DNA of 64,000 nt from the NCBI RefSeq assembly GCF_027484545.1, contig NZ_JAIXST010000053.1:1-64000 (forward strand), given 5' to 3'. Positions 1 through 64,000 of the stretch are shown here, piece after piece; the stretch's first letter is position 1; every line of letters begins with the position of its first letter. The translations under genes were made by a program, and so were the position numbers. Source of the DNA: Runella sp. (GTDB taxonomy: Bacteria; Bacteroidota; Bacteroidia; Cytophagales; Spirosomataceae). A model generated the notes under the pieces. That model was given only the letters and a program-made list of their open reading frames with translations, searched no databases and was not told where the DNA came from.

Positions 1-389
1 CGCAAAAAAGAAATAAGATTATCAGTATGTTTATCTGAATAGATATACTGGTAAATACATTGATGACTTAGCAGTTTTTGACCAGCCTCCAAGGCCAATA
101 CTCCACTTATCTGCTCAGGTGAAAAACGTGCTTTCAAATGTGTCAAAACTTGTTCTTTGAGATTACCTTTCATCTTATAAGGCTCTCTTTTACAGCGATA
201 TGAACACGATTTATGTGCCTCAATTCCGACATAATCATTTGATAATGAGCAATGTCTTCTAATTTCCCTACTTATTGTAGATTTGCTTACTTTTACAAAA
301 TCGGCAATTTCATATTGCTTAAGATTTTGTTGTAAAAGGGTTTGTATTTGGTACCTTTGCTCAAGGGGCAACTGTTTGTATTTTGCCAT
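1..389 (-). CDS. IS30-family transposase, N-terminal part, cut by window edge
   Basis: Reading the minus strand from an ATG at 389 gives an open frame of 129 codons that runs off the left edge. It begins MAKYKQLPLEQRYQIQTLLQ. Residues 1-55 form a helix-turn-helix with the KSTISREIRRH pattern of IS30 transposases. Residues 90-125 hold SPEQISGVL and CIYQYIYSDK, which match the family segment that precedes the DDE catalytic core. The core itself lies outside the window, so I cannot say whether the element is intact. Its outer end should lie between 390 and about 475, but the partner end is missing, so the terminal repeat cannot be defined. The insertion closes the 3' side of the polysaccharide operon. 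Confidence 0.85.
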   Translation of the reverse strand, partial: MAKYKQLPLEQRYQIQTLLQQNLKQYEIADFVKVSKSTISREIRRHCSLSNDYVGIEAHKSCSYRCKREPYKMKGNLKEQVLTHLKARFSPEQISGVLALEAGQKLLSHQCIYQYIYSDKHTDNLISFL

Positions 390-527
390 CTTGTTTTATG
401 ATTCGACACCACAAAACTATGGTTTATTATTCACAACAGTTGGCTCTTTCATCAGCAGTCACTAACAAGTAACGGCTGGATAATTGCACTTCAAATCTGA
501 ATCTGCGCTTTTACTATATACTTATTA

Positions 528-1226
528 TCAAATCAATTCGTATTCATTCAAATATCCCTGAATGGTAGGGACGTCGTTAAACATCATGATATCAACAATC
601 GAAAGCCAGGGAACAAACTCATTTTTAAACTGTGAATATACCAATGGCTTCGATTTAAGGAAGTTTAATTGGATACCCACTTGCTCAAAATTGCTTTTAT
701 CGTACAAGTCAGTGCCGCCAATCGGGTTGATGTAATGGTTAGCCTTTTCCTGTTGACAAATATTCAAAATTCGTTCCGGCCCTTTCAGATGTGTATTTTC
801 GTAAATACTTGAGCTTGGCACAATTTCGGTTTGAATACCTAAATAGTCAATTAATATCCCAAAACTTCCTGCAATCCAATCGCTCACCTTTTCGGCATCT
901 AAATTGATAATTTTTTCGGTGACTGCAAAGGCCGTTATAAAAAAGGGCGCTTTTTTATAGGCTTGCTCAAAGGTCTTGAGCAGTTTTCCCCGCCATTTTG
1001 GATCATCGCTGAGATAAATTTCATTGATGAGTTTATTTTGGCTTGCATCTTTGAGTGGAATCGTAAACAAGTACTCCTGTCCGTTTACTAAGAGGCGATT
1101 ACGATTAATCCACCCTTTATTGATATAATTGACATCATCATAAAGCACAAATTTATCCACTGCATTCATCAATTGCAGATACCCGATGTAAGGGAGAAAA
1201 TAAGGTTGCATAATGGCAAGACGCAT
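528..1226 (-). CDS. wbqC: WbqC-like family protein
   Basis: A 232-residue protein that starts MRLAIMQPYFLPYIGYLQLM and carries the usual WbqC landmarks: the N-terminal IMQPYFLPYIGY, then DDVNYINKGWINRNR, and the central INPIGGTDLY. Length is normal for the family. WbqC proteins are found in O-antigen and capsule clusters, but their enzymatic role is poorly defined, so the function in glycan assembly is inferred from family and context. It is the last gene of the minus-strand polysaccharide operon, 72 bp after the GT39-like gene. That spacer carries a GC-rich 19-bp repeat ending 8 nt before the start codon, exactly where translation signals would lie. Confidence 0.85.
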   Translation of the reverse strand: MRLAIMQPYFLPYIGYLQLMNAVDKFVLYDDVNYINKGWINRNRLLVNGQEYLFTIPLKDASQNKLINEIYLSDDPKWRGKLLKTFEQAYKKAPFFITAFAVTEKIINLDAEKVSDWIAGSFGILIDYLGIQTEIVPSSSIYENTHLKGPERILNICQQEKANHYINPIGGTDLYDKSNFEQVGIQLNFLKSKPLVYSQFKNEFVPWLSIVDIMMFNDVPTIQGYLNEYELI

Positions 1227-1234
1227 AAATCAGT

Positions 1235-1253
1235 GGCGGGGCCGCCCGTGCGG
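1235..1253 (+). repeat. GC-rich 19-bp dispersed repeat, copy A
   Basis: GGCGGGGCCGCCCGTGCGG lies in the short gap upstream of the wbqC-like start. It matches three other copies in the window (21792, 22449, 45395) to the consensus GACGGGGTCKCCCGYGCGG. It can form a CGGG-N4-CCCG hairpin. Flanks are CAGT on the left and CAGT on the right, a possible 4-bp direct repeat. Confidence 0.65.
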
Positions 1254-1298
1254 CAGTTAACAGTTTACAAAGGGTAAAAAATAAGTGGTTTGAAAAGA

Positions 1299-3368
1299 TT
1301 ACTTGAGCTTTCTCAAATAGTAATCTTCTCCGGGTACAATGACTCCTTTCATGGTGGTGTCTGTTCCCAATCGAATGTCAGTAGGCAAAGGAGCTATTAC
1401 ATTTTTTGAGAAAAACAGATAATCTGCCTCTTTAGGAATCGGTTGTACTCCTTTTTCAAACGGGTTGATAGTAAGTAGTCTCCGTGTGAGTTTTTTCCCA
1501 TAAAGAGGATATTCAAAATCGTCATTAATGGTTCCTAAAGCAACCGTTGCTGAATCAGGAACAATTTGGTCAAATTTTTGGTAGGCTTTGGTTATGTCAG
1601 GTCGGGCAAAAGTCATCATTTCGATACGCTCTGTCTCAAAAGCGGATTGTCTCCCAAAAGCATCGAATGGCAAGCATCGAACGTTTAGAAAAACGGCTAA
1701 AAGCGCAGAAATACAGGCCAAAACAGTAACTATACCAACATAAGTTTTCAAAGCCCATGAATAACCCGATTTCTCAAGACTGTATTGATGGGTAAAAAGC
1801 AAGGTTAAAAATAAGACCCCCAAAATGCCCGTTTCCTGAAAATAACGGCCTTTCCACGGGTCATAAGCGGCTGAATAGGAGAGTGCTGCAAAATGTAAAA
1901 GCACGGCTATTGCTAAAAACCAGTACACAGGAGAACGAATGATTCCTATCAACACTAAAAACAACAGCGGAAACACCAAGGCAAAACCTAAGATACCCCA
2001 ATAAGGATTTCCGTTGGCAAATTCAAACCGTCGTTCAAACGAAAAAGGTTGAATGGTAAATTCCGTGGTTTCATCCAGACGCATCTTAAGCTTGTCTTCC
2101 AGCCATACCAACGGTTTTCGCATGATTCTGTTGGCCTCCTGCCCGATTTCTACGTTGCGAAGTCCGTCCAGATTAATAAAATCATAGGCATATCGTACCA
2201 CATTGCGCGAACCCTGTTCAAATAGATTACGATACCCTCCGTTCGATGTAGCCCGTTCAATTGATTGGTGTTTTAGTGAAGTGGGAGGGCCGATAGGATG
2301 ACCAAAGACCTCAATATTTTTCAAATACCCCGTCGGCAAAGTCCAGATGCAGAAGCAAATGATAATGGCAACTCCTAATTTAAAAACAGCAGACCAATTG
2401 ATACTTGCCGTTACACTTTCCTTATTTTTCCCTTTACCTCTATGCAGGAATACTGTATAAAGCATTACAATAAACACTGAAGGAAGCAGCAAAGTAAATG
2501 TAACTTTATGTCCATATACAACGCCGAAACTCAAAGCAGCTAAATATAGATAGCGATTTTCGTGAGTAGACCGGTAGGTGAATAAAAAGTAAAGCAAGCA
2601 ACTCAGGTAAGCTGCCAATACAATATCTGTCTCAGTCGTAACGGCCTGCATCAAAAAATCTAAAAACAGGGCAAACGCCAATGCACAAAAAAAGCTGGCA
2701 TTTAAACTGTTTTTTGTAATGCGTTGGGCAATCCCAAAAATCGCAACCAACGTAATCCAAAAAGAAAGATGGTGTATTAATTTGAAGGCATTTTCAAAAC
2801 CTCCGGTCATTAAATACGAATAGATTTGAAGTGTACAGACGCTCTTGGGATAGGTATCAATGTTCCAATTTGTTCCTCCAAAATGCGCCATAGAACCGCG
2901 CTGAATGTATTGCACTACGCGGTTAAGATGCCCCGTCATGCTATCCCATTCGTTGGGAACGGTAAAAAAAACCAACAGTAGATTTGTGATACCGATAATT
3001 ACTACCGTAAGAATCATTATTCCAAACAGAAAACGCAGATAAGTACCGCCACTGACATACCAACGCTGTATGGCGTGCCAACGGTGCAGAATCATTGTTT
3101 GAGAGGAAAACGAAGCTGTTTGAGGAGCTATTTTACCAAAAATAACACTAAGAACAGTTGGCGGAATAAATACTCCTAAAGCCCAAGCCCAAGTAGTGCC
3201 TGTCAGATGGAGTGGTGATAGACAGAAACCCGTACTAATAACGCTGCTTGTAAAAAGAATAAAAGAGGTAATGAGCCAATCTACCAGGGAAGGACGGCAA
3301 ATCTTTGCTGATGTACGTCCAATGTACCAAATAAACAGGCCAAAACATAGTAAGCTTATCAGCGTCAT
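1299..3368 (-). CDS. Polytopic membrane protein, GT39/ArnT-like glycosyltransferase candidate
   Basis: A 689-residue protein with roughly a dozen hydrophobic segments across residues 1-560 and a soluble C-terminal tail of about 100 residues. The segment NEWDSMTGHLNRVVQY after the third or fourth membrane span resembles the acidic first periplasmic loop of lipid-linked-sugar glycosyltransferases such as ArnT/GT39, where the Asp is catalytic. Such enzymes move a sugar from a polyprenyl carrier to an acceptor on the outer face of the inner membrane. It lies 3 bp downstream of the DegT aminotransferase, so it is co-transcribed. The substrate cannot be read from sequence. A flippase or polymerase role is less likely but not excluded. 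Confidence 0.6.
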   Translation of the reverse strand: MTLISLLCFGLFIWYIGRTSAKICRPSLVDWLITSFILFTSSVISTGFCLSPLHLTGTTWAWALGVFIPPTVLSVIFGKIAPQTASFSSQTMILHRWHAIQRWYVSGGTYLRFLFGIMILTVVIIGITNLLLVFFTVPNEWDSMTGHLNRVVQYIQRGSMAHFGGTNWNIDTYPKSVCTLQIYSYLMTGGFENAFKLIHHLSFWITLVAIFGIAQRITKNSLNASFFCALAFALFLDFLMQAVTTETDIVLAAYLSCLLYFLFTYRSTHENRYLYLAALSFGVVYGHKVTFTLLLPSVFIVMLYTVFLHRGKGKNKESVTASINWSAVFKLGVAIIICFCIWTLPTGYLKNIEVFGHPIGPPTSLKHQSIERATSNGGYRNLFEQGSRNVVRYAYDFINLDGLRNVEIGQEANRIMRKPLVWLEDKLKMRLDETTEFTIQPFSFERRFEFANGNPYWGILGFALVFPLLFLVLIGIIRSPVYWFLAIAVLLHFAALSYSAAYDPWKGRYFQETGILGVLFLTLLFTHQYSLEKSGYSWALKTYVGIVTVLACISALLAVFLNVRCLPFDAFGRQSAFETERIEMMTFARPDITKAYQKFDQIVPDSATVALGTINDDFEYPLYGKKLTRRLLTINPFEKGVQPIPKEADYLFFSKNVIAPLPTDIRLGTDTTMKGVIVPGEDYYLRKLK

Positions 3369-3371
3369 TCC

Positions 3372-4445
3372 TTACAAATTTTGGTTAATCAAGGCAGCAA
3401 TGCGCCTTACATCTTCATGGGGCAATTCGGCATGTAGAGGTAAGCATACAACTCGTGGTGATATACTTTCGGAGACAGGGCAGGATTCAGTAGCATTCAG
3501 GAAAGGTAATTTATTAAGCGAAGGGTAGAAATAGCGCCGGGGAACAATGTCGTTTTGATTTAAAACATCACGAACCGCAAGCATTTTGGCCTCAGATTCA
3601 AACACAACTGGATAATAAGCGTAGTTGCGCTCTAAGCCTATTACCCATTCTGGAGCTTGGAGATGATTCCAGTCAAGTAATTCCGTATATAAATCGCAGA
3701 CCGCTTTTCTGGCAGCAATCAGTTGCGACACCAGAGGCAGATTACAAAGCCCCATTGCAGCGTGCATTTCCGAGTTTTTGCCATTAATCCCTACGAAATA
3801 ATAATCATCACCTCGATGCCCAAAGGCGCGCATCAAGTGCAATTTTTCATCCCATTTGGAATTATTGGTAACAATTGCCCCGCCTTCTACCGTATGAAAC
3901 AATTTAGTGGCGTGAAAGCTGCAAGTGGCAAAATCTCCGTAAGAAAGTAAAGAGCGGTCATTAAAATTGGCACCGAAAGCATGAGCTCCATCGTAAATAA
4001 CAATAAGGTTATGCTTCTTCGCAATTTTCTCAATTGCTTCTACGTCGCAGGCATTCCCGTATACGTGCGTAGCCAAGATAGCTCGTGTACGTTCAGTGAT
4101 GGCTGCTTCAATCAATTCGGAGTTGATACAATATGTTTTTGGGTCAATATCAACGAATACCGGTTGGCAGTTTTCCCACAAAACAACGTTGGTCGTAGCT
4201 ACGTAAGAAAAAGGAGTGGTTATTATTTCTCCCGGTTCATCAAGAAGTTTCAGTGCCATTTGCAGCACGATAGTACCGTTGCCGCAAAAAGACAGGTACT
4301 CCACTCCTAAGTATTCTTTTAATCCCTTTTCTAACTCGCGTGCCAAAGGTCCGTTGTTAGTGAGAATGCCATTGTCCCAGATTTTTTTTAAATAAGAGAC
4401 ATATTGGTCAAAATCGGGAAGATATGTTTTGGTAACGTTAATCAT
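3372..4445 (-). CDS. DegT/DnrJ/EryC1/StrS family sugar aminotransferase
   Basis: A 357-residue PLP-dependent aminotransferase of the family that makes amino-deoxy sugars on nucleotide carriers. The PLP-binding Lys is K181 in FHATKLFHTVEGGAIV, and the cofactor-contact segment is YDGAHAFG near residues 151-158. GNGTIVLQMAL near 55-65 is the phosphate-binding turn. The likely product is a dTDP- or UDP-amino sugar for the glycan exported by the neighbouring ABC system; the exact sugar is not predictable. It is 22 bp downstream of the Wzt-like ATPase gene and 3 bp ahead of the GT39-like gene, in one operon. Length is slightly short but complete for the family. Confidence 0.85.
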   Translation of the reverse strand: MINVTKTYLPDFDQYVSYLKKIWDNGILTNNGPLARELEKGLKEYLGVEYLSFCGNGTIVLQMALKLLDEPGEIITTPFSYVATTNVVLWENCQPVFVDIDPKTYCINSELIEAAITERTRAILATHVYGNACDVEAIEKIAKKHNLIVIYDGAHAFGANFNDRSLLSYGDFATCSFHATKLFHTVEGGAIVTNNSKWDEKLHLMRAFGHRGDDYYFVGINGKNSEMHAAMGLCNLPLVSQLIAARKAVCDLYTELLDWNHLQAPEWVIGLERNYAYYPVVFESEAKMLAVRDVLNQNDIVPRRYFYPSLNKLPFLNATESCPVSESISPRVVCLPLHAELPHEDVRRIAALINQNL

Positions 4446-4467
4446 TCGCTTCAGGGAAGCCGACCGT

Positions 4468-5718
4468 TTAGACCAGTACTTCTGATTGACTAATTTGAAA
4501 ATTTAATTGAGGACGTACGTACCCGGGCCATTTGCCATACCATGTTACGCCTTCTCGGTGATCTTCTACTTCAAAAGAGAGTGCGTCGAGCAGTTGAAAC
4601 AATACTGTAGATGTATCTTTCACAACCATGATGGAGATAACGTAGGAACCATCATTCAAAAAGTTGCCCGGAACTTCAAGCGTTGCCGATACCAACCCTT
4701 TCTCAAAAGACTGAGAAGCCGTACCTACATTAAAAATACACTCCCCTGTAAACGCATATAAGTGCAGACTTAGGTTAAGATCCGCGCGGTCTGCCAGATT
4801 CCAAAATTCAATATGTACCCGAACTGGTGTCCGAACATCTATGTAAAGTTTGCTGTCTTGATATTCAGGGTCAATCTTCACACTGCGGAATCGTATTTCA
4901 TCGGTTCCTGGACCTTCTTCGGGTGTTTCCCAAAAATGCTGTAAATTGGTCTTGGCAACGTGGCTGAGGTAATTATTGACTACATGTGTGGTATCACCCT
5001 GCATTTTCAACTTTCCGTGTTCAAAATAAAAAGCACGATTGCAAAGCGACTTCACGGCAGCGAGATTGTGGCTTACGAACAAAATTGTTCGCCCGCTTTC
5101 GGAAACGTCGCGCATTTTGCCGAGGCATTTTTTCTGAAAATCAGCATCCCCCACGGCCAATACTTCGTCAATGATAAGAATTTCAGGACTTAAATGCGCC
5201 GAAATTGCAAATCCTAACCGCACGTACATTCCTGATGAATAGCGCTTCACGGGTGTATCAAGGAATTTTTCAACTCCTGCAAAATCAACAATACTATCGA
5301 AAGCGTTTTTGATTTCCTGGCGTTTCATACCAAGAATCGCTCCGTTTAAGAAGATATTTTCGCGGCCTGTCAGTTCAGGGTGGAAACCCGTCCCCACCTC
5401 TAACAAACTGGCAACCCGACCTTTAATTTTTACTTTACCGCCCGTAGGCTCGGTGATTTTACTCAGAATTTTAAGAAGCGTAGATTTGCCTGCACCATTG
5501 TGGCCGATGATACCGACCCGGTCTCCTTGATTAACGGTAAAATTGACGTCACGGAGTGCCCAGAATTCTTCCTGTTCTACTTCATCCTGTTCACCCTTAC
5601 CGAAAAAATGCTTTATTTTCTCCGAAAAAGTATCCCGCAATGTATGACTTTTGCGAGCAGCTTTTTGGTGATCAATGATGTATTTTTTGCTTATATCTTC
5701 TGCAATGATAACCTGCAT
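4468..5718 (-). CDS. wzt: Polysaccharide ABC transporter ATP-binding protein (Wzt-like) with C-terminal sugar-binding-type domain
   Basis: A 416-residue ATPase. Walker A is GHNGAGKST at residues 72-80, the signature is YSSGMYVRLGFA near 171-182, and Walker B is ILIIDEVLAVGD near 194-205. Residues after about 270 form a beta-rich extension of the type seen in Wzt proteins, where it recognises the modified end of the finished O-antigen or capsule chain before export. The Wzm-like permease lies 35 bp upstream in the same operon, which supports an export role. An N-terminal insert rich in charged residues (about 20-50) precedes the nucleotide-binding core, as in other Bacteroidota homologues. The presence of the C-terminal domain implies export of a pre-assembled, end-marked chain. 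Confidence 0.88.
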   Translation of the reverse strand: MQVIIAEDISKKYIIDHQKAARKSHTLRDTFSEKIKHFFGKGEQDEVEQEEFWALRDVNFTVNQGDRVGIIGHNGAGKSTLLKILSKITEPTGGKVKIKGRVASLLEVGTGFHPELTGRENIFLNGAILGMKRQEIKNAFDSIVDFAGVEKFLDTPVKRYSSGMYVRLGFAISAHLSPEILIIDEVLAVGDADFQKKCLGKMRDVSESGRTILFVSHNLAAVKSLCNRAFYFEHGKLKMQGDTTHVVNNYLSHVAKTNLQHFWETPEEGPGTDEIRFRSVKIDPEYQDSKLYIDVRTPVRVHIEFWNLADRADLNLSLHLYAFTGECIFNVGTASQSFEKGLVSATLEVPGNFLNDGSYVISIMVVKDTSTVLFQLLDALSFEVEDHREGVTWYGKWPGYVRPQLNFQISQSEVLV

Positions 5719-5753
5719 TGAGTTCGTAGGGATTTATCTAAGGTCAAAAGTAA

Positions 5754-6596
5754 TCAAATGTAGTCAACAAATGAATTTTCTTCCTTACGAAAATAGTAAA
5801 TGGAAATTGTCAACATGACCGCAATCAGCCCCATTGTACTATACAAACTACTGACTTTGAAGAATGCCCCGTCGCCAAGAAGACACCACTTAAAGCCATC
5901 AATAATACTTACCATTGGGTTGAGATAGTATAAATCATACCACCAAACATCATGATTTGCTTCTACTAAAGAGCTGCTGTAGGCAATGGGACAAGCGTAA
6001 AAACCTATTTGTACAAGAAAGGGTATGAGTTGTGCAATGTCTCTGAAACGTACATTCATTACAGCAAAAATCAGACCAAAGGCCAAAGAAGCTAATAACG
6101 TTAAAACCAGAAAAGCAGGAAATAAAATAATTTGCCATCCGGGAGTGTGACGAAACCAGACAGAGATCAACGCAAAAAGTGCAATAGATATGAAAAAGTC
6201 CACAAACCCCACTACGACAGAGCTTAAGGGCATAATCAAGCGCGGGAAATAGGTTTTTGTTACTAAATTGGAATTTAATAAAATACTATGACTGATTTGG
6301 GTAAAAGTGCTGGAAAAAAAGTTCCAAATGGTAATTCCGGCCAATACCATTAGAGGATATGGGATTCCGGCATCTCCTCTAAATTTGCCTACCATACTAA
6401 ATACAAATACCATAACAGCCATGGTAGCAAAGGGCCGAATAACGGCCCATCCTGCTCCAATCACTGTTTGTTTATACCGAACCGACAAATCTCGGCGGGA
6501 AAGGATCCACAATAATTCGCGATTTTTCCATAAATCACGCCAATAATTCTTCGCTCCGTGTCCCGCTTCAATAACTATTTCATCCGAATACGCCAT
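5754..6596 (-). CDS. wzm: Polysaccharide ABC transporter permease (Wzm-like, ABC-2 type)
   Basis: A 280-residue integral membrane protein with about six hydrophobic spans, the normal size for Wzm/TagG permeases. SRRDLSVRYKQTVIGAGWAVIRP near residues 33-55 is the typical amphipathic entry segment of ABC-2 polysaccharide exporters. It pairs with the ATPase gene immediately downstream to move lipid-linked polysaccharide across the inner membrane. It sits between the Wzz-like gene (62 bp upstream) and the ATPase. No sign of damage. Confidence 0.9.
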   Translation of the reverse strand: MAYSDEIVIEAGHGAKNYWRDLWKNRELLWILSRRDLSVRYKQTVIGAGWAVIRPFATMAVMVFVFSMVGKFRGDAGIPYPLMVLAGITIWNFFSSTFTQISHSILLNSNLVTKTYFPRLIMPLSSVVVGFVDFFISIALFALISVWFRHTPGWQIILFPAFLVLTLLASLAFGLIFAVMNVRFRDIAQLIPFLVQIGFYACPIAYSSSLVEANHDVWWYDLYYLNPMVSIIDGFKWCLLGDGAFFKVSSLYSTMGLIAVMLTISIYYFRKEENSFVDYI

Positions 6597-6658
6597 TTCT
6601 TTTTGAGTCGATTAAGCATTAAAAATTAGGTATTGAATTAAGAAGTTAATTTTCTCCC

Positions 6659-7753
6659 TTAACTTTTAACCGGTTTCTTTTTCATATCCCGCAATGCTTC
6701 CGAGTAAGTTTGTTTTGCAAGGACAAAGATAATTGCAACAATCAGCCCAAGAATCGCGCCAAATTTTGTATTTTCTCTAGTAAACAATTTGGTTTCCAAA
6801 GGCAACACGGGTGGTTCAATAATGGTAAACAGCGGCGCTTCTTTAACGATTGACATCCGTAAATTTTCAAGACTCCGAGATGCTTCTAAGTATATGGAGG
6901 ATACAAAAGTGGTACTGCGGGTCAATCGACCCTCTTCTACTTTTGCCGTTGGTGCCACCGCTTCCGTATTGATAACAGTTGTTCTGGCAAGACTGCTTTC
7001 AGTTCGATTCAGCACTCGTGCCAACGAATCTACGCGTCTTTCCATAATTCCTAACATCTCCCGCGATTTCCGCGTTTGGTTTTCCTGATAGACGCGTTCG
7101 ATGGTTTTAAGCAACAGCTCGGCAAAGGTTTTGGAAACCATTTCGTTTTCCATTAAAACCGTTAAGTCATAAAAAGCCGTTTTCAAATCAGGTTGACCTA
7201 TTGTGATTTCACGATCTCGGATTTTATTTAATACGCCGTCAAAAACCTGCCGTTCTTTTCTCTCCATAGAATCCCGTCTGCTGTGCGTAATGCGCACATC
7301 CATCCATTCGGGAAGAAAGCTGGCCCATTCGTCCTGGCGCAGAAAGGTAGAATCCAGGTAATAATTGACAAATTTCTCTTTTCTTCCATCGCTTAGTGTT
7401 ACAGGGGTCAATAAAACTCGTTCCAACACGGGACGCGTTTTGATAACGTAAAAAAGGTTCTCTCCTTTAAACAAACCCGCATCTCCTGCCTGTCCCCCGT
7501 TCATACCAAGCAAGCTTCCAAACCCGCCCATTTCCTGACCTCCCGTTACACCACTTACACTAAAGATGATTTTAGAAAGATATTGAAGCCGTTTGTTTTT
7601 TTCAGCATCTACATAATATCCTATTCCCGTACCTATACCTGTGATTAGCAAAATAAGCCACCAATTCTTGAGTGCCAAATCTTTCGTCTCAATTAGCTTT
7701 TGAAATATCAGTTTAGGAGAAAGGGTTACTTGATCTTGTTGTTCCATAATCAA
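6659..7753 (-). CDS. Wzz/chain-length-determinant-like protein
   Basis: A 364-residue protein with the two-membrane-span layout of polysaccharide co-polymerases: a hydrophobic segment near residues 33-49, a long periplasmic coiled region, and a second span near 331-347. There is no C-terminal tyrosine kinase domain. Such proteins set the length of the polysaccharide or couple the inner-membrane exporter to the outer-membrane channel. The gene follows the SLBB exporter by 20 bp, the standard order in Bacteroidota export loci. In an ABC-dependent locus, a coupling role like that of KpsE/Wza-partner proteins is as likely as chain-length control. Confidence 0.75.
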   Translation of the reverse strand: MIMEQQDQVTLSPKLIFQKLIETKDLALKNWWLILLITGIGTGIGYYVDAEKNKRLQYLSKIIFSVSGVTGGQEMGGFGSLLGMNGGQAGDAGLFKGENLFYVIKTRPVLERVLLTPVTLSDGRKEKFVNYYLDSTFLRQDEWASFLPEWMDVRITHSRRDSMERKERQVFDGVLNKIRDREITIGQPDLKTAFYDLTVLMENEMVSKTFAELLLKTIERVYQENQTRKSREMLGIMERRVDSLARVLNRTESSLARTTVINTEAVAPTAKVEEGRLTRSTTFVSSIYLEASRSLENLRMSIVKEAPLFTIIEPPVLPLETKLFTRENTKFGAILGLIVAIIFVLAKQTYSEALRDMKKKPVKS

Positions 7754-7773
7754 AGACTGAATTTGAATATTTA

Positions 7774-10263
7774 TTATTGTGCTCCTAATACTTTGAAAGC
7801 TAATACAGTGGTAATGAGGGTCATCAAAGTTGACGAAATTCCGATAACTGATTGCATGGCACGCTGCGCCTCTGCCAAATCAGATTGGGTACGTTGCGGA
7901 ACATGGATTTCAGAGCCCGGCTCTACTTTAGGATAAACATTGAAAAACAGGAACTTGCGCGTACGATCAATCGAACCGTTAGGATAAATCACGTACGATT
8001 TCCGTTTTAGGGACATCCGAGTAAATCCTCCCCCCTGTGAAACATAATCCATAAATGAACTGCCACTGCGGTATTTTACTGTAGTAGGGAATAATAATTC
8101 TCCCTGTAGACGAACAGTTTCCAAACGTTTAGGGATATCAATAATGTCACCATCCTGCAAGATAATATCTTCTTTACCACTGGGATTACGTAAAATACGA
8201 CCCAAATCAATTCCAATCGCTTCCTGTTTATCTTTAACAACAGCTTCTGCTTCAAAACGACCTTTTTTTGCATCATCAGAGATTTCTGAGACAGCTTTGT
8301 TGCGCTGGTTTATTTCTTCTTCCGACAACGTTACTTTCCGAAGCAGTGTTGCTCCATTCTCGTAAGCTTGGGCCGTTAATCCGCCTGCCCGTACCAACAA
8401 ATCAGAGAGTTTTTCATCTTTACTTTTGATACCATAAATACCGGGACTTACAATTTCCCCTTGGAATGTAACAAATGTTTGTGGTTGATAATTGGACGAT
8501 GGGCGTATCAAAATCTCATCATAGGGCTCCAGAACAAAATGGCTATTACTGCCATTGAGCGTTAAATCGCGATTAACATCAAAGATAAATATATCCGCAA
8601 TTTGTGCCGAGGCAGATTGTACATTAACATCACGTCTCCTACGAACGATTTCAATTTTTGAAGTAGCTGCTGACTCTTTGAACCCACCCGAGCGAATAAT
8701 GGCATCTTCAAGTGTTAAGTTTGAAGTATAGGCCAAATTTACTTCCGGGCCCTGATTTACTTCACCCACTACTTTGATGAAAGCCCCTTCACGCAACTCA
8801 AATTTTGAAGGAATAATAATTTGATCTTCGCGTCGGAGCAATAAGTCTTCGGTTTTTCCATTCATCATATCGGCCAAGTTGATGGAAATATTTTCTACTG
8901 ATAAATCATCGCGTGTGCGAACCACATTGATACGACCCGTAAATGCTTCACCGGTCAAACCTTCCGCATTTTTAATCAATTGAAGCAATGATTTATTTTG
9001 ATCCAATGAATACTGTCCCGGACGATAAACTGGTCCTGAAATGGTAACCATATTTTCAAAACGAGGAAGCAGCATATCGGCCGTTATTTCGTCGCCGTTG
9101 CTAGGAATATATTTATCGTAATCGCTTGACCTAACATCTACTATACGACGCTCTTTAGAAGTCAATCCAAGTAATTTAAGGCGATCTGTATAGGCATTGT
9201 CAGTAAAACCGCCTGCATAGTCCAAAACCTTACCGATAGGTTCTGTGGGCAACAATTCATAAAGTCCCGGACGTTTTACATTCCCTTTTATTTCTACGCG
9301 TTTTTTATAAACACTTACCTGAACTACGTCATTATCCTGTAAACGAATATCGGTATTGAGCATTCCGTTCATTAGGAGTTCGTACAAATCAAGTGTTGCT
9401 ACCACTTTATTACGACGTACTACATTGATTTGACGAAATGAGCCAAGCTCATTGGGACCTCCTGTCAAATAGAGCGCATTGAGGGCTGTAGAAAGTGAAG
9501 AAACATTATAGGTGCCCGGTGTAATTACTTCTCCCAATACCATCACTCGAATGGTTCGAATCCGACCCAAGCGAATTTGCAGATAAGTACTTGCACTACT
9601 GCCCGGTGCGCCCAAATTGTTATAGTAGGGTGACAGACGGGTAATCAATTCTTTTTGTGCCTGCTCTATGGTGCGTCCGCTCAACTGTACTGGTCCAATC
9701 GGTTTCACAAAAGCAAAGCCGTCTGAATTAACAACCATTTCTATCTGAGATTGTGAATAACCATAAATATAGGCAGTTAATTCATCGCCAGGGCCAACCG
9801 TATAATCACGCGGAGTAGCGAGATTTTCAGAAGGTTCAAAAGATAATTTGGAATTATTAAAAAGCTGATACCCAAATATCTTGCGGCGCATCTTAGTTAA
9901 TTCCGCCTGACGATAGGCTTCATCGGCATCTTCATTTGTAGCGGCATTTTTATCATTCGCCTTTTCGTCGGCTTTTTCTACCTGATTCAACAACGCTTTC
10001 GGGTCAGCTGATTTTTTTGGGTCAGCTCCTTTTTCTGTACTCTGTTGAGTAGTAGTTTGAGTCCCTGTTGTTGTAGTTTGTCCCGTAGAGGCCGGCGCGG
10101 CGGGTTGCCCTTTAGCCGGAGTACTTGAGGGAGCTGAGGATGGAGTTGAACTCGCCGGTGTTTGAGCATTAACGACAATAACGGCGAATAAACTGATTGA
10201 AAAGGCCTGTACAATGGTGCGCCCTGCGCTGAAAGTAGATAAATTCCTAAAAAAATTCTTCAT
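7774..10263 (-). CDS. Polysaccharide export protein with multiple SLBB domains (Wza-like)
   Basis: An 829-residue exported protein. It has a signal peptide ending near residue 33, then a low-complexity Ser/Thr/Pro/Ala stretch to about residue 75, then a charged stretch. A polysaccharide-export domain begins around residue 148 (DYTVGPGDELTAYIYG). It is followed by about five or six SLBB repeats, seen as repeated VxGxVxxPGxY and AGG motifs (for example VLGEVITPGTYNV, IKGNVKRPGLYEL, ISGPVYRPGQYSL, FQGEIVSPGIYGI). A hydrophobic C-terminal segment closes it. This is the first gene of the minus-strand operon and would form the periplasm-spanning or outer-membrane conduit. It is larger than Wza because of the extra SLBB repeats, which is common in Bacteroidota. 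Confidence 0.88.
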   Translation of the reverse strand: MKNFFRNLSTFSAGRTIVQAFSISLFAVIVVNAQTPASSTPSSAPSSTPAKGQPAAPASTGQTTTTGTQTTTQQSTEKGADPKKSADPKALLNQVEKADEKANDKNAATNEDADEAYRQAELTKMRRKIFGYQLFNNSKLSFEPSENLATPRDYTVGPGDELTAYIYGYSQSQIEMVVNSDGFAFVKPIGPVQLSGRTIEQAQKELITRLSPYYNNLGAPGSSASTYLQIRLGRIRTIRVMVLGEVITPGTYNVSSLSTALNALYLTGGPNELGSFRQINVVRRNKVVATLDLYELLMNGMLNTDIRLQDNDVVQVSVYKKRVEIKGNVKRPGLYELLPTEPIGKVLDYAGGFTDNAYTDRLKLLGLTSKERRIVDVRSSDYDKYIPSNGDEITADMLLPRFENMVTISGPVYRPGQYSLDQNKSLLQLIKNAEGLTGEAFTGRINVVRTRDDLSVENISINLADMMNGKTEDLLLRREDQIIIPSKFELREGAFIKVVGEVNQGPEVNLAYTSNLTLEDAIIRSGGFKESAATSKIEIVRRRRDVNVQSASAQIADIFIFDVNRDLTLNGSNSHFVLEPYDEILIRPSSNYQPQTFVTFQGEIVSPGIYGIKSKDEKLSDLLVRAGGLTAQAYENGATLLRKVTLSEEEINQRNKAVSEISDDAKKGRFEAEAVVKDKQEAIGIDLGRILRNPSGKEDIILQDGDIIDIPKRLETVRLQGELLFPTTVKYRSGSSFMDYVSQGGGFTRMSLKRKSYVIYPNGSIDRTRKFLFFNVYPKVEPGSEIHVPQRTQSDLAEAQRAMQSVIGISSTLMTLITTVLAFKVLGAQ

Positions 10264-10700
10264 GAAATTGTGTTCAAAGCGAAAATCTTAGATTCTGATT
10301 AACAATAAATTAACACATCGACCAAGCCAATATTTATACAGAATCAAATTGGCCGACAAAGTAACGCAACTTTTTTAGCTTTTTAAACTTTTTTCTTTTT
10401 TAAGGCCATTTTCGGGGCTTATTGTATGATTTTTCCGATATGTTCATCTCTAAAAATAAATAAGTTATGTAAAAACCAAACCGTTAAATAAACCGCAATA
10501 AAAAGTTTAATAGATAAAAAGAACTTTGTTTTGCAAAGTAAATATATTTTCACCTAACCCTGCAAGTTTTACGCTATAAAAATTTTGTAACGGGCCGTTT
10601 TTGGAGTTTATCCATTGCATTTGCTATTTTTAAATCGTAATTTGTAACAACAAAGGCAATCTGTCCAACAGTAAGCTATTTCTAAATCAGTATATATTCA
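10264..10700. other. Divergent intergenic region between the polysaccharide operon and parE
   Basis: 437 bp, AT-rich, with no credible open frame. It must hold the promoters for both divergent units. I could not find a full TTTG/TANNTTTG pair in either direction; TAATTTG at about 10638-10644 is one base short of the -7 consensus. AACGGGCCGTT near 10590 is a small perfect inverted repeat of unknown role. Confidence 0.5.
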
Positions 10701-12587
10701 ATGGCAGAACAGGTAAAGTATGACGAAAGCAGTATTCGTTCACTCGATTGGAAAGAACACATTAGATTACGTCCGGGAATGTACATCGGTAAGCTCGGGG
10801 ACGGTTCGGCAGCTGATGACGGAATTTATGTCTTGGTAAAAGAAATCATGGATAACTCCATTGATGAACATACCATGGGGTTTGGGAAGGCTATTGACAT
10901 TAAAATCACTGAACACCGCGTCGAAGTTCGTGATTATGGTCGGGGAATACCCTTGGGAAAAGTGGTTGATTGCGTCTCTAAAATCAATACCGGAGGCAAG
11001 TATGATTCAGGTGCTTTTCAAAAATCTGTAGGTCTAAACGGGGTAGGTACGAAAGCTGTGAATGCGCTTTCTTCTTATTTTAAGGTACAGTCCTTCCGTG
11101 ATGGGAAAAGTAAATGGGTAGAATTCCGAAAAGGTGATATTACAACCGAGTCAGGAGAGGAAGAGACGAATCAGAGAAACGGCACTTTGATGACGTTTGA
11201 ACCTGATAATACCATTTTCAAAAACTACCATTATATCCCTCAGTTTTTGGATAACATGATTTGGAATTATTGTTATCTGAATGCCGGGCTGGTAGTCAAT
11301 TTTAACGGACAAAAATTTATCTCTCAAAACGGTTTGCTTGATTTGCTCCGTAACAAAACCGACGAAGACGCCATCCGCTATCCGATTATTCACCTTAAAG
11401 GCTCAGATATTGAAATTGCGCTGACCCACGGCAATCAATACGGAGAAGAATACTATTCGTTTGTCAACGGTCAGTATACGACGCAAGGAGGAACGCATTT
11501 GGTTGCTTTTCGGCAATCATTGGTGGATACAGTACGGGATCACTTTAGCAAAGACTATGCTGTAGAGGATGTGCGGGCTTCGATTATTGCAGCAGTGAGT
11601 GTTCGGGTGCAAGAACCTGTTTTTGAATCTCAAACAAAAACTAAACTGGGTTCTAACAACATTTCGCCCGATCCCAACAGCCCAACGGTGAGAACCTTTG
11701 TAAATGATTTTTTAAAGGCCAAACTGGATAATTACCTGCACATGAATCCCGCCGTAAAAGAGGCGTTGAAAAAACGGATAGAGCAATCGGAACGGGAACG
11801 GAAAGAACTGGCTGGAATCAAAAAATTGGCAAACGAACGGGCAAAAAAAGCCAGTTTGCACAACAAGAAACTTCGCGATTGCCGTAATCACCTCACGGAT
11901 GTAAAAGCAGAAGATCGCTACGAAACCACGCTTTTTATCACCGAAGGTGACTCCGCCAGTGGCTCTATCACTAAGTCTCGTAATGTACAGACGCAAGCCG
12001 TGTTTAGTTTGAGAGGGAAACCCCTTAATTGTTTTGGGTTGACCAAGAAAGTTGTGTACGAAAACGAAGAGTTTAACTTACTTCAACACGCACTTGATAT
12101 TGAAGAAGGGCTTGACAATTTACGTTTTAATCGTATCGTCATTGCTACAGACGCTGACGTAGACGGAATGCACATTCGTCTACTAATGCTGACATTTTTC
12201 CTGCAATTTTTCCCGGATTTAGTGCGCAACGGCCACGTATATATTTTACAAACTCCACTTTTCCGAATTCGTAATCCACGTAATCATAAAGAAACGATTT
12301 ATTCGTACAGCGAAGACGAACGGCAGAAAGCCCTTAAAAAATTGGGCGGGCTTAAGAAAGTGGAAATCACCCGTTTCAAAGGATTAGGTGAAATCTCACC
12401 CGAAGAATTTGGGAAATTTATTGGCGAAAATATTCGCCTCGAACCCGTCATTTTGGAAAAAGAAGCGACGATTCCCAAGCTTTTGACTTACTATATGGGT
12501 AAGAATACTCCCGAAAGGCAACGATTCATTATTGACAATCTTAGAGTAGAGAAAGACGTCATTGAGGAGGCAACCGTAGCGGCTTAA
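10701..12587 (+). CDS. parE: DNA topoisomerase IV subunit B (type IIA topoisomerase ATPase subunit)
   Basis: A 628-residue ATPase subunit. The GHKL fold shows in [16 protein letters not shown] and [14 protein letters not shown] in the first 130 residues. The TOPRIM domain has EGDSASG with the catalytic Glu at 415 and DADVDG with acidic residues at 484, 486 and 488. The enzyme relaxes and decatenates DNA with the A subunit. The [20 protein letters not shown] variant and the length match the ParE-type protein of Bacteroidota better than GyrB, though GyrB cannot be fully excluded. No parC follows; the next gene is convergent. The gene has its own terminator hairpin region immediately downstream. 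Confidence 0.88.
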
Positions 12588-12592
12588 AAAAA

Positions 12593-12622
12593 GTAAAGGC
12601 TCGTTTAAATGCGAGTCTTTAC
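12593..12622 (-). terminator. Intrinsic terminator between parE and gldG
   Basis: An 11-bp stem (GTAAAGGCTCG / CGAGTCTTTAC, one G-T pair) with an 8-nt loop. On the minus strand it is followed by a run of seven T, which makes it a good terminator for gldG. It may also stop parE transcripts, but there is no T-run on that side. Confidence 0.8.
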
Positions 12623-12633
12623 CCCATCAATTA

Positions 12634-14268
12634 TTATTTGGTCGCATATTTACGCTTTCTCCACCATTGCCATACGCCTCCCAAAATTCCAATGAAAGCC
12701 AGAGGACCGAGCAAATTGAGCAATTGCCACTGCGTACGTTCTTCTTTCAAACGGAGTTTATCCAAAGGACGCAGCGTCACCTGTTTGTTTCTAGCCGTGA
12801 TAAGCCCTTCTGAATCCATCAGATAATCAAGCGCATACAATGCAAAATCTTTATTGGCAAAGGTTTTTTCCGAAAGTCGGTCGTAGCCCAAAGGCAATGG
12901 AGCACCGCGTTTGTAGTCAATGTCGTTCACAATCAAATCTCCGTCCGAAACTACAATCATCTTCGTCGGTTTTCCTTTTCCTATAAAGGTGGCTGTGCGA
13001 GGGTCGTTGGGTAGCAGACGATTATTAAATAAGGAGGTAAATGAGCCTTCCAATAAAACGGCTATGTCTTTTTCACCCGTATTGTAGTCTTTGGGGTCGG
13101 GTTGCTGACGGGCTTCGTTGTAGGCCACCAAAGCGGGCGCTTTGCGAATTTGAGTGTATTTAGAAGTCAGTAGCAAGGGAGTTTTTACAATCCCCGGTGC
13201 TTCAACCGTATCAATTGTGCTCGGAAAACGGGTATAAATGGCATCCAAATTACGGACAATCGGGTGTTTGCCAAAATTGTTAATTAACGGAAAAAAGCGC
13301 CACGGCATCGGCTTTATTTGTGGTTTATCGCCCATATTACCTACGTTGAGCGGAATCATGGCACAACTCAAATCTTTTACTAAATTTTGATTGACCCGAC
13401 AGCCGTATTTAAACAGTAAATCATCCAGATTCAAATCCAATGGCTGTGCAAACGTGCCTTCTAAACTGATACTGTCCACTCTGGCACCATCGATAAACAT
13501 CAGTAACTTACCGCCGCGCATCACAAACTGATCCAAACGATATTTTTCATCGTCGGTAAAAGGGGTATCGGGTTTAGGAATGACCAATAAATCTCCTTTT
13601 TCCCATGAATCGGGATTCTGTACGTCAAAATAGAGGTCGTAATTTTGTTGAAGGTTAGCCAAAAAATCTGAAAAACGTTGGGGTGGCACCTTGGTATGAC
13701 CCACCAAAATTCCGACGCGTTTCCGTTCTTTCTGAGTCAACCGCCGAATCGCGGAAGCTAATTCAAACTCTACCCCTTCGTAGGATTGGTTTAACCGTTC
13801 TTCTGAAGAGGCTGAACTGTTTCCTTTCAATAGTTGCACTGGATATTCTTTGCCATCATACACCAAAATCGCTCCAGGAAATACCAGCCGCTCAGTGCGT
13901 TTTCCATCTTCGTTGGCAAACAAATTGGTGGGAATCAAGCCCTTTTGAATCAATTCTTCCTGCACTTTTGAATCTTTCGGTTCGATAAAACGATAGGCCA
14001 AATTCACTCCGCCATAGTCTGAAAAAGATTCTAAAGTTTCCTGAATGGCTCGCTCCAGCCGCTCAAAACCTGCGGGAAAATCGCCCGTCATGTACACTTT
14101 TATCGTCACTTGCTCGTCTAAATTTTGGAGAAGTTTTTTGGTAGCATCAGAAATAGTATACCGTTTTTCCTGAGTCAAGTCCCAACGGAAAAACAAAAAA
14201 GAAGCCAGTACATTAGCGGCGGCAAGAATGCCAATAAAAATAAGCAGTTTAACGATTTTCGACTTCAT
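12634..14268 (-). CDS. gldG: Gliding-motility-associated protein GldG
   Basis: A 544-residue protein when started at the ATG at 14268 (MKSKIVKLL). An in-frame TTG 21 bp earlier is possible, but it would put a charged extension before the membrane anchor. An N-terminal membrane span (about residues 5-25) is followed by a large periplasmic region with the RYTISDATKKLL and VTIKVYMTGDFP motifs of GldG. A second span lies near the C-terminus before WRKRKYATK. In flavobacteria GldG acts with GldA and GldF as an ABC-type complex needed for gliding. No gldF or gldA is adjacent here, unlike many genomes where gldF precedes gldG. Family assignment is firm; the role in this organism is inferred. Confidence 0.85.
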   Translation of the reverse strand: MKSKIVKLLIFIGILAAANVLASFLFFRWDLTQEKRYTISDATKKLLQNLDEQVTIKVYMTGDFPAGFERLERAIQETLESFSDYGGVNLAYRFIEPKDSKVQEELIQKGLIPTNLFANEDGKRTERLVFPGAILVYDGKEYPVQLLKGNSSASSEERLNQSYEGVEFELASAIRRLTQKERKRVGILVGHTKVPPQRFSDFLANLQQNYDLYFDVQNPDSWEKGDLLVIPKPDTPFTDDEKYRLDQFVMRGGKLLMFIDGARVDSISLEGTFAQPLDLNLDDLLFKYGCRVNQNLVKDLSCAMIPLNVGNMGDKPQIKPMPWRFFPLINNFGKHPIVRNLDAIYTRFPSTIDTVEAPGIVKTPLLLTSKYTQIRKAPALVAYNEARQQPDPKDYNTGEKDIAVLLEGSFTSLFNNRLLPNDPRTATFIGKGKPTKMIVVSDGDLIVNDIDYKRGAPLPLGYDRLSEKTFANKDFALYALDYLMDSEGLITARNKQVTLRPLDKLRLKEERTQWQLLNLLGPLAFIGILGGVWQWWRKRKYATK

Positions 14269-14308
14269 AAAGTCTGGATTTTCGGCCAAAGATACGCTAA
14301 AAACGAAA

Positions 14309-14335
14309 AAGGAAGCCGTATCGTGTGGCTTCCTT
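14309..14335 (-). terminator. Intrinsic terminator after the three-repeat secreted protein
   Basis: Perfect 9-bp stem AAGGAAGCC / GGCTTCCTT with a 9-nt loop, followed on the minus strand by a T-run that overlaps the stem base. It sits 44 bp after the stop of the gene at 14379-16241. Confidence 0.8.
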
Positions 14336-14378
14336 AAAAATGACCTGTACTATTTTATGGGATTCATAACGACATTCC

Positions 14379-16241
14379 TCAATTAGTCTCCACCCGAATC
14401 ATAGCGCTGTTGCCGTTTGTGACGCCGGCTCCGCAGGTATTATTAATCGAAACCACTTTGTATTCCGTAGTCGTTCGTGGGTTGACAGTAAGTTGATAGG
14501 GGTTAATAAAAGTACCAGCCACCGCTGTTCCGTCGGAAAGTACAAAAGACCAAGGCGGCAGACCGTTTTTAAACGTAACCCGGATACGAGCTGCTCCGCC
14601 GGGGCGAATCACAGCCCCGCCCGTCACGAGAGCCGAAGCGGCATTGGGCATCATGACGTTGATGTTGGTAGGTACGCCTTCCGTAAATGGGAAAGTGGAA
14701 ATAACCCGAATTTGCTGCGTAGTAAGTGTGTCTTTAAGATACGGCGGTAAAATCTTGGCACGTAATGCAGTAGCTCCTCCCATCGTAGGAAGGTTGACCC
14801 ATTTTCCGCTGGTGTCCGTTATTTGAACCACAAAGCGGTTTGCATTTTCAAAGCGTCCGGTAGTGGTAAACGGCACCGTAATTTCAGTACCGGAGCAAAT
14901 GATTTTATCTGATAAGTTACCGGTTGTAATAGTTGCCGGCGGGATTTTTACTTTTACAAAAGCATTTCCGGAAAAACTTCCCACCCCGCAAAATCCGCCT
15001 GCGGAGGTAATGCTGTAAGCCGTTGGATTGTTGGGAGTTACTTTAATTGTATAAGGAGTGACGCGAATGTCGTTTTGGTATGTACCGTCCGATAAAAGCA
15101 CAAACCAAGGGCCACCACCGCCAAAATCCAAGCTCAGATTAGTGGAGCCTCCTTCGGGAATTTCAAGAGAATCACGACGTAAGGTTGCCGTTGCCGTTGC
15201 CGAAACGTTCACATCTACCGTATCGCTTGAAATCGTGGGAAAAGTAGATACCACTCGCAATTTATAATTACCCGGCTTTATTCCAAACGGCGTTTTTGCC
15301 ATGACGGGGCTTTCTGAAGCAATTTCAGAAATATTGGCAAAATTTTCTCCCGCAGCATCGCTCAATTGTACGACAAACCCATTTCCGACATTGTATTTAC
15401 CCGTTGCATTGAAATTGATCTGAAACGGAGTACCTGTACATACCCGAAATCCGGCCTTGGGAACTGCTTTCAGCGTAATAACGGGCAATGTATCCTGACT
15501 GACCTGTACCACTAATTCTCCCGAGGTAGTGCCGCTCCCGCAGGCATTGCTGACTGATGTTACTTTATAGGAGCCCGTTTGCGCAGGAGCTACCTGCGCC
15601 GTATAGGGATTTATCATTGTGTTGGTTACGGTGGTGCCATCGGAAAGTGTAAAAGACCAAGGAGCCGCGCCGGTGAGCAAAATACGGTACGTTGCCATTT
15701 GGCCCGGGCCGATTTTGGCTATGGCACTGCCGTCGTTTAGCTCCATGCGGGCGTGAGCGAAAGGCAAAAGCGTCAGGCGTGCGAGTTTACTTGTACTCTT
15801 CGCAGAAACCACTCGTACCGAAACCAAACCCGAGCGATTGGCGGGAAGCGTTGCCCGAATCGGGCTTTGAAGAGCCGAATCCGAAATCGTAACAAATTTG
15901 CCTGAAATGTCAGCTATCTGTACTCGGAAATAGGTGTTTTCTTCAAATTTGCCCTCAGTGCTGAAAGGAATAAGCACCGAACTTCCCGGACATACAAACA
16001 GATGGGAAAGATCGACGATTTTTATCTCAGATTTGATGATGGGCGCTGCCGTATCAGGCCGAAAAGTAGTGTCTCTTTGAAGCCCGATGATTTTTTTAGC
16101 AACACTACCGGTGTCTTTGCGAAGGGTGTCTTTACGCAAAGTGTCTTGACTGTAAGTGAATTGGGGTTGGTTTTTTACCTTCGACCACAGCCCTGCTCCT
16201 GCCCAAGCAATTACAAAACAACTAACAATGAATTTGTGCAT
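14379..16241 (-). CDS. Secreted protein with three internal Ig-like repeats, unknown function
   Basis: A 620-residue protein with a signal peptide (MHKFIVSCFVIAWAGAGLWS) and a short KDTLRKDTLRKDT tandem near 37-44. Three repeats of about 185 residues begin near residues 83, 267 and 449. Each opens with a Cys (VCPGSSV, VCTGTPF, ICSGTEI) and a TGKF/TGRF-FxVQIxDxxG motif. Each ends with PWSFxLSDGT-x-PY-x-V and a second Cys (NACGSGTTSG, GFCGVGSFSG, NTCGAGVTNG). The pattern suggests paired beta-sandwich domains with one disulfide per repeat. I do not recognise a named family. A cell-surface or adhesin-like role is only a guess. The gene has its own terminator and appears monocistronic. Confidence 0.75.
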   Translation of the reverse strand: MHKFIVSCFVIAWAGAGLWSKVKNQPQFTYSQDTLRKDTLRKDTGSVAKKIIGLQRDTTFRPDTAAPIIKSEIKIVDLSHLFVCPGSSVLIPFSTEGKFEENTYFRVQIADISGKFVTISDSALQSPIRATLPANRSGLVSVRVVSAKSTSKLARLTLLPFAHARMELNDGSAIAKIGPGQMATYRILLTGAAPWSFTLSDGTTVTNTMINPYTAQVAPAQTGSYKVTSVSNACGSGTTSGELVVQVSQDTLPVITLKAVPKAGFRVCTGTPFQINFNATGKYNVGNGFVVQLSDAAGENFANISEIASESPVMAKTPFGIKPGNYKLRVVSTFPTISSDTVDVNVSATATATLRRDSLEIPEGGSTNLSLDFGGGGPWFVLLSDGTYQNDIRVTPYTIKVTPNNPTAYSITSAGGFCGVGSFSGNAFVKVKIPPATITTGNLSDKIICSGTEITVPFTTTGRFENANRFVVQITDTSGKWVNLPTMGGATALRAKILPPYLKDTLTTQQIRVISTFPFTEGVPTNINVMMPNAASALVTGGAVIRPGGAARIRVTFKNGLPPWSFVLSDGTAVAGTFINPYQLTVNPRTTTEYKVVSINNTCGAGVTNGNSAMIRVETN

Positions 16242-16277
16242 ACCTCTACCTGTTGAAGGGCAAAGTTACGGTTGTTT

Positions 16278-17744
16278 TCACAAATTCCCCACTGCCTGAT
16301 GAATATGAGCGACTTGTTTGGGTTCAAAAACTACACAGGGAAAACCAAACAAACATTTATCTTTAATCATTTGGGCTACTTCTACTGGCACGCTTTCTTC
16401 CCAGCCCGGCTCGCCGCGTTTGATCAATTCAAGCACGCGGTCGGTCGAAATTTTAAGGTTTTCTTCGTTGTAATCACGAATATCTTCGATTTTGTCGTTA
16501 CATACCAAGTAGTTAAAAAGAGGCTGGAGATTGGTGGATAATTCAAAATTTTGACAATTGTAGAGTTTGCCGTTTTTGAAAGTTGGGTAAACAAACAGTT
16601 TGACATTTCGGCTAAACAAAGTCGAAAATGACTCTAAAATTCCGCCGGGCAGATTGTGGTAATAACTTTCTTCAAAAATGTATTCCAAATTAGGAATGCC
16701 CAATACTAAACCGATTTTGAGGCGTGTGGTTTTGGCCAAAAATGCCACTAATCGGTGGTATTCGTGGTAGTTGGAAATCATTACCGTTTGCCCAATCGAA
16801 CTCAACACATCCACGCGGTCGAGAAAATCTTTTTCGTTGATGTCTTTTTCGGCTCCCCGCAAATTTTGAAGCGTAAGTTCGGCTACCATCATTACCTTTT
16901 TTTCGTCTACGTCGGGTTTGGCTTTAAATTGCTTGAGACCATTGTGAAGCATATCTACGTGGACATTGGTAATGGGGCGAAGCCTGCCGCGCAAAAGGAG
17001 AATGTGCTTTTTGTAAAGCGCTTCCGAGGGTTGCAACACTTGACCGTCTGGACCAAACATCGCTACTTCCGTGAAACCATGTTTTACCAAATATAAACTC
17101 ATCAGGCGATTATCAACGTGTTGAAAATCGGGTCCCTGAATCCGAATCATGTCTATTTGAACGCGGTCAGGGCTCAAATCGTCCATGAGCGAAAGCAAAA
17201 GCGTTTCGGGCGATTTGTAGTAATTAAAACAGCCGTAAATCAGGTTAACCCCAATCACACCCAGGGTGTATTGCTGTAAAATGCTGTCGTTGTCGAGCAT
17301 TTTAATGTGAATTACAACATCATTATAAGGCGAGCGGGGAGTGAGCTGAAACCGAAGTCCCAGCCAACCGTGACCTTCGTTGCTTTTCTGATAATTGAGC
17401 GCTACGACGGTGTTGGCAAAAGCAAAAAACAAACTGTCAGCACCGCGTTTTTCGGCCAATCGCTGTTCTACCAAGTCGTATTCATGCTTAACCATTTTCA
17501 TCAACCGTGATTCGACAACGTAGCGGCCACTGGGTTCGGGGCCGTAGATTTCGTCACTGAATTTCATGTCATACGCCGACATAGTTTTGGCAATCGTACC
17601 CGAAGCGCCACCCGCTTTAAAAAAATTGGCAGCCGTGTCCTGTCCTGCTCCGATTTCGGCAAAAGAGCCATAAATACGGCGGTCTAAGTTGATGCGAAGA
17701 GCCTTTTGTTTCGTGCCAAGGTTTTTGTCGTAAGGAATACTCAT
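16278..17744 (-). CDS. Conserved protein of unknown function, 488 residues
   Basis: A cytoplasmic protein with no signal peptide or membrane span. It starts MSIPYDKNLGTKQKALRINL. Visible landmarks are YGSFAEIGAGQDTAANFFKAGGASGTIAKTxSAYDM split across residues 25-60, SNEGHGWLGLRFQ near 118-130 and TNVHVDMLHNGLKQF near 260. I recall similar proteins in other Bacteroidota and Proteobacteria, with vague database labels (some mention nucleotide adenylyltransferase), but I see no HxGH or other adenylyltransferase signature here. I therefore leave the function open. It stands alone between two terminator-bounded units. Confidence 0.75.
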   Translation of the reverse strand: MSIPYDKNLGTKQKALRINLDRRIYGSFAEIGAGQDTAANFFKAGGASGTIAKTMSAYDMKFSDEIYGPEPSGRYVVESRLMKMVKHEYDLVEQRLAEKRGADSLFFAFANTVVALNYQKSNEGHGWLGLRFQLTPRSPYNDVVIHIKMLDNDSILQQYTLGVIGVNLIYGCFNYYKSPETLLLSLMDDLSPDRVQIDMIRIQGPDFQHVDNRLMSLYLVKHGFTEVAMFGPDGQVLQPSEALYKKHILLLRGRLRPITNVHVDMLHNGLKQFKAKPDVDEKKVMMVAELTLQNLRGAEKDINEKDFLDRVDVLSSIGQTVMISNYHEYHRLVAFLAKTTRLKIGLVLGIPNLEYIFEESYYHNLPGGILESFSTLFSRNVKLFVYPTFKNGKLYNCQNFELSTNLQPLFNYLVCNDKIEDIRDYNEENLKISTDRVLELIKRGEPGWEESVPVEVAQMIKDKCLFGFPCVVFEPKQVAHIHQAVGNL

Positions 17745-18137
17745 GAAATTGTCGGTTGCTGATAAGGTGGGTTAAAACTTTCCAAAGTTTTAAAGGAAAA
17801 TCGGACGAGTTTGTACAAAACTAATTAATAAACCCGTCAAGATTGTACAAAAATACGATAAACTCCCTAAACTCCCATACCACAAATTGACATACACAGC
17901 TCCTTTAGTAAGGTAAAATAAACAATGATTGAATAAGCCAATTCTACCAAAATGAACCTCAAACTGGAGTATTGATTCATTTAAATGTGTTTTCATTAGT
18001 AATTTAGGTAAATCAATTTTGGATTAATAGGTTTGTAATGTACTTATAATCAATGAATTAATCACTAATTGTCAATTCACTAATTCACAATTGATTCCCA
18101 GCTACCCAAATTGTGGATAAAGTCGTAATTTTGCAGT
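17745..18137. other. Intergenic region upstream of gatC
   Basis: 393 bp between divergent genes. It holds a perfect hairpin AAAACTTT-CC-AAAGTTTT at 17774-17791, just before the start of the minus-strand gene, and an AT-rich TCAATTCACTAATTCACAATTGA segment near 18073-18095 that resembles one before blaI (42085-42105). A minus-strand frame of 68 codons at 17790-17996 has no recognisable features, so I do not call it. Confidence 0.4.
18126..18133 (+). promoter_or_regulatory. Candidate -7 box of gatC, almost touching the start codon
   Basis: TAATTTTG fits the Bacteroidetes -7 consensus TANNTTTG and ends 4 nt before the gatC ATG. Transcription would begin at or near the start codon, giving a leaderless or near-leaderless mRNA. 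No TTTG is found at the usual -33 position. Confidence 0.4.
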
Positions 18138-18425
18138 ATGCAAATAGATAAAGATACTCTCCATAAGATTGCGCACTTAGCGCGTTTGGAAATCAAACCG
18201 GAAGAAGAAGCCCCTTTGTTGGAAAGTCTCGTAAGCGTGCTTTCGTGGATGGAACACCTAAATGAGCTTAACACGGACGATGTAGCGCCGCTTACGCACA
18301 TTTCTTCGGAAATAAACGTGATGCGTGAAGACACGGTTGGCAATCACTTATCCCGTGAAAAAGGGCTTTTGAATGCACCTTCGCAGGATGGTACGTATTT
18401 TAGAGTTCCGAAAGTGATTGAATAA
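18138..18425 (+). CDS. gatC: Asp-tRNA(Asn)/Glu-tRNA(Gln) amidotransferase subunit C
   Basis: A 95-residue protein with the GatC profile: IAHLARLEI at residues 11-19, then a helical hairpin, DDVAPLTH near 47-54, MREDTV near 62-67 and the C-terminal DGTYFRVPKVIE. GatC stabilises the GatAB complex that amidates misacylated Glu-tRNA(Gln) or Asp-tRNA(Asn). gatA and gatB are not in this window, which is usual in Bacteroidota, where the subunits are often unlinked. It is followed by a strong hairpin terminator. Confidence 0.93.
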   Translation: MQIDKDTLHKIAHLARLEIKPEEEAPLLESLVSVLSWMEHLNELNTDDVAPLTHISSEINVMREDTVGNHLSREKGLLNAPSQDGTYFRVPKVIE

Positions 18426-18452
18426 GTAGATTCGCTCCGAGTGTAAAAAATA

Positions 18453-18480
18453 AAGCTCTTCCCAAAAATGAGAAGAGCTT
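18453..18480. terminator. Bidirectional terminator between gatC and the DUF2911 gene
   Basis: Perfect 9-bp stem AAGCTCTTC / GAAGAGCTT with a 10-nt A-rich loop. The minus-strand side runs into a T-rich tract, so it serves the DUF2911 gene; it also lies 28 bp after gatC. Confidence 0.8.
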
Positions 18481-18504
18481 CCAAATAACAGATGTTGGTG
18501 CGTA

Positions 18505-19332
18505 CTATAAAGTAGCAATCAACTTTTGATTCAAAACTACGTAATCGTCGTTTTTAGCTTCTTTGGCCAATTCAATAGATTTCATGGCTGTTGCTTTTGC
18601 GCCTGTTTTATCGCCTGCTTTTGCCTGAATTTTTGCTTTTAAGTGCATTACCCAAAACGCAGTAGGTTGTGCTTCAACGGCTTTGTTAGCCCATTCCAAT
18701 GCTTTGGCAATGTCTTTACCGTTATCAAAATAATAACTGGCGGCCTGAAAATAAGGACGGCTGTCTACAGCCATGGCTGAGCTGATTTGCGCCATGATTT
18801 TAGTGTCAATGTCAGCCACTACCGGGATTTGTACCGCGGTGTTTTCCCATAAGATTTGGATGTCGGCAGAGGAGGCTGTCAAATTACCTAAAATGATGGT
18901 GAAATTCTCAATCATCATAGGCAGCTGCATAGATTCTACTTTGAAACGAGCCACGTCATCTTCGGTTTTGTAGCCTGTCAAACCGCTGTTATTAGCGCCT
19001 TTGTTGATGATAATTTCCCAAGCACCGGCAGTAGGAACGGAATAAATTGCGTACGAACCGGCTTTTACGGGCATTCCACCCACTTTTACATCTTCTCCAA
19101 AAGTTACTTTGGTAGCTGCGTTAGCACCTGTTCTCCAAATTTTACCGAACGGTACTAAGTCACCAAAAATCTTGCGGCCTTTTGCTACCGGACGTGAATA
19201 GGTGATTTCAATGGAAGAAAGGGCAAAGTCTTGCTTGAGGGTTTGGGTTGGACTGGGGGCCGGGGTCTTGATACCTTGTGCAAAAGCACCCGCTGAAAGA
19301 AGGACAAAAAGAAGTACAACGACTTTTTTCAT
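18505..19332 (-). CDS. DUF2911 domain-containing secreted protein
   Basis: A 275-residue protein with a clear signal peptide cut after AFAQ (residue 19). Residues 40-185 carry DUF2911 features: SSIEITYSRPVAKGRKIFG, FGKIWRTGANAATKVTF, and GGMPVKAGSYAIYSVPT. The C-terminal 70 residues are helical and TPR-like (AKALEWANKAVEAQPTAFW). The family is common in Bacteroidota and its biochemical role is unknown. It is a single-gene unit ending in a shared hairpin terminator. Confidence 0.9.
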   Translation of the reverse strand: MKKVVVLLFVLLSAGAFAQGIKTPAPSPTQTLKQDFALSSIEITYSRPVAKGRKIFGDLVPFGKIWRTGANAATKVTFGEDVKVGGMPVKAGSYAIYSVPTAGAWEIIINKGANNSGLTGYKTEDDVARFKVESMQLPMMIENFTIILGNLTASSADIQILWENTAVQIPVVADIDTKIMAQISSAMAVDSRPYFQAASYYFDNGKDIAKALEWANKAVEAQPTAFWVMHLKAKIQAKAGDKTGAKATAMKSIELAKEAKNDDYVVLNQKLIATL

Positions 19333-19573
19333 TTGATTTTTTTAATTTTGGTTAAACGATTATCGCTTACAGTCTATCGGCTATTAGCTGAATTGAAAAC
19401 TCAATAATTCACTAAATAATTCAAAAAAATGACGGCTAAGTGTACCGTTGGGTTGAATTTATGAGATAATTACTGATGTATGTCATCATTTACCAACGAG
19501 GAAATGCCGATTTTTGGAGATATTAGATTCGGAGGGCCTGATATCCACTAATTATTAAATTGCTACTTTTTAC

Positions 19574-21382
19574 ATGTCAAAGCAACATACTTTTCATATT
19601 CCCGTCATGGGTCTGGGCTTTACGATGGAGTCGCCCATTAAAGTCGCTCGTTTTGGGATTTCGTCGGTCATTTCCATCATTGAAGATGAGCTGATGGAGC
19701 GCCTCCGTGAGTTGTACAGCCCGTGGGTGAATGAGACGTTCAGTCCAATTACCAAACATCAGGAAGACTGGCGTGCCAAACGAATTCAATCCTATCTCAA
19801 TTTGGTCAATCAAATTGTAAATCAGCAGGTTGAAAAGTTACAAAATTTGCCCTTTACGGTTGGAAATGAAATTGTTAAATACTTCGAACTCCTGCCCGAC
19901 GATTCGGCCATCAAAGAACTGTATCAGAAAATGATGTTGCTTGAAGAAGGGGAGAACAAGGCGCAATTGCAGGAAAGACTTCGCAGTGAAATTAAAGCCG
20001 GGGCTATTGACGTCAACATCATGGCGAAAGTAGACCGAAACAATTATACCAAAGAAGGTGAAATGCTTCCTAAAGAATTTTCGGATGCACTTTCCAGTTT
20101 GCGGGGTTTTGCCCAAAGTGATTTGGAATCTTCGGTGGTTTTTTCTGCTGGTTATAACCCGCGCCTGTATGGCTACATTGATACATTCAGCGACTTTTTT
20201 CCTGACGTAACCGGCTATTTGAAAAAGAAGATTGTGCTGAAAGTAAGCGATTACCGTTCGGCACTGACGCAGGGTAAACTATTGGCCAAAAAGGGTTTGT
20301 GGATTTCTGAATTCAGAATTGAATCAGGATTGAACTGTGGCGGACATGCTTTTGCGACCGATGGGCTCTTGTTGGGTCCTATTATGGAGGAGTTTAAGGC
20401 AAATAGAGAAGCCCTCGCAAACGAGCTTTGGACCATGTGCAATCAAGCCTTGGTTTCAAAAGGAGCTACAACTTTTGAAACTCGACCCGTGCTTCGCATT
20501 ACAGTGCAGGGCGGTATCGGAACTGCCAACGAGAATAAATTTCTGTTGGAGCATTACCAAGCCGATGCTACCGGTTGGGGAAGTCCGTTTTTGCTCGTTC
20601 CGGAAGCGACGAGCGTGGACGAAACTACCCTTCAGTCGTTGGCTACGGCCAAACCTGACGATTATTACCTGAGTCATGCATCACCGTTAGGGATTCCTTT
20701 TAATAATTTCCGAAAAAGTACGGCTCAACAGCAATTAGCAACGCGTATTGCGAAAAACCGCCCGGGTAGTCCCTGTTACAAGAAATTTCTGGTAGCTAAT
20801 ACGGAATTTACCGAAATACCCATTTGTGCCGCTTCGCGCGAATACCAGCATTTGAAAATTAATAAATTGAAACAACAGAATCTTTCGCCCGCAGCGTACG
20901 AAGCGCAATTGGCGGAGGTGACCGAAAAAGATTGCCTTTGTGAAGGTTTGGGTGCTTCGGCTTTGTTGAGCGAAGGCTTGCAACCTGCTCATAAACTCAA
21001 TGCCGTTACGATATGCCCAGGGCCTAATTTGGCGTATTTCTCCGGCGTATTTACGTTACAGCAAATGGTTGATCACATTTATGGCCGTTTGAATTTGCTC
21101 AATTCAGTGAAGCGTTCCAACCTGTTTGTGAATGAGTTGAGGATGTACATCAACTACTTTGATGATGAGTTGAAGAAAAACATGGATAGCCTCACGACCA
21201 AGAAAGTGCGTTATTTCCAACTGTTTCAAACGAATCTTCTGCAAGGGGTGGATTATTATAAACGACTCATGCCTTCTCTGAAAAATGAAGCGGAGCGGTA
21301 TTTGGAAGAAATGAAGGAAGAACTAAATCAGTTTGAAAATACGATAAAAAATATGTCAGTTCCCGTTCCTGTGGGGGCGTAA
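19574..21382 (+). CDS. Conserved protein of unknown function, 602 residues, cysteine motifs
   Basis: Not secreted by sequence. The N-terminal VMGLGFTMESPIKVARFGISSVISI recalls the first strand and PI-x-xA-x-x-GI turn of FMN-dependent TIM-barrel enzymes. GLNCGGHAFATDGLLLGPI (near 254-272), LRITVQGGIG (near 308) and GLGASALL (near 473) could fit phosphate-binding turns of such a barrel. Cysteines occur in NCGG, SPCYKK, IPICAAS and KDCLCEGLG, a spacing that might hold a metal or iron-sulfur cluster. The last 90 residues are helical and charged. None of this proves a function, and I cannot name the family. Stands alone, with a hairpin terminator downstream. Confidence 0.75.
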   Translation: MSKQHTFHIPVMGLGFTMESPIKVARFGISSVISIIEDELMERLRELYSPWVNETFSPITKHQEDWRAKRIQSYLNLVNQIVNQQVEKLQNLPFTVGNEIVKYFELLPDDSAIKELYQKMMLLEEGENKAQLQERLRSEIKAGAIDVNIMAKVDRNNYTKEGEMLPKEFSDALSSLRGFAQSDLESSVVFSAGYNPRLYGYIDTFSDFFPDVTGYLKKKIVLKVSDYRSALTQGKLLAKKGLWISEFRIESGLNCGGHAFATDGLLLGPIMEEFKANREALANELWTMCNQALVSKGATTFETRPVLRITVQGGIGTANENKFLLEHYQADATGWGSPFLLVPEATSVDETTLQSLATAKPDDYYLSHASPLGIPFNNFRKSTAQQQLATRIAKNRPGSPCYKKFLVANTEFTEIPICAASREYQHLKINKLKQQNLSPAAYEAQLAEVTEKDCLCEGLGASALLSEGLQPAHKLNAVTICPGPNLAYFSGVFTLQQMVDHIYGRLNLLNSVKRSNLFVNELRMYINYFDDELKKNMDSLTTKKVRYFQLFQTNLLQGVDYYKRLMPSLKNEAERYLEEMKEELNQFENTIKNMSVPVPVGA

Positions 21383-21418
21383 ATGAAGAATATTAGTTTT
21401 TGGTTTTTTAAGTGTTTC

Positions 21419-21446
21419 AGTGGTTAGCAAATTTTTGCTGACCACT
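21419..21446 (+). terminator. Terminator of the 602-residue protein gene
   Basis: 12-bp stem AGTGGTTAGCAA / TTGCTGACCACT with one T-G wobble and a T-rich loop, followed by a T-rich stretch. It lies 37 bp after the stop codon. Confidence 0.7.
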
Positions 21447-21532
21447 CTTGTTTGATTCTCTTTCCGGAAAGAGTTACTTCTTCTGCTTTTTCGCTGGTTT
21501 CCCCTCCAATACCTTCGTATGCTATTAAATAG

Positions 21533-21652
21533 ACAAAACCGGGCGAGCAGTGGAAGGTCATCAGCCTGAAAGTTAATCAATTGTATGAGGAAGAAAACGT
21601 AAACTTGCCTGTGATTGCTATAACACAAAGCTTGGAATTTAAGAAGCAATAA
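21533..21652 (+). pseudogene. Orphan 3' end of a lost gene (about 39 codons)
   Basis: After a TAG at 21530, a coding-like frame reads TKPGEQWKVISLKVNQLY... and ends ITQSLEFKKQ with a TAA at 21650. It has no start codon. A hairpin terminator follows 35 bp later in the same orientation. Together they look like the tail of a gene whose body was deleted, perhaps when the neighbouring insertion sequence moved in. The parent family is not recognised, and a chance frame is possible. Confidence 0.3.
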
Positions 21653-21686
21653 TCGCCAACTCTATTGTTAGAAATTCATAGAGACT

Positions 21687-21710
21687 AATCACTTTTATTG
21701 AGTGATTTTT
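21687..21710 (+). terminator. Small hairpin terminator after the gene remnant
   Basis: AATCACT / AGTGATT with a 7-nt loop followed by TTTTT. It appears to terminate the vanished gene whose tail is at 21533-21652. Confidence 0.55.
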
Positions 21711-21791
21711 AAGATAGTCTGTGCCCGTTGGTATAATTAAAGACATATCTTCCAAATTGAATCCATTCGTTTTTAGATGCTTAAAGTAATA

Positions 21792-21810
21792 CCGCGCGGG
21801 AGACCCCGTC
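21792..21810 (-). repeat. GC-rich 19-bp dispersed repeat, copy D
   Basis: On the minus strand GACGGGGTCTCCCGCGCGG, in otherwise AT-rich intergenic DNA 54 bp before the IS1595-type element. It differs from copy C (45395) at three positions. It forms a CGGG-GTCT-CCCG hairpin. Confidence 0.65.
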
Positions 21811-21928
21811 TATTTTCCAGCGTTTAGCATATTTTTTGTCAACCATTTTCTGATGTAAAATAGGGCTCAATTATGATTTCAAGTTGCTAAATAGAGCGTT
21901 AAAATAGTTTTTTTTGTAAAAAAAGCTT

Positions 21929-22626
21929 ATGATTCTAAGAATAAATGACGTTGTTGATGACCGATTATGCTATGAAAAAGTAAGAGAACTCCGTTGGTCT
22001 GAAGGGGTAAAATGTCCTCACCGTGGCAGCCATAAACACAACCGTCATGGGCATCACAATACAACTGAACACCGTTATCGTTACCAATGCAAAGATTGTT
22101 CGAGGTGTTTTGACGATTTAACCAATACTATTTTTCAAGGGCATCATCAGCCACTGAAAGTATGGATAATATGCCTTTACCTAATGCGTTTAAACCTCTC
22201 TAACGCACAGATTTCCAAAGAATTGGGAGTAAGCGAAAACGACACACACGTAATGACAAGCCTTTTAAGAGAAGGCGTTTGCGAGAAAAGTCCACAAGAA
22301 ATAGTAGAAGGCGAGGTAGAGTTTGATGAGTTATACCTCATTGCAGGCCATTTCATATATTCATAAAACTGTTAACCATACTCAAGGCCAGTACGCCCGA
22401 GATGAGGATGGCAAATGTGAAGTCCATGTCAATACAATGAAATCTTTTTGCGGGGCTCCCCGTGCGGTCATTGTTAAGGCCGTGGCTACGTCCCCATCGT
22501 GGAATTTCGCAAGAAAGACTCCCTTATTATTTGGGATTTTTTGAATACTTACACAACATTCGAAAACGAGGTGCAAGTTGCACTCACTGCTTTAGTTCAA
22601 CTTTTAGTAGCAACTTGAATCCATAA
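21929..22626 (+). pseudogene. IS1595-family transposase pseudogene (internal deletion plus 16-bp insertion)
   Basis: Residues 1-140 contain the N-terminal zinc-ribbon (CPH, CKDCSRCF) and helical domain, then EFDELYLIAGH, the first catalytic block. There the frame jumps: about a hundred codons of the DDE core are missing, and the sequence resumes in another frame at HKTVNHTQGQYARDEDG, CEVHVNTMKSF. A second break follows: a 16-bp GC-rich insertion at 22451-22466 interrupts the motif. Past it, a third frame reads SLLRPWLRPHRGISQERLPY and FFEYLHNIRKRG, typical of the family C-terminus. The normally conserved Glu of NTxExFW is Lys. The gene cannot make an active enzyme. Confidence 0.85.
22451..22466 (+). 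repeat. 16-bp GC-rich insertion in the IS1595 transposase, copy B
   Basis: CGGGGCTCCCCGTGCG is inserted between TCTTTTTG and GTCATTGTTAAGG. Removing exactly 16 bp rejoins codons into F-W-S-L-L-R-P-W-L-R-P-H-R-G, the family motif. The boundary is ambiguous by one G. The insert contains a CGGGG-CT-CCCCG hairpin and belongs to the 19-bp repeat family of copies A, C and D. Confidence 0.8.
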
Positions 22627-22775
22627 TTGAGCCTTAAAGAAATAAGCCTAATGAATTTGCCCCTAATTTTTATTTGCTCTTAAAATTGTACAATTAAACG
22701 ACGCTATTCTTCAATCTTTACTTAGATTAATGCAGAAATAAAGCAATTTTTTAGGCAGACGTAAAATCAAAGCCT

Positions 22776-22783
22776 TAATTTTG
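22776..22783 (+). promoter_or_regulatory. Candidate -7 box for the Ig/cadherin-like protein gene
   Basis: TAATTTTG matches TANNTTTG 35 nt before the ATG at 22819. A T-rich stretch (TTTTTTAG) sits near the -33 region but TTTG itself is absent. Confidence 0.4.
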
Positions 22784-22818
22784 CGTTTAATTAAATCAGA
22801 TGAGACTTAGCTTCCATT

Positions 22819-24402
22819 ATGAGATATTCAGTTCAATTTTTTGTCCTTCTGCTATTTGTTTCAACTACATTACTCAGGGCACAGGACAATCGTACAAACT
22901 TTCAGATAGAGCTTCCTTCCGAACCTAATTGGAATACGGTGCAGGAAGGGAGTCGTATCGAATTTCGATTAAAAACTACGGGCGGGAAAAGTGATTCTGT
23001 CAAGTATGTTATTATGCAAGGTTTGGTCGAAGGCATGGTCTTTGACTCCACAGGTCATTTTGGATGGGTCCCATCCTACGAAATGGCGGATCGTACCAAT
23101 ACTCAAAAATCAGTACAGATTATTTTCGAGGCGAGAAACAAACAAAATGAAACAGCGACTCGCTCCATAGAGTTAAAGGTAGTCCATGTGAACAGACCTC
23201 CTCGGGTGGAAGAGTTAAAACCTTTTTATGTTCAAAATCGCACCCAAAATATTTATAGAATTGATGCCAATGCTTTAAAGGATGACGACGGCGATCCCCT
23301 GGTTGTAATTCCCGTAGCGGAAACAATGCCAGAAGGGGCGAAACTCACTTCAGCAGGAGAACTAACGTGGCATCCTTCTCTTACTCAATTCAATAATTTA
23401 AAAACGAGTCCTGTTTTTATTGATTTTTTGGTAGAAGACCAGCCGGGAAAAGCCCGGGCAAAAGGAAGGCTGAAAATTGAAGCTACCCAGATGGATTTGC
23501 CGCCAAGCATTATACAGGTGCCTAAAGGTGAGTATTTTAAGTCAAAAGAAAACGCTACAGTCAATCTTAAGTTTTTTCTGTCGGATCCTAATGGAGATGA
23601 CGATATTTCCGCTTTTGATTTTGTAACTGACAATCCGGATGTACCTGCAAGTACCCTCGTCAGAAATACCCCTAATCAATATGAATTCATTTGGACGCCC
23701 AATTATGATTTTGTAAAAGACCCTCACGATTCACTTTCTTTTACCATTACTTTTTTTGTAATTGATAAAGAACAGAATAGAGATGAGCAAAAAATAAGAT
23801 TTAACATTGTTAATGCCATCAATGAAGCTGAAAAAGACCGTCAGCTATATGATTTATACCGAGCTGCTTTGGTAGATGCCTGGAACTTGGTGACCCAACT
23901 CAGCGAAAAAGAGCAGGAGCTTAAAAGGTCGTATTTGAAAGCCAAAAAAGGCAAAAAAAATCGCTCTATGGTCAATGCAGGCTTGGGAGCAACTACCGGA
24001 CTTTCGCCGGCTGTTATTAAAGCACCTCAGACAAAATCTATTGTTTCGGCCATTGGAGGAACTACAATTGTTACTATTGGTGCCTTGGAAGCCGCTGAGG
24101 TCATTGGTAAACCTCTTCGTGATTTATTGGATCGTTATAACTACGTACTGGAAAAGAAAATCGAGATTCAAAGTAAAGGAGATGTTTTTGCCCGTGAATA
24201 TGCCCTTAAAGCTTCTCGGCGGCAAGGAGATTTTGCTAAAAAACGCGATGAATTCAAAGCAGCTCTTTCCATAAAAGGTCTTGTTACGCTGGATTTGGAT
24301 GCCGGCTGGGAAAACAAAAAAGAAGCGACCGATAAAGCTATCGGTCGCGCATTTAAGGATTTTACGCCTTTAGAAGTTACGAATCGTGCTCGCCAGCAAT
24401 AG
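22819..24402 (+). CDS. Secreted Ig/cadherin-like domain protein with helical C-terminus
   Basis: A 527-residue exported protein, signal peptide ending near LLRAQ (residue 21). It has three successive beta-sandwich segments of the putative-Ig/cadherin type, each with a GxxxxxPSYxxxD or WxPxxD ending (FGWVPSYEMAD near 75, LTWHPSLTQF near 190, FIWTPNYDFV near 292) and NRPPR or DLPPS linkers. From about 335 the protein is helical and Lys/Glu-rich, with a short hydrophobic Gly-rich stretch near 394-422. Function is unknown; the architecture suggests a periplasmic or surface structural protein. It ends in a strong terminator. Confidence 0.75.
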   Translation: MRYSVQFFVLLLFVSTTLLRAQDNRTNFQIELPSEPNWNTVQEGSRIEFRLKTTGGKSDSVKYVIMQGLVEGMVFDSTGHFGWVPSYEMADRTNTQKSVQIIFEARNKQNETATRSIELKVVHVNRPPRVEELKPFYVQNRTQNIYRIDANALKDDDGDPLVVIPVAETMPEGAKLTSAGELTWHPSLTQFNNLKTSPVFIDFLVEDQPGKARAKGRLKIEATQMDLPPSIIQVPKGEYFKSKENATVNLKFFLSDPNGDDDISAFDFVTDNPDVPASTLVRNTPNQYEFIWTPNYDFVKDPHDSLSFTITFFVIDKEQNRDEQKIRFNIVNAINEAEKDRQLYDLYRAALVDAWNLVTQLSEKEQELKRSYLKAKKGKKNRSMVNAGLGATTGLSPAVIKAPQTKSIVSAIGGTTIVTIGALEAAEVIGKPLRDLLDRYNYVLEKKIEIQSKGDVFAREYALKASRRQGDFAKKRDEFKAALSIKGLVTLDLDAGWENKKEATDKAIGRAFKDFTPLEVTNRARQQ

Positions 24403-24449
24403 AACCGTCGGTCGGTTGATGTGTCTTTTTAAACCCGACTGACGGTTTT
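24403..24449 (+). terminator. Terminator of the Ig/cadherin-like gene
   Basis: Long imperfect stem AACCGTCGGTCGGT / ACCCGACTGACGGTT followed by TTTTATTTT. Its last bases overlap the stop codon of the convergent gene at 24448. Confidence 0.85.
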
Positions 24450-26481
24450 ATTTTGTGACCTTCAACTTTCCTTGCATCAACGTATGATGTCCCGGGAATG
24501 TGCACAGGTATGTATATTCGCCGGGCTCATTGGGAGCAATGAAGTAGATAGATTCGCTCGTTTCGGGTTGCAAAATGTTGGTATGGAAAATCACATTGGC
24601 AGATTTTGGAACATACTGCATATCAGAACCTTTCAGACCTAATTTGATAGCGGCTTCTCCTACGGGATTAGCCATACCAGGCTTTACAATGACACAATTG
24701 TGAAGCATATCGTCGTTGTTATTAAAGACCCATTTTATCCGACTGCCCGCTTTCACCTGAACTTCTGTTACGTCAAACTTTAGGCCCGGTTTTGTACCCA
24801 AAGTGATTACCTGGTCAGGGCCGTTTGTCCAGTCGGCAGGTTGGTCAAGGGTGCGTTTGGGACTGTTTGAAGCTTTTGAAGGGGCAGAAGCAGAACTTGT
24901 GGCAGGCATTGTATGTCCGCTATGTACACTTGCCGTTTCCACTGCCGGTTTTTGCGTATTTGCAGTCCATTGAGTGCTTGGTATTTTTTCGCCGTCGGCA
25001 ATTTCATTCAGGGTATAATACCCCACGTTGTGTAATAAAGGCATACCTGCCGCCGAGCGAATTCCTTCCGCTTTGATTTCATGAATATATCCCAACTTCA
25101 AACTGTCTAACACAATTCGGGCTTTCAGTCCATTGTCTGATACAATAATGTGGCGTATTGCCCGCTCCGAAGCATTGATAATGGGACTGCCGTACGTATG
25201 GTGATATTTGTAAGTAAACGAGTTGAATTGATAAGAAGCGGGGTCCTGAGCGGCTTTCTTGTCTGCCGGAAGGGTGAATTCAACCTCAAAACCGTCCGGC
25301 ATAGAACGAACCGTTTTCATTTCAAACGGAGTCTTACCCGTCCATACCAATCGTTGAACGCCAAAAGGATCTTTTCCTGTGGCCGACCAACCGCGACTGG
25401 TTTGGCCGACAAACATCGAACCGTCTAAGCCCCAAACCATTCGCAAGATACCCGATTGGAAACCTTCCCGGAAAGGAAAGCAGATGCCCTGCCAACGCCC
25501 TTTTACTTTTTCAAGCATGACCCGCATGATTTTACTGTGTCCTTGGTCTCCCACAAAAAGCTGACCTTCAAAAGGCCCGAAAGCACCCTTTGTCATGTCT
25601 TCTTTAATGTCAGAGGTAGAAATTCCCATCAACGTATGGGGAAACCAAACCGCAGGGGCTTTCAGTCCCGGTACCCGTTTGGCTACTTCGTACAAAGGTT
25701 CTCCCGTATCGGGAATGTCTTTTTGTTTCAATTTCAAGGGAGAGTCGGGCTCCTGACTCCATACCAGCCCTTCTGGATTACCGGCGAAATCACCCGTTTC
25801 TAAGTGAGTCATGCGGCCGGAACCTACCCAGTCTCCCTGATTTTCAGTGTAGAACATATCACCGTTTTGCAAAGCAATGTACCCTGCCGGTGAGCGCAAA
25901 CCTGTCGCAATGGGTTTCATGTTGGCTTTGTCGTCAAATTTCAATAACCAACCGCGCCATTTTGCCATGCTGGAACCGTGCCCGATCCAGCCTAAATTGA
26001 GTGTAACGAGCAGCTCACCGTTGGGTGCCTGAACGGGCCCGTACGAGTATTCGTGGTAATTTCCCGACAAAGGCCATTTGTAAAACGAATCATACACATC
26101 GGCAACTCCATCGCCATCTGAATCGACCAAATGCGTGATTTCCCCGCGCTGTGATAGCAGAAAGGAACCATCGGGGCGATAAAGCAAGCCCAGAGGTTCG
26201 TGCAGACCGTGTGCAAATCGCTTATAGGTAGGTTGTCCCGACCCTTTTAGGTACGGATTGGTAATCATCCACACCTCACCCCGCCGGGTAGAAGCCGCCA
26301 AACGTCCATCGGGTAAGACCGACAATCCGCCGATTTCCAGTTGAATATTTTCAGGGACAGGTAAGGTAACAATGCGATAATAATCTTCTTCAATCATGGG
26401 ACGGTTTTGCGCCTGGCCTACAAACGAAGAAGCAAAGGACAGAAGGAGAGAATACAAAAAGATTTTTTTCATGAACAGCAA
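24448..26481 (-). CDS. Beta-propeller dehydrogenase-like protein fused to a plastocyanin/azurin-type copper domain
   Basis: A 677-residue exported protein with a signal peptide ending near GQAQ. Residues 45-420 form a six-bladed propeller of the type found in sugar-dehydrogenase-like proteins (LSVLPDGRLAASTRRGEVW, HEPLGLLYRPDGSFLLSQRGE, GLRSPAGYIALQNGDMFYTE). A linker rich in Ser and Pro near 510-550 leads to a C-terminal cupredoxin with a type 1 copper site: His in DDMLHNC, Cys660, His665 and Met669 in CTFPGHHTLM, at azurin spacing. The fusion suggests electron transfer out of the propeller by copper. Its substrate is unknown. It stands alone. Confidence 0.8.
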   Translation of the reverse strand: MLFMKKIFLYSLLLSFASSFVGQAQNRPMIEEDYYRIVTLPVPENIQLEIGGLSVLPDGRLAASTRRGEVWMITNPYLKGSGQPTYKRFAHGLHEPLGLLYRPDGSFLLSQRGEITHLVDSDGDGVADVYDSFYKWPLSGNYHEYSYGPVQAPNGELLVTLNLGWIGHGSSMAKWRGWLLKFDDKANMKPIATGLRSPAGYIALQNGDMFYTENQGDWVGSGRMTHLETGDFAGNPEGLVWSQEPDSPLKLKQKDIPDTGEPLYEVAKRVPGLKAPAVWFPHTLMGISTSDIKEDMTKGAFGPFEGQLFVGDQGHSKIMRVMLEKVKGRWQGICFPFREGFQSGILRMVWGLDGSMFVGQTSRGWSATGKDPFGVQRLVWTGKTPFEMKTVRSMPDGFEVEFTLPADKKAAQDPASYQFNSFTYKYHHTYGSPIINASERAIRHIIVSDNGLKARIVLDSLKLGYIHEIKAEGIRSAAGMPLLHNVGYYTLNEIADGEKIPSTQWTANTQKPAVETASVHSGHTMPATSSASAPSKASNSPKRTLDQPADWTNGPDQVITLGTKPGLKFDVTEVQVKAGSRIKWVFNNNDDMLHNCVIVKPGMANPVGEAAIKLGLKGSDMQYVPKSANVIFHTNILQPETSESIYFIAPNEPGEYTYLCTFPGHHTLMQGKLKVTK

Positions 26482-26526
26482 CCTTGTTTTTCAATAATAA
26501 AGACCATTCAGCATTTCTTTTACCCA

Positions 26527-26566
26527 AAATAAAAGCGGCGCACCAAGTAGCACTCCGCTTTTATTT
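26527..26566 (-). terminator. Terminator of mdh
   Basis: Perfect 12-bp stem AAATAAAAGCGG / CCGCTTTTATTT with a 16-nt loop, 17 bp after the mdh stop on the minus strand, with T-rich sequence in the stem foot. Confidence 0.85.
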
Positions 26567-26583
26567 AAATTGTATTATTTCGA

Positions 26584-27513
26584 TTAAATGGTCGAAAGTA
26601 CGTTGTTCATGTTACGAACGGCGTCGGCAGACTTAGCAAATGCTGCTTTTTCCGACTCGCTCAAACGCAGACTTACGACTTTTTCCCAGCCACCGGCACC
26701 AATCACAACCGGAACACCCATACAGATGTCTTTTTGGCCGTATTCGCCGTTCAGATAGACTGAACAAGGGAAAATGCGTTTTTGGTCACGAACGATGCTT
26801 TCTACCAACGAGGCTACTGCCGCGCCCGGTGCATACCAAGCCGACGTACCAATCATTTTGGTGAGGGTAGCACCGCCTACCATCGTATCAGCTGCTACTT
26901 GCTGTAATTTTTCTTCAGATAGGAAGCGACTTACCGGAATACCGTTGTAAGTCGCCAAACGAGTCAAAGGAATCATCGTGGTGTCACCGTGTCCACCGAT
27001 TACCATTCCGTGAAGGTCATTAGGAGATACATTCATGGCAAGCGATAGATACGTTTTGAAACGTGCGCTGTCCAAAATACCGCCCATCCCGATGATGCGT
27101 TTTTTAGGTAATCCCAATTCTTTAAATGCCAAGTACGTCATAGTATCCATTGGGTTGGAAACGATGATGATGATGGCTTTAGGAGAATATTTCAAAATGT
27201 TTTCGGCCACTCCTTTTACTATACCCGCGTTGATACCGATAAGGTCTTCACGCGTCATGCCGGGCTTACGGGGAATACCCGACGTAATAACTACTACTTC
27301 TGAACCTTTCGTTTTTTCGTAGTCGTTGGTCGAACCGGTGATTTTGGTATCGAATCCGTTCAATGTAGCTGTTTGAAACATATCAAGGGCTTTTCCTTCC
27401 GATAACCCTTCTTTGATGTCGAGCAATACTACTTCCTGAGCCAACTGACGGCGAGCGATGTTGTCAGCGCAGGTTGCGCCTACTGCCCCTGCTCCTACTA
27501 CGGTAATTTTCAT
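26584..27513 (-). CDS. mdh: Malate dehydrogenase
   Basis: A 309-residue enzyme that oxidises malate to oxaloacetate with NAD in the TCA cycle. The dinucleotide-binding GAGAVG is at residues 7-12, the Asp that selects NAD is in LLDIKEG near 31, the substrate-binding arginines are in PRKPGMTRED near 81-90, and the catalytic His175 is in GGHGDTTMIP. This is the LDH-like MDH type usual in Bacteroidota. Single-gene unit with its own terminator. A G/C-rich palindromic repeat sits 19-31 nt before its start codon. Confidence 0.95.
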   Translation of the reverse strand: MKITVVGAGAVGATCADNIARRQLAQEVVLLDIKEGLSEGKALDMFQTATLNGFDTKITGSTNDYEKTKGSEVVVITSGIPRKPGMTREDLIGINAGIVKGVAENILKYSPKAIIIIVSNPMDTMTYLAFKELGLPKKRIIGMGGILDSARFKTYLSLAMNVSPNDLHGMVIGGHGDTTMIPLTRLATYNGIPVSRFLSEEKLQQVAADTMVGGATLTKMIGTSAWYAPGAAVASLVESIVRDQKRIFPCSVYLNGEYGQKDICMGVPVVIGAGGWEKVVSLRLSESEKAAFAKSADAVRNMNNVLSTI

Positions 27514-27520
27514 AGTGTTT

Positions 27521-27558
27521 AAAGCCCCCTAACCCCCGACGGGGGAACTTTTTAAAGG
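27521..27558. repeat. CCCCCTAACCCCCGACGGGGG-type intergenic repeat in the mdh leader
   Basis: AAAGCCCCCTAACCCCCGAC followed by GGGGGAACTTTTTAAAGG. The core CCCCCG-A-CGGGGG at 27533-27545 is a perfect palindrome, and the AAAG/CTTT arms extend it. From memory, C-rich repeats of this CCCCCTAACCCCC form are common between genes in Bacteroidota. Confidence 0.55.
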
Positions 27559-27828
27559 TTTGGCCATGCCTTGGGAGTAAAATAAAGACATGGGCAATAG
27601 TTAATTTGTATTTGAGCCGTAAAGATAGAGCGAAAACCTTTTAAAGCTACTCTTAAAGGTATTTTTAATGCTAAAAACGTGTAGTGAAGCTTGTTTTATT
27701 ACTTGTTGTTCTTTACTAAGAAACAACAGACAATGTGTGGAATACCTCCCCGGATGTTTATGACTTTTACCGTTCATAAGAGATTTACAAGACACTTTTT
27801 CCTGAAAAAGGCTGTCCATCCGAATTCG
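27559..27828. other. Rest of the mdh/lipoprotein intergenic region
   Basis: Together with the repeat and the promoter on its two sides this makes a 411-bp gap. A minus-strand frame of 72 codons at 27601-27819 has no recognisable features, and I see no RNA gene or other signal. Confidence 0.4.
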
Positions 27829-27861
27829 TTTGCAGACCTTTAAATCACTAACTTACCTTTG
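27829..27861 (+). promoter_or_regulatory. Promoter of the lipoprotein / glutathionylspermidine-synthase-like pair
   Basis: TTTG at 27829-27832 and TACCTTTG at 27854-27861, separated by 21 bp, fit the Bacteroidetes housekeeping promoter (TTTG and TANNTTTG). The leader to the ATG at 27925 would be about 55 nt. Confidence 0.6.
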
Positions 27862-27924
27862 TATTCCTTTTTTCAGCCATGAAATACTAACTTTATCGTT
27901 GATTATCACCCAACCTTTTTTAAC

Positions 27925-28545
27925 ATGACACCCAAACGTAAAGGAACGGTCGTCAAGACTGTCAAAGAAATTACAATCGGCGCCGCGTTGACTGTGGCAT
28001 TATTGAATGGAGGGATGATGCTCCAAAGTTGCGGCGGGTCCGATGACAACGAGCAGCAGGAGACTCCCTACAAAGGTCGCCCTGTGAAAACATACATTAC
28101 AGAAATAAAACCCGGCGAGTATAAAATTACGGACGAAGTGGCCGTCAACAGTGATGCCGAAGCAGGTGCTGTTGTCCGTTATTTCGACGGACGACGCGAT
28201 ACCCTGACCGTAGCAGAAGCCCGAAATCTGGTAAAAACAGATTCCACGACCCGTGATTATTATAATAATCCGAATCAGTATCACAGTCATTATCACCGCA
28301 GTTCACTTTCCAATGCGCTGCTTTGGGGAGGAATGGGATATATGCTGGGCCGAAACAACAATTCGCAATTCTATAGCGAAGGACGTGAGCGTCAGTATAG
28401 CTCGGGAGCGTATGCCAATTCGTCGGTATATCAGCGTTCGGCTGGCATTCATGAAAGCTACCATAGCTACCGCAAAAGCTCTGCTTCGCGTCCGAGCAGC
28501 AGTCGCAGTGGGTTTTTTGGTCGCAGTCGCAGTTCGGGGAGTTAA
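27925..28545 (+). CDS. Small lipoprotein-like protein with His/Tyr/Ser-rich C-terminus, YgiB-like context
   Basis: A 206-residue protein. A hydrophobic segment ends in a lipobox-like LQSCGG (Cys near residue 36). Residues 50-105 are a small charged domain with GRPVKTYITEIKPGEYKITDE. After a Gly-rich turn (ALLWGGMGYMLGR) the tail is rich in Ser, Tyr and Arg. The closest analogy I can offer is by position: in enterobacteria YgiB (UPF0441) precedes the ATP-grasp protein YgiC, and here the next gene is a YgiC-type enzyme. Sequence similarity to YgiB or to UPF0323 lipoproteins is not proven from reading alone. Has its own promoter and is probably co-transcribed with the next gene, 92 bp away. Confidence 0.65.
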   Translation: MTPKRKGTVVKTVKEITIGAALTVALLNGGMMLQSCGGSDDNEQQETPYKGRPVKTYITEIKPGEYKITDEVAVNSDAEAGAVVRYFDGRRDTLTVAEARNLVKTDSTTRDYYNNPNQYHSHYHRSSLSNALLWGGMGYMLGRNNNSQFYSEGRERQYSSGAYANSSVYQRSAGIHESYHSYRKSSASRPSSSRSGFFGRSRSSGS

Positions 28546-28637
28546 TTTTTTCTCACGCAAAGAGGCATAAGGTGCAGAGACGCGAAAACATTGCGACTTT
28601 GCAACGCTGTGTGCATAACTAATTTACCATTACAAAA

Positions 28638-29810
28638 ATGATCAATACACGCTATTTAAATAATAGTCCCGAAGTCCAATTACGTAATGTCGGTTGGGAT
28701 TGGATGTTGGGGGCGGATACGTTGCCTTATTTGACCAACGAAGTGGTTACCATAAAATCGTACGAAGCGGAGGCGTATTACAATGCGGCCAACGAACTGT
28801 ACGAGATTTATACGGAAGCGGCTCAACATGCCATAGACAGAAATCTGTGGAAAGAAATGGGTATTCCCGAAAACTTGATTGAATTGATAAAACTTACGTG
28901 GGAGGACGACCGTCATTGGCATATTTATGGGCGATTTGATTTGGCGGGAGGGGTGAGCCGGGAACCGATAAAACTTATCGAATTCAATGCCGATACAGCT
29001 ACCTGTATTCCCGAAACGGCGGTGGTGCAATGGGCGCACCTCAAAGCCAATAATATGGACGAGAGCAAGCAGTTCAACAATGTTTATGAATCGTTGAAAG
29101 GTCAGTTTGCCGAACTTCGTCGCCGGAATATGCATCTGACGCCCACGCTTCTATTTTCGACCATGCGTGATGCTCCCGAAGACGATACCAATGTTGCGGT
29201 ATTGGGTGAGGCAGCGCGCGAGGCGGGTTTTGACGTAGAGTTCAGTTACATGGATGAAGTGGAGTTTACGGCTACCGAAGGAATTTTTAAGCAAAATCCG
29301 CAAAACGGCAAGTTTGAACAGTTTGATTTTTGGTTTAAGTTGGTGCCGTGGGAATACATTGGTTACGATGAACCTGAATTGGCTGAGTTACTGACAAGTA
29401 TCGTTAAAAACGGCAAAGCGGTGATTATCAATCCTGCTTATACCTTGCTGTTCCAATCGAAATACATCTTAAAATTATTGTGGGATTTGTATCCCAATCA
29501 CCCACTTTTGTTGTCTACGACTACCCAACCGCTTTCGGATAAAATAAGTGTAGAAAAAGTGCTGTTTGGCCGAGAAGGGGCCAATGTTCGTATCTTAGAA
29601 ACCAACGGAACGGTCATTTCCGCTGCCGGCGGTGACTATGGTGATTACGAAAAAGTATATCAGGAATACGTAGAATTTCCGCGCGATTCCCTCGGCAAAC
29701 GCTACCAAGCGGGGGTGTTTTGGGCAGGCGATGCCTGTGGTTTAGGCTATCGTCGAGGTGGTAAAATCATTGACAATACCGCACAGTTTGTGGGGCATTT
29801 GGTAGAGTAA
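28638..29810 (+). CDS. Glutathionylspermidine synthase family protein (ATP-grasp, YgiC-type)
   Basis: A 390-residue protein with the YgiC/Gsp-synthetase profile: YGRFDLAGG near residues 98-106, then LIEFNADTATCIPE near 115-128, a Mg/ATP-binding area around FWFKLVPWEYIGYDE (near 232), NPAYTLLFQSKYILKLLW (near 267) and the C-terminal GVFWAGDACGLGYRRGG. The family joins an amine to a carboxylate using ATP; here the amidase domain of bifunctional GspSA is absent. The true substrate of YgiC-type proteins is unknown. It follows the lipoprotein gene in the same orientation, echoing the ygiBC arrangement. Confidence 0.87.
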   Translation: MINTRYLNNSPEVQLRNVGWDWMLGADTLPYLTNEVVTIKSYEAEAYYNAANELYEIYTEAAQHAIDRNLWKEMGIPENLIELIKLTWEDDRHWHIYGRFDLAGGVSREPIKLIEFNADTATCIPETAVVQWAHLKANNMDESKQFNNVYESLKGQFAELRRRNMHLTPTLLFSTMRDAPEDDTNVAVLGEAAREAGFDVEFSYMDEVEFTATEGIFKQNPQNGKFEQFDFWFKLVPWEYIGYDEPELAELLTSIVKNGKAVIINPAYTLLFQSKYILKLLWDLYPNHPLLLSTTTQPLSDKISVEKVLFGREGANVRILETNGTVISAAGGDYGDYEKVYQEYVEFPRDSLGKRYQAGVFWAGDACGLGYRRGGKIIDNTAQFVGHLVE

Positions 29811-29904
29811 GAGGGTATAGAGTATAAGTTTACTCAAGCTTCTTTCAAATTAACTTGATAATAAGGGAGAGTTTTTCTATTTGTGTTTAACAAAAGTTAT
29901 TATT

Positions 29905-30084
29905 ATGACAAAAGAAAAAGTGTTAGTCGCACTAAAAGAACTTCCTGAGCGATTTGACGTAGAAGAGCTTATTGAGCGACTTATTTTTTTGCAGCAAATA
30001 GATGAAGGATTGGCTCAATCAGATAGTAATCAAGTTGTTTCGTTAGAAGAAGCTAAAGTGGCTTTAAGTAAATGGTTGAAGTAA
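29905..30084 (+). CDS. Probable antitoxin of a ParE/RelE-type module
   Basis: A 59-residue protein started at the ATG at 29905 (MTKEKVLVALKELPERFDVE); an upstream TTG frame extension is not credible. It is acidic and helical, ends EEAKVALSKWLK, and its last 13 nt overlap the start codon of a ParE-like toxin gene, the classic antitoxin-toxin arrangement. Such antitoxins bind the toxin with their C-terminus and often repress the operon. The toxin partner is broken (next entry), so this gene may now be an orphan, which could still counter homologous toxins elsewhere. Confidence 0.65.
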   Translation: MTKEKVLVALKELPERFDVEELIERLIFLQQIDEGLAQSDSNQVVSLEEAKVALSKWLK

Positions 30085-30381
30085 ATCTAACGCACAAGGC
30101 ATTGCGCTGATATAGAGGCCATTGTCCAGTATCTATCTTAGTATTCTCCAAGCTATGCTTCTCGTTTCGTGGTGGAAGTTACCAAAAGAGCTGAATTATT
30201 ACGGGTATTTCCTGAAATGGGAAGAGTTTTGCCCGAAATTGACGAAAGGGAAGTCCGCGAATTAATTTATCAACGATATCGCATTATATACCATATCATT
30301 AATGAAAATCGCATTGATATTATTACTGTTCAGCACGCTTCAAGAGACATAAAACGTCACTTATCTAATGAAGGAAAGTAG
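30072..30381 (+). pseudogene. ParE/RelE-family toxin pseudogene
   Basis: The frame opens with MVEVNLTHKALR and stops at once at TGA (30108). An extra T after CGC shifts the frame. Read past it, DIEAIVQYLS is followed by a TAG where family members often have Gln (CAG to TAG), then YSPSYASRFVVEVTKRAELL and the family core RELIYQRYRIIYHI, ITVQHASRDIKRHL. So there are two lesions, one frameshift and one nonsense. A GTG at 30169 could give only a 70-residue C-terminal piece. The ParE-type toxin poisons gyrase or acts as an RNase in other systems; here it should be inactive. Confidence 0.75.
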
Positions 30382-30430
30382 AGCTGGTTAAATTTTTAAT
30401 AATGTTATTCCGCCTTGAAATAAGTGAAGA

Positions 30431-31411
30431 TCAGGCTTTTTGAGGAATAAACTCCACTTTTAAGTAAGCTCCCGTTGCGTTTGGATTAGTGACAATCTGC
30501 GGTAAACCATTCATTACATCAAGTGATTGTTTGTGCGTGTGTCCTGCAATAATTCCCAGCAAATGGGGCGTATTCATCACTTCTTTGTAAAAGGTTTTAG
30601 TCACTTCATTATGTCCAGCTTCGGGCCATTGCGGGCGGCGTTCGAGTTGGTAATTTTTGTCCGCCTTTGCGCTCCAATCGGGATGCCCGCATCCAAAACC
30701 AACAGACCTTTCGGGGGCATACAACGGGATATGGACTAATAATACCAAAGGTTTTCCGGTTGCAACTTCTTTTCGGAAAAACGCGAGTTGTTCGGGCAGA
30801 ATTTCGTACGTTGAATTGTCAATAACCACAAAACGTACACCATTGATTTCTCGAACCGTCATCAGGGGATACCCTCCCTGATAAAGAGGGAAAAGACGTT
30901 TCTTTGTCCACGTATCGCGCAGTTCAGTTACTGTGCCGGGCATTCCTTCATAATGCCAATCGTGATTGCCGGCCACATATACGTAAGGTAAACCTGTCGT
31001 TTTTAGTTGTTGAGTGACCCAATCAACGGCCGCTTCGGAAGGAAAACTCATGATGTCGCCGATGAGTGCGACCAAAGAAACGCCTTCGTTTTTAGCAATG
31101 TCAAGCGTTTCCTGAAAGCATTCTGCGGGATTTGTGGCTTCACCCGTTTGAAAATGCTTTGTTTGATTATAGGCTTTGGCCATTCGGTCACTGTATTGCT
31201 GGTACGGTTCTCCGCGTGCATCATCCATAAAAAGATGAGTATCGGCAATAAACATAATACTGAAGCGCTCGCGAATGGAAGCGTTGAAAAAACGAACTTG
31301 GTTGGCATCAATCGCAAAACTTCCCCTTTCTGAAAGGATTGATTTTGATTTGTTTCCTAAAAAAGGGGCAATGACAAGGGAGGAAAGCAGGTCGCGTCTT
31401 TTCATGGTCAA
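30431..31411 (-). CDS. Calcineurin-like metallophosphoesterase, exported
   Basis: A 326-residue protein with all five metallophosphoesterase blocks: ADTH near residue 55, GDIM near 117, GNHDWH near 148, VHIPLY near 226 and GHTHKQ near 292. The N-terminus MKRRDLLSSLVIAPFLG has the twin-Arg start and short hydrophobic stretch of a Tat-type signal; the start could be the first or third residue. Likely a periplasmic phosphodiesterase or phosphomonoesterase of unknown substrate. It lies 10 bp downstream of the DoxX gene, so the two may form an operon. Confidence 0.88.
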   Translation of the reverse strand: MTMKRRDLLSSLVIAPFLGNKSKSILSERGSFAIDANQVRFFNASIRERFSIMFIADTHLFMDDARGEPYQQYSDRMAKAYNQTKHFQTGEATNPAECFQETLDIAKNEGVSLVALIGDIMSFPSEAAVDWVTQQLKTTGLPYVYVAGNHDWHYEGMPGTVTELRDTWTKKRLFPLYQGGYPLMTVREINGVRFVVIDNSTYEILPEQLAFFRKEVATGKPLVLLVHIPLYAPERSVGFGCGHPDWSAKADKNYQLERRPQWPEAGHNEVTKTFYKEVMNTPHLLGIIAGHTHKQSLDVMNGLPQIVTNPNATGAYLKVEFIPQKA

Positions 31412-31421
31412 TAGTAATGGT

Positions 31422-31781
31422 TTATTTTTTATGGATAAACCAAGCCCAAAAAATCAATACAAATTGAAGAGGAAGACGTATCAAAGCCACTTGGTGGCTT
31501 CCCACAGCTGGGTGTTCTTTGAATACATCAATGACATGCAAGGGCAGAAATGCCACCATCATGATGAGAATTCCAAGCGTTGATAAAGAGCGAAATTTGG
31601 GAATAAATACACCGATGCCCACGATAATTTCTGCGATTCCTGACACGTAATTGATGGCTTCTCCAGGTAAAAAATCAGGAATAAAAGGAAGATACATCGC
31701 GGGTTTCAGGAAATGGTTTACTCCTCCAAAAACCATAAAAGCACCAAATAGTAAAGTTAAGATAAGTTTCGTGATTTTCAT
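31422..31781 (-). CDS. DoxX-like membrane protein
   Basis: A 119-residue protein with four hydrophobic segments (about 5-21, 43-60, 66-85 and 98-116). FGGVNHFLKP near residues 18-27 and PGEAINYVSGIAEIIVGIGVFIP near 39-61 match the DoxX/DoxD-like family of small four-helix membrane proteins, whose function is mostly unknown. First gene of a probable pair with the phosphoesterase. Confidence 0.85.
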   Translation of the reverse strand: MKITKLILTLLFGAFMVFGGVNHFLKPAMYLPFIPDFLPGEAINYVSGIAEIIVGIGVFIPKFRSLSTLGILIMMVAFLPLHVIDVFKEHPAVGSHQVALIRLPLQFVLIFWAWFIHKK

Positions 31782-31817
31782 CTTTTTAAGGGAAAAGGGT
31801 TATCAAAATAAATAAAA

Positions 31818-31845
31818 TGCGGTGGATTGTAAGTAACCCACCGCA
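31818..31845 (-). terminator. Terminator of the M14 peptidase gene
   Basis: Perfect 8-bp stem TGCGGTGG / CCACCGCA with a 12-nt loop; the minus-strand continuation is T-rich (TTTTATTTATTTTG). It lies 33 bp after the peptidase stop. Confidence 0.85.
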
Positions 31846-31877
31846 CGGATATTACAACTCATTGAATAACTGTTCTG

Positions 31878-33149
31878 TTACAAACTCTTCACAAAACCGC
31901 TTTCTATTTTCCAGCTTTTCTTATCGGAGCGAAGTTCAAAATTGCCTCGGTCGCCTAATCTCAAAACGATGGGTTTGCCTTTGGCGTCTACGAGCATGGC
32001 ACCTTGGGCATCCAATTCATCAATGCCGTAAAATACTGACAAATCGCCAAAATCTTCGATGCTGCTGCGATAGCTGAACCCAGTCGCATCGGCATTGTTG
32101 ACTTCGTTGCGGTTGACGGCTACATCAACGGTATAGGTCTGTCCATTGAGTTCAGTCTTGGCATTCCGAATGATAAGGTCAAAGTGATTGCGGGCGTTTT
32201 GGGGGATTTTTTCGTAATCGTTACGATTTTCGCGAGCGTATGTTCCATCAGCAATGGACTCTAACGCCGTCAAAATGGCAACGAAGTTCATTTTACGCAA
32301 ATACTGTTTTTCGGGATCGTCTTTGTACCCGCCCGATTCAATCAAAATAAGGCTGGTACCCCATTTGGCAATATTATCGCCAAAAGCACGCGGCTCAAAC
32401 TCGTCGGAATAGCGCGCTACTTGGTTAGGGACAAATTTTTGCAATTCGCGATTCATCCCCACAATCAATTGCATGGCGCGTTCACGGATGGCGTTGATGC
32501 TTCTGTCTTCGTTATACGCTGTGGCCAAAAACGAAATGGCCGCCACTTCTTTTGACTCGCCTACGCTGTAACGCGGGCTTTGGTCGTGAAGGTTAAAGCC
32601 AACGGCCGGTTTGAGCGTTTGTTGGAGATGCTTGAGCAATTTTGATTCAGGACATTGCAACCGTAGTGCATCACGATTCATATCAATTTCCTGCGCGGTA
32701 CGCCGCTGCCAACGTTCAACCCCGTCGGGATTAAGCATTGGAATGAAGTAAAGGGTACTTTTTTCCAGTAATTTTTTACGAAAATCGTCGAAACCATCTC
32801 CGCTTGCACTCAGAAAATTGAAAATGTCCAACATGGCCATCGTTGCTGTCGCTTCGTCGCCGTGCATTTGCGACCACAATAAAACAGGAGGTGCGCCGGT
32901 GCCGTATTTTACCTGAAAAATCGAACGTCCTTCAAACGATTTTCCTGCTTCGGTTACTGCAAATTTGGAATTGGATTTGGCTTTGTCAATCAACGGAATC
33001 AAGTGACGGTGTTTGAAAGCACGACGTTCAGCCACACTTTTTTCTTTGAATAGTTCGTGAGCGTCGAAGAGGCGCTGAGACAGCGTGTTTTGGGCAATAA
33101 TGGTTTCAGACATACAAAAAAAAGAAACCACCAATAGAAGGTGTTTCAT
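31878..33149 (-). CDS. M14-family zinc carboxypeptidase, secreted
   Basis: A 423-residue exported protein with a signal peptide ending near IIAQ (residue 20). Zinc ligands are in MHGDEAT (His and Glu near 92-95) and in GFNLHDQSPRYS (His near 200). LNPDGVERWQRRTAQEIDMNRD is the substrate-binding stretch, and the catalytic Glu is in LIESGGYKDD near 295. These enzymes remove C-terminal residues or act on cell-wall peptides. The C-terminal about 100 residues form an extra beta-rich domain. Single-gene unit; a perfect 31-bp palindrome lies 25 bp upstream. Confidence 0.88.
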   Translation of the reverse strand: MKHLLLVVSFFCMSETIIAQNTLSQRLFDAHELFKEKSVAERRAFKHRHLIPLIDKAKSNSKFAVTEAGKSFEGRSIFQVKYGTGAPPVLLWSQMHGDEATATMAMLDIFNFLSASGDGFDDFRKKLLEKSTLYFIPMLNPDGVERWQRRTAQEIDMNRDALRLQCPESKLLKHLQQTLKPAVGFNLHDQSPRYSVGESKEVAAISFLATAYNEDRSINAIRERAMQLIVGMNRELQKFVPNQVARYSDEFEPRAFGDNIAKWGTSLILIESGGYKDDPEKQYLRKMNFVAILTALESIADGTYARENRNDYEKIPQNARNHFDLIIRNAKTELNGQTYTVDVAVNRNEVNNADATGFSYRSSIEDFGDLSVFYGIDELDAQGAMLVDAKGKPIVLRLGDRGNFELRSDKKSWKIESGFVKSL

Positions 33150-33173
33150 AAGCGTAGGAAAGATATTGTGAAA

Positions 33174-33204
33174 ACTCCCCGAAAGTTCAGAACTTTCGGG
33201 GAGT
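33174..33204. repeat. Perfect 31-bp palindrome
   Basis: ACTCCCCGAAAGTTC, a central A, then GAACTTTCGGGGAGT: 15-bp arms with a single unpaired base. It lies between the divergent M14 gene and the thioredoxin-like gene. A related arm (CCCGAAA...TTTCGGG) recurs in the hairpin at 38036-38079. Confidence 0.75.
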
Positions 33205-33284
33205 TACGCAAACAAAGTAGGGGGTTTCGTCATTGTTACTACTATTGTTGCTAAACATACGAACGTCAAATTAGCTAACAACCC

Positions 33285-34678
33285 ATGAAAACGAAATTAT
33301 GGATAGCAGTGCTACTCTTGCTAAGTTTTGAGCTGCGAAGCCAATCAAACACGAGCGTACTCGAACTCAGATTTGAGACGCCTAACCTAAATTATACGCC
33401 GTTGATAGATTGGGAGAATTATAGGTTTACCTCCCGCGATACGCCCATTGACAAACAAAATTTCCTACGAGTAAAAGTACCTATCGCACGCTCGCAAGTG
33501 GTATATGTTCATTACATGGACACGGCCAACCACACCTACATACACCGTTTTTTTCTGCCTAAAGGCGATACCCTAAAAGGGACAGAAACCAACGGAACTT
33601 TTGTATTTGAAGGAAATCATAAGTCGGCAAATATTAATCGTTTTTTGTACCAGCAAGGCGTATTTGGAGATGATTCTCTGACGAAACGGCCGTTGATGCA
33701 AAACGTCTCCACCGATATATACACCAACTTGATGCAGGATTTGGCAGAAAAAAGCTGGGAACTTTACAAAACCACCCAAGATACCTCGGATGTGGGTCAA
33801 AATAGTTTTGTAAAGGCGGCTCTTCAAGCCCAATACTACTATCGGACTAAGTTTTTTGTTGCTACAAAAAGTTGGACTGCGGCCATGTTTGAGGAGTATC
33901 GTAAAGGGCAGAATCCTTCGTTTGTACCGTCGGAGATGTATTACCCCCCTTTTCATATTTTACCCCTTGAAGAGGCGATACTGTCGCTAGACTATAAACA
34001 GTGTTTGTTAGAACATATTCAAAAAGACATACCTCTCAAAGGAGATTTGTTTGAGGTATTGAATGAATTCTACAACGCGATTGACCAGAAACTTCCTCAT
34101 TTACCTCATACCCGCGAAGCCCTCTTGATAACACTGCTGATGTGGAAGAAAGATTTTCCTCGAAAACAAGAACTCATTGAGCGTTTTGAACGTGATTTTC
34201 CGAGTGCCCAACAACTGAAAGAACTCAAGTACGAGACATGGAAAAGCCAAAAACCAGTCCTTGGTATGGCCTTACCATCACTGCCACTTTTAGGACTGGA
34301 TAGTAGCCAAGTGATATTAACAACGATTAGTAAGTCGAAGTACTCACTTTTACTGATTTGAAACACATGGGAAGATAGCTGCCTAACTGCGTTGACAAAT
34401 TGGGCGACTTTTGCCCAAAAATATACTTCTCCCAACCTCAGTTTTGCCACCGTAGGGGTTCGTAATCATTTTGATAGTTGGAAAGAAGCCCTGAAAAAAA
34501 CTGGCCTGTTTTAAAAGTAGGAACTCACCTATATGCCAGTCATCCAGAGACAGAAATAGTAGAGGGAATGTTTGGCACCAAACGCCCGCTGGTAGTGGTG
34601 ATGGATGTCCATGCCAACTACGTGGAGCATTTTTCGCCGTTTGATAAAGAAAGGTTGGGTAAATGGTGGAAACGCTAA
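33285..34678 (+). pseudogene. Thioredoxin-fold (TlpA/AhpC-type) secreted protein, broken
   Basis: An intact 358-residue piece has a signal peptide (cut near LRSQS) and an N-terminal domain typical of Bacteroidota TlpA-like proteins. It reaches KSKYSLLLI and then a TGA at 34359 where the fold expects Trp (LLLI-W-NTWEDSC, compare DFWASWC). The frame continues WEDSCLTALTNWATFAQKY. A run of seven A at 34494-34500 then loses one base. The last frame runs NWPVLKVGTHLYASHPETE to LGKWWKR. So one nonsense change and one slippage inactivate the redox domain. The CxxC is already reduced to a lone Cys (EDSCLTA), so it may have been a non-redox member. Confidence 0.75.
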
Positions 34679-34865
34679 GACTATGGATTGTAGTTTCGAG
34701 TTTTGTTATTCTGAGCCAATTGACCATTAAGTGTTTGTGCAAGAATAGCTTTGATTATTGCAACGTAGTCAGTTGCTAATTAGCACATTTACTTAAAATC
34801 AAAGATTCTGTCGAGTCTATTGATGTTTCTGTCGAATTTAAGAGAGATGAACGATTTTGCCTTTC

Positions 34866-34873
34866 TATATTTG
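34866..34873 (+). promoter_or_regulatory. Candidate -7 box for the GH106-like gene
   Basis: TATATTTG fits TANNTTTG and lies 34 nt before the ATG at 34908. No TTTG is present at the usual upstream spacing. Confidence 0.35.
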
Positions 34874-34907
34874 TAATATTCCCATAAAAAATATTATAAA
34901 TAATATT

Positions 34908-37900
34908 ATGACCAAAAGAAGATTACTCTACTCGTTGTTGCTTGCCCAAGTCTTTATCTTCGGTTGTAGCAAAAAAATTACTGAGCTAAAGAACCATGAA
35001 CGCTTCAACCCGGTGACACCACTCACGGCTAGTTCGTTCGCCAACCCTTCCTCAGCCGACTTCCCGTGGGTAAGGTGGAACTTTCCGCCAGAAACCGCCG
35101 AGATAGCTGAATTGGAAAAACAACTCACCGAACTCAAAGCGGCAGGCATAGCAGGCGTAGAGATTGGCCAAGGGGGGGAGCCAACGCTCAACCAAATAGA
35201 AGCGGTTTTGAAAAAAGCCAATGAAATAGGCATGAAGGTGAGTTTGAAGTATAAAACAGGCGCACCGATTCCTGGCAATTTTTCGGCCAAACACGATTTT
35301 GTAAGAAAAACGCTTTCGGCGGCTGATACGCTGCTTGTGGGAGGACAAGTTTTTAATGATTCGTTGCCGGGAAAAGGGACGATTCTTTCTGTACAAGCTT
35401 ACAAAGTCACAAAATCGCCCGAAAAAGGCTCGAAATTAATTACAATTGACCACCCTTCAGCAATCGTTTTAACCGATAAAATAACGCAGACCAATACCGC
35501 TGGATTTTTCGGGGGTTCAACTACTGCCCGACTGAATTGGACAGCCCCCGCCGGTGAAGGCAATTGGGTTTTGATTACATTCAGAATGCAAACGGTTGAC
35601 CCTCAGCCCGAAGTTTTTAGTTTGGAAGGCACCAATTTATTGATTGCTGGTTACGAATCGTATTGGACAGAAAGCATCAAAAACCTTTTGAAACAGAATG
35701 GCGGTGGCGATATTTTTGTGGATTCTCACTCGATTGATGGCTTTGGTGCGCCGAGCGATGTGTGGAGCAGCAACATGGCTCAAGAGTTTAAGACAAGAGC
35801 AGGCTATGACCTGATTACCCATTTGCCAGCCTTGATTGATGCGGGTATTGACCGAGTTTGGGGACGCCAAGGGGCTGGTTTAGACATTGACCATTATTAT
35901 ACATACAGTAATAAAACCGATACCCGCATCCGTGCCGATTACAACAGAGTGCGGACGGATTTATTTGTAGAATACCGAATCAAACCTTTTACAACTTGGG
36001 CAAATAGTTACAACCTTGCCTTGCGACTTCAACCCGAAGATGTGCCTACCGTCAATACCCCCGATCAGTTGGACGTGACCTATCACTTAGACCGTCCCGA
36101 ACACGAAACGCTTTCGTCAGGCGATCAAATAGACGTGTATCGTCCGATGGCATCGGCCAACCATATCAGCGGAAACACGTGGTATTCCAATGAGTTAGCA
36201 GCGGCACGTTCGCTCAATTATGTGCAGACGTTTCAAGATATAATCGTCCGAATGAACAAATGTTTTGCCAGCGGCCAGAGCAAAGGCGTGTATCATGTTT
36301 ATCCTTATACGTCTAATCCAAAGTCGGTTTGGCCTGGGTATAATACCTTTGGTGAAGGAAATTTTGCCAACAGTTGGGGCCCACGCAACCCAATCTGGTA
36401 CGCAGAAGCCAAAAATATCAATACTTGGATGGCCCGAAATGAACAAGTATTGAAACAGGGAGTGGCCAAAATTGACGTTGCGGTTTATATGCAAAATTAT
36501 ACATTTCCAGCTCCTTTTGTGGCAGGAAAAGGCAACGTTAGGTTTTGGAACGACCTTTCGCTACAAGAAGAAGGATTTACTTGGGATTACCTCAATCCAA
36601 CGCTTTTGAATTTACCACAAGTTGCGGTTTCAAACAATCGCCTCTACGAAGCAGGCCCTGCCTATAAGGCATTTGTCTTGAATGGTTTTTTGCAATCGGC
36701 TTCCAATTTTAACCCTGCCAAAAATACTTTGCCCGTAGCTACGGCCCGCAAGATGTTAGATTTTGCCCAAAAAGGACTTCCTGTCATTATCGTCGGGCAA
36801 TTGCCTGCCAATACACCTGGCAACACACCTGCTGAAGATGCTACTTTGAAAGAAGTTTTGGCGCAGCTAATGCTTGAAAAATCCGTTCATAAAGCCGCTT
36901 CCGAGGCAGAAGTCCCGAAACTGTTGAAGTGGTTGGGGATTTTGCCTGCCTCAAACCCCGAAAAACCATCTAATTTGATGACTATGCGACGCCACGACAA
37001 AAAAACGGACACAGATTATTACTTTTTGTACAACCAAGGCGACGACCAAATACCAGCGATGCCAAACGCCACCGAGGAAAAATACAAAGGACTGACAACG
37101 ACCCCAGGCAATATTTTTGAAGAACCCAAGACCATCAGAGTAAAAGGATTGAATTATGGTACAAAAATTGGCTCGGCATTGGCTACAAAAGTGACTTTAG
37201 AAGGAATAGGGCAGCCTTTTTTGCTCAATGCGTGGTCGGGCGAAATAAAACCCATTGCCCACTATACCGCTGACGGGAATCACATTACTTTCTCAATTAA
37301 TTTGGCAGTGGATGAATCTATATTAGTAGGAATTACTAAAAACCCTGCTCAATTAGGTTTTGCCCCTGCGAATGTTTTTGTGACAGCAACTGACGCCGAA
37401 AGTGTGGGGCATTTATCGAATGGTTCAATAGTTGTATATTCCTCAAAATCTGGAAATTACACCTCACAGTTGAGCAATGGACAAACGGTAAAAACGACTA
37501 TTGATAACCCGCTCGAAAAGATAGACCTCACACAAGCAGCCTGGAATTTGAAGGTGGAAGATTGGCAACCTAAAAACAAATATGGCACTACGGGTGCGGC
37601 AGGAGCAGAAACGTCGAAATCGTTGATAACCTTGAATTTGAATTCGTTACAACCTTGGCCTGATATTGCCGAACTGAAAAATGTATCGGGCGTGGGTACA
37701 TATACTTATACGCTAAGCCTACCAAGCACTTGGAACAGTGCAAGCCACGGTGCTATGCTTAGTTTGGGACAAGTGGTAGATGCTTTTACGCTGAAAGTAA
37801 ATGACCAAACAGTGCCGATAGACCAGATAAGTGCCAAAGCAGATTTGGGAAGCACGTTGAAAGCAGGAGAAAACAAAATAGAAGTTCGGGTTTCGACTAC

Positions 37901-38024
37901 CTTAAACAATCGCCTGTTTACACTTAGCAAAGCAGTGACTGACCGAGGCATCGTTCAAGAGTACGGATTAGTGGGTCCCGTCATTTTTCAACCTTATAAG
38001 AAAGCAATCATTTGGTCTAAATAG
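34908..38024 (+). CDS. Glycoside hydrolase, probable GH106 (alpha-L-rhamnosidase-like) lipoprotein
   Basis: A 1038-residue protein when started at ATG 34908 (MTKRRLLYSLLLAQVF), which gives a lipoprotein signal ending FGC near residue 20; an in-frame TTG 51 bp earlier would bury it. The large catalytic part has WVRWNFPPE near 55, LKAAGIAGVEIGQGGEP near 80 and YNTFGEGNFANSWGPRNPIW near 480-500. These match the GH106 layout of N-terminal barrel and later beta domains. The C-terminal 150 residues look like a galactose-binding-type jelly roll. It probably trims rhamnose-containing plant or bacterial glycans at the cell surface. No SusCD pair is nearby, and the substrate is inferred only from the family. 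Confidence 0.7.
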   Translation: MTKRRLLYSLLLAQVFIFGCSKKITELKNHERFNPVTPLTASSFANPSSADFPWVRWNFPPETAEIAELEKQLTELKAAGIAGVEIGQGGEPTLNQIEAVLKKANEIGMKVSLKYKTGAPIPGNFSAKHDFVRKTLSAADTLLVGGQVFNDSLPGKGTILSVQAYKVTKSPEKGSKLITIDHPSAIVLTDKITQTNTAGFFGGSTTARLNWTAPAGEGNWVLITFRMQTVDPQPEVFSLEGTNLLIAGYESYWTESIKNLLKQNGGGDIFVDSHSIDGFGAPSDVWSSNMAQEFKTRAGYDLITHLPALIDAGIDRVWGRQGAGLDIDHYYTYSNKTDTRIRADYNRVRTDLFVEYRIKPFTTWANSYNLALRLQPEDVPTVNTPDQLDVTYHLDRPEHETLSSGDQIDVYRPMASANHISGNTWYSNELAAARSLNYVQTFQDIIVRMNKCFASGQSKGVYHVYPYTSNPKSVWPGYNTFGEGNFANSWGPRNPIWYAEAKNINTWMARNEQVLKQGVAKIDVAVYMQNYTFPAPFVAGKGNVRFWNDLSLQEEGFTWDYLNPTLLNLPQVAVSNNRLYEAGPAYKAFVLNGFLQSASNFNPAKNTLPVATARKMLDFAQKGLPVIIVGQLPANTPGNTPAEDATLKEVLAQLMLEKSVHKAASEAEVPKLLKWLGILPASNPEKPSNLMTMRRHDKKTDTDYYFLYNQGDDQIPAMPNATEEKYKGLTTTPGNIFEEPKTIRVKGLNYGTKIGSALATKVTLEGIGQPFLLNAWSGEIKPIAHYTADGNHITFSINLAVDESILVGITKNPAQLGFAPANVFVTATDAESVGHLSNGSIVVYSSKSGNYTSQLSNGQTVKTTIDNPLEKIDLTQAAWNLKVEDWQPKNKYGTTGAAGAETSKSLITLNLNSLQPWPDIAELKNVSGVGTYTYTLSLPSTWNSASHGAMLSLGQVVDAFTLKVNDQTVPIDQISAKADLGSTLKAGENKIEVRVSTTLNNRLFTLSKAVTDRGIVQEYGLVGPVIFQPYKKAIIWSK

Positions 38025-38035
38025 AATGGTCGAAT

Positions 38036-38079
38036 CTTCCCGAAACAGGAACGCCTGCCGGTTCTAAACTTTCGGGAAG
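38036..38079 (+). terminator. Terminator of the GH106-like gene
   Basis: 10-bp perfect stem CTTCCCGAAA / TTTCGGGAAG around a 24-nt loop that itself contains GAAC...GTTC, followed by ATTTTG. The arms are related to the palindrome at 33174-33204. Confidence 0.75.
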
Positions 38080-38087
38080 ATTTTGAA

Positions 38088-39341
38088 TTACCACCTCACC
38101 TGCCCGTCGCCCACAACCACCCATTTTTCGGTAACGAGCTTTTCGAGGGCAAAAGGCCCGCGGGCGTGGAGTTTCTGGGTTGAAATGCCAATTTCGGCTC
38201 CTAAACCAAACACCCCGCCGTCGGTAAATCGGGTAGAAGCATTGGCATACACTGCTGCCGCATCTACTTCATTTAAGAATCGGTCAATCGCTACTTGATT
38301 TTGAGAAATAATGGCTTCGGAATGTCGCGAGGAATAATTCTGAATGTGGGATAAGGCTTCGTCGAGGCCATCGACTACTTTGACAGCCATTTTATAATCT
38401 AAAAACTCCCGCCCAAAATCCTGTGGTTGGGCGTGTTGAAGCATCGGATAGTGAATTTGCTCAAAAATGGAGTACGAATCTTCTTCGGCAAAAACCTCTA
38501 CGTTCCATTTGATGAAGTCTTCTTTGAGCATGGGTAAAAACTCAGCCGCTATGGCTTTGTCCACAATGACACAATCCATGGAATTACAAACCGAAGGGCG
38601 CGAAACCCGCGCATTGACCACAATGTCGCGCGCTTTTTCGAGGTTGGCAGTCGCTTCTACGTAACCGTGACAAACGCCCGCTCCCGTTTCAATCGTGGGA
38701 ATCAATGAATTTTTACGGACAAACTGAATCAACGACTCCGACCCCCGAGGAATGATAATATCCACGTAACGCGTTGCCGTGAGCAATTCCATTACAAATT
38801 GACGGTCGGTGGGTAGAAGCATTACCGCATTGGTATCTATGCCATTTTCTTTCAAGGCTTGGTGAATTAGCCCAACTAAACAGCGATTGGAAAAATCGGC
38901 TTCTTTCCCGCCTTTCAGCACGCAGGCATTGCCTGAGCGCAGACACAGTGCCGCTACATCTACCGTTACGTTGGGGCGTGATTCAAAAATGGCCCCTACC
39001 ACACCGAGTGGAACGGCTATTTTTTTGAGTTTAAGTCCTTGTTCTATTTCTCGTTCAAACAACACCTGCCCCGACGGGTCTGGTAGTTTTGCTACGTCGC
39101 GTAAGCTTTCCGCCAAACCTTGAATCCGTTTTTCGTTTAAGAACAAACGGTCTTTCTTCGGGTCGCCGTTTGGCATACGTTCCATATCTTTTTGGTTTTC
39201 GGCCATGATATGAGATTTGTTCTCAATCAGTATGTCAGCCAAACGATTAAGCAAGGTCGTTTTTTGCTCACTCGTCAAACGGCGGATTTGGGCCGCGGCT
39301 TGCTGCGTAGCTTGAAGTTGGGGAACAATTGTGGTGGTCAT
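38088..39341 (-). CDS. proA: Glutamate-5-semialdehyde dehydrogenase (gamma-glutamyl phosphate reductase)
   Basis: A 417-residue enzyme that reduces gamma-glutamyl phosphate with NADPH in proline synthesis. The catalytic Cys252 is in RVSRPSVCNSMD, the cofactor loop is PLGVVGAIFESRPNVTVD near 111-128, and LKGGKEA at 142-148 is the conserved turn. Normal length. proB is not adjacent, though it usually is. The gene is a minus-strand single unit whose end faces the GH106-like terminator. Confidence 0.93.
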   Translation of the reverse strand: MTTTIVPQLQATQQAAAQIRRLTSEQKTTLLNRLADILIENKSHIMAENQKDMERMPNGDPKKDRLFLNEKRIQGLAESLRDVAKLPDPSGQVLFEREIEQGLKLKKIAVPLGVVGAIFESRPNVTVDVAALCLRSGNACVLKGGKEADFSNRCLVGLIHQALKENGIDTNAVMLLPTDRQFVMELLTATRYVDIIIPRGSESLIQFVRKNSLIPTIETGAGVCHGYVEATANLEKARDIVVNARVSRPSVCNSMDCVIVDKAIAAEFLPMLKEDFIKWNVEVFAEEDSYSIFEQIHYPMLQHAQPQDFGREFLDYKMAVKVVDGLDEALSHIQNYSSRHSEAIISQNQVAIDRFLNEVDAAAVYANASTRFTDGGVFGLGAEIGISTQKLHARGPFALEKLVTEKWVVVGDGQVRW

Positions 39342-39380
39342 TGAAATAAAGTTGAGCTACAAAGATAATAACTTTGTAAC

Positions 39381-41824
39381 TCAACGGCTCAAACTTATGC
39401 CTAACCAATAAGCTTGCGCGTTGTACTGCCAGTCTGACTTAGGCGATGGAAGGTACTGATACGCAACTCCAACCCCCGTACCTATAAAAACGCCCTTGAT
39501 AGGAATTCGAAGCAAATCGCGTATTTCGAGCCCTGCTTCGGCATGAAGCTGATTGGTACGAAACTCCCAACTAAACTGGTGTTTTTCGGATTGACGTAAT
39601 GCTCCCGCCAAAACATTGTTGTATAGCAACAAGCGCGGTTGGGTATATTTGCTCCGAAAACGAAACAGCGTCTGGCTAAAATCGTGGCTAAAGTACAGGG
39701 CGGCGTATCGGTCAGCAATGAAGTCATTGGTAGGTAGTGTACGAAAAGTAGCCAAGGGAAACCCGCTGGAATTCAAACCGGCTACATTTACAAGGCCACT
39801 ACTACCCAGTGAGCCAAACAAATAGGGATAGGGTAAATCGCCGTTGATAAATCCCGACACTACTTTTATATTACTGAAACCCATTCGTTTGGTTCGGATT
39901 TGATAGTATATCTGAACCGCAATACGCCAGTAATCAAACTCACTACCCAAGGTGGGAAGCCCCTTAGATACCTGAACGTTGATAATGGGGAAAAAGCGAT
40001 TGACGATAGACTCCATTCGTCCAGTTCGGTACAGGTTTTCTTTGAATGCAAAACTCCAATCCAGAACCAGTTCAGTGATTTCAAAAGCGTTTCGACCTTC
40101 GTAAGTGTAGGCATAATTGGGCGTTCGCTGTTCTCGGTTGACTGCGATTCTAAACCAACTCCATGCAAAGGGCTTGAAGTGCAGAGAAACGCCGTATTTC
40201 CGAAAATAATCGGCCTGAATCGGCAGGCTGTCTTTGCTGGTAGAAAAAGGTAACGAGGTTTCGGGTTCGATGAGGAAATTAGGGCCTAAAAACTCGGTTG
40301 TTCCGGGTTGGGTAATACTATTTTGAACATAGGCACTCAACTTGTTGAAACGGTCTTTGGTAATATGCCAACTTCCAAGCACTTTGTATTTCCAGCGGGC
40401 ATCTCTTAGCCCATAACCCGCACTGCCATACAGCCTAAATCGTGGTTTAAGACTTTGGTTGTTTTGCAAACCCATTCCTAACCTGGGTCCTTCAATGGAG
40501 TTTCCGTTTAAAAAGTCGCCGGGTTGTAGTTCAATGGGCCCTATTTCAAAAAGATTAGAAAACAAGCTCGCCAAAATATGCCCGTAAGTAGAGTCTAACC
40601 TGCTGATGAGGCTGTTTGGTTTCTTAAAATTAGTGTACATCTTTTGTTCCCAAGCAGCCAGCGTATCGGTTCTGAAACTTTTAAATGTTTCGTTTGTTTG
40701 GCGGATGGCAGCGGGACGCATGGCGCGTTGCACTTCGTCAAATAGCTTATCGTCTAAGTCGGGGTTAATTTCGATGTTGTTCAAATAGGTAGTAAATCGC
40801 ATTTGAAACAGGGCCTAGTACCCCTTGCCCGCGTACCCAGTAAGAGACGCGTAGTAGCTGTCTTGGGAAACCATCGCCCATTTACTTTATGATACTCTTG
40901 CTGAATTCTGAAAGTGAAATTTTGTAGTGTGTCGGTAGGGGCTACACTAATACGCTCAATGGCATATTGGTCGGAGTTGATATATAGAGTGCCTTTTAGG
41001 GCATCAAAATTTGATTTAGGGTAGGGCTTAAAACTAATCACAAAAGTGGTGTCTCGTTCCTGATAGAGAGTATCTTCGATGTTGAAGTCATATTGTGAAA
41101 ACGTTTTTGGATTGATAGGATTCACATAAAACCTTTTCAGAATCGTGAAATTGTAGAGGTCGTCGTAGAAGGATAGTTTGTGTAAATCATGCGGTAAGTA
41201 ATTAGCCATTTGGCTATACACTTGCGCTAAGTTATTGACTGACGCGATGATTGTCTCTTTGTTTTTGTTGGGTTTTTTGTGAATCAACTCACTGAAGTTT
41301 TCTAAGATATAGATGGGGGCCGAAACCTTCGTTGTGCCTATTACTTTTTTGGAGGAGTCTTTCTGTACTTTTCGGAGGCTATCTGCAATCACCAAAATTT
41401 TGGTATAAGCATTGGCTTTGTAGGCATCCAGTTGGTTAGGGTCGTTGATAGGGCGATTTTTTAACACTTTACGAATAATGCCCCAAGCAGGGTTTTCGGA
41501 AGGACGAATGCGTACTTCGGCCAAATCATTGATTTTCTGCGAAAGCTTAAAGGGGCGTTGGTTCGCTTTGTCAGAGAGTACTATTTGCAGCGACTCATAG
41601 CCAATCAAACTCAATACAAGCGTATCAGTGGCAGGATTGACTTGGAGGACAAAACGCCCTTCAATATCGGTTAGTGTTCCTTTGGGTTGGCCTTTGATTC
41701 GTACACTTACAAACGAAAGTGGAGTGTTGTCTTTTGCGTCGGTTACGGTATTTTTTATGGTAACTTTTTGACCAAAAGCGACTTGAGTATATAAAAAAAG
41801 AAGCAGTAAAATGCGTCTCATCAT
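39381..41824 (-). pseudogene. DUF5686 / carboxypeptidase-regulatory-like outer-membrane protein, split by a frameshift
   Basis: Two overlapping frames together make one typical family protein of about 800 residues. The upstream piece (41824 to 40781) has a signal peptide, a carboxypeptidase-regulatory-like beta domain (VTDAKDNTPLSFVSVRIKG) and the start of DUF5686 (NPAWGIIRKVLKNRPIND). It runs out in TRLLLGTRARGTRPCFKC. The second piece (40802 to 39381) resumes with MRFTTYLNNIEINPDL and holds the beta-barrel part to the C-terminus. The shift occurs in the GC-rich stretch 40800-40835, which contains a direct repeat of GGGTAC. One lost base or a short insertion would explain it. Programmed shifting cannot be excluded but nothing supports it. 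Confidence 0.75.
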
Positions 41825-41883
41825 CTTAAATGGCTGTTTACCGATAAAACGTTTTTTTTCTGAATAGATTTTAAAATCTCATC

Positions 41884-41899
41884 TACGAAATATTTCGTA
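41884..41899. promoter_or_regulatory. BlaI-type operator 1
   Basis: TACGAAATATTTCGTA, a perfect 16-bp palindrome just upstream of the -33 element of the blaI promoter and 60 bp before the divergent gene start. Confidence 0.7.
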
Positions 41900-41906
41900 C
41901 AAAAAA

Positions 41907-41938
41907 TTTGGTATTACGAAACTCTTCGTATATGTTTG
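41907..41938 (+). promoter_or_regulatory. Promoter of the blaI-M56 operon
   Basis: TTTG at 41907-41910 and TATGTTTG at 41931-41938 with a 20-bp spacer match the Bacteroidetes promoter consensus. Operator 2 lies exactly in the spacer and operator 3 begins 2 bp after the -7 box, where the start site should be. Repressor binding would block RNA polymerase. Confidence 0.7.
41915..41930. promoter_or_regulatory. BlaI-type operator 2
   Basis: TACGAAACTCTTCGTA, same TACGAA/TTCGTA half-sites at the same spacing as operators 1 and 3, lying in the promoter spacer. Confidence 0.7.
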
Positions 41939-41939
41939 C

Positions 41940-41955
41940 TACGAAATCATTCGTA
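41940..41955. promoter_or_regulatory. BlaI-type operator 3
   Basis: TACGAAATCATTCGTA, flanked by C and G so the dyad extends to 18 bp. It covers the expected transcription start. Confidence 0.7.
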
Positions 41956-41968
41956 GATGATTTGTCGA

Positions 41969-42064
41969 GGATTACAAATCCCCTTTCATTTACCTTTCGG
42001 ATTGTAAATCCGAAAGAGCGGTAGGCTGGAAGCCTGCCAATAGTAAACACGAGGCAGAGCCTCG
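41969..42064. repeat. Cluster of four perfect triloop hairpins in the blaI leader
   Basis: GGATT-ACA-AATCC at 41969-41981. CTTTCGGATT-GTA-AATCCGAAAG at 41994-42016. GGTAGGCT-GGA-AGCCTGCC at 42020-42038 (one T/G pair). CGAGGC-AGA-GCCTCG at 42050-42064, followed by CGC. All lie between the promoter and the blaI start codon, within the transcribed leader. Confidence 0.75.
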
Positions 42065-42114
42065 CGCTATCAAAAATGCACCCACATTCACTAATTCGCA
42101 ATTCACCATTAAAA

Positions 42115-42483
42115 ATGAAACCAACCGATTCTGAACTTGAAATTTTACAGGTGCTTTGGCAGGAAGGCCCCTGTACGGTGCGACAGATAAACGAGCGCCT
42201 CGCCGAAAACAGAGAAGTAGGCTACACCACTACGCTCAAATTGATGCAGATCATGTACGAAAAAGGCCTATTGACTCGATTGGAAGAGGCTCGCTCGCAC
42301 GTATATGAAGCCAATGTCAGCGAGGAAGAAACGCAATCAACGTTGTTAGAGCGTTTTGTGGATACGGCCTTTCGCGGCTCTGCAAGCAAGCTGGTCATGC
42401 ACGCCTTGGGAAATCACAAATCCACTCCTGCCGAATTAGACGAAATTCGTAAACTATTAGACCAAATCGAACAACAGCCATGA
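42115..42483 (+). CDS. blaI: BlaI/MecI/CopY-family transcriptional repressor
   Basis: A 122-residue winged-helix regulator started at ATG 42115; the open frame extends further upstream, but that part lies in the hairpin leader and is not conserved. TDSELEILQVLWQEGPCTVRQINE at residues 3-26 and GYTTTLKLMQIMYEKGLL at 35-52 are the DNA-binding domain. The helical C-terminus mediates dimerisation and carries the cleavage-sensitive region in homologues. It probably represses its own operon by binding the three dyads at 41884-41955. The stop overlaps the start of the M56 gene (ATGA), so the two are translationally coupled. Confidence 0.9.
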   Translation: MKPTDSELEILQVLWQEGPCTVRQINERLAENREVGYTTTLKLMQIMYEKGLLTRLEEARSHVYEANVSEEETQSTLLERFVDTAFRGSASKLVMHALGNHKSTPAELDEIRKLLDQIEQQP

Positions 42484-44669
42484 AACTTTTCTCATTTTCT
42501 ACTGACCCCATTGTCCACGCTTTTGGCTGGATGCTTCTACACGCCGTTTGGCAAGGTTTCGCCATTACTGTCTTAGCGGCCGGTATTTTGTTTTTGCTGC
42601 GTCGCCGAGCCAGCTATGGACGTTATTGGACGGGCATATCGGCTTTATTCCTGCAAATTTTGGTTTCGGCAGGTACATTTGCCTTGTATTATCAGCCTCG
42701 GGCATTACAGGTTGCCATGCCGAAAGTAACCCACTTTGCCCAACCGTTTGTTACAAAAAGTACACAAGTGATGGTTTCAATGCCTTGGTACAATCAAACC
42801 CTTTGGTTTTTACAAAGCAACTTAGACACCATTGTCCTGTTTTGGGTCATTGGGGCTTCGGTGTTGCTGCTTCGTTTGGTAGGAAGCTGGATTTATGTGC
42901 AACAACTGAAAGCCGAAGGAATTCGATTGACCGAATCGCGCATTCAGGAGATGTTTCGTCGAATCGCTGCTAAACTCAACATCCGTTCTACGGTGCATTT
43001 GTTTGAGTCGGTTCGAGTGAGTACACCCGTGGTGATTGGTTTTATTAAACCCGTTGTGTTGCTTCCCGTTGGCTTGGCTACGGGCTTGACTACAAAGCAA
43101 ATAGAGGCGATTTTGGCGCATGAATTGGCGCACGTAAAACGTTTTGATTATTTGGTAAATCTCATTCAATCCTTAGTCGAAGTGGTCTATTTCTTTCATC
43201 CTGCCTTGTGGTGGTTGTCGTCAAGAGTGCGTGCTGAGCGCGAACATTGCTGCGACGATGTGGCGGTTCAAGTGTGTGGCGATAAACTTGCTTTTGCGCG
43301 GGCCTTGGCAGAGGTAGAGGCATTTCGTCAGTCGCCGGCATTGGCCATGGCCTTTGCTTCCAAAAAAGGAATGATGTTGCAGCGGGTAAAACGTGTGTTG
43401 GGAGTTACAGAAAAACCACAGCACCGAATGAGTCCCAATGTGTTGGTTCTATTTGTGTTGTTAGTATTTGGGGTATCTGTTTACGCCTTTCAGCAGGATG
43501 GAAAACCAAAACAGGCGAAAGCGAAAATTTCCAAAATGAAACATAACAGTATTTTTAATATAACAGAAAAGGAAGGCGGCACACGAATAGAAATGAATCA
43601 AGAAAATAGTAAATTAGTGTTAATTAAAGTCCTTTGGGAGCATCGACAACTTTCTAACGATGAAGTATCCCGATTGCAAAAATTGAGAGATAAAATAGAG
43701 TTGGGTGAATTAAGTATAAATGATATCCAAAACAAACAGCAAAAGGACATTTTAGAATATCTTCATAAGTGGGAGTCATCTTTTGATGAAGGTTTTAAAG
43801 GGCTGGGAAAAGGTTTGAAGCAACTGTCGGAGTTTTATGTAAAATTAGACTCGCTTGATTTAGGCGAGAATAATGTGATTAAGGAATTAGAAGTTTGGTC
43901 ATCGGATGAGAATTTATTGACTAAAATTGTAGATTCTGTACTTGTTAATGGAAAATGGGTCGCTGCTAATGAATATGAGGCCAAATGGAACCAAGTAGAC
44001 AATGCTAAAATGGCTTTCCACCAACGTAAAATGGACAGCCTGAGCCGAATGATGGAGCCCCAACACCAAAAAATGGAAGCCCTGCGGCTCGAAATGGAGC
44101 AATACGAATTTAAAACCAGTGAGCTGGAGCGTAAAATGGAAGTGCTGGAGTGGAAAAGAAGCAAGTTTTACGACGAACGCAGCCAATTGCTCGAAAAGCG
44201 TAACCGAACGATGTACCATGAAGGCCAAAAAGTAAAAAAATCGGAAACTGAGGTAGAAAAAGAATTGGCGCAGTTTGAAGAGCAAATTAAACAGCAAGAA
44301 ACGCAGATTCAACAGTTGAACCAACAAACGGCCGAGTTGAGACAGCAAATCAAAACCGCTCGCCAACCCGTAGAGGATTTAGAAAAACAAGTGCATAAGT
44401 TGGAGGAAATGAATGAAAAATATGCACGTGAAATGGAGCGTTATTCTTCTGAAATGGCGCACATGTTGCCACCTCCGCCACCTCCTGTTGAAAGGGCCAG
44501 AGTAAAAACACCGCGGCCGGTTATGTCTGCATCGCCATTCATTGATGCAGTACCTGCAAAGTCTTCAAGAGTCAATGTAAGAGCACCTCGGGCAGTGGTG
44601 TTACCACGTACTCCCCGGGCCGCCACGGCACCTACTCCGGCGGCGCCCGCAGCGCCAAAGAAGAAATAA
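42480..44669 (+). CDS. M56-family membrane metallopeptidase (BlaR1/MecR1-like sensor) with coiled-coil, proline-rich tail
   Basis: A 729-residue protein. Membrane spans lie near residues 12-40, 50-72, 110-131 and 318-335. The zinc site HELAH is at 214-218, with the third ligand in AEREHCCDD near 255. In BlaR1-type systems this protease cleaves the partner repressor after a signal. Here the periplasmic penicillin-binding domain is missing. After residue 345 the sequence is not familiar to about 500, then a Gln/Glu-rich coiled coil runs to about 660, followed by a proline-rich and basic tail (MLPPPPPPVERARV). The signal sensed is therefore probably not a beta-lactam. A clear terminator follows. 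Confidence 0.85.
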   Translation: MKLFSFSTDPIVHAFGWMLLHAVWQGFAITVLAAGILFLLRRRASYGRYWTGISALFLQILVSAGTFALYYQPRALQVAMPKVTHFAQPFVTKSTQVMVSMPWYNQTLWFLQSNLDTIVLFWVIGASVLLLRLVGSWIYVQQLKAEGIRLTESRIQEMFRRIAAKLNIRSTVHLFESVRVSTPVVIGFIKPVVLLPVGLATGLTTKQIEAILAHELAHVKRFDYLVNLIQSLVEVVYFFHPALWWLSSRVRAEREHCCDDVAVQVCGDKLAFARALAEVEAFRQSPALAMAFASKKGMMLQRVKRVLGVTEKPQHRMSPNVLVLFVLLVFGVSVYAFQQDGKPKQAKAKISKMKHNSIFNITEKEGGTRIEMNQENSKLVLIKVLWEHRQLSNDEVSRLQKLRDKIELGELSINDIQNKQQKDILEYLHKWESSFDEGFKGLGKGLKQLSEFYVKLDSLDLGENNVIKELEVWSSDENLLTKIVDSVLVNGKWVAANEYEAKWNQVDNAKMAFHQRKMDSLSRMMEPQHQKMEALRLEMEQYEFKTSELERKMEVLEWKRSKFYDERSQLLEKRNRTMYHEGQKVKKSETEVEKELAQFEEQIKQQETQIQQLNQQTAELRQQIKTARQPVEDLEKQVHKLEEMNEKYAREMERYSSEMAHMLPPPPPPVERARVKTPRPVMSASPFIDAVPAKSSRVNVRAPRAVVLPRTPRAATAPTPAAPAAPKKK

Positions 44670-44694
44670 AGTTGACTGATTTTGTTACACCAGT

Positions 44695-44758
44695 TTTGCC
44701 ACTCTGAAAGGGTTTGTTTCTTCGCAATGAAGGAAATTAGCCCTTTTAGAGTGGCAAA
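44695..44758 (+). terminator. Terminator of the blaI-M56 operon
   Basis: An 18-bp stem TTTGCCACTCTGAAAGGG / CCCTTTTAGAGTGGCAAA with one mismatch and a 28-nt loop, 26 bp after the stop codon. Confidence 0.7.
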
Positions 44759-44853
44759 TCGGTTTTAGCCGAGAAATAAAAACTACAGAGTAAGTTTGGG
44801 CGGCTGTCAAAAATGCACTTATTTTGCCTCCTCATGTAGTTTAAAACACACTT

Positions 44854-45369
44854 GTGAAGAAGAAATCTACGCTTTTTAATCTCAAAGACCTCATCGTTTA
44901 TTTTTTGGTAGCCGGAGCCGGAGCCGGAGTCCAATTTATAGCAGGGAGTTTTTTTAGGAATTATTACGGTTTTACCACATCAGTAGCGTTAGGGTACATT
45001 GCATCTTCTGTTGTTGGATTTATCCTAACAAAAATGTTTGCTTTTGACGCACGCAGCACAAATAAGACCCGTCGTGAAATGATTAAATTCGGCATTGTCG
45101 TCTTTATCTCATTTGGAATTACGACTGGTATTTCTACCGCCTCACTGATAATTATTAACAAGTTCTTTTCAGAACATCACTACGTTATTTCTTTTGCCCC
45201 GCTTTTTGATAAATCCTTCGAGATAAATGTGAATGAATCGATTTCTGTACTCATTGCCATGGGTTGTAGTTTTGTCAGCAATTACATTCTGCATAAAACT
45301 TTCACTTTTAAAAGTACAGGGTTTTATGACCGCGCCAAAGTAGCCTTGAATTTAGGGAAAGACGAATAA
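44854..45369 (+). CDS. GtrA-like membrane protein
   Basis: A 171-residue protein with four hydrophobic segments, starting at GTG 44854 (MKKKSTLFNLKDLIVYFLVAG). The last span reads AMGCSFVSNYILHKTFTF, the NY/xxxKxxTF ending typical of the GtrA family, and residues 45-70 hold GYIASSVVGFILTKMFAF, an internal repeat of the same pattern. GtrA proteins are thought to flip or help flip polyprenyl-linked glucose. No linked glycosyltransferase gene is next to it. The GTG start is the only sensible one. Confidence 0.75.
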   Translation: MKKKSTLFNLKDLIVYFLVAGAGAGVQFIAGSFFRNYYGFTTSVALGYIASSVVGFILTKMFAFDARSTNKTRREMIKFGIVVFISFGITTGISTASLIIINKFFSEHHYVISFAPLFDKSFEINVNESISVLIAMGCSFVSNYILHKTFTFKSTGFYDRAKVALNLGKDE

Positions 45370-45374
45370 AATTA

Positions 45375-45441
45375 AGTGTCGAATGTCAAGTGCAGACGGG
45401 GTCGCCCGTGCGATGTCAAATGGGAAAAATAATTCGACACT
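45375..45441. repeat. 10-bp inverted repeat enclosing copy C
   Basis: AGTGTCGAAT at 45375-45384 and ATTCGACACT at 45432-45441 are exact complements, between the convergent GtrA-like and M20 genes. The loop holds the GC-rich repeat and a partial direct repeat (GTCAAGTG / GTCAAATG). A long-loop terminator is possible. Confidence 0.5.
45395..45413 (+). repeat. GC-rich 19-bp dispersed repeat, copy C
   Basis: GACGGGGTCGCCCGTGCGA, 18 of 19 positions within the family consensus. It lies in AT-rich intergenic DNA between convergent genes. Hairpin CGGG-GTCG-CCCG. Confidence 0.65.
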
Positions 45442-45462
45442 CTGCATTCTGAACTCGTCATT

Positions 45463-46995
45463 CTATTTTACTTCCTCCTGCGTCAATATCGCCATCCAGG
45501 TTTTTATTCCTTCCACATAATTTCCCAATCGCAGATTTTCATTGGCTGCGTGCTGATTATTGTCCATGTTGACCATCGGGACGTGAATGGCTGGTAAATT
45601 TAGCTCACGCAAAAAAGGCACAATCGGAACCGAACCACCCGTCATACGGATCTTGATAGGAGCTTTTCCAAAAGTACGTATCATTGCTGCTGTCAACCAA
45701 CGATCGGGATAAATGCCGAAATCTGTTCGGAAAGGCAACATTCTTGATTCCCGTTCGAGCAAAGTCACTATTTTGGGGTATTTGAGCCGTTCTTCGTCCG
45801 TAGGTTTACGGTTTAGAATTACGTATCCTTTTGACTCAATGTGCTTCTTTACCAACCCAATGAGTTGGTCCGGACTGGATTCAGGAACCAAACGAAGGTC
45901 AATTTCGGCGGTGGCTTCGTTGGGAACAATGGTGTTGGCTTTTTCGCCGATGTTGGCACAGACCAAACCCCGCACATTCAAAGAGGGATATTGCAAAGCT
46001 TCCTGATAATTGGTACCTACTTTATCGGGCTGACTGAAAACCAATTTTTGTCGGATCATTTCCGGGTCATCGGGCACGGCAGCCAAGATTTTGCGGGCAT
46101 TGGCGTCAATCGTGATTCCGTCGTAATAGCCCGGAATCGTCACGCGACCGTCTTCATCTTTCATAGAAGCCAGCAATTGTGCCATACGCAGGGCAGGATT
46201 GGGGGCATAGTTTCCGTAATGTCCGCTGTGCTGCGGTGTTTTTGGGCCGTAGGTAATAAGCGTAATGGTGGCAATACCTCGGCATCCGTACGTCAAAGTA
46301 GGCTCATTGGAAAGGTGTCTTCCGCCGTCCATCACCATCAGAAAATCAGCGGCTAATTTGTTCTTATACGTTTTAACCATATCGGCCAAATGCGGAGCGC
46401 CGATTTCTTCCTCGCTGTCCAAAATGACTTTGATATGATAGGGCGACTGCACTTTTTCCTTTTGCATGATGTCCAACGCGGCCAACAACATCAGAATGGG
46501 TCCTTTATCGTCCGAGACAGCACGGGCGAAAATGCGCCATTCGGGGTCATAGCCTGATTTTAGATTGTTCCAGTCGATGGTTTCCCATTTCCCGTCGGCA
46601 GTGCGTTTTTTCAGAACAGGTTTATAAGGAGATTCCTGTTGCCAATTTTCGGGTTCAACGGGTTGTCCGTCGAAGTGCATATAAAACAGCAACGTTTTCA
46701 ACGAGCCTTTGGTAGGAGTCGTGGGTTTATGTTCCGCAAAAAACACGGGATGTCCGCCCGTTGGCAGAGCCTCGGTGGTAAATCCCTGTTTTTCAAACGC
46801 TTTTTTCAGCCAATCCAAATTGGGTTGAATGTGTTCTTTGATGTGCGCATTGCTCGGCAAACTCATAAAATCGTACAAATCGCCGTAGTAGTTTTTTGCG
46901 TGTTTTTGGGTAGTTGCTTCTAGGTCAAACTTGTTCTGAGCAATTGCCGTAAGGGAGAGAACAAAAAGAAAAAAGAGTAAAAATTGCTTTTTCAT
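45463..46995 (-). CDS. M20-family metallopeptidase (dipeptidase-like), secreted
   Basis: A 510-residue protein when started at ATG 46995 (MKKQFLLFFLFVLSLTAIAQ), which gives a clean signal peptide; the upstream TTG adds 11 unlikely residues. Metal-binding landmarks are YMHFDGQPV, SDDKGPILM and DSEEEIGAPHLADM; the dimerisation domain carries QHSGHYGN and the second metal part is GGSVPIVPFL and HAANENLRLGN. This pattern fits di-zinc M20 dipeptidases or carboxypeptidases that act in the periplasm on peptide uptake products. 51 bp downstream of the S9 peptidase gene in the same orientation, so they may be co-expressed. Confidence 0.88.
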   Translation of the reverse strand: MKKQFLLFFLFVLSLTAIAQNKFDLEATTQKHAKNYYGDLYDFMSLPSNAHIKEHIQPNLDWLKKAFEKQGFTTEALPTGGHPVFFAEHKPTTPTKGSLKTLLFYMHFDGQPVEPENWQQESPYKPVLKKRTADGKWETIDWNNLKSGYDPEWRIFARAVSDDKGPILMLLAALDIMQKEKVQSPYHIKVILDSEEEIGAPHLADMVKTYKNKLAADFLMVMDGGRHLSNEPTLTYGCRGIATITLITYGPKTPQHSGHYGNYAPNPALRMAQLLASMKDEDGRVTIPGYYDGITIDANARKILAAVPDDPEMIRQKLVFSQPDKVGTNYQEALQYPSLNVRGLVCANIGEKANTIVPNEATAEIDLRLVPESSPDQLIGLVKKHIESKGYVILNRKPTDEERLKYPKIVTLLERESRMLPFRTDFGIYPDRWLTAAMIRTFGKAPIKIRMTGGSVPIVPFLRELNLPAIHVPMVNMDNNQHAANENLRLGNYVEGIKTWMAILTQEEVK

Positions 46996-47046
46996 GGGAC
47001 TAAAAGATGGTTGATTGTTTAAAACCAAGTAAAGGATGTTCAGTTG

Positions 47047-49092
47047 TTAATGCGTACTTTCTTCTCCAAAAACCCACTTACCGAACCACTGCCAATTCTC
47101 TTCCATTACCTGTCGCATTTGTTTGGGTTTGGTAATTCCGTGGCCAAAACCTTTGTAAACCACCATTTTAACGGGTACATTGTTATCTTCTAATGCCAGT
47201 CGCAATTCGTAAGCATTAGCAATCGGTACACGTTTGTCCAACTCTCCATGTTGGATAAGGGTAGGGGTTTTGGCTGTTTTGATGTAGCTGATGGGAGATG
47301 TTTTCTGATAAATTTCGGGGTCGTTCCAAGGCGTGCCTTTCAGGTACTGGCGGGTGAAAGGGGTAATGTCCGTATTTTGATAATAAGTGGCCCAGTTAGA
47401 AATACCTGCACCGACCGATGTAGCCTTGAAGCGGTCGCTGAAAGTAGTAATAAACGCCGAAATATAACCCCCTTGACTCCAGCCCATGGCACCCACTTTG
47501 TCTTTATCTACCCATCCTTTGCCAATCAGAAAATCTACGCCCGAAATCACGTCCGCATAATCTCCCACTCCTAAATTCCGTACGTTTAATGCTCTAAATG
47601 CACTTCCGTAGCCCGCGGAGCCTCGGTAATTGGGGCGTAAAACCAGCGCACCCTTGGCGGCAAATTGCTCAACCGGGTAAATGCGATCGGCAACTACAGT
47701 AGGCAAATCAATGCCCGTCGGTCCGCCGTGGATGACGACGAGTAAAGGATATTTTTTGATAGAATCAAAATTAACAGGTTTGATTAAAATCCCTTCGATA
47801 ACCGTTCCGTCGCTTGATTTCCAGCTGATTACCTCGCGATTTGAGGTTTTGAACGGTTTAAGCTGATCACTCATTTGCGTTAGATTTTTTGGCGAATCGG
47901 CTATTGAGGTAATAGCTTTGGGTGTTTTCCCTGGTTTCTTGATTGATTTATCAGAAGAAGCAATCGTTGAATTTGCCAAATCCCGTACCATAATTTCTGC
48001 CATCCGGTTGGGAGAAGCCATGACGAAGGCCGTTTGTTTGAAATCTGTTGAAAAAGAAAACTGTGATGCTACGACGTTGTCGGGTTTCGTGATTTTAGTA
48101 ATTTGCTTATTATCAGGATTCAATAAAAATAAATGAGAAGCGGTTTTTTGAAAGCCCGCAAACCAAATCCCTTCCGCCGACCATTTCAGCAAATTGGCAT
48201 TTTCGTCAAAACTTTGGCTTAAAACTACGGGTACACCACCCTCGGCTGGAACAGTAGCAATGAGACGATTGGCATAAAAATAAAACTCGTTCTGGTTGGT
48301 AGTGGCGAAGGCAATTTGTTTCCCATCGGGCGACCAAATGGGACTGTTGTCGGGCCCTTTGAGAGAGACGATTTTGCGCGTTGTGCTGTCCGCTAACGTA
48401 AGCACATAAATATCGGCGGTATGTCCGTTGATTAAATCGGGGTCTTTGGTGGCATCGAAGGCTATTTTTTTTCCGTCGGGTGAGATTGAAAAACTACCTA
48501 CTGAATAGTCAACTCCTTTGGTTAGAGCTTTTGGTGTTGGAATTTTGGAATCGGTGTCCGAAATCGGGAAAGAATATAAATGCGTCATTTTGTAATCTTC
48601 GTGCACTACTTCATAATCGCTGTATTTCTCAACGCGGTCTTTAAAAGCTTTGGAATCGGGTACGGTAGCGGCAAAAACAATGGATTTTCCATCGGGCGAA
48701 AATTCAAAATAAGAAACCCCCGTTTCAAATTTGGTGAGTACTTTGGCTTCGCCACCCTGCGGATTGATGATATAGATTTGACTTTTATCATCGCGGGTAG
48801 AAAGAAAGGCCAATGTTTTGCCATCGGGAGCCCAAACGGGACTACTGTTTGACTTTTTGGAATTGGTAAGCTGAAATTTCTCTCCCGTTCCGACATTGGC
48901 CAGCCAAATTTCGGTTTCGTAGGCGTTTTCTTCCCAATTGGTTTCAGAAACTGTGTAGGCCACCCACTTTCCGTCAGGCGAAATCCTGGGACTGCCGACG
49001 CTTTTCATCGAAAGAGATTGTTGGATACTTGGCGCTTGGGCGAAGGCAGTCGCGCATAAAAATGCGGATAGCAGTAAAAAAAGTATTCTCAT
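47047..49092 (-). CDS. S9-family serine peptidase (prolyl oligopeptidase type), secreted
   Basis: A 681-residue protein with a signal peptide ending near AFAQ. Residues 30-380 form a PD40/TolB-like propeller, with repeated SPDGKxxAF motifs (ISPDGKWVAYTV, WAPDGKTLAFLS, FSPDGKSIVFAA, WSPDGKQIAFAT). The catalytic alpha/beta hydrolase domain follows: nucleophile Ser in MGWSQGGYIS, Asp in HGELDKRVPI and His in GFGHGIT. This group includes dipeptidyl and acylaminoacyl peptidases. It precedes an M20 peptidase, a plausible pair for stepwise peptide breakdown. Confidence 0.9.
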   Translation of the reverse strand: MRILFLLLSAFLCATAFAQAPSIQQSLSMKSVGSPRISPDGKWVAYTVSETNWEENAYETEIWLANVGTGEKFQLTNSKKSNSSPVWAPDGKTLAFLSTRDDKSQIYIINPQGGEAKVLTKFETGVSYFEFSPDGKSIVFAATVPDSKAFKDRVEKYSDYEVVHEDYKMTHLYSFPISDTDSKIPTPKALTKGVDYSVGSFSISPDGKKIAFDATKDPDLINGHTADIYVLTLADSTTRKIVSLKGPDNSPIWSPDGKQIAFATTNQNEFYFYANRLIATVPAEGGVPVVLSQSFDENANLLKWSAEGIWFAGFQKTASHLFLLNPDNKQITKITKPDNVVASQFSFSTDFKQTAFVMASPNRMAEIMVRDLANSTIASSDKSIKKPGKTPKAITSIADSPKNLTQMSDQLKPFKTSNREVISWKSSDGTVIEGILIKPVNFDSIKKYPLLVVIHGGPTGIDLPTVVADRIYPVEQFAAKGALVLRPNYRGSAGYGSAFRALNVRNLGVGDYADVISGVDFLIGKGWVDKDKVGAMGWSQGGYISAFITTFSDRFKATSVGAGISNWATYYQNTDITPFTRQYLKGTPWNDPEIYQKTSPISYIKTAKTPTLIQHGELDKRVPIANAYELRLALEDNNVPVKMVVYKGFGHGITKPKQMRQVMEENWQWFGKWVFGEESTH

Positions 49093-49199
49093 TAGAGGAA
49101 GGGTTGGATTGCCCTTAAAGTTAAATAATTTAGCTTTTAGGACAACACAACCCTCTGACCAATTTTGAAAAAGATTTTAAATTGAAATAAAAAGAGCCT

Positions 49200-50429
49200 T
49201 TATTTTACTAACGTGTTAACAATCAGTCGCATTGATTCGGTAGGAATGATAAAATTGAAATTTCCCCAAATCACTTCGTCATACTTGGGTACACTTTGTT
49301 GGGAGAAACTTTCGGTGTCAATCAATATGTCAGTTTCGGGTATACGATTACCGTTACTTTTCTGAATTTCTGTGGTGACAAATTGTAATTTAATCGTGCC
49401 GAGTACTTGCGTGTTTTTCTGTTCAAACTGCGTATCCAACAACATTCGATAATCCTGCAAATACCATTTTCCTCCAAAAGGTTTGTAGTTGATGCACGTA
49501 TAAAGGCGCTTCGGTTCGCGTTTGGTTTTGCCGAATACTTTGTCTGACGTACTCGTTTTCATCACATCTTTGACGCCTTCCGACGTAAAATCGTACTCAA
49601 TGCGTACAATGGCGGTATCAGCCGCATTGATGCAAATCATACCCGTACGGGCTGCTTTGATGCCTGCGTTGACAGGACGAAACAGGATTCGATAGACTTG
49701 TTTGTCCAGGTAATACAAAATGCTGTCGTCTAATTCATACACATAATCATAGAGGTTCTTTCCGTCCAGATATTCAGGAATACCAACGTCAACCGAGTGG
49801 GTTACGATGGTGGCACCGTTCGGGAATGCATAACCTTCCAAGGCTTTGGAGCGGCTTTCGCTGGCATACGTGCGGCCGCGGATGGCTTTTACTTTTTCAG
49901 GAATCAGGATTTTAGGACGAGGATCTTTTTCAGTTTGAAGCACAGCTTCGCGGATTTCGGCGTACTCGCCATTTTGCTGAAGCGATTCTCGGTAAAAACC
50001 ACTGAGCAAATAAGGTACCTGAGGGTTGTTTTTTTTGATTTTACCCAAAGCGTCCGATACCCAATTTCGGGCTTCAAAGGTTTTGATGTACGAACTGTCC
50101 ACTACCCGCGGTTGCGCAGGTTGGAGCTCAATAATCACATCCTTTTGATTGAGTTGATAGGCCGACGCTTTTTGTCGAAAAGGTTGATAACCCATCATAG
50201 CTACTACCACGGCTGAGTCGGCGGCGATACGCGGGAAGCGGTAAAAAAACTGACCGTCGTCGTTAGTAAGGGTACCCGTGCCTTTGGTCATCATCCCCAC
50301 GTACGCATGAGGAACAGGTTTTTGAGTGACTTTGTCAATGACTTTGCCCGAAAGCAGCAAATAGCCTCCTTGGGCGTGTAAAGAGAATGCCGATAGCAGG
50401 CAGCATAATGTGATAATAAGAGGGCGCAT
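49200..50429 (-). CDS. Carboxypeptidase-regulatory-like domain protein, secreted
   Basis: A 409-residue protein with a signal peptide ending near SLHAQ (residue 20). Residues 24-105 are a carboxypeptidase-regulatory-like beta sandwich (SGKVIDKVTQKPVPHAYVGM, TNDDGQFFYRFP). The rest, with KNNPQVPYLLSGFYRESLQQ and EYDFTSEGVKDVM, resembles a soluble part seen in related Bacteroidota proteins, with no catalytic motif. Role unknown, probably cell envelope. It is about the size of the N-terminal half of DUF5686-type proteins but appears complete. Confidence 0.75.
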   Translation of the reverse strand: MRPLIITLCCLLSAFSLHAQGGYLLLSGKVIDKVTQKPVPHAYVGMMTKGTGTLTNDDGQFFYRFPRIAADSAVVVAMMGYQPFRQKASAYQLNQKDVIIELQPAQPRVVDSSYIKTFEARNWVSDALGKIKKNNPQVPYLLSGFYRESLQQNGEYAEIREAVLQTEKDPRPKILIPEKVKAIRGRTYASESRSKALEGYAFPNGATIVTHSVDVGIPEYLDGKNLYDYVYELDDSILYYLDKQVYRILFRPVNAGIKAARTGMICINAADTAIVRIEYDFTSEGVKDVMKTSTSDKVFGKTKREPKRLYTCINYKPFGGKWYLQDYRMLLDTQFEQKNTQVLGTIKLQFVTTEIQKSNGNRIPETDILIDTESFSQQSVPKYDEVIWGNFNFIIPTESMRLIVNTLVK

Positions 50430-50467
50430 AGATGGGGTTTTTAGCTATACGCAACCCTCAACAAAAA

Positions 50468-51055
50468 TCAAGCCAAATCTTCCAAATTGTAGCATCTGCG
50501 GCAACGAGCTTCGTAGGAATCGGTTTCGCCGAGTAATATTTTGTCTTGAGAGGTTACTTTTCGGTACGAATATTGCGCTACTTCTCCACAAACGACACAT
50601 ATCGCGTGGACTTTGGTAACGTATTCGGCAATGGACATTAATTGGGGCATGGGACCAAACGGTTTTCCCGCAAAATCCATGTCCAAACCCGCCACAATCA
50701 CCCGTTTTCCGTTGGTGGCAAGGCGGTTACAAACCTCTACCAGGCTATTGTCCAGAAATTGGGCTTCGTCAATGCCCACCACGTCGCAGTCGCTGGCAAA
50801 GAGTAAAATTTCCTCGGCAGCATTGATGGGTGTAGAACGAATCGAATTTTCATTGTGAGAAACAATGTCCTGCTCGTGGTAACGTTTATCAATGGCAGGT
50901 TTGAATATTTCGACTTTTTGGCGGGCAATTTTCGCCCGGTTGAGGCGGCGAATCAGCTCTTCGGTTTTACCGGAAAACATAGAGCCGCACACTACCTCTA
51001 TCCAACCCGTACGAGGCTGCATATTTTTTGAATGATGATTGGGTTCGATGAACAT
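50468..51055 (-). CDS. tdk: Thymidine kinase
   Basis: A 195-residue type II thymidine kinase that phosphorylates thymidine with ATP. The P-loop is GSMFSGKT at residues 24-31. The Walker-B-like DEAQF is near 97-101. The structural zinc site is CVVC near 154 and CRRC near 185, and the substrate lasso has [24 protein letters not shown]. Normal size. Single gene, divergent from the conserved unknown at 51213. Confidence 0.94.
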
Positions 51056-51212
51056 AATTTTAGTTTACAATTTACAGCGGGCGCGCAGCCTTTATCGTCT
51101 ACAGTTAGCAATCCGCTAACTTGCATGGATAACAAGTAAAAAATTTTTCGGATAACCGATAACGGATAACTGGTTTTGGCCCGTTACCTTTACAAAACAA
51201 ACAAATTTTAGG

Positions 51213-52376
51213 ATGCTCCACAAGTTTAATCTTAGCGCTCTCAACGATTACAGTCAGCGATTTGCGCGTCAAGTTTGCGACGATTTTTTTATTCATAATG
51301 CCGCTGCTTCAGGTCAGCATATTCTGAATTTAACGGCTATCCCGCAGATAAATCTGTTTGTTATCAGTAGTTTATACGATAAATGGAAAGCGGATGCGGA
51401 AACGTTTCGAAGCCCGTTTTTTGACTTTGAAAACACGGAAGTCAAAGAGTCATTAAAACAATTTATGAACGTAGTGTCGCGTAATATTTCGGTAAAACGC
51501 GAAGCTTTGGAGCCTATATTGGCCGAGGCTACTAAAAATACGTTAGTTCTGCTGATAGACCCTCATAGCTATTTCAACGAAATTTTTCGGAACCAACCCA
51601 ATTTTACGGTTACTTCCGATACCGTTCAACAATTGCGTAAGTACATTCGTTTCAACAAGTTTGTGGCTCAGGCAATGACCGAGTCCATGGCCGAACGCGC
51701 ATTTGTGTACGTAAATCAAGCCATTGAATGGTCAGAAAATGCCATTAATCAACGGTCTTCTGAATTGGACTCCATCGACCAATGGGTAGGTGTGTTTTCA
51801 GAAAAAGTGCCTTTGGAAGTGTCTTCTTTATTAAAAAAGGTAGCTCGCGTTGAGCCCGATAAAGTTCCTGAACCCGAACCCAATCAATCGTTTTTTGATA
51901 CATTGATCCCTGAAACGGATTCGATTCCTGCGCCACCCGCAGAGCAGCCAAAGGAGAAGAAATGGAATGAAGTAACCCCGCCGTCGCCTGCACTGGTTGT
52001 GCCAACGTATGTTCCTCCTACTCCTCCTACAAGCCTCAATGAATCTGTGGCGAGTAATGGAACAAGCGGTAAGGCATCGTTGAATGATACATTGCGTACC
52101 GAACAATCGAGCATGTCTGATATGTATCAAAAACAGCCGATTGCCAGTATTTCGCAAAATATTCCGCTCAATCAAAAATTTATGTTTATTCATCATCTGT
52201 TTGGCGGAAGTAACAGCGCTTATGAAACGGCCATTGCTGAATTGGAGCAAGCACCTGATTTTGCAACGGCAAGAGCCTTAATTACCTACAAATTTGCCTC
52301 GCAGCATTTGTGGGACATGACGGGCGATGTAGTAGGCGATTTACTTGAAATCGTAAAACGTCGGTTTGGACAATAA
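51213..52376 (+). CDS. Conserved protein of unknown function, 387 residues
   Basis: A soluble protein without a signal peptide, beginning MLHKFNLSALNDYSQRFARQ. Residues 1-215 are helical, with DFFIHNAAASGQHILNLT and DPHSYFNEIF. A proline- and acid-rich linker spans about 215-280 (VEPDKVPEPEPNQ, PPSPALVVPTYVPPTPP). The C-terminal 80 residues form another helical piece (NQKFMFIHHLFGGSNSAYETA ending KRRFGQ) that resembles a repeated helical domain seen in Cytophagales proteins. I know of no function. The two-lobed build with a flexible linker suggests a scaffold. Confidence 0.7.
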   Translation: MLHKFNLSALNDYSQRFARQVCDDFFIHNAAASGQHILNLTAIPQINLFVISSLYDKWKADAETFRSPFFDFENTEVKESLKQFMNVVSRNISVKREALEPILAEATKNTLVLLIDPHSYFNEIFRNQPNFTVTSDTVQQLRKYIRFNKFVAQAMTESMAERAFVYVNQAIEWSENAINQRSSELDSIDQWVGVFSEKVPLEVSSLLKKVARVEPDKVPEPEPNQSFFDTLIPETDSIPAPPAEQPKEKKWNEVTPPSPALVVPTYVPPTPPTSLNESVASNGTSGKASLNDTLRTEQSSMSDMYQKQPIASISQNIPLNQKFMFIHHLFGGSNSAYETAIAELEQAPDFATARALITYKFASQHLWDMTGDVVGDLLEIVKRRFGQ

Positions 52377-52407
52377 CATAATGAATCACAGACCTCTTAT
52401 CTTATTG

Positions 52408-52456
52408 AAGTATGACTTAGGAAATAAGAAGTAATCTTACTTCCTAAGTCATACTT
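52408..52456. repeat. 21-bp inverted repeat (hairpin) before the ABC ATPase gene
   Basis: AAGTATGACTTAGGAAATAAG pairs with CTTACTTCCTAAGTCATACTT with a single mismatch and a 7-nt loop. It sits 32 bp after the 387-residue gene and 17 bp before the next start, so it could end the first transcript. Confidence 0.65.
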
Positions 52457-52472
52457 CCTAATTCCATTATCT

Positions 52473-53099
52473 ATGATTTCCTGTAAAAACCTTACCTTTT
52501 CGTATAGTCCTCAAAAGCATTTTTCATTTCCTGATATTTCGTGTGCTGACCGAGAAGCCCTGTTGATTTTGGGGCAATCGGGGAAGGGGAAAACTACCTT
52601 GTTGCACCTGATGGCCCTGTTGTTACGGCCTGAAACTGGAGAAATACTAATAAACGGTAAGGATATTGCTCCGCTGTCGGCCGCAGAAGCGGCGGCAGTA
52701 CGTGCTGGTCAAATTGGCATTGTGTATCAGCGCCCGCATTTTGTAAGTTCACTCAGTGTGATGGACAATGTTATTTTGCCTAATTATTTAGCGCAAAAGC
52801 CACAGGATAAAAATCATGCTCGCCAATTGGCAGAGCAATTGGGGTTTGCCGATCATCTTTCCAAAAAAACCAATCAATTGAGTCAGGGGGAGCAGCAACG
52901 GGTAAGTATCGCCCGGGCATTAATGAACAATCCTGCCGTGATTTTGGCCGATGAGCCAACGTCCAACTTAGACGATGAAAACTGTCGGAAGGTCATCGAA
53001 CTTCTTAAAAATCAATCCGAACAAATAGGCGCAAGCCTGATTGTAGTGACCCACGACCAGCGGTTAAAAGACGTATTTTCGAATCAAGTAAATTTGTGA
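52473..53099 (+). CDS. ABC transporter ATP-binding protein (LolD/FtsE-like), no linked permease
   Basis: A 208-residue ATPase. Walker A is GQSGKGKTT near residues 34-42, the signature is LSQGEQQRVSIARAL, Walker B is VILADEPTSNLD, and the H-loop is VVTHDQRL. Size and sequence fit the MacB/LolD/FtsE group, whose ATPases pair with an FtsX-like permease. No permease is adjacent: the next gene is convergent and the previous one is a soluble unknown. The partner must be elsewhere. Specific function not predictable. Confidence 0.85.
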   Translation: MISCKNLTFSYSPQKHFSFPDISCADREALLILGQSGKGKTTLLHLMALLLRPETGEILINGKDIAPLSAAEAAAVRAGQIGIVYQRPHFVSSLSVMDNVILPNYLAQKPQDKNHARQLAEQLGFADHLSKKTNQLSQGEQQRVSIARALMNNPAVILADEPTSNLDDENCRKVIELLKNQSEQIGASLIVVTHDQRLKDVFSNQVNL

Positions 53100-53100
53100 T

Positions 53101-54138
53101 TTAGAATTTCGGACAGGAAAGTTGTTTGTCTTTCTTTACTCGTCGAGTACGCGGAGAAGGTTCAAAGTCAAACGTATAAGCCAATGAGATTTCGTGTGAA
53201 CCTCCGCTGGGCAATCCCAATGATGAAATCGTAATGTCGTAGCTGTATCCAAAGGAGAATTTATCTTGTCGGTATCCTACTAAGACTATAAGTGACTCGC
53301 GGTTGGAAATGTTGCTAACGTACTTTTTAATGGGTAAACCACGGTACCAAAGTCCCAAAACAATAGGAGAATAGGTGAGATAAACTCCTAAATCCAACTG
53401 GTCGTATTTTCCCTGAAATTTGTAATTAATGGCGGGTGAGATGGTTTTCTCTCTGTCCCATTCGTCGCCTAAGCCCGTATAACCCCCAAAAGGAATACGA
53501 AGACCTGCGTGCAAACTCCCTTTGATGGGGAGACGAGTACCGTCACCCACCTGAAAAAATCCCTGTTCAGGGCGATTGATGTGGTCTGCTGCCACTCCAA
53601 TCCAATACTTATCTGAATACAATAACAATCCCGTTGAAAAACTCATGTAGCCAATTGAGGGTGTACCGTTAGCAGCGAGTGGGTCAGCAGTGGCATTTCC
53701 TGTAAAACCGCGATTGGTGTATTGGTCACCAAACGTTAAATCACTAAGATTAGCCCGGCGATTGGCATACGTTCCCGACAAACCCATGCGCAGTGCGGTA
53801 TTTTCATTAAATTTAAGTTGATACGCATACTGCGCCGTGACTTCGGATGTACGAAGACTGCCCGTTCCCTGGGTATCGTTAACAAACATCAATCCTACCC
53901 CGCTGTTTACTCCCGCAAAGAAATGATCAACGGCAAAGGAAGTTGTCACATAGTTGGCAGCTAAGCCCGGCCACTGATTGCGGTAATTCATCATTACGCG
54001 CGGAGCCAAAGCTCCTCCTGCAAAAGCCGGATTCAGGTATAGGGGATTCGCATAAAATTGCGAAAATTGAGGGTCTTGGGCTTGCACCATCAACAAAGTA
54101 AGCCCAAAAAGCAAGGTTAAAGATAATCTTCTCTTCAT
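53101..54138 (-). CDS. PorP/SprF family type IX secretion protein
   Basis: A 345-residue protein when started at ATG 54138 (MKRRLSLTLLFGLTLLMVQAQ), the only start that gives a signal peptide. It begins DPQFSQFYANPLYLNPAFAG, the hallmark of PorP/SprF, then alternating beta strands that end in SLAYTFDF, as expected of an outer-membrane beta-barrel. In gliding Bacteroidota such proteins help secrete or anchor partner proteins via type IX secretion; each often pairs with a large SprB-like adhesin, which is absent here. The convergent ABC ATPase ends 1 bp away. Confidence 0.9.
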   Translation of the reverse strand: MKRRLSLTLLFGLTLLMVQAQDPQFSQFYANPLYLNPAFAGGALAPRVMMNYRNQWPGLAANYVTTSFAVDHFFAGVNSGVGLMFVNDTQGTGSLRTSEVTAQYAYQLKFNENTALRMGLSGTYANRRANLSDLTFGDQYTNRGFTGNATADPLAANGTPSIGYMSFSTGLLLYSDKYWIGVAADHINRPEQGFFQVGDGTRLPIKGSLHAGLRIPFGGYTGLGDEWDREKTISPAINYKFQGKYDQLDLGVYLTYSPIVLGLWYRGLPIKKYVSNISNRESLIVLVGYRQDKFSFGYSYDITISSLGLPSGGSHEISLAYTFDFEPSPRTRRVKKDKQLSCPKF

Positions 54139-54359
54139 GATACCAAACGCTACTGCAAACATTTTGCCAAAATAATCATTAAATCTTCGTGAATTTAACG
54201 GTTTTTTCAAGTAAATGTTATCCAGGTTTTAAAAAAGGCTGCTGAAAAGGTGGAATGCCGCTTTTGGATGTACCGATAGTCATTGAAATTATCTTTTAAG
54301 GTTAGAGAATCATGCATTTATTTTTACCATATAAGAAAATATCAATATGTTCGCCAAGT

Positions 54360-55749
54360 TTAAATGTGAATAGCCTCTAATCTGGCGATTTTTAAGAATA
54401 GCGGACTATTTAAATATTCAATATGGTCATTTTCGTTACTATTTAAAAGTATTTCAGCGTATTTTTCTGCTCTAAAAGTAGCTTTTAAGTCAATTATGCC
54501 CATTGACGAGCAGTATAGCTTGTTTTTGTATTTTTCTAAGACTAACTTACCAATTACAGTCATGCTAAATGCCATATTTGCTGCATTGGTTACCTGAATT
54601 TCTTTATAGTTTTTAAAATCAGCCAAGCCATAAAATTGTTTGGCATCCCTGAAATCAAACCGCGGCGGCGGTCCGCTCAATTTGAAATCGTAAGGAGTAA
54701 AAATTGATTATTGACTCTGAACTTAAAGTTAAATCGTTTGAGAAAAGCACATTTCGAGATACTTTTTTTGTAATAAGATGAGTATGAATCATTACTGCAA
54801 CATTCAATTTTATACCCGATATTTTAGGTGTAAATGCTTCAAATTGATAAACCTTAGTTGAAACATTGGAGTCATCATCTTTGATTGTTTTGACATAAAA
54901 CTTTTCGTCAATTTTGTCTAAATTCACTTTTTCACCTAATACCCTTGGTCTTCCTATACCCGATTGTTTGCCATCAAAAGGTAAAATCAAGTGAGCATTT
55001 GTTTTGAATTTTGAAATAATATTTAATCCCTGCTCAATTGCTAAAAGTAAATAAGCTTCATGACCATAAAAACCGTCAAGCGCTAAATAAAAACAGTTCA
55101 AATCAGGTATAAACACTTTTAATTCACTCTTTACTAAGCTTAAAAGCGATTTAAGTACTTGATAAGAAGTGCCTTCTGATTCGGTTTTTGGCTTATTTTT
55201 TGAACCTTTCGGCCTTCCTTTTGCCTTAGGTAAGGCATTTTGAGTTGATTTATTGATTTTGCAGGCAGTCTTTTTTGCTTTTTGTAAATTAGTAACAATT
55301 AGTTGTTGTGACGCTAAAATGTAGGACTTTTTTTCATCAATATCAATAATACAAATTACTAAAAAACTAATGGCTTTGATAACTTGCTTTTGTATTGAAG
55401 AGTAAAACAGACCAATTCCATAAGTTTGTTTACCTGCTTTGCCTTTCACGGTCTCATCCGCTGCTAACAAGTATTTTTTATCTTTTTTATATATAAAATG
55501 CTTGAACAACAGAAGATTTATTGCAAGCCAATTAATGTCTTTTAAAGCATAAAATCTTTGTACTGTTCGATAACTTAAAGTACTATATCTGGAGACCGAT
55601 AAAGTAGTTACTGAATTATAAATCCCAAATATACTATCAATTATGACTGCAAAATGTTGTAAATTTGTCGTATTGAACTGAGAGTTTAATACTTTTAATA
55701 GTTCGATAATTGTTTGCACTTTTACAAGTTGTTTAGGTCTGGAAACCAT
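54360..55749 (-). pseudogene. IS4-family transposase, disrupted by a 16-bp insertion
   Basis: The gene reads MVSRPKQLVKVQTIIELL to INFYSLRFQIE, then breaks. Without the 16 bp at 54661-54676 it continues FDFRDAKQFYGLADFKNYKE to the end, a 457-residue protein. DDE blocks visible are LLAADETV (first Asp), ALDGFYG (second Asp) and YSLRFQIEFDFRDAK, the IS4 YREK signature (Y-x2-R-x3-E-x6-K), which holds the catalytic Glu. The insertion falls directly after that Glu. Otherwise the gene looks intact, which suggests the insertion is the inactivating event and may be recent. Confidence 0.88.
54661..54676 (-). repeat. 16-bp GC-rich insertion in the IS4 transposase, copy E
   Basis: Plus-strand CGCGGCGGCGGTCCGC; on the coding strand GCGGACCGCCGCCGCG. 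It contains a GCGG-ACCG-CCGC hairpin. Deleting it joins CAA-ATT-GAG to TTT-GAT-TTC and restores the frame and the YREK motif. The boundary is ambiguous by one base. Confidence 0.8.
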
Positions 55750-55849
55750 ATAACAACTGTAAAAGTGCTTTTATTCATTTAATCACAGTATTTGGCGAAC
55801 ATATTGAATATAAGTCATCTTTTCTTATATGGTAAAACAAATACGTATA

Positions 55850-58800
55850 CTACTCAATAGATGCTGGCGCAGCAGCACCAGTTTTTTGTTCATTTTCCAA
55901 TCTCTTTTTCTTGCCCATGCTGATTTTTTCAATCAGAACAAAAAGAACAGGAACCACAAAAATGGCCAACGAAGTAGCAGCGAGCATTCCTCCAAATACC
56001 GTCCAACCGATGGTTTTGCGCGATTCGGCAGCGGCTCCACTGGCAAATGCTAAAGGCAAAACGCCCAAAATAAACGCTAATGAAGTCATAATGATAGGGC
56101 GAAGGCGTAATTGCACGGCTTCCAAGGTGGCTTTGACCAATTCCATGCCGTTGTCAACTCGTTCTTTGGCAAACTCCACAATCAAAATGGCATTTTTGGC
56201 CGCCAACCCAATCAACGTAATCAATCCGATTTGGGCGTAGATATTGTTGGATAAATTGGGTAAAAATGTCAGCGTTAAAATGGAACCGAACGCACCGATG
56301 GGAACGGCAAAAAGCACTGAAAACGGAATGGACCAACTCTCATACAGCGCTGCCAAAAACAGGAAGACAAACACGATTGAAATGGCAAAGATGGTGGTGG
56401 TACTGTCACCCGCCTTGATTTCCTCGCTGCTCATGCCCGAAAACTCGTAACCGTATCCTTCAGGCAACGTCTCTGCCGCTACTTCACGAAGGGCAGTAAT
56501 GGCCTGACCGCTACTGAAGCCGGGCTTGGGTGTTCCGTTGATTTCGACCGAGCGGTAAATGTTGTAGTGAGAGATAAGCGCCGGATTCTCAATGACTTTC
56601 GTCGTAATTAAAGAACTCAACGGAATCATATTTCCTTCCCGGTTTCGCACGTAGAATTTTTCAACCTTATCCAACGACGTGCGGAAACTGCTGTCGGCCT
56701 GCACTACGACGCGGAAATTTCGTCCGTACAGGTTGAAATCATTCACGTAGCTACTTCCCAACATGGCTGACAATGAACTGAATACTTCGGATACCGAGAC
56801 GCCCAATTTTTTGGTTTTTTCACGGTCTACGTCAATTTTGTAACTTGGAGTTCGGGTGTTGAAAAACGTAAACGCCGCACCGATTTCGGGGCGCTTGGTC
56901 AGTGCACCGAGAAATTTACGGGCTACGCCTTCAAATTGTTGAATATTGTCGGTACTGGTGGTTTGTTGTAACTGAAACGTAAATCCTGATGTAGCTCCTA
57001 AACCCGGAATGGCAGGTGGAGCAATCGCCAGAACGCGGGCTTCTTTAATATCGGCGGTGCGTTTTTGAATTTCCTTAATAACGCTCTGAACATGGTGCTC
57101 AGCGCCTTTTCGTTCAGCCCACGGATGCAGGTTGATGAACAGCGTCCCTACGTTGGATTTATTGGAAAAACTGAGAATGTTCAATCCTGCCAATCCACCC
57201 ACTACCCGCACTTCGGGAATGGACTCGACCCGTTTCATCACTTCCTTGATCATCGCGATGTTGCGCGTGGTAGAGGTAGCTTCCTGCATTTCATACGTCA
57301 CAAAAAGGCGGCCTTCGTCTTCGACCGGAATAAAACCCGTCGGTTTGTTTTTAAACAGAAAGAATAAACCCACAAACAAACACACCATCATCACCATCAC
57401 GTAAGGCGTACCCTTGATCCATTTGGCAACGCCGTTGGTATAGGAATGCGATACTTTCTCAAACCATTTATTGAAACGGTCGAAGAGTTTCTCCATGAAA
57501 TTTTTCCTGTCATTGGCACCTTTGGAAGGACGCAGCATGGTAGAACACAGCGCAGGCGTAAGCGACAAGGCTACGAAAGCCGATAACAGTACCGATACGG
57601 CAATCGTAATGGCAAACTGCTGATAAAGACGACCTACAATGCCCGGTACAAAGCTAACGGGCACGAAAACCGCCGCCAAAATCAAGGCAATGGCAATAAC
57701 CGGCCCCGAAATTTCTTTCATCGCTTTAGCCGTTGCGTCTTTGGGTGAAAGTTTCTCGTGGTCAATATTGTGTTGCACCGCTTCCACCACCACAATAGCG
57801 TCATCCACCACGATACCAATAGCCAACACGAACGCAAACAGCGTCAGTGTATTGATGGTAAACCCAAAGGGAATGAAGAAAATAAACGTACCGATGAGCG
57901 AAACGGGAATGGCCAAAATGGGAATCAACGTAGCGCGCCAGTTTTGCAAGAACAGGAATACCACAATAATAACCAGAATCATGGCTTCGCCGAAGGTTTT
58001 TAATACTTCATCAATCGAAACCCGCACTACGGTAGCCGTTTCGGTTGGCATCACGTAGTCAATGTCTTTGGGAAACGTTTTCTTCATAGATTCCAGGGCT
58101 TTTACTACGCCGTCGTACGTTTCGAGGGCATTGGCACTGGGTGCCTGATAAATCAAGACAAAAGCGGCCGGTTTTCCGCTGACAAACGCGTTGGCTCCGT
58201 AGTCAAACTTACCTAATTCAACCCGCGCCACATCGCGCAGATACACCACGCGACCGTCGGTACGTGAGGAGCGCACCACAATATCTTCAAATTGTTCTTT
58301 GGTATTCAACCGGCTGTTAGTCAGTACACTATATTCAAAGGTTTGGGTATTGGGCTGCGGATTTCCACCCACGGTTCCTGCGGCAATTTGTAGATTCTGC
58401 TCCGAAAGTGCCGCTGAAATATCGGCAGGAGTCATACGAAGTGAAGCGAGTTTGTCGGGATTCAACCAAATACGCATTCCAAAATCGTCGGCGCGGGATA
58501 CGATATCGCCCACGCCTTTCACCCGTTGTAAAGCATCTTTCAGATAAATGTTGGCGTAGTTTCCAATGAACTGCGCATCGTGGGTGCCTTTGGGTGAATA
58601 CAGCGCCAATACTACCATGATGCTGGGTTGTCGTTTCCGAACCGTAATTCCCAAGCGTTTGACGGCATCGGGCAGGGAAGGTTCTGCCACACTGACGCGG
58701 TTTTGCACGTCGAGTGCAGCAATATTTACGTCGGTTCCGACCTCAAACACAACGTTGATGCCGCTTTGTCCGCTGCTTGTACTGGTGCTGGACATATAGC

Positions 58801-59029
58801 TCATGCCCGGTACGCCGTTGACCTGCGTTTCCATGGCCGTGGTGGTTGTTTGTTCCACCGTTTGCGCATCGGCCCCGATGAAGTTTCCCGAAATAGACAC
58901 CGTTGGCGGAGTGACGTCGGGGTATTGGGCAATGGGCAACGTAGACAGGGCGATTAGCCCCACCAATACAATCACAATCGACGAGACGATGGCGGTAATG
59001 GGCCTTTTTATAAAAATATCTGCAATCAT
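55850..59029 (-). CDS. RND multidrug efflux permease (AcrB/MexB-like)
   Basis: A 1059-residue inner-membrane transporter, normal size for the HAE1 family. It has 12 membrane spans in two halves, and the proton-relay pair Asp409-Asp410 in VLAIGIVVDDAIVVVEAV. The first half opens with the standard IFIKRPITAIVSS. It exports hydrophobic compounds from the periplasm with the adaptor and channel encoded just upstream. Last gene of a three-gene operon (TolC, adaptor, permease). The IS4-type element sits 12 bp after its stop, so it does not interrupt the gene. Confidence 0.93.
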   Translation of the reverse strand: MIADIFIKRPITAIVSSIVIVLVGLIALSTLPIAQYPDVTPPTVSISGNFIGADAQTVEQTTTTAMETQVNGVPGMSYMSSTSTSSGQSGINVVFEVGTDVNIAALDVQNRVSVAEPSLPDAVKRLGITVRKRQPSIMVVLALYSPKGTHDAQFIGNYANIYLKDALQRVKGVGDIVSRADDFGMRIWLNPDKLASLRMTPADISAALSEQNLQIAAGTVGGNPQPNTQTFEYSVLTNSRLNTKEQFEDIVVRSSRTDGRVVYLRDVARVELGKFDYGANAFVSGKPAAFVLIYQAPSANALETYDGVVKALESMKKTFPKDIDYVMPTETATVVRVSIDEVLKTFGEAMILVIIVVFLFLQNWRATLIPILAIPVSLIGTFIFFIPFGFTINTLTLFAFVLAIGIVVDDAIVVVEAVQHNIDHEKLSPKDATAKAMKEISGPVIAIALILAAVFVPVSFVPGIVGRLYQQFAITIAVSVLLSAFVALSLTPALCSTMLRPSKGANDRKNFMEKLFDRFNKWFEKVSHSYTNGVAKWIKGTPYVMVMMVCLFVGLFFLFKNKPTGFIPVEDEGRLFVTYEMQEATSTTRNIAMIKEVMKRVESIPEVRVVGGLAGLNILSFSNKSNVGTLFINLHPWAERKGAEHHVQSVIKEIQKRTADIKEARVLAIAPPAIPGLGATSGFTFQLQQTTSTDNIQQFEGVARKFLGALTKRPEIGAAFTFFNTRTPSYKIDVDREKTKKLGVSVSEVFSSLSAMLGSSYVNDFNLYGRNFRVVVQADSSFRTSLDKVEKFYVRNREGNMIPLSSLITTKVIENPALISHYNIYRSVEINGTPKPGFSSGQAITALREVAAETLPEGYGYEFSGMSSEEIKAGDSTTTIFAISIVFVFLFLAALYESWSIPFSVLFAVPIGAFGSILTLTFLPNLSNNIYAQIGLITLIGLAAKNAILIVEFAKERVDNGMELVKATLEAVQLRLRPIIMTSLAFILGVLPLAFASGAAAESRKTIGWTVFGGMLAATSLAIFVVPVLFVLIEKISMGKKKRLENEQKTGAAAPASIE

Positions 59030-59090
59030 TTCGGGAGATTTTAGATTTGCAATTGTCGATTTTTGATTGAAAAAAGCAATTGTAAATGAG

Positions 59091-60203
59091 TTATTTGTCC
59101 GTTTTTATCACTGAGCCTTCGCGTAAGTTTTGCACACCTTCTACGGCAATTTTTTCGCCTTCTTTCAAGCCTTCTTTGACAATGATTTTGGTTCCCAAAG
59201 ATTGTCCGGGCACAATTCGCCGCTGACTTACTTTGCTGCTGTCGCGGGCCACATACACAAAAAACTCACCTAATTGCTCGGTTACTGCTTTGTACGGAAT
59301 TACGACAGATTTGGTGGAAGCGCGGTTTAGCACCCGCACTGTTCCGTTCATGCCGGCGCGCAGTAAATTATCGCGGTTTGGGAAAATCAAGCGCGTTTTG
59401 ATAGTTCCCGTTTGTGGGTCTACGGCGCGGTCAATGAGCTGAATCTTACCTGGATAAGGGTAAATGTCTTTGCCAAAAGCCAGCGTGAAAGTCGAGTCTT
59501 TGGATTTGTTATTTTTCAGTAATGTCGTAAACCGATAAATTTCTTTTTGGTCTACGCCAAAATCAACGGCAAGCTGCCCATCGGTCGAAACCGTATTCAG
59601 CACAGTTTGCCCTGCTGAAACGGCAGTTCCTGCTTTTACCAATGATATTCCGATAATACCGTCAAAAGGTGCGTACACTTTGGTGTATCTTAAGCCAGTA
59701 GATACTGCCGAAATGTTGGCTTTGGACGCTTCAGCCTGTTTTTTTGCTACTTCCAGGGCAGCATCGGCATTGTCAACCAACTGCTTGGCTACGGCATCAT
59801 TTTTATCCAATTCGTGGTAACGGTCCGCGTCTTTTTGTGCTTTATTGACGTTGGCCTCCTGTACTTTGAGATTGGCTACGGCTTGTTCATAATTAGCCGA
59901 ATACAATTGAGCGTCAATAGAATACAGAAGTTGCCCTTTTCTGACTCGGGCTCCATCCTGAAAATGAACACCCGTAATAAAGCCCGTCACCTGCGGGCGC
60001 AACTCTACCTGATTTAAGGGCGTAATGGAAGCCGGATATTCATCATAATAAACGGCATCCGTCGTGGTAACTTCCTCCAGCGTGACGGGAACGGCAGGAG
60101 GTGCCTGTTGGGCTGCTGCTTTTTGTTCTTCTTTTTTATCGCAGGAAGTCAACAATAGGATAGACAAAGCGATGGTAACATAGTGTATAGGATTCGAATA
60201 CAT
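59091..60203 (-). CDS. RND efflux periplasmic adaptor (AcrA-like lipoprotein)
   Basis: A 370-residue membrane-fusion protein. Signal peptide with a lipobox LLLTSC (Cys21). The barrel-sandwich and hairpin region includes VELRPQVTGFITGVHFQDGARVRKGQLLYSID near residues 66-97, and then the coiled hairpin EANVNKAQKDADRY. APFDGIIGIS near 177 and the later GTIKTRLIFPN domain complete the fold. It links the AcrB-like pump to the TolC-like channel. 61 bp upstream of the permease start and 20 bp downstream of the TolC-like gene. Confidence 0.92.
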   Translation of the reverse strand: MYSNPIHYVTIALSILLLTSCDKKEEQKAAAQQAPPAVPVTLEEVTTTDAVYYDEYPASITPLNQVELRPQVTGFITGVHFQDGARVRKGQLLYSIDAQLYSANYEQAVANLKVQEANVNKAQKDADRYHELDKNDAVAKQLVDNADAALEVAKKQAEASKANISAVSTGLRYTKVYAPFDGIIGISLVKAGTAVSAGQTVLNTVSTDGQLAVDFGVDQKEIYRFTTLLKNNKSKDSTFTLAFGKDIYPYPGKIQLIDRAVDPQTGTIKTRLIFPNRDNLLRAGMNGTVRVLNRASTKSVVIPYKAVTEQLGEFFVYVARDSSKVSQRRIVPGQSLGTKIIVKEGLKEGEKIAVEGVQNLREGSVIKTDK

Positions 60204-60223
60204 GATAGCCGGAGATTCAGTGA

Positions 60224-61573
60224 TTAATAATTAAGTTGGCCGAGGGCTCGTTGTACATCAATTTTATTGGAAAGAACCTGATAGAGGGCGTTGTAATAAT
60301 TGATACGCGCCAATCGCAGATCCGTTTCGGAGGTAATGACTTCCAGGTAGGTTTTTATACCCGACCGATATTGCAATTGAATAATGTCGTAGACTTCTTT
60401 TGCTAAATCCCTGTTTTCTTTTTGGGTAAGCAGATTGATCAAACTTCCTTTGTAGTTGCCCAAGGCCCGCACATATTCGGCGTTGACGTTCAGTTGAAGG
60501 CGTTTGATGTCCAAATTAATTCGTTTCAATTGCCATTCGGCGGTGTTGGTATTGATTTTTCGTTTTCCGCCCTGATAAATAGGTAACGAAAGCGTTAGGA
60601 CTAAAAAAGAGTTTGGGAAAATTTTGCTGTAAAGGTCCAAAAACTGATTGTTTTGAAAGTTTAAATTATAGGCTCCGTTAGCAGCTACCGTAGGTAAATA
60701 ACTCCATTTGGTATATTGAAAATTATATTCCAATAATCGCTTTTGAGTGCTTAACAGTTGATAATCAATACGTTCCGTATAATCCGCGTTTTGGAGCGTG
60801 TCCAAAAAAATCTCCTGTTCCAATTGCAGCGTATCGTATTGAAGACTCAATTCCTGCTCTTTCGGATAGCCCATCAATGACTTGAGGTATTCCACTTTAC
60901 CTGTCAATACCTCTTCGTTGCTTTTTCGGGCGGCTTTGGTATTGTTCAGTGAAATCAATGCGCGTTTGTAATCAATTTTATCGGCGACTCCCGCTTTGTA
61001 CTGATTTTGAGCATCTTTTAAGCTTCTTTCCAGCCGCACAATGTCTTCGTTGGAAACATCAATTTGCTGCTTGGTAGTCAAAACATCATAAAAAGCCTTG
61101 GACACGTCAACGGCCAAATCGGTTTTGTTGGAAGCAGTAAGTTGGCTGGATTGTAAGCGAACATCATTCTGAGTTCGTCGGGCCAGAAGAATATCGCGGT
61201 TAAAAATAGCCTGTGATACCGTCAACTGTCCCGCTGATAAGTTCTTGACGCCCAGCTTAACGGGGTTTCCGCCAATGATGCTAGTTTGGACGATGAAATT
61301 GTGTTGCAGATTATAATTGAAGTTGATTTGTGGATACCAATCGGCAAGTCGGTTTTTGATATTGTTTTCCGTGATTCGCTCATCAATCACAGATTGTTGG
61401 ATTGCCGGTTGGTTTCTGATGGCATACTTAACGACTTCTTCCAGCGTAGCTTTGTCTAAGGTTGCGGTGCCGAGGGGAGATTGAGCAAAAAGTGAGCCGT
61501 AAGATTGACAAAAAAGCAGAGCGGCAACAAAGGCGAAAAAAATCTTTTTATCTGATTTGGACCAATAGTTCAT
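60224..61573 (-). CDS. TolC-family outer-membrane efflux protein
   Basis: A 449-residue protein, signal peptide ending near SLFAQ. It has the two-fold internal repeat of outer-membrane efflux proteins: long helices with RNQPAIQQSVIDERITENNIKNR and DLAVDVSKAFYDVLTTKQQID in the first half, and TNTAEWQLKRINLDIKRLQL, TYLEVITSETDLRLARINYY in the second. It forms the outer-membrane trimeric channel of the RND pump. First gene of the operon; order TolC-adaptor-permease differs from the commoner adaptor-permease-TolC. No local regulator gene is seen. Confidence 0.92.
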   Translation of the reverse strand: MNYWSKSDKKIFFAFVAALLFCQSYGSLFAQSPLGTATLDKATLEEVVKYAIRNQPAIQQSVIDERITENNIKNRLADWYPQINFNYNLQHNFIVQTSIIGGNPVKLGVKNLSAGQLTVSQAIFNRDILLARRTQNDVRLQSSQLTASNKTDLAVDVSKAFYDVLTTKQQIDVSNEDIVRLERSLKDAQNQYKAGVADKIDYKRALISLNNTKAARKSNEEVLTGKVEYLKSLMGYPKEQELSLQYDTLQLEQEIFLDTLQNADYTERIDYQLLSTQKRLLEYNFQYTKWSYLPTVAANGAYNLNFQNNQFLDLYSKIFPNSFLVLTLSLPIYQGGKRKINTNTAEWQLKRINLDIKRLQLNVNAEYVRALGNYKGSLINLLTQKENRDLAKEVYDIIQLQYRSGIKTYLEVITSETDLRLARINYYNALYQVLSNKIDVQRALGQLNY

Positions 61574-62081
61574 TCAGGGTAAAAGTTATGATAAACAGAA
61601 AATAAAAAAGAAAATAAAGGCCGAATAAACAACGGATGACCAGAGATTCAGGAGTCGTTAGACGGAAAATAAACCGCAAATGGGGCGGGATATCGGAAAG
61701 GCAAAAGCTTCAAAAAGGTGGGCTCGCCAAAGAGAGGGGAGTGCCGTGAGAGTACAGGCGGAGTATTTATAAGCATTAATTCTTACCTAACCGAACTGCG
61801 TGTATTTTTTACTTTTAACCTACGTAAAAGGTACTTTTCAGAAAATAAAACGAGTCATTGGGAGTGTTAAGAAATTCGAATGATGCAAAAGACTAACTTC
61901 GGTGGATATAGATGATAAAACAATAAAATTTTAAAAGCAGTCATTGAGATGTTTGTGATAATAAGGGGTAAAACTCACCATGAAACCAAAATTAGTGTTC
62001 AGGAAGCTAAAAGTCTGCAAAGATTGAATGAAGAAAATACACTCATAAAGTGAATATTTTGCCGAAGCGAACACATTAAAA

Positions 62082-62097
62082 GCGGCGAGTCCGCGCC
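62082..62097. repeat. GC-rich 16-mer, look-alike of the 16-bp inserts
   Basis: GCGGCGAGTCCGCGCC in AT-rich DNA, with a GCGG-N5-CCGC hairpin and a GCC tail. It matches the design, not the exact sequence, of the two inserts in transposases. Whether it is an insertion cannot be shown, because the original site is unknown. Confidence 0.4.
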
Positions 62098-62109
62098 AAT
62101 CAATAAGGG

Positions 62110-62125
62110 GCGGGCCCACCGCGGC
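62110..62125. repeat. Second GC-rich 16-mer, look-alike of the 16-bp inserts
   Basis: GCGGGCCCACCGCGGC, again GCGG-N5-CCGC with a GGC tail, 12 bp after the first. It resembles copy E (GCGGACCGCCGCCGCG). Confidence 0.4.
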
Positions 62126-62140
62126 CGAAATTCTAAAAAT

Positions 62141-62386
62141 TCACTTCTCAAACACTTCTGCCTTACCGTTCACGATTTCGTTTTTCTCCCCGTTGATATC
62201 AGGAATTTGCGGTGACGGCACTGGTGGTTCCTGTTTATTCGGCTCTATATCAGGAATTTCCGGTTGCTGAATTTCGGGTTGTGCCGGATGCGGCTCAATA
62301 CCCGGCGGTACAGTATGAGGTCCGGGGACCGGTGTCGGTTCTTTGACGGGGTCAGACATGGGGTCAAATGAGTGAATAGTTTTCAT
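62141..62386 (-). CDS. Small proline-rich protein of unknown function
   Basis: An 81-residue protein started at ATG 62386 (MKTIHSFDPMSDPVKEP); a longer in-frame start at 62467 is less likely because it would overlap the region of the next gene's promoter. About a quarter of the residues are proline (PTPVPGPHTVPPGIEPHPAQ, QPEIPDIEPNKQEPPVPSP). No signal peptide or membrane segment; likely disordered. Translation of this region is plausible but not proven. Confidence 0.45.
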   Translation of the reverse strand: MKTIHSFDPMSDPVKEPTPVPGPHTVPPGIEPHPAQPEIQQPEIPDIEPNKQEPPVPSPQIPDINGEKNEIVNGKAEVFEK

Positions 62387-62538
62387 AGTGATTCTGATTT
62401 TAGGTGAATTCAATAACGAACTGGCTAAAAAAGCCATTCCGGTTGTACTGGGGAAAGTATGCCTCATGAATAGACTGGATTTTATTGGAACGGGATTTTA
62501 AATCTTTGTCTCAACAATTAAAAAGAAAACAGACAGTC

Positions 62539-63729
62539 ATGCCGCCCATTCAAGAATATAATTTTCCTTACGTAGTCCGCTTGGCGTTCGCTCTTATCTG
62601 CGTCACCATTCTGGTTTACTGGATGTACGTTTTGGATTCTATTATCCCGCTTTTGTTGTTTTCTATTCTATTTTCCATGGCCATGTACCCCTTGGTAGCT
62701 TGGCTCGAACGTAAAAATCTGGGAAGGGTTGTTTCTATTACCATCGGTATTTTAACCTTTACGTTGGTAGGGGCGGGCATTGTAGCTGTATTGTGTTATC
62801 AAGTGGCTGATTTTACAGAAATGCTGCCTCAATTAACAGAAAAAGTAAATACTTCTTTGAACAAAATACAGTTATGGGCCTTTGACCAGTTCAAGATTCC
62901 GCCAAGCCGGCAGTTGAATGAGCTTCAAAAATATACCCAGAATCTGGCCAACAGCGGCCGGGCCTTGGTGGGTACAGCCCTGACTACCACTACCAATATG
63001 CTGACAAATCTATCTATTTTACCTGTTTATGTCTTCTTTCTTCTTTACTACCGCGATTTGTTCAAACAGTTTTTTTACAAAGTTTTTAAAGACGTTAAAA
63101 AAGCGAAGATAAACGAAGTACTGGGCAAGATTTATGACGTAGTGCACAGCTATCTCTCGGGTCTGTTTATTGTAACTCTCATTATAGGAACGCTCAATTC
63201 CATCGGACTGCTCGCGTTGGGGATTCCGTCGGCTTTCTTTTTTGGCTTTTTGGCGGCTTCTCTTCTGATTCTTCCTTACATCGGAATTTTGATGGGGTCT
63301 ATTCTTCCCATTGTGGTGGCTCTGGTGACGAAAGATTCGCCGATGTATGCCGTGGGTGTAGCGGGGGTATTTTTCTTCATTCAAATGCTCGAAGGCAATG
63401 TCATTACTCCTTACATTGTCGGTTCCAAAATCAGTGTCAATCCTTTGGTAGCAATTTTAGGGCTCTTTTTGGGAGGCTCTTTATGGGGGCTTTCCGGAAT
63501 GGCGTTAGCATTACCTCTGACGGCGACGTTGAAAGTAATCTTTGATGCAGTAGAGCCGCTTAAGCCCTACGGCTATTTGATGGGTGAACCGGAAGTAGTG
63601 AAAGAGCGTGTTGAGAAAACCCGAAAAGTGCAGCAAATGGAAAAAGAAGTGGTGGAGACATTGACTGAGACTACCAACGATGTGAAATACCTGTTTAAGA
63701 AAAAAGGAACCTCTAAATCTGCCCTCTGA
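62539..63729 (+). CDS. AI-2E family transporter (YdiK/PerM-like)
   Basis: A 396-residue membrane protein when started at ATG 62539 (MPPIQEYNFPYVVRL); the TTG at 62485 would add 18 charged residues and is less likely. About eight hydrophobic spans, with SILFSMAMYPLVAWLERKN near 40-60, and the conserved end LEGNVITPYIVGSKISVNPLVAILGLFLGG near 290-325. The charged C-terminal tail is cytoplasmic. The family name comes from autoinducer-2 export in one member; many members are sodium/proton or unknown permeases, so the substrate is open. Confidence 0.85.
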   Translation: MPPIQEYNFPYVVRLAFALICVTILVYWMYVLDSIIPLLLFSILFSMAMYPLVAWLERKNLGRVVSITIGILTFTLVGAGIVAVLCYQVADFTEMLPQLTEKVNTSLNKIQLWAFDQFKIPPSRQLNELQKYTQNLANSGRALVGTALTTTTNMLTNLSILPVYVFFLLYYRDLFKQFFYKVFKDVKKAKINEVLGKIYDVVHSYLSGLFIVTLIIGTLNSIGLLALGIPSAFFFGFLAASLLILPYIGILMGSILPIVVALVTKDSPMYAVGVAGVFFFIQMLEGNVITPYIVGSKISVNPLVAILGLFLGGSLWGLSGMALALPLTATLKVIFDAVEPLKPYGYLMGEPEVVKERVEKTRKVQQMEKEVVETLTETTNDVKYLFKKKGTSKSAL

Positions 63730-63844
63730 CTGGTTTGGGGAAATAAATGCCCGGTTTTTTCAGAGATTCTCAACTTGGGGTTAAAAAGGGAAGTGGAATA
63801 AATTTTTTTCTTTTTCTATAGTCAACATTCTACATTTTCCCAAA

Positions 63845-64000
63845 ATGACAGCAATTAGTACGCTCAAACATTCAAGTAAAACAGAGGGCATGGGAGCTAT
63901 CCCAACCGAAGAAGGCGTTTCTTTTCGGGTGTGGGCACCCAATGCCCAAAAGGTATCCGTCGTAGGTGATTTTAACGGCTGGAAAAAAAACACAACGCCG
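63845..64000 (+). CDS. Start of a GH13-family enzyme with an N-terminal CBM48 domain, cut by window edge
   Basis: The frame from ATG 63845 reads [20 protein letters not shown] and then [21 protein letters not shown], the signature of the CBM48/isoamylase N-terminal domain, which precedes the alpha-amylase barrel in glycogen branching enzymes and related enzymes. Only 52 codons lie in the window. Branching enzyme (GlgB) is the best guess; a debranching or trehalose-type GH13 enzyme is possible. Confidence 0.75.

Follow-up and report, generated by a model that had tools for sequence, protein, structure and literature searches.

Two abutting dispersed repeats in a Runella blaI leader as probable REP-type elements of separate RAYT branches

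Four hairpins ahead of blaI

Just upstream of a blaI gene, the window (the whole 64,000-nt stretch of DNA that was analysed) carries four short hairpins, all with 3-nt loops, between 41969 and 42064. Are they a structured leader belonging to the gene, or small repeats that came to rest in front of it? The hairpins were confirmed by reading the sequence and by recomputation. All are given on the forward strand. Hairpin A (41969–41981, GGATT-ACA-AATCC) has an arm of 5 bp, hairpin B (41994–42016, CTTTCGGATT-GTA-AATCCGAAAG) one of 10 bp, hairpin C (42023–42035, AGGCT-GGA-AGCCT) one of five Watson-Crick pairs, and hairpin D (42050–42064, CGAGGC-AGA-GCCTCG) one of 6 bp with an A·C mismatch at its foot (42049 and 42065). 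The original prediction of four perfect triloop hairpins was correct in number, place and loop length, but the 8-bp arm given for hairpin C (GGTAGGCT/AGCCTGCC, with the extension GGT/GCC) forms only with one T·G pair.

Four triloop hairpins in a row are beyond chance. As run statistic we took the longest series of non-overlapping triloop hairpins, with arms of at least 5 bp, within 100 bp. It is 4 in the window, and 2 (81 times) or 3 (19 times) in 100 dinucleotide shuffles of the window. Among 20,000 shuffles of 41966–42072 (107 bases), a run of 3 appeared once and a run of 4 never. The single-strand DNA fold has a z-score of −5.45, and none of 200 shuffles was as stable. Elsewhere in the window, a 15-bp perfect hairpin with a 3-nt loop at 33173–33205 has the longest arm of the 25 listed and may be a terminator or another repeat. 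At 52407–52457 there is a 23-nt inverted repeat, 96% complementary, with a 5-nt loop.

The hairpins had been placed in the leader of blaI, and this placement holds. They are followed by a blaI/mecI-type repressor gene (42115–42483, forward strand; Penicillinase_R, PF03965, 3.1e-27 with the query taken from codon 2) and a BlaR1-type M56 peptidase gene (42480–44669, forward strand; PF05569, 1.7e-29), so that 42115–44669 is a blaI-blaR1 pair. The orthologue of blaI is present in 13/13 genus members, all of which have an ATG at the place of its conserved start, MKPTD. The blaI frame is also open from an ATG at 42076, 13 codons upstream and just after the last hairpin element, and an annotation may pick this longer form. 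Ahead of the hairpins lie three operator-like palindromes at 41884–41899 (TACGAA-N4-TTCGTA), 41915–41930 and 41940–41955, found in the blaI leader of every genus member (13/13). By their place and conservation they look like operators. A promoter-like sequence, TTTG-N20-TATGTTTG (41907–41938, forward strand), overlaps the palindromes and fits the Bacteroidetes −33/−7 promoter motif; TAnnTTTG stands between the first and the last palindrome in all 13 members. Because this promoter-like sequence lies upstream, the hairpins are probably transcribed. On the other side of the locus, a CarbopepD_reg/DUF5686 gene (39384–41824, reverse strand) is broken into two ORFs that overlap and lie in different frames; they match DUF5686 at positions 1–212 and 479–635 of 669, which indicates a pseudogene or an assembly error.

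Two dispersed repeat families

The four hairpins are two adjoining, unrelated dispersed repeats of about 50 bp and not one unit. The first, M1 (41969–42019, forward strand), consists of hairpin A, a 12-nt spacer, hairpin B and the tail AGC. The second, M2 (42020–42071, forward strand; model match 42024–42070), consists of hairpin C, a spacer, hairpin D and the tail CGCTAT; its spacer measures 14 nt between the hairpin cores and 11 columns between the modelled stems. The 108-bp hairpin stretch was used as a query against 59 genomes, among them the window's own (G000). Its listed matches in other genomes with E < 1e-3 cover either 1–57 (M1) or 57–108 (M2), and a few weaker ones cross the border (for example in G031, E 0.009). 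The matches often stand in arrays with alternating orientation. Hairpins unique to this site and conserved as a unit had been named beforehand as the result that would speak against small palindromic elements; the opposite was found, as the hairpins are dispersed and split.

In the own genome, a plain DNA search yields weak partial matches and covariance models find many more. The models were built from aligned copies (R2 for M1, R1 for M2), and 150 candidates were scored per genome. Copies entered the alignments only with a match of at least 40 columns, which gave 10 of 10 M1 copies and, after trimming and removal of near-duplicates, 31 of 42 M2 copies. In the window, the self-repeat and model searches returned no further full copy of M1 or M2. 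Other R2 matches in the window were rejected, namely hairpin B on the opposite strand and 62474–62505 (E 0.14, taken as chance). A scan of the genome contigs with 17 bases of hairpin C gave 35 stretches in scattered phyla, which were likewise taken as chance (L052–L086, kept out of the set of copies).

The window's M1 scores 73.7 bits across all 51 positions of R2. Including this copy, M1 has 16 matches in G000, 50 at 42 places in G003, 9 in G005 and 3 at 2 places in G011; at 150 candidates per genome, there were 0 in the 9 other genus members. A larger set of 76 matches from 44 chosen sources, in which both-strand places and arrayed copies are included, has 3-nt loops in 74 rows for each hairpin, a spacer of 11–12 nt in 68 and the tail AGC in 65. 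Fitted to the model, the 71 distinct rows of this set, which are not independent, show changes on both sides in 12 of 15 pairs (3/5 in hairpin A, 9/10 in hairpin B) and in 155 cells, against 0 of 500 shuffles. In the 10-row alignment the figures are 3 of 15 pairs and 5 cells, equalled by 12/500 shuffles for pairs and 0/500 for cells. Among 52 other copies compared, the closest to the window's M1 are the two in the blaI leader of G003 (88 and 86.5%), with the rest at 84.6% or less.

The window's M2 scores 69.0 bits over the full length of R1, which has no other match in the window at E values up to 1. At least 20 matches, the window's included, were found in G000, and among the matches listed M2 occurs in at least 12 of 13 genus members. 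The second loop has 3 nt in 25 of 31 aligned rows and 4 nt in 6, the A·C mismatch at the foot of the second hairpin is kept in 31/31, and the stem of hairpin C is nearly invariant. Changes on both sides affect 8 of 13 pairs, all in hairpin 2 (8 of the 9 pairs of this helix), and amount to 33 cells, where shuffles average 8.4. None of 500 shuffles reached 33, and slid partners gave 6 cells at most. The covariation of the hairpin pairs points to selection on the fold, as would be expected for DNA that is read folded by an enzyme. The window's M2 is 58–69% similar to the eight own-genome copies shown (C145 reaches 77% in local alignment) and 77–81% similar to copies adjoining RAYT genes of G001, G004 and G018; its best local matches, among those listed, are at 86–88%. 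This subtype is thus nearer to copies in G018, G010, G004 and G001 than to most own-genome copies shown, which suggests that M2 is old or came from elsewhere. A common origin of hairpin D with GC-rich repeats of the window, hinted at earlier from its tail, was not borne out: its relatives are M2 copies elsewhere, such GC-rich repeats were not identified in the window, and the three other short window hairpins with a CG-YGC-like tail are weak and unrelated to M2.

M1 also lies inside genes. Of its 15 matches in G000 outside the window, 8 overlap an ORF of at least 100 codons, one of them in a likely spurious frame, and 7 are in frame within long ORFs. Six of these ORFs have Pfam domains, namely double ABC ATPase, PHP, FAD oxidase, penicillin-binding transpeptidase with transglycosylase, PMT_2 and ABC transporter. 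Two of the genes were compared with their orthologues. In the PHP protein (12 rows), an 18-residue M1 insert stands at the same site in G000 and G003 and is missing from G012, G009, G011, G004, G007 and G005; G006 and G008 have about 5 residues there, and an insert unrelated to M1 takes the site in G001 and G010. For the penicillin-binding protein, only G000 has the M1 insert. The 12 other rows have a few residues at the site, or unrelated inserts that are longer in G010, G001 and G007 and shorter in G005. According to this comparison, M1 turns up in many different sorts of tolerant site. The M1 sites also accept unrelated inserts (L247 and L248 for the PHP protein; L255, L260 and L263 for the penicillin-binding protein).

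RAYT genes beside the repeats

REP-associated tyrosine transposases (RAYTs) are HuH/Y1 transposase-like proteins. The genomes contain Y1_Tnp-type genes of 174–184 aa, distinct from the IS200 type of about 150 aa, and both types are present. All five RAYTs tested exceeded the cut-offs of NCBIfam NF047646 and PF01797, and none of the five passed that of transpos_IS200. The nearest solved sequence is TnpArep 4er8 (E 5.3e-7). In a nine-row alignment (A1), the second His and the Tyr are 82 residues apart and the C-terminal SS is invariant; strict matches were counted for NHxH in 5 rows, WQ in 7 and YIH[QN]NP in 3, and the first HuH residue is S in 4.

There were 35 RAYT matches, 30 with a locus that was examined and 5 without. 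M1 adjoins the RAYT at 3 of the 30 loci (G000:C4, G003:C4 and G005:C503), where copies stand in inverted orientation to either side of the gene. M2 does so at 5: it flanks the gene on both sides in G001 and in G004, is confined to one side at G000:C9, and lies at two truncated genes of G018; one further locus (L161) has a weak M2 match. No locus of the 30 has both repeats. As a control, nine loci of IS200-type TnpA gave no M1 match and two short weak M2 matches (18.7 and 14.9 bits, both at L096). The genus members with at least 9 M1 matches (G000, G003 and G005) are the same 3 of 13 that have an M1-flanked RAYT. Within the genus, M2-flanked RAYTs were found only in G000, G001 and G004, and G010 has at least 54 M2 matches with no M2-flanked RAYT found. 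M1-like matches occur in G032 and G022, yet neither has a RAYT match at 1e-15, and G032 is also without a PF01797 match. Repeats with no RAYT found could be explained by lost or unassembled genes, by old copies or by another enzyme.

The RAYT tree covered 19 of the 30 loci. M2-flanked RAYTs are one branch (96/93). M1-flanked RAYTs do not group as a single clade in the full tree, where a gene of G006 pairs with that of G003 (89/91), and they form a branch only when the unlabelled rows are ignored. From the tree and the flanks, the M1 and M2 families each look tied to a RAYT branch of their own.

Loop length follows the RAYT clade as well, in a division of 14 nearer and 9 distant loci of the 30 that was made after the tree had been seen, and with arrayed hairpins that are not independent. 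Within 300 nt of the 14 nearer-clade RAYTs, 47 of 69 perfect hairpins with arms of at least 6 bp have a 3-nt loop, against 6 of 37 farther away at the same loci. In contrast, 34 of 41 hairpins within 300 nt of the 9 distant-clade RAYTs have a 4-nt loop and 3 a 3-nt loop; farther out at these loci, where the arrays continue, 4-nt loops make up 17 of 41. The 3-nt loop is therefore usual beside the nearer clade, and this accounts for the loop length that the window's hairpins share. A more distant RAYT type stands at L141, L144 and L146 (G004, G001 and G010), flanked by long arrays of 4-nt-loop hairpins.

Probable insertion into the leader and relation to known repeats

Leader length was compared among relatives. 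Counted from where the last palindrome starts, the distance to the ATG of blaI is 21–86 nt in 11 of 13 genus members, 175 in G000 and 269 in G003. According to the models, the G000 leader holds one M1 and M2, that of G003 holds two M1, and M2 is in G000 alone; by models and leader comparison, the 11 shorter leaders have neither. G000 and G003 pair weakly in the blaI-blaR1 tree (71/53), and the M1 copy of the PHP-domain gene is common to the two at one site. One ancestral M1 insertion in the leader with later changes is the simplest reading. A small hairpin, ATGCY-N-RGCATGAC, was noticed by eye just before blaI at L108–L112 and L114 (G002, G011, G009, G003, G012 and G004), and is possibly another dispersed repeat.

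With high confidence we consider that the blaI leader contains two REP-type mobile miniature elements placed end to end, each with its own RAYT branch. M1 and M2 look like inserted passengers rather than a conserved blaI switch. The reading is built on the observed family structure, the association with RAYT genes, and the presence or absence of elements at orthologous sites; mobility is read from sequence comparison, and no target duplication is defined for M1 or M2. A RAYT would recognise the folded single strand, with two hairpins, mostly 3-nt loops and some 11–14 nt between them. In the case of M2, the fixed A·C mismatch at the stem foot may also be recognised. The enzyme would then carry copies to new sites. 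M1 would have entered the ancestor of G000 and G003, and M2 would have followed later, beside M1, in the G000 line. The leader appears tolerant because the palindromes and the promoter-like sequence lie upstream of the inserts, and 43 nt are left between M2 and the ATG. The original suggestion of a hotspot for small palindromic elements gains from this, as two families abut here and the G003 leader has taken up M1 twice. Any effect of the insert on blaI expression is putative and would be secondary.

It is doubtful, though the best of the alternatives, that the inserted elements now tune blaI in the G000/G003 line through mRNA stability or start-codon pairing. The inserts have been kept in both genomes, which pair in the blaI-blaR1 tree, and REPs are described in the consulted part of PMC6006769 as affecting mRNA stability, termination and translation. 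However, the support for that pairing is weak, and the content differs, being M1 and M2 in one leader and two M1 in the other. In the fold predicted for G003 the start codon shows no particular closure (P(unpaired) 0.44), and across the 13 members the mean predicted openness over positions −15 to +12 is similar (0.58–0.77). We give very little credence to an RNA leader that evolved for blaI as an attenuator or translation switch. The leader RNA does fold better than its shuffles (z = −4.36; 0 of 200 as stable), and in the predicted fold the start codon pairs with the spacer of M1 (42113–42119 with 41985–41991), leaving the ATG with a P(unpaired) of 0.08. Yet the start codons of G005 and G007, whose leaders are free of inserts, are predicted to be equally closed (0.03 and 0.08). 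The structure is missing in 11 of 13 genus members, so that the proposed control of blaI translation is not supported as a conserved device, and copies of these elements also lie at numerous unrelated places and within genes. An Rfam scan of 41000–43000 gave no match up to E 1, and a terminator reading was rejected, as none of the four hairpins is followed by a run of T. An origin as MITEs of a DDE transposon of the classical kind, or as IS200/IS605 remnants, is equally improbable: M1 and M2 are small, non-coding and dispersed, and IS200-type genes are present, but each repeat consists of two successive hairpins instead of carrying inverted repeats at its ends, the nine IS200-type loci gave no M1 and two weak M2 matches, and the five RAYTs tested pass the cut-off of NF047646 and not that of transpos_IS200.

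The REP-type elements that we favour are of an already known kind, namely REP-like repeats that go with RAYTs of the group-5 type. Quentin et al. 2018 (PMC6006769), in the part available to us, equate TnpAY1 subclass 2.6 with RAYT group 5, mostly from Bacteroidetes. Its members have about 179 aa, a HuH-to-Y distance of about 82 aa and a C-terminal SS, and their flanks carry 'atypical secondary structures' without GT[AG]G; the repeats are described there as weaker folds with copies elsewhere in the genome, and that part gives no further anatomy. The RAYTs studied here likely belong to this class by their length, the 82-residue spacing and the C-terminal SS, and the short motifs fit in part. M1 and M2, too, adjoin RAYTs, are without GT[AG]G and have copies elsewhere in the host genome. 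Beyond that partial description, they consist of two hairpins in line, with an AGC tail in M1 and a fixed A·C mismatch in M2. The literature searched yielded no account of the paired-hairpin anatomy, of a rule for loop length, of the fixed mismatch or of M1 copies in frame within genes, and Table S1 of PMC6006769 may list some of the sequences.

Like canonical REPs, REPINs and BIMEs of RAYT groups 2 or 3, M1 and M2 are small palindromes beside a RAYT, in alternating clusters and in RAYT-specific families. Unlike the canonical REP, they have no GT[AG]G foot 0–2 nt 5' of the hairpin. Inspection by eye showed GT[AG]G in a single M2 copy among 42, at hairpin 1 (GGTAGG, in the window's copy), in a single M1 copy among 53 (L202), and at M2 hairpin 2 in none of 31 rows, as far as the aligned columns reach. 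A stem mismatch is needed in the E. coli REP, according to the part of PMC8266576 consulted. A REPIN is made of two inverted copies of one REP, whereas the M1 or M2 unit has two different hairpins in line; inverted neighbouring units do occur in arrays. A bipartite REP, in which two different hairpins some 11–14 nt apart are read as one unit, is about an even bet. Its loop length would be set by the RAYT clade (3 versus 4 nt), a fixed mismatch or AGC tail would replace the GTAG guide, and M1 would spread into leaders and, in frame, into genes, adding about 17–19 residues.

M1 and M2 give a concrete candidate substrate to a group of RAYTs for which the part of the literature seen calls the repeats atypical and says no more. 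The genus has two RAYT branches whose repeats differ sharply, and close relatives have empty sites; the recognition rules can thereby be tested in vitro (loop length, spacing, mismatch and tail). With the intragenic M1 copies, in-frame insertion can be connected with a candidate enzyme. For Rickettsia palindromic elements and some REPs, the consulted parts of PMC10969869 and PMC3733652 describe copies that lie in frame within functionally unrelated genes, and M1 resembles those elements and the intragenic GTAG/CGTC REPs in this respect. The CGTC repeats, including Rickettsia RPE-4 and RPE-6, have no dedicated transposase according to the portion of PMC3733652 at hand. In contrast, M1 flanks a RAYT. 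If the bipartite-REP reading is true, M1 would represent a process like that of those Rickettsia elements, with the difference that a candidate transposase has been identified for it.
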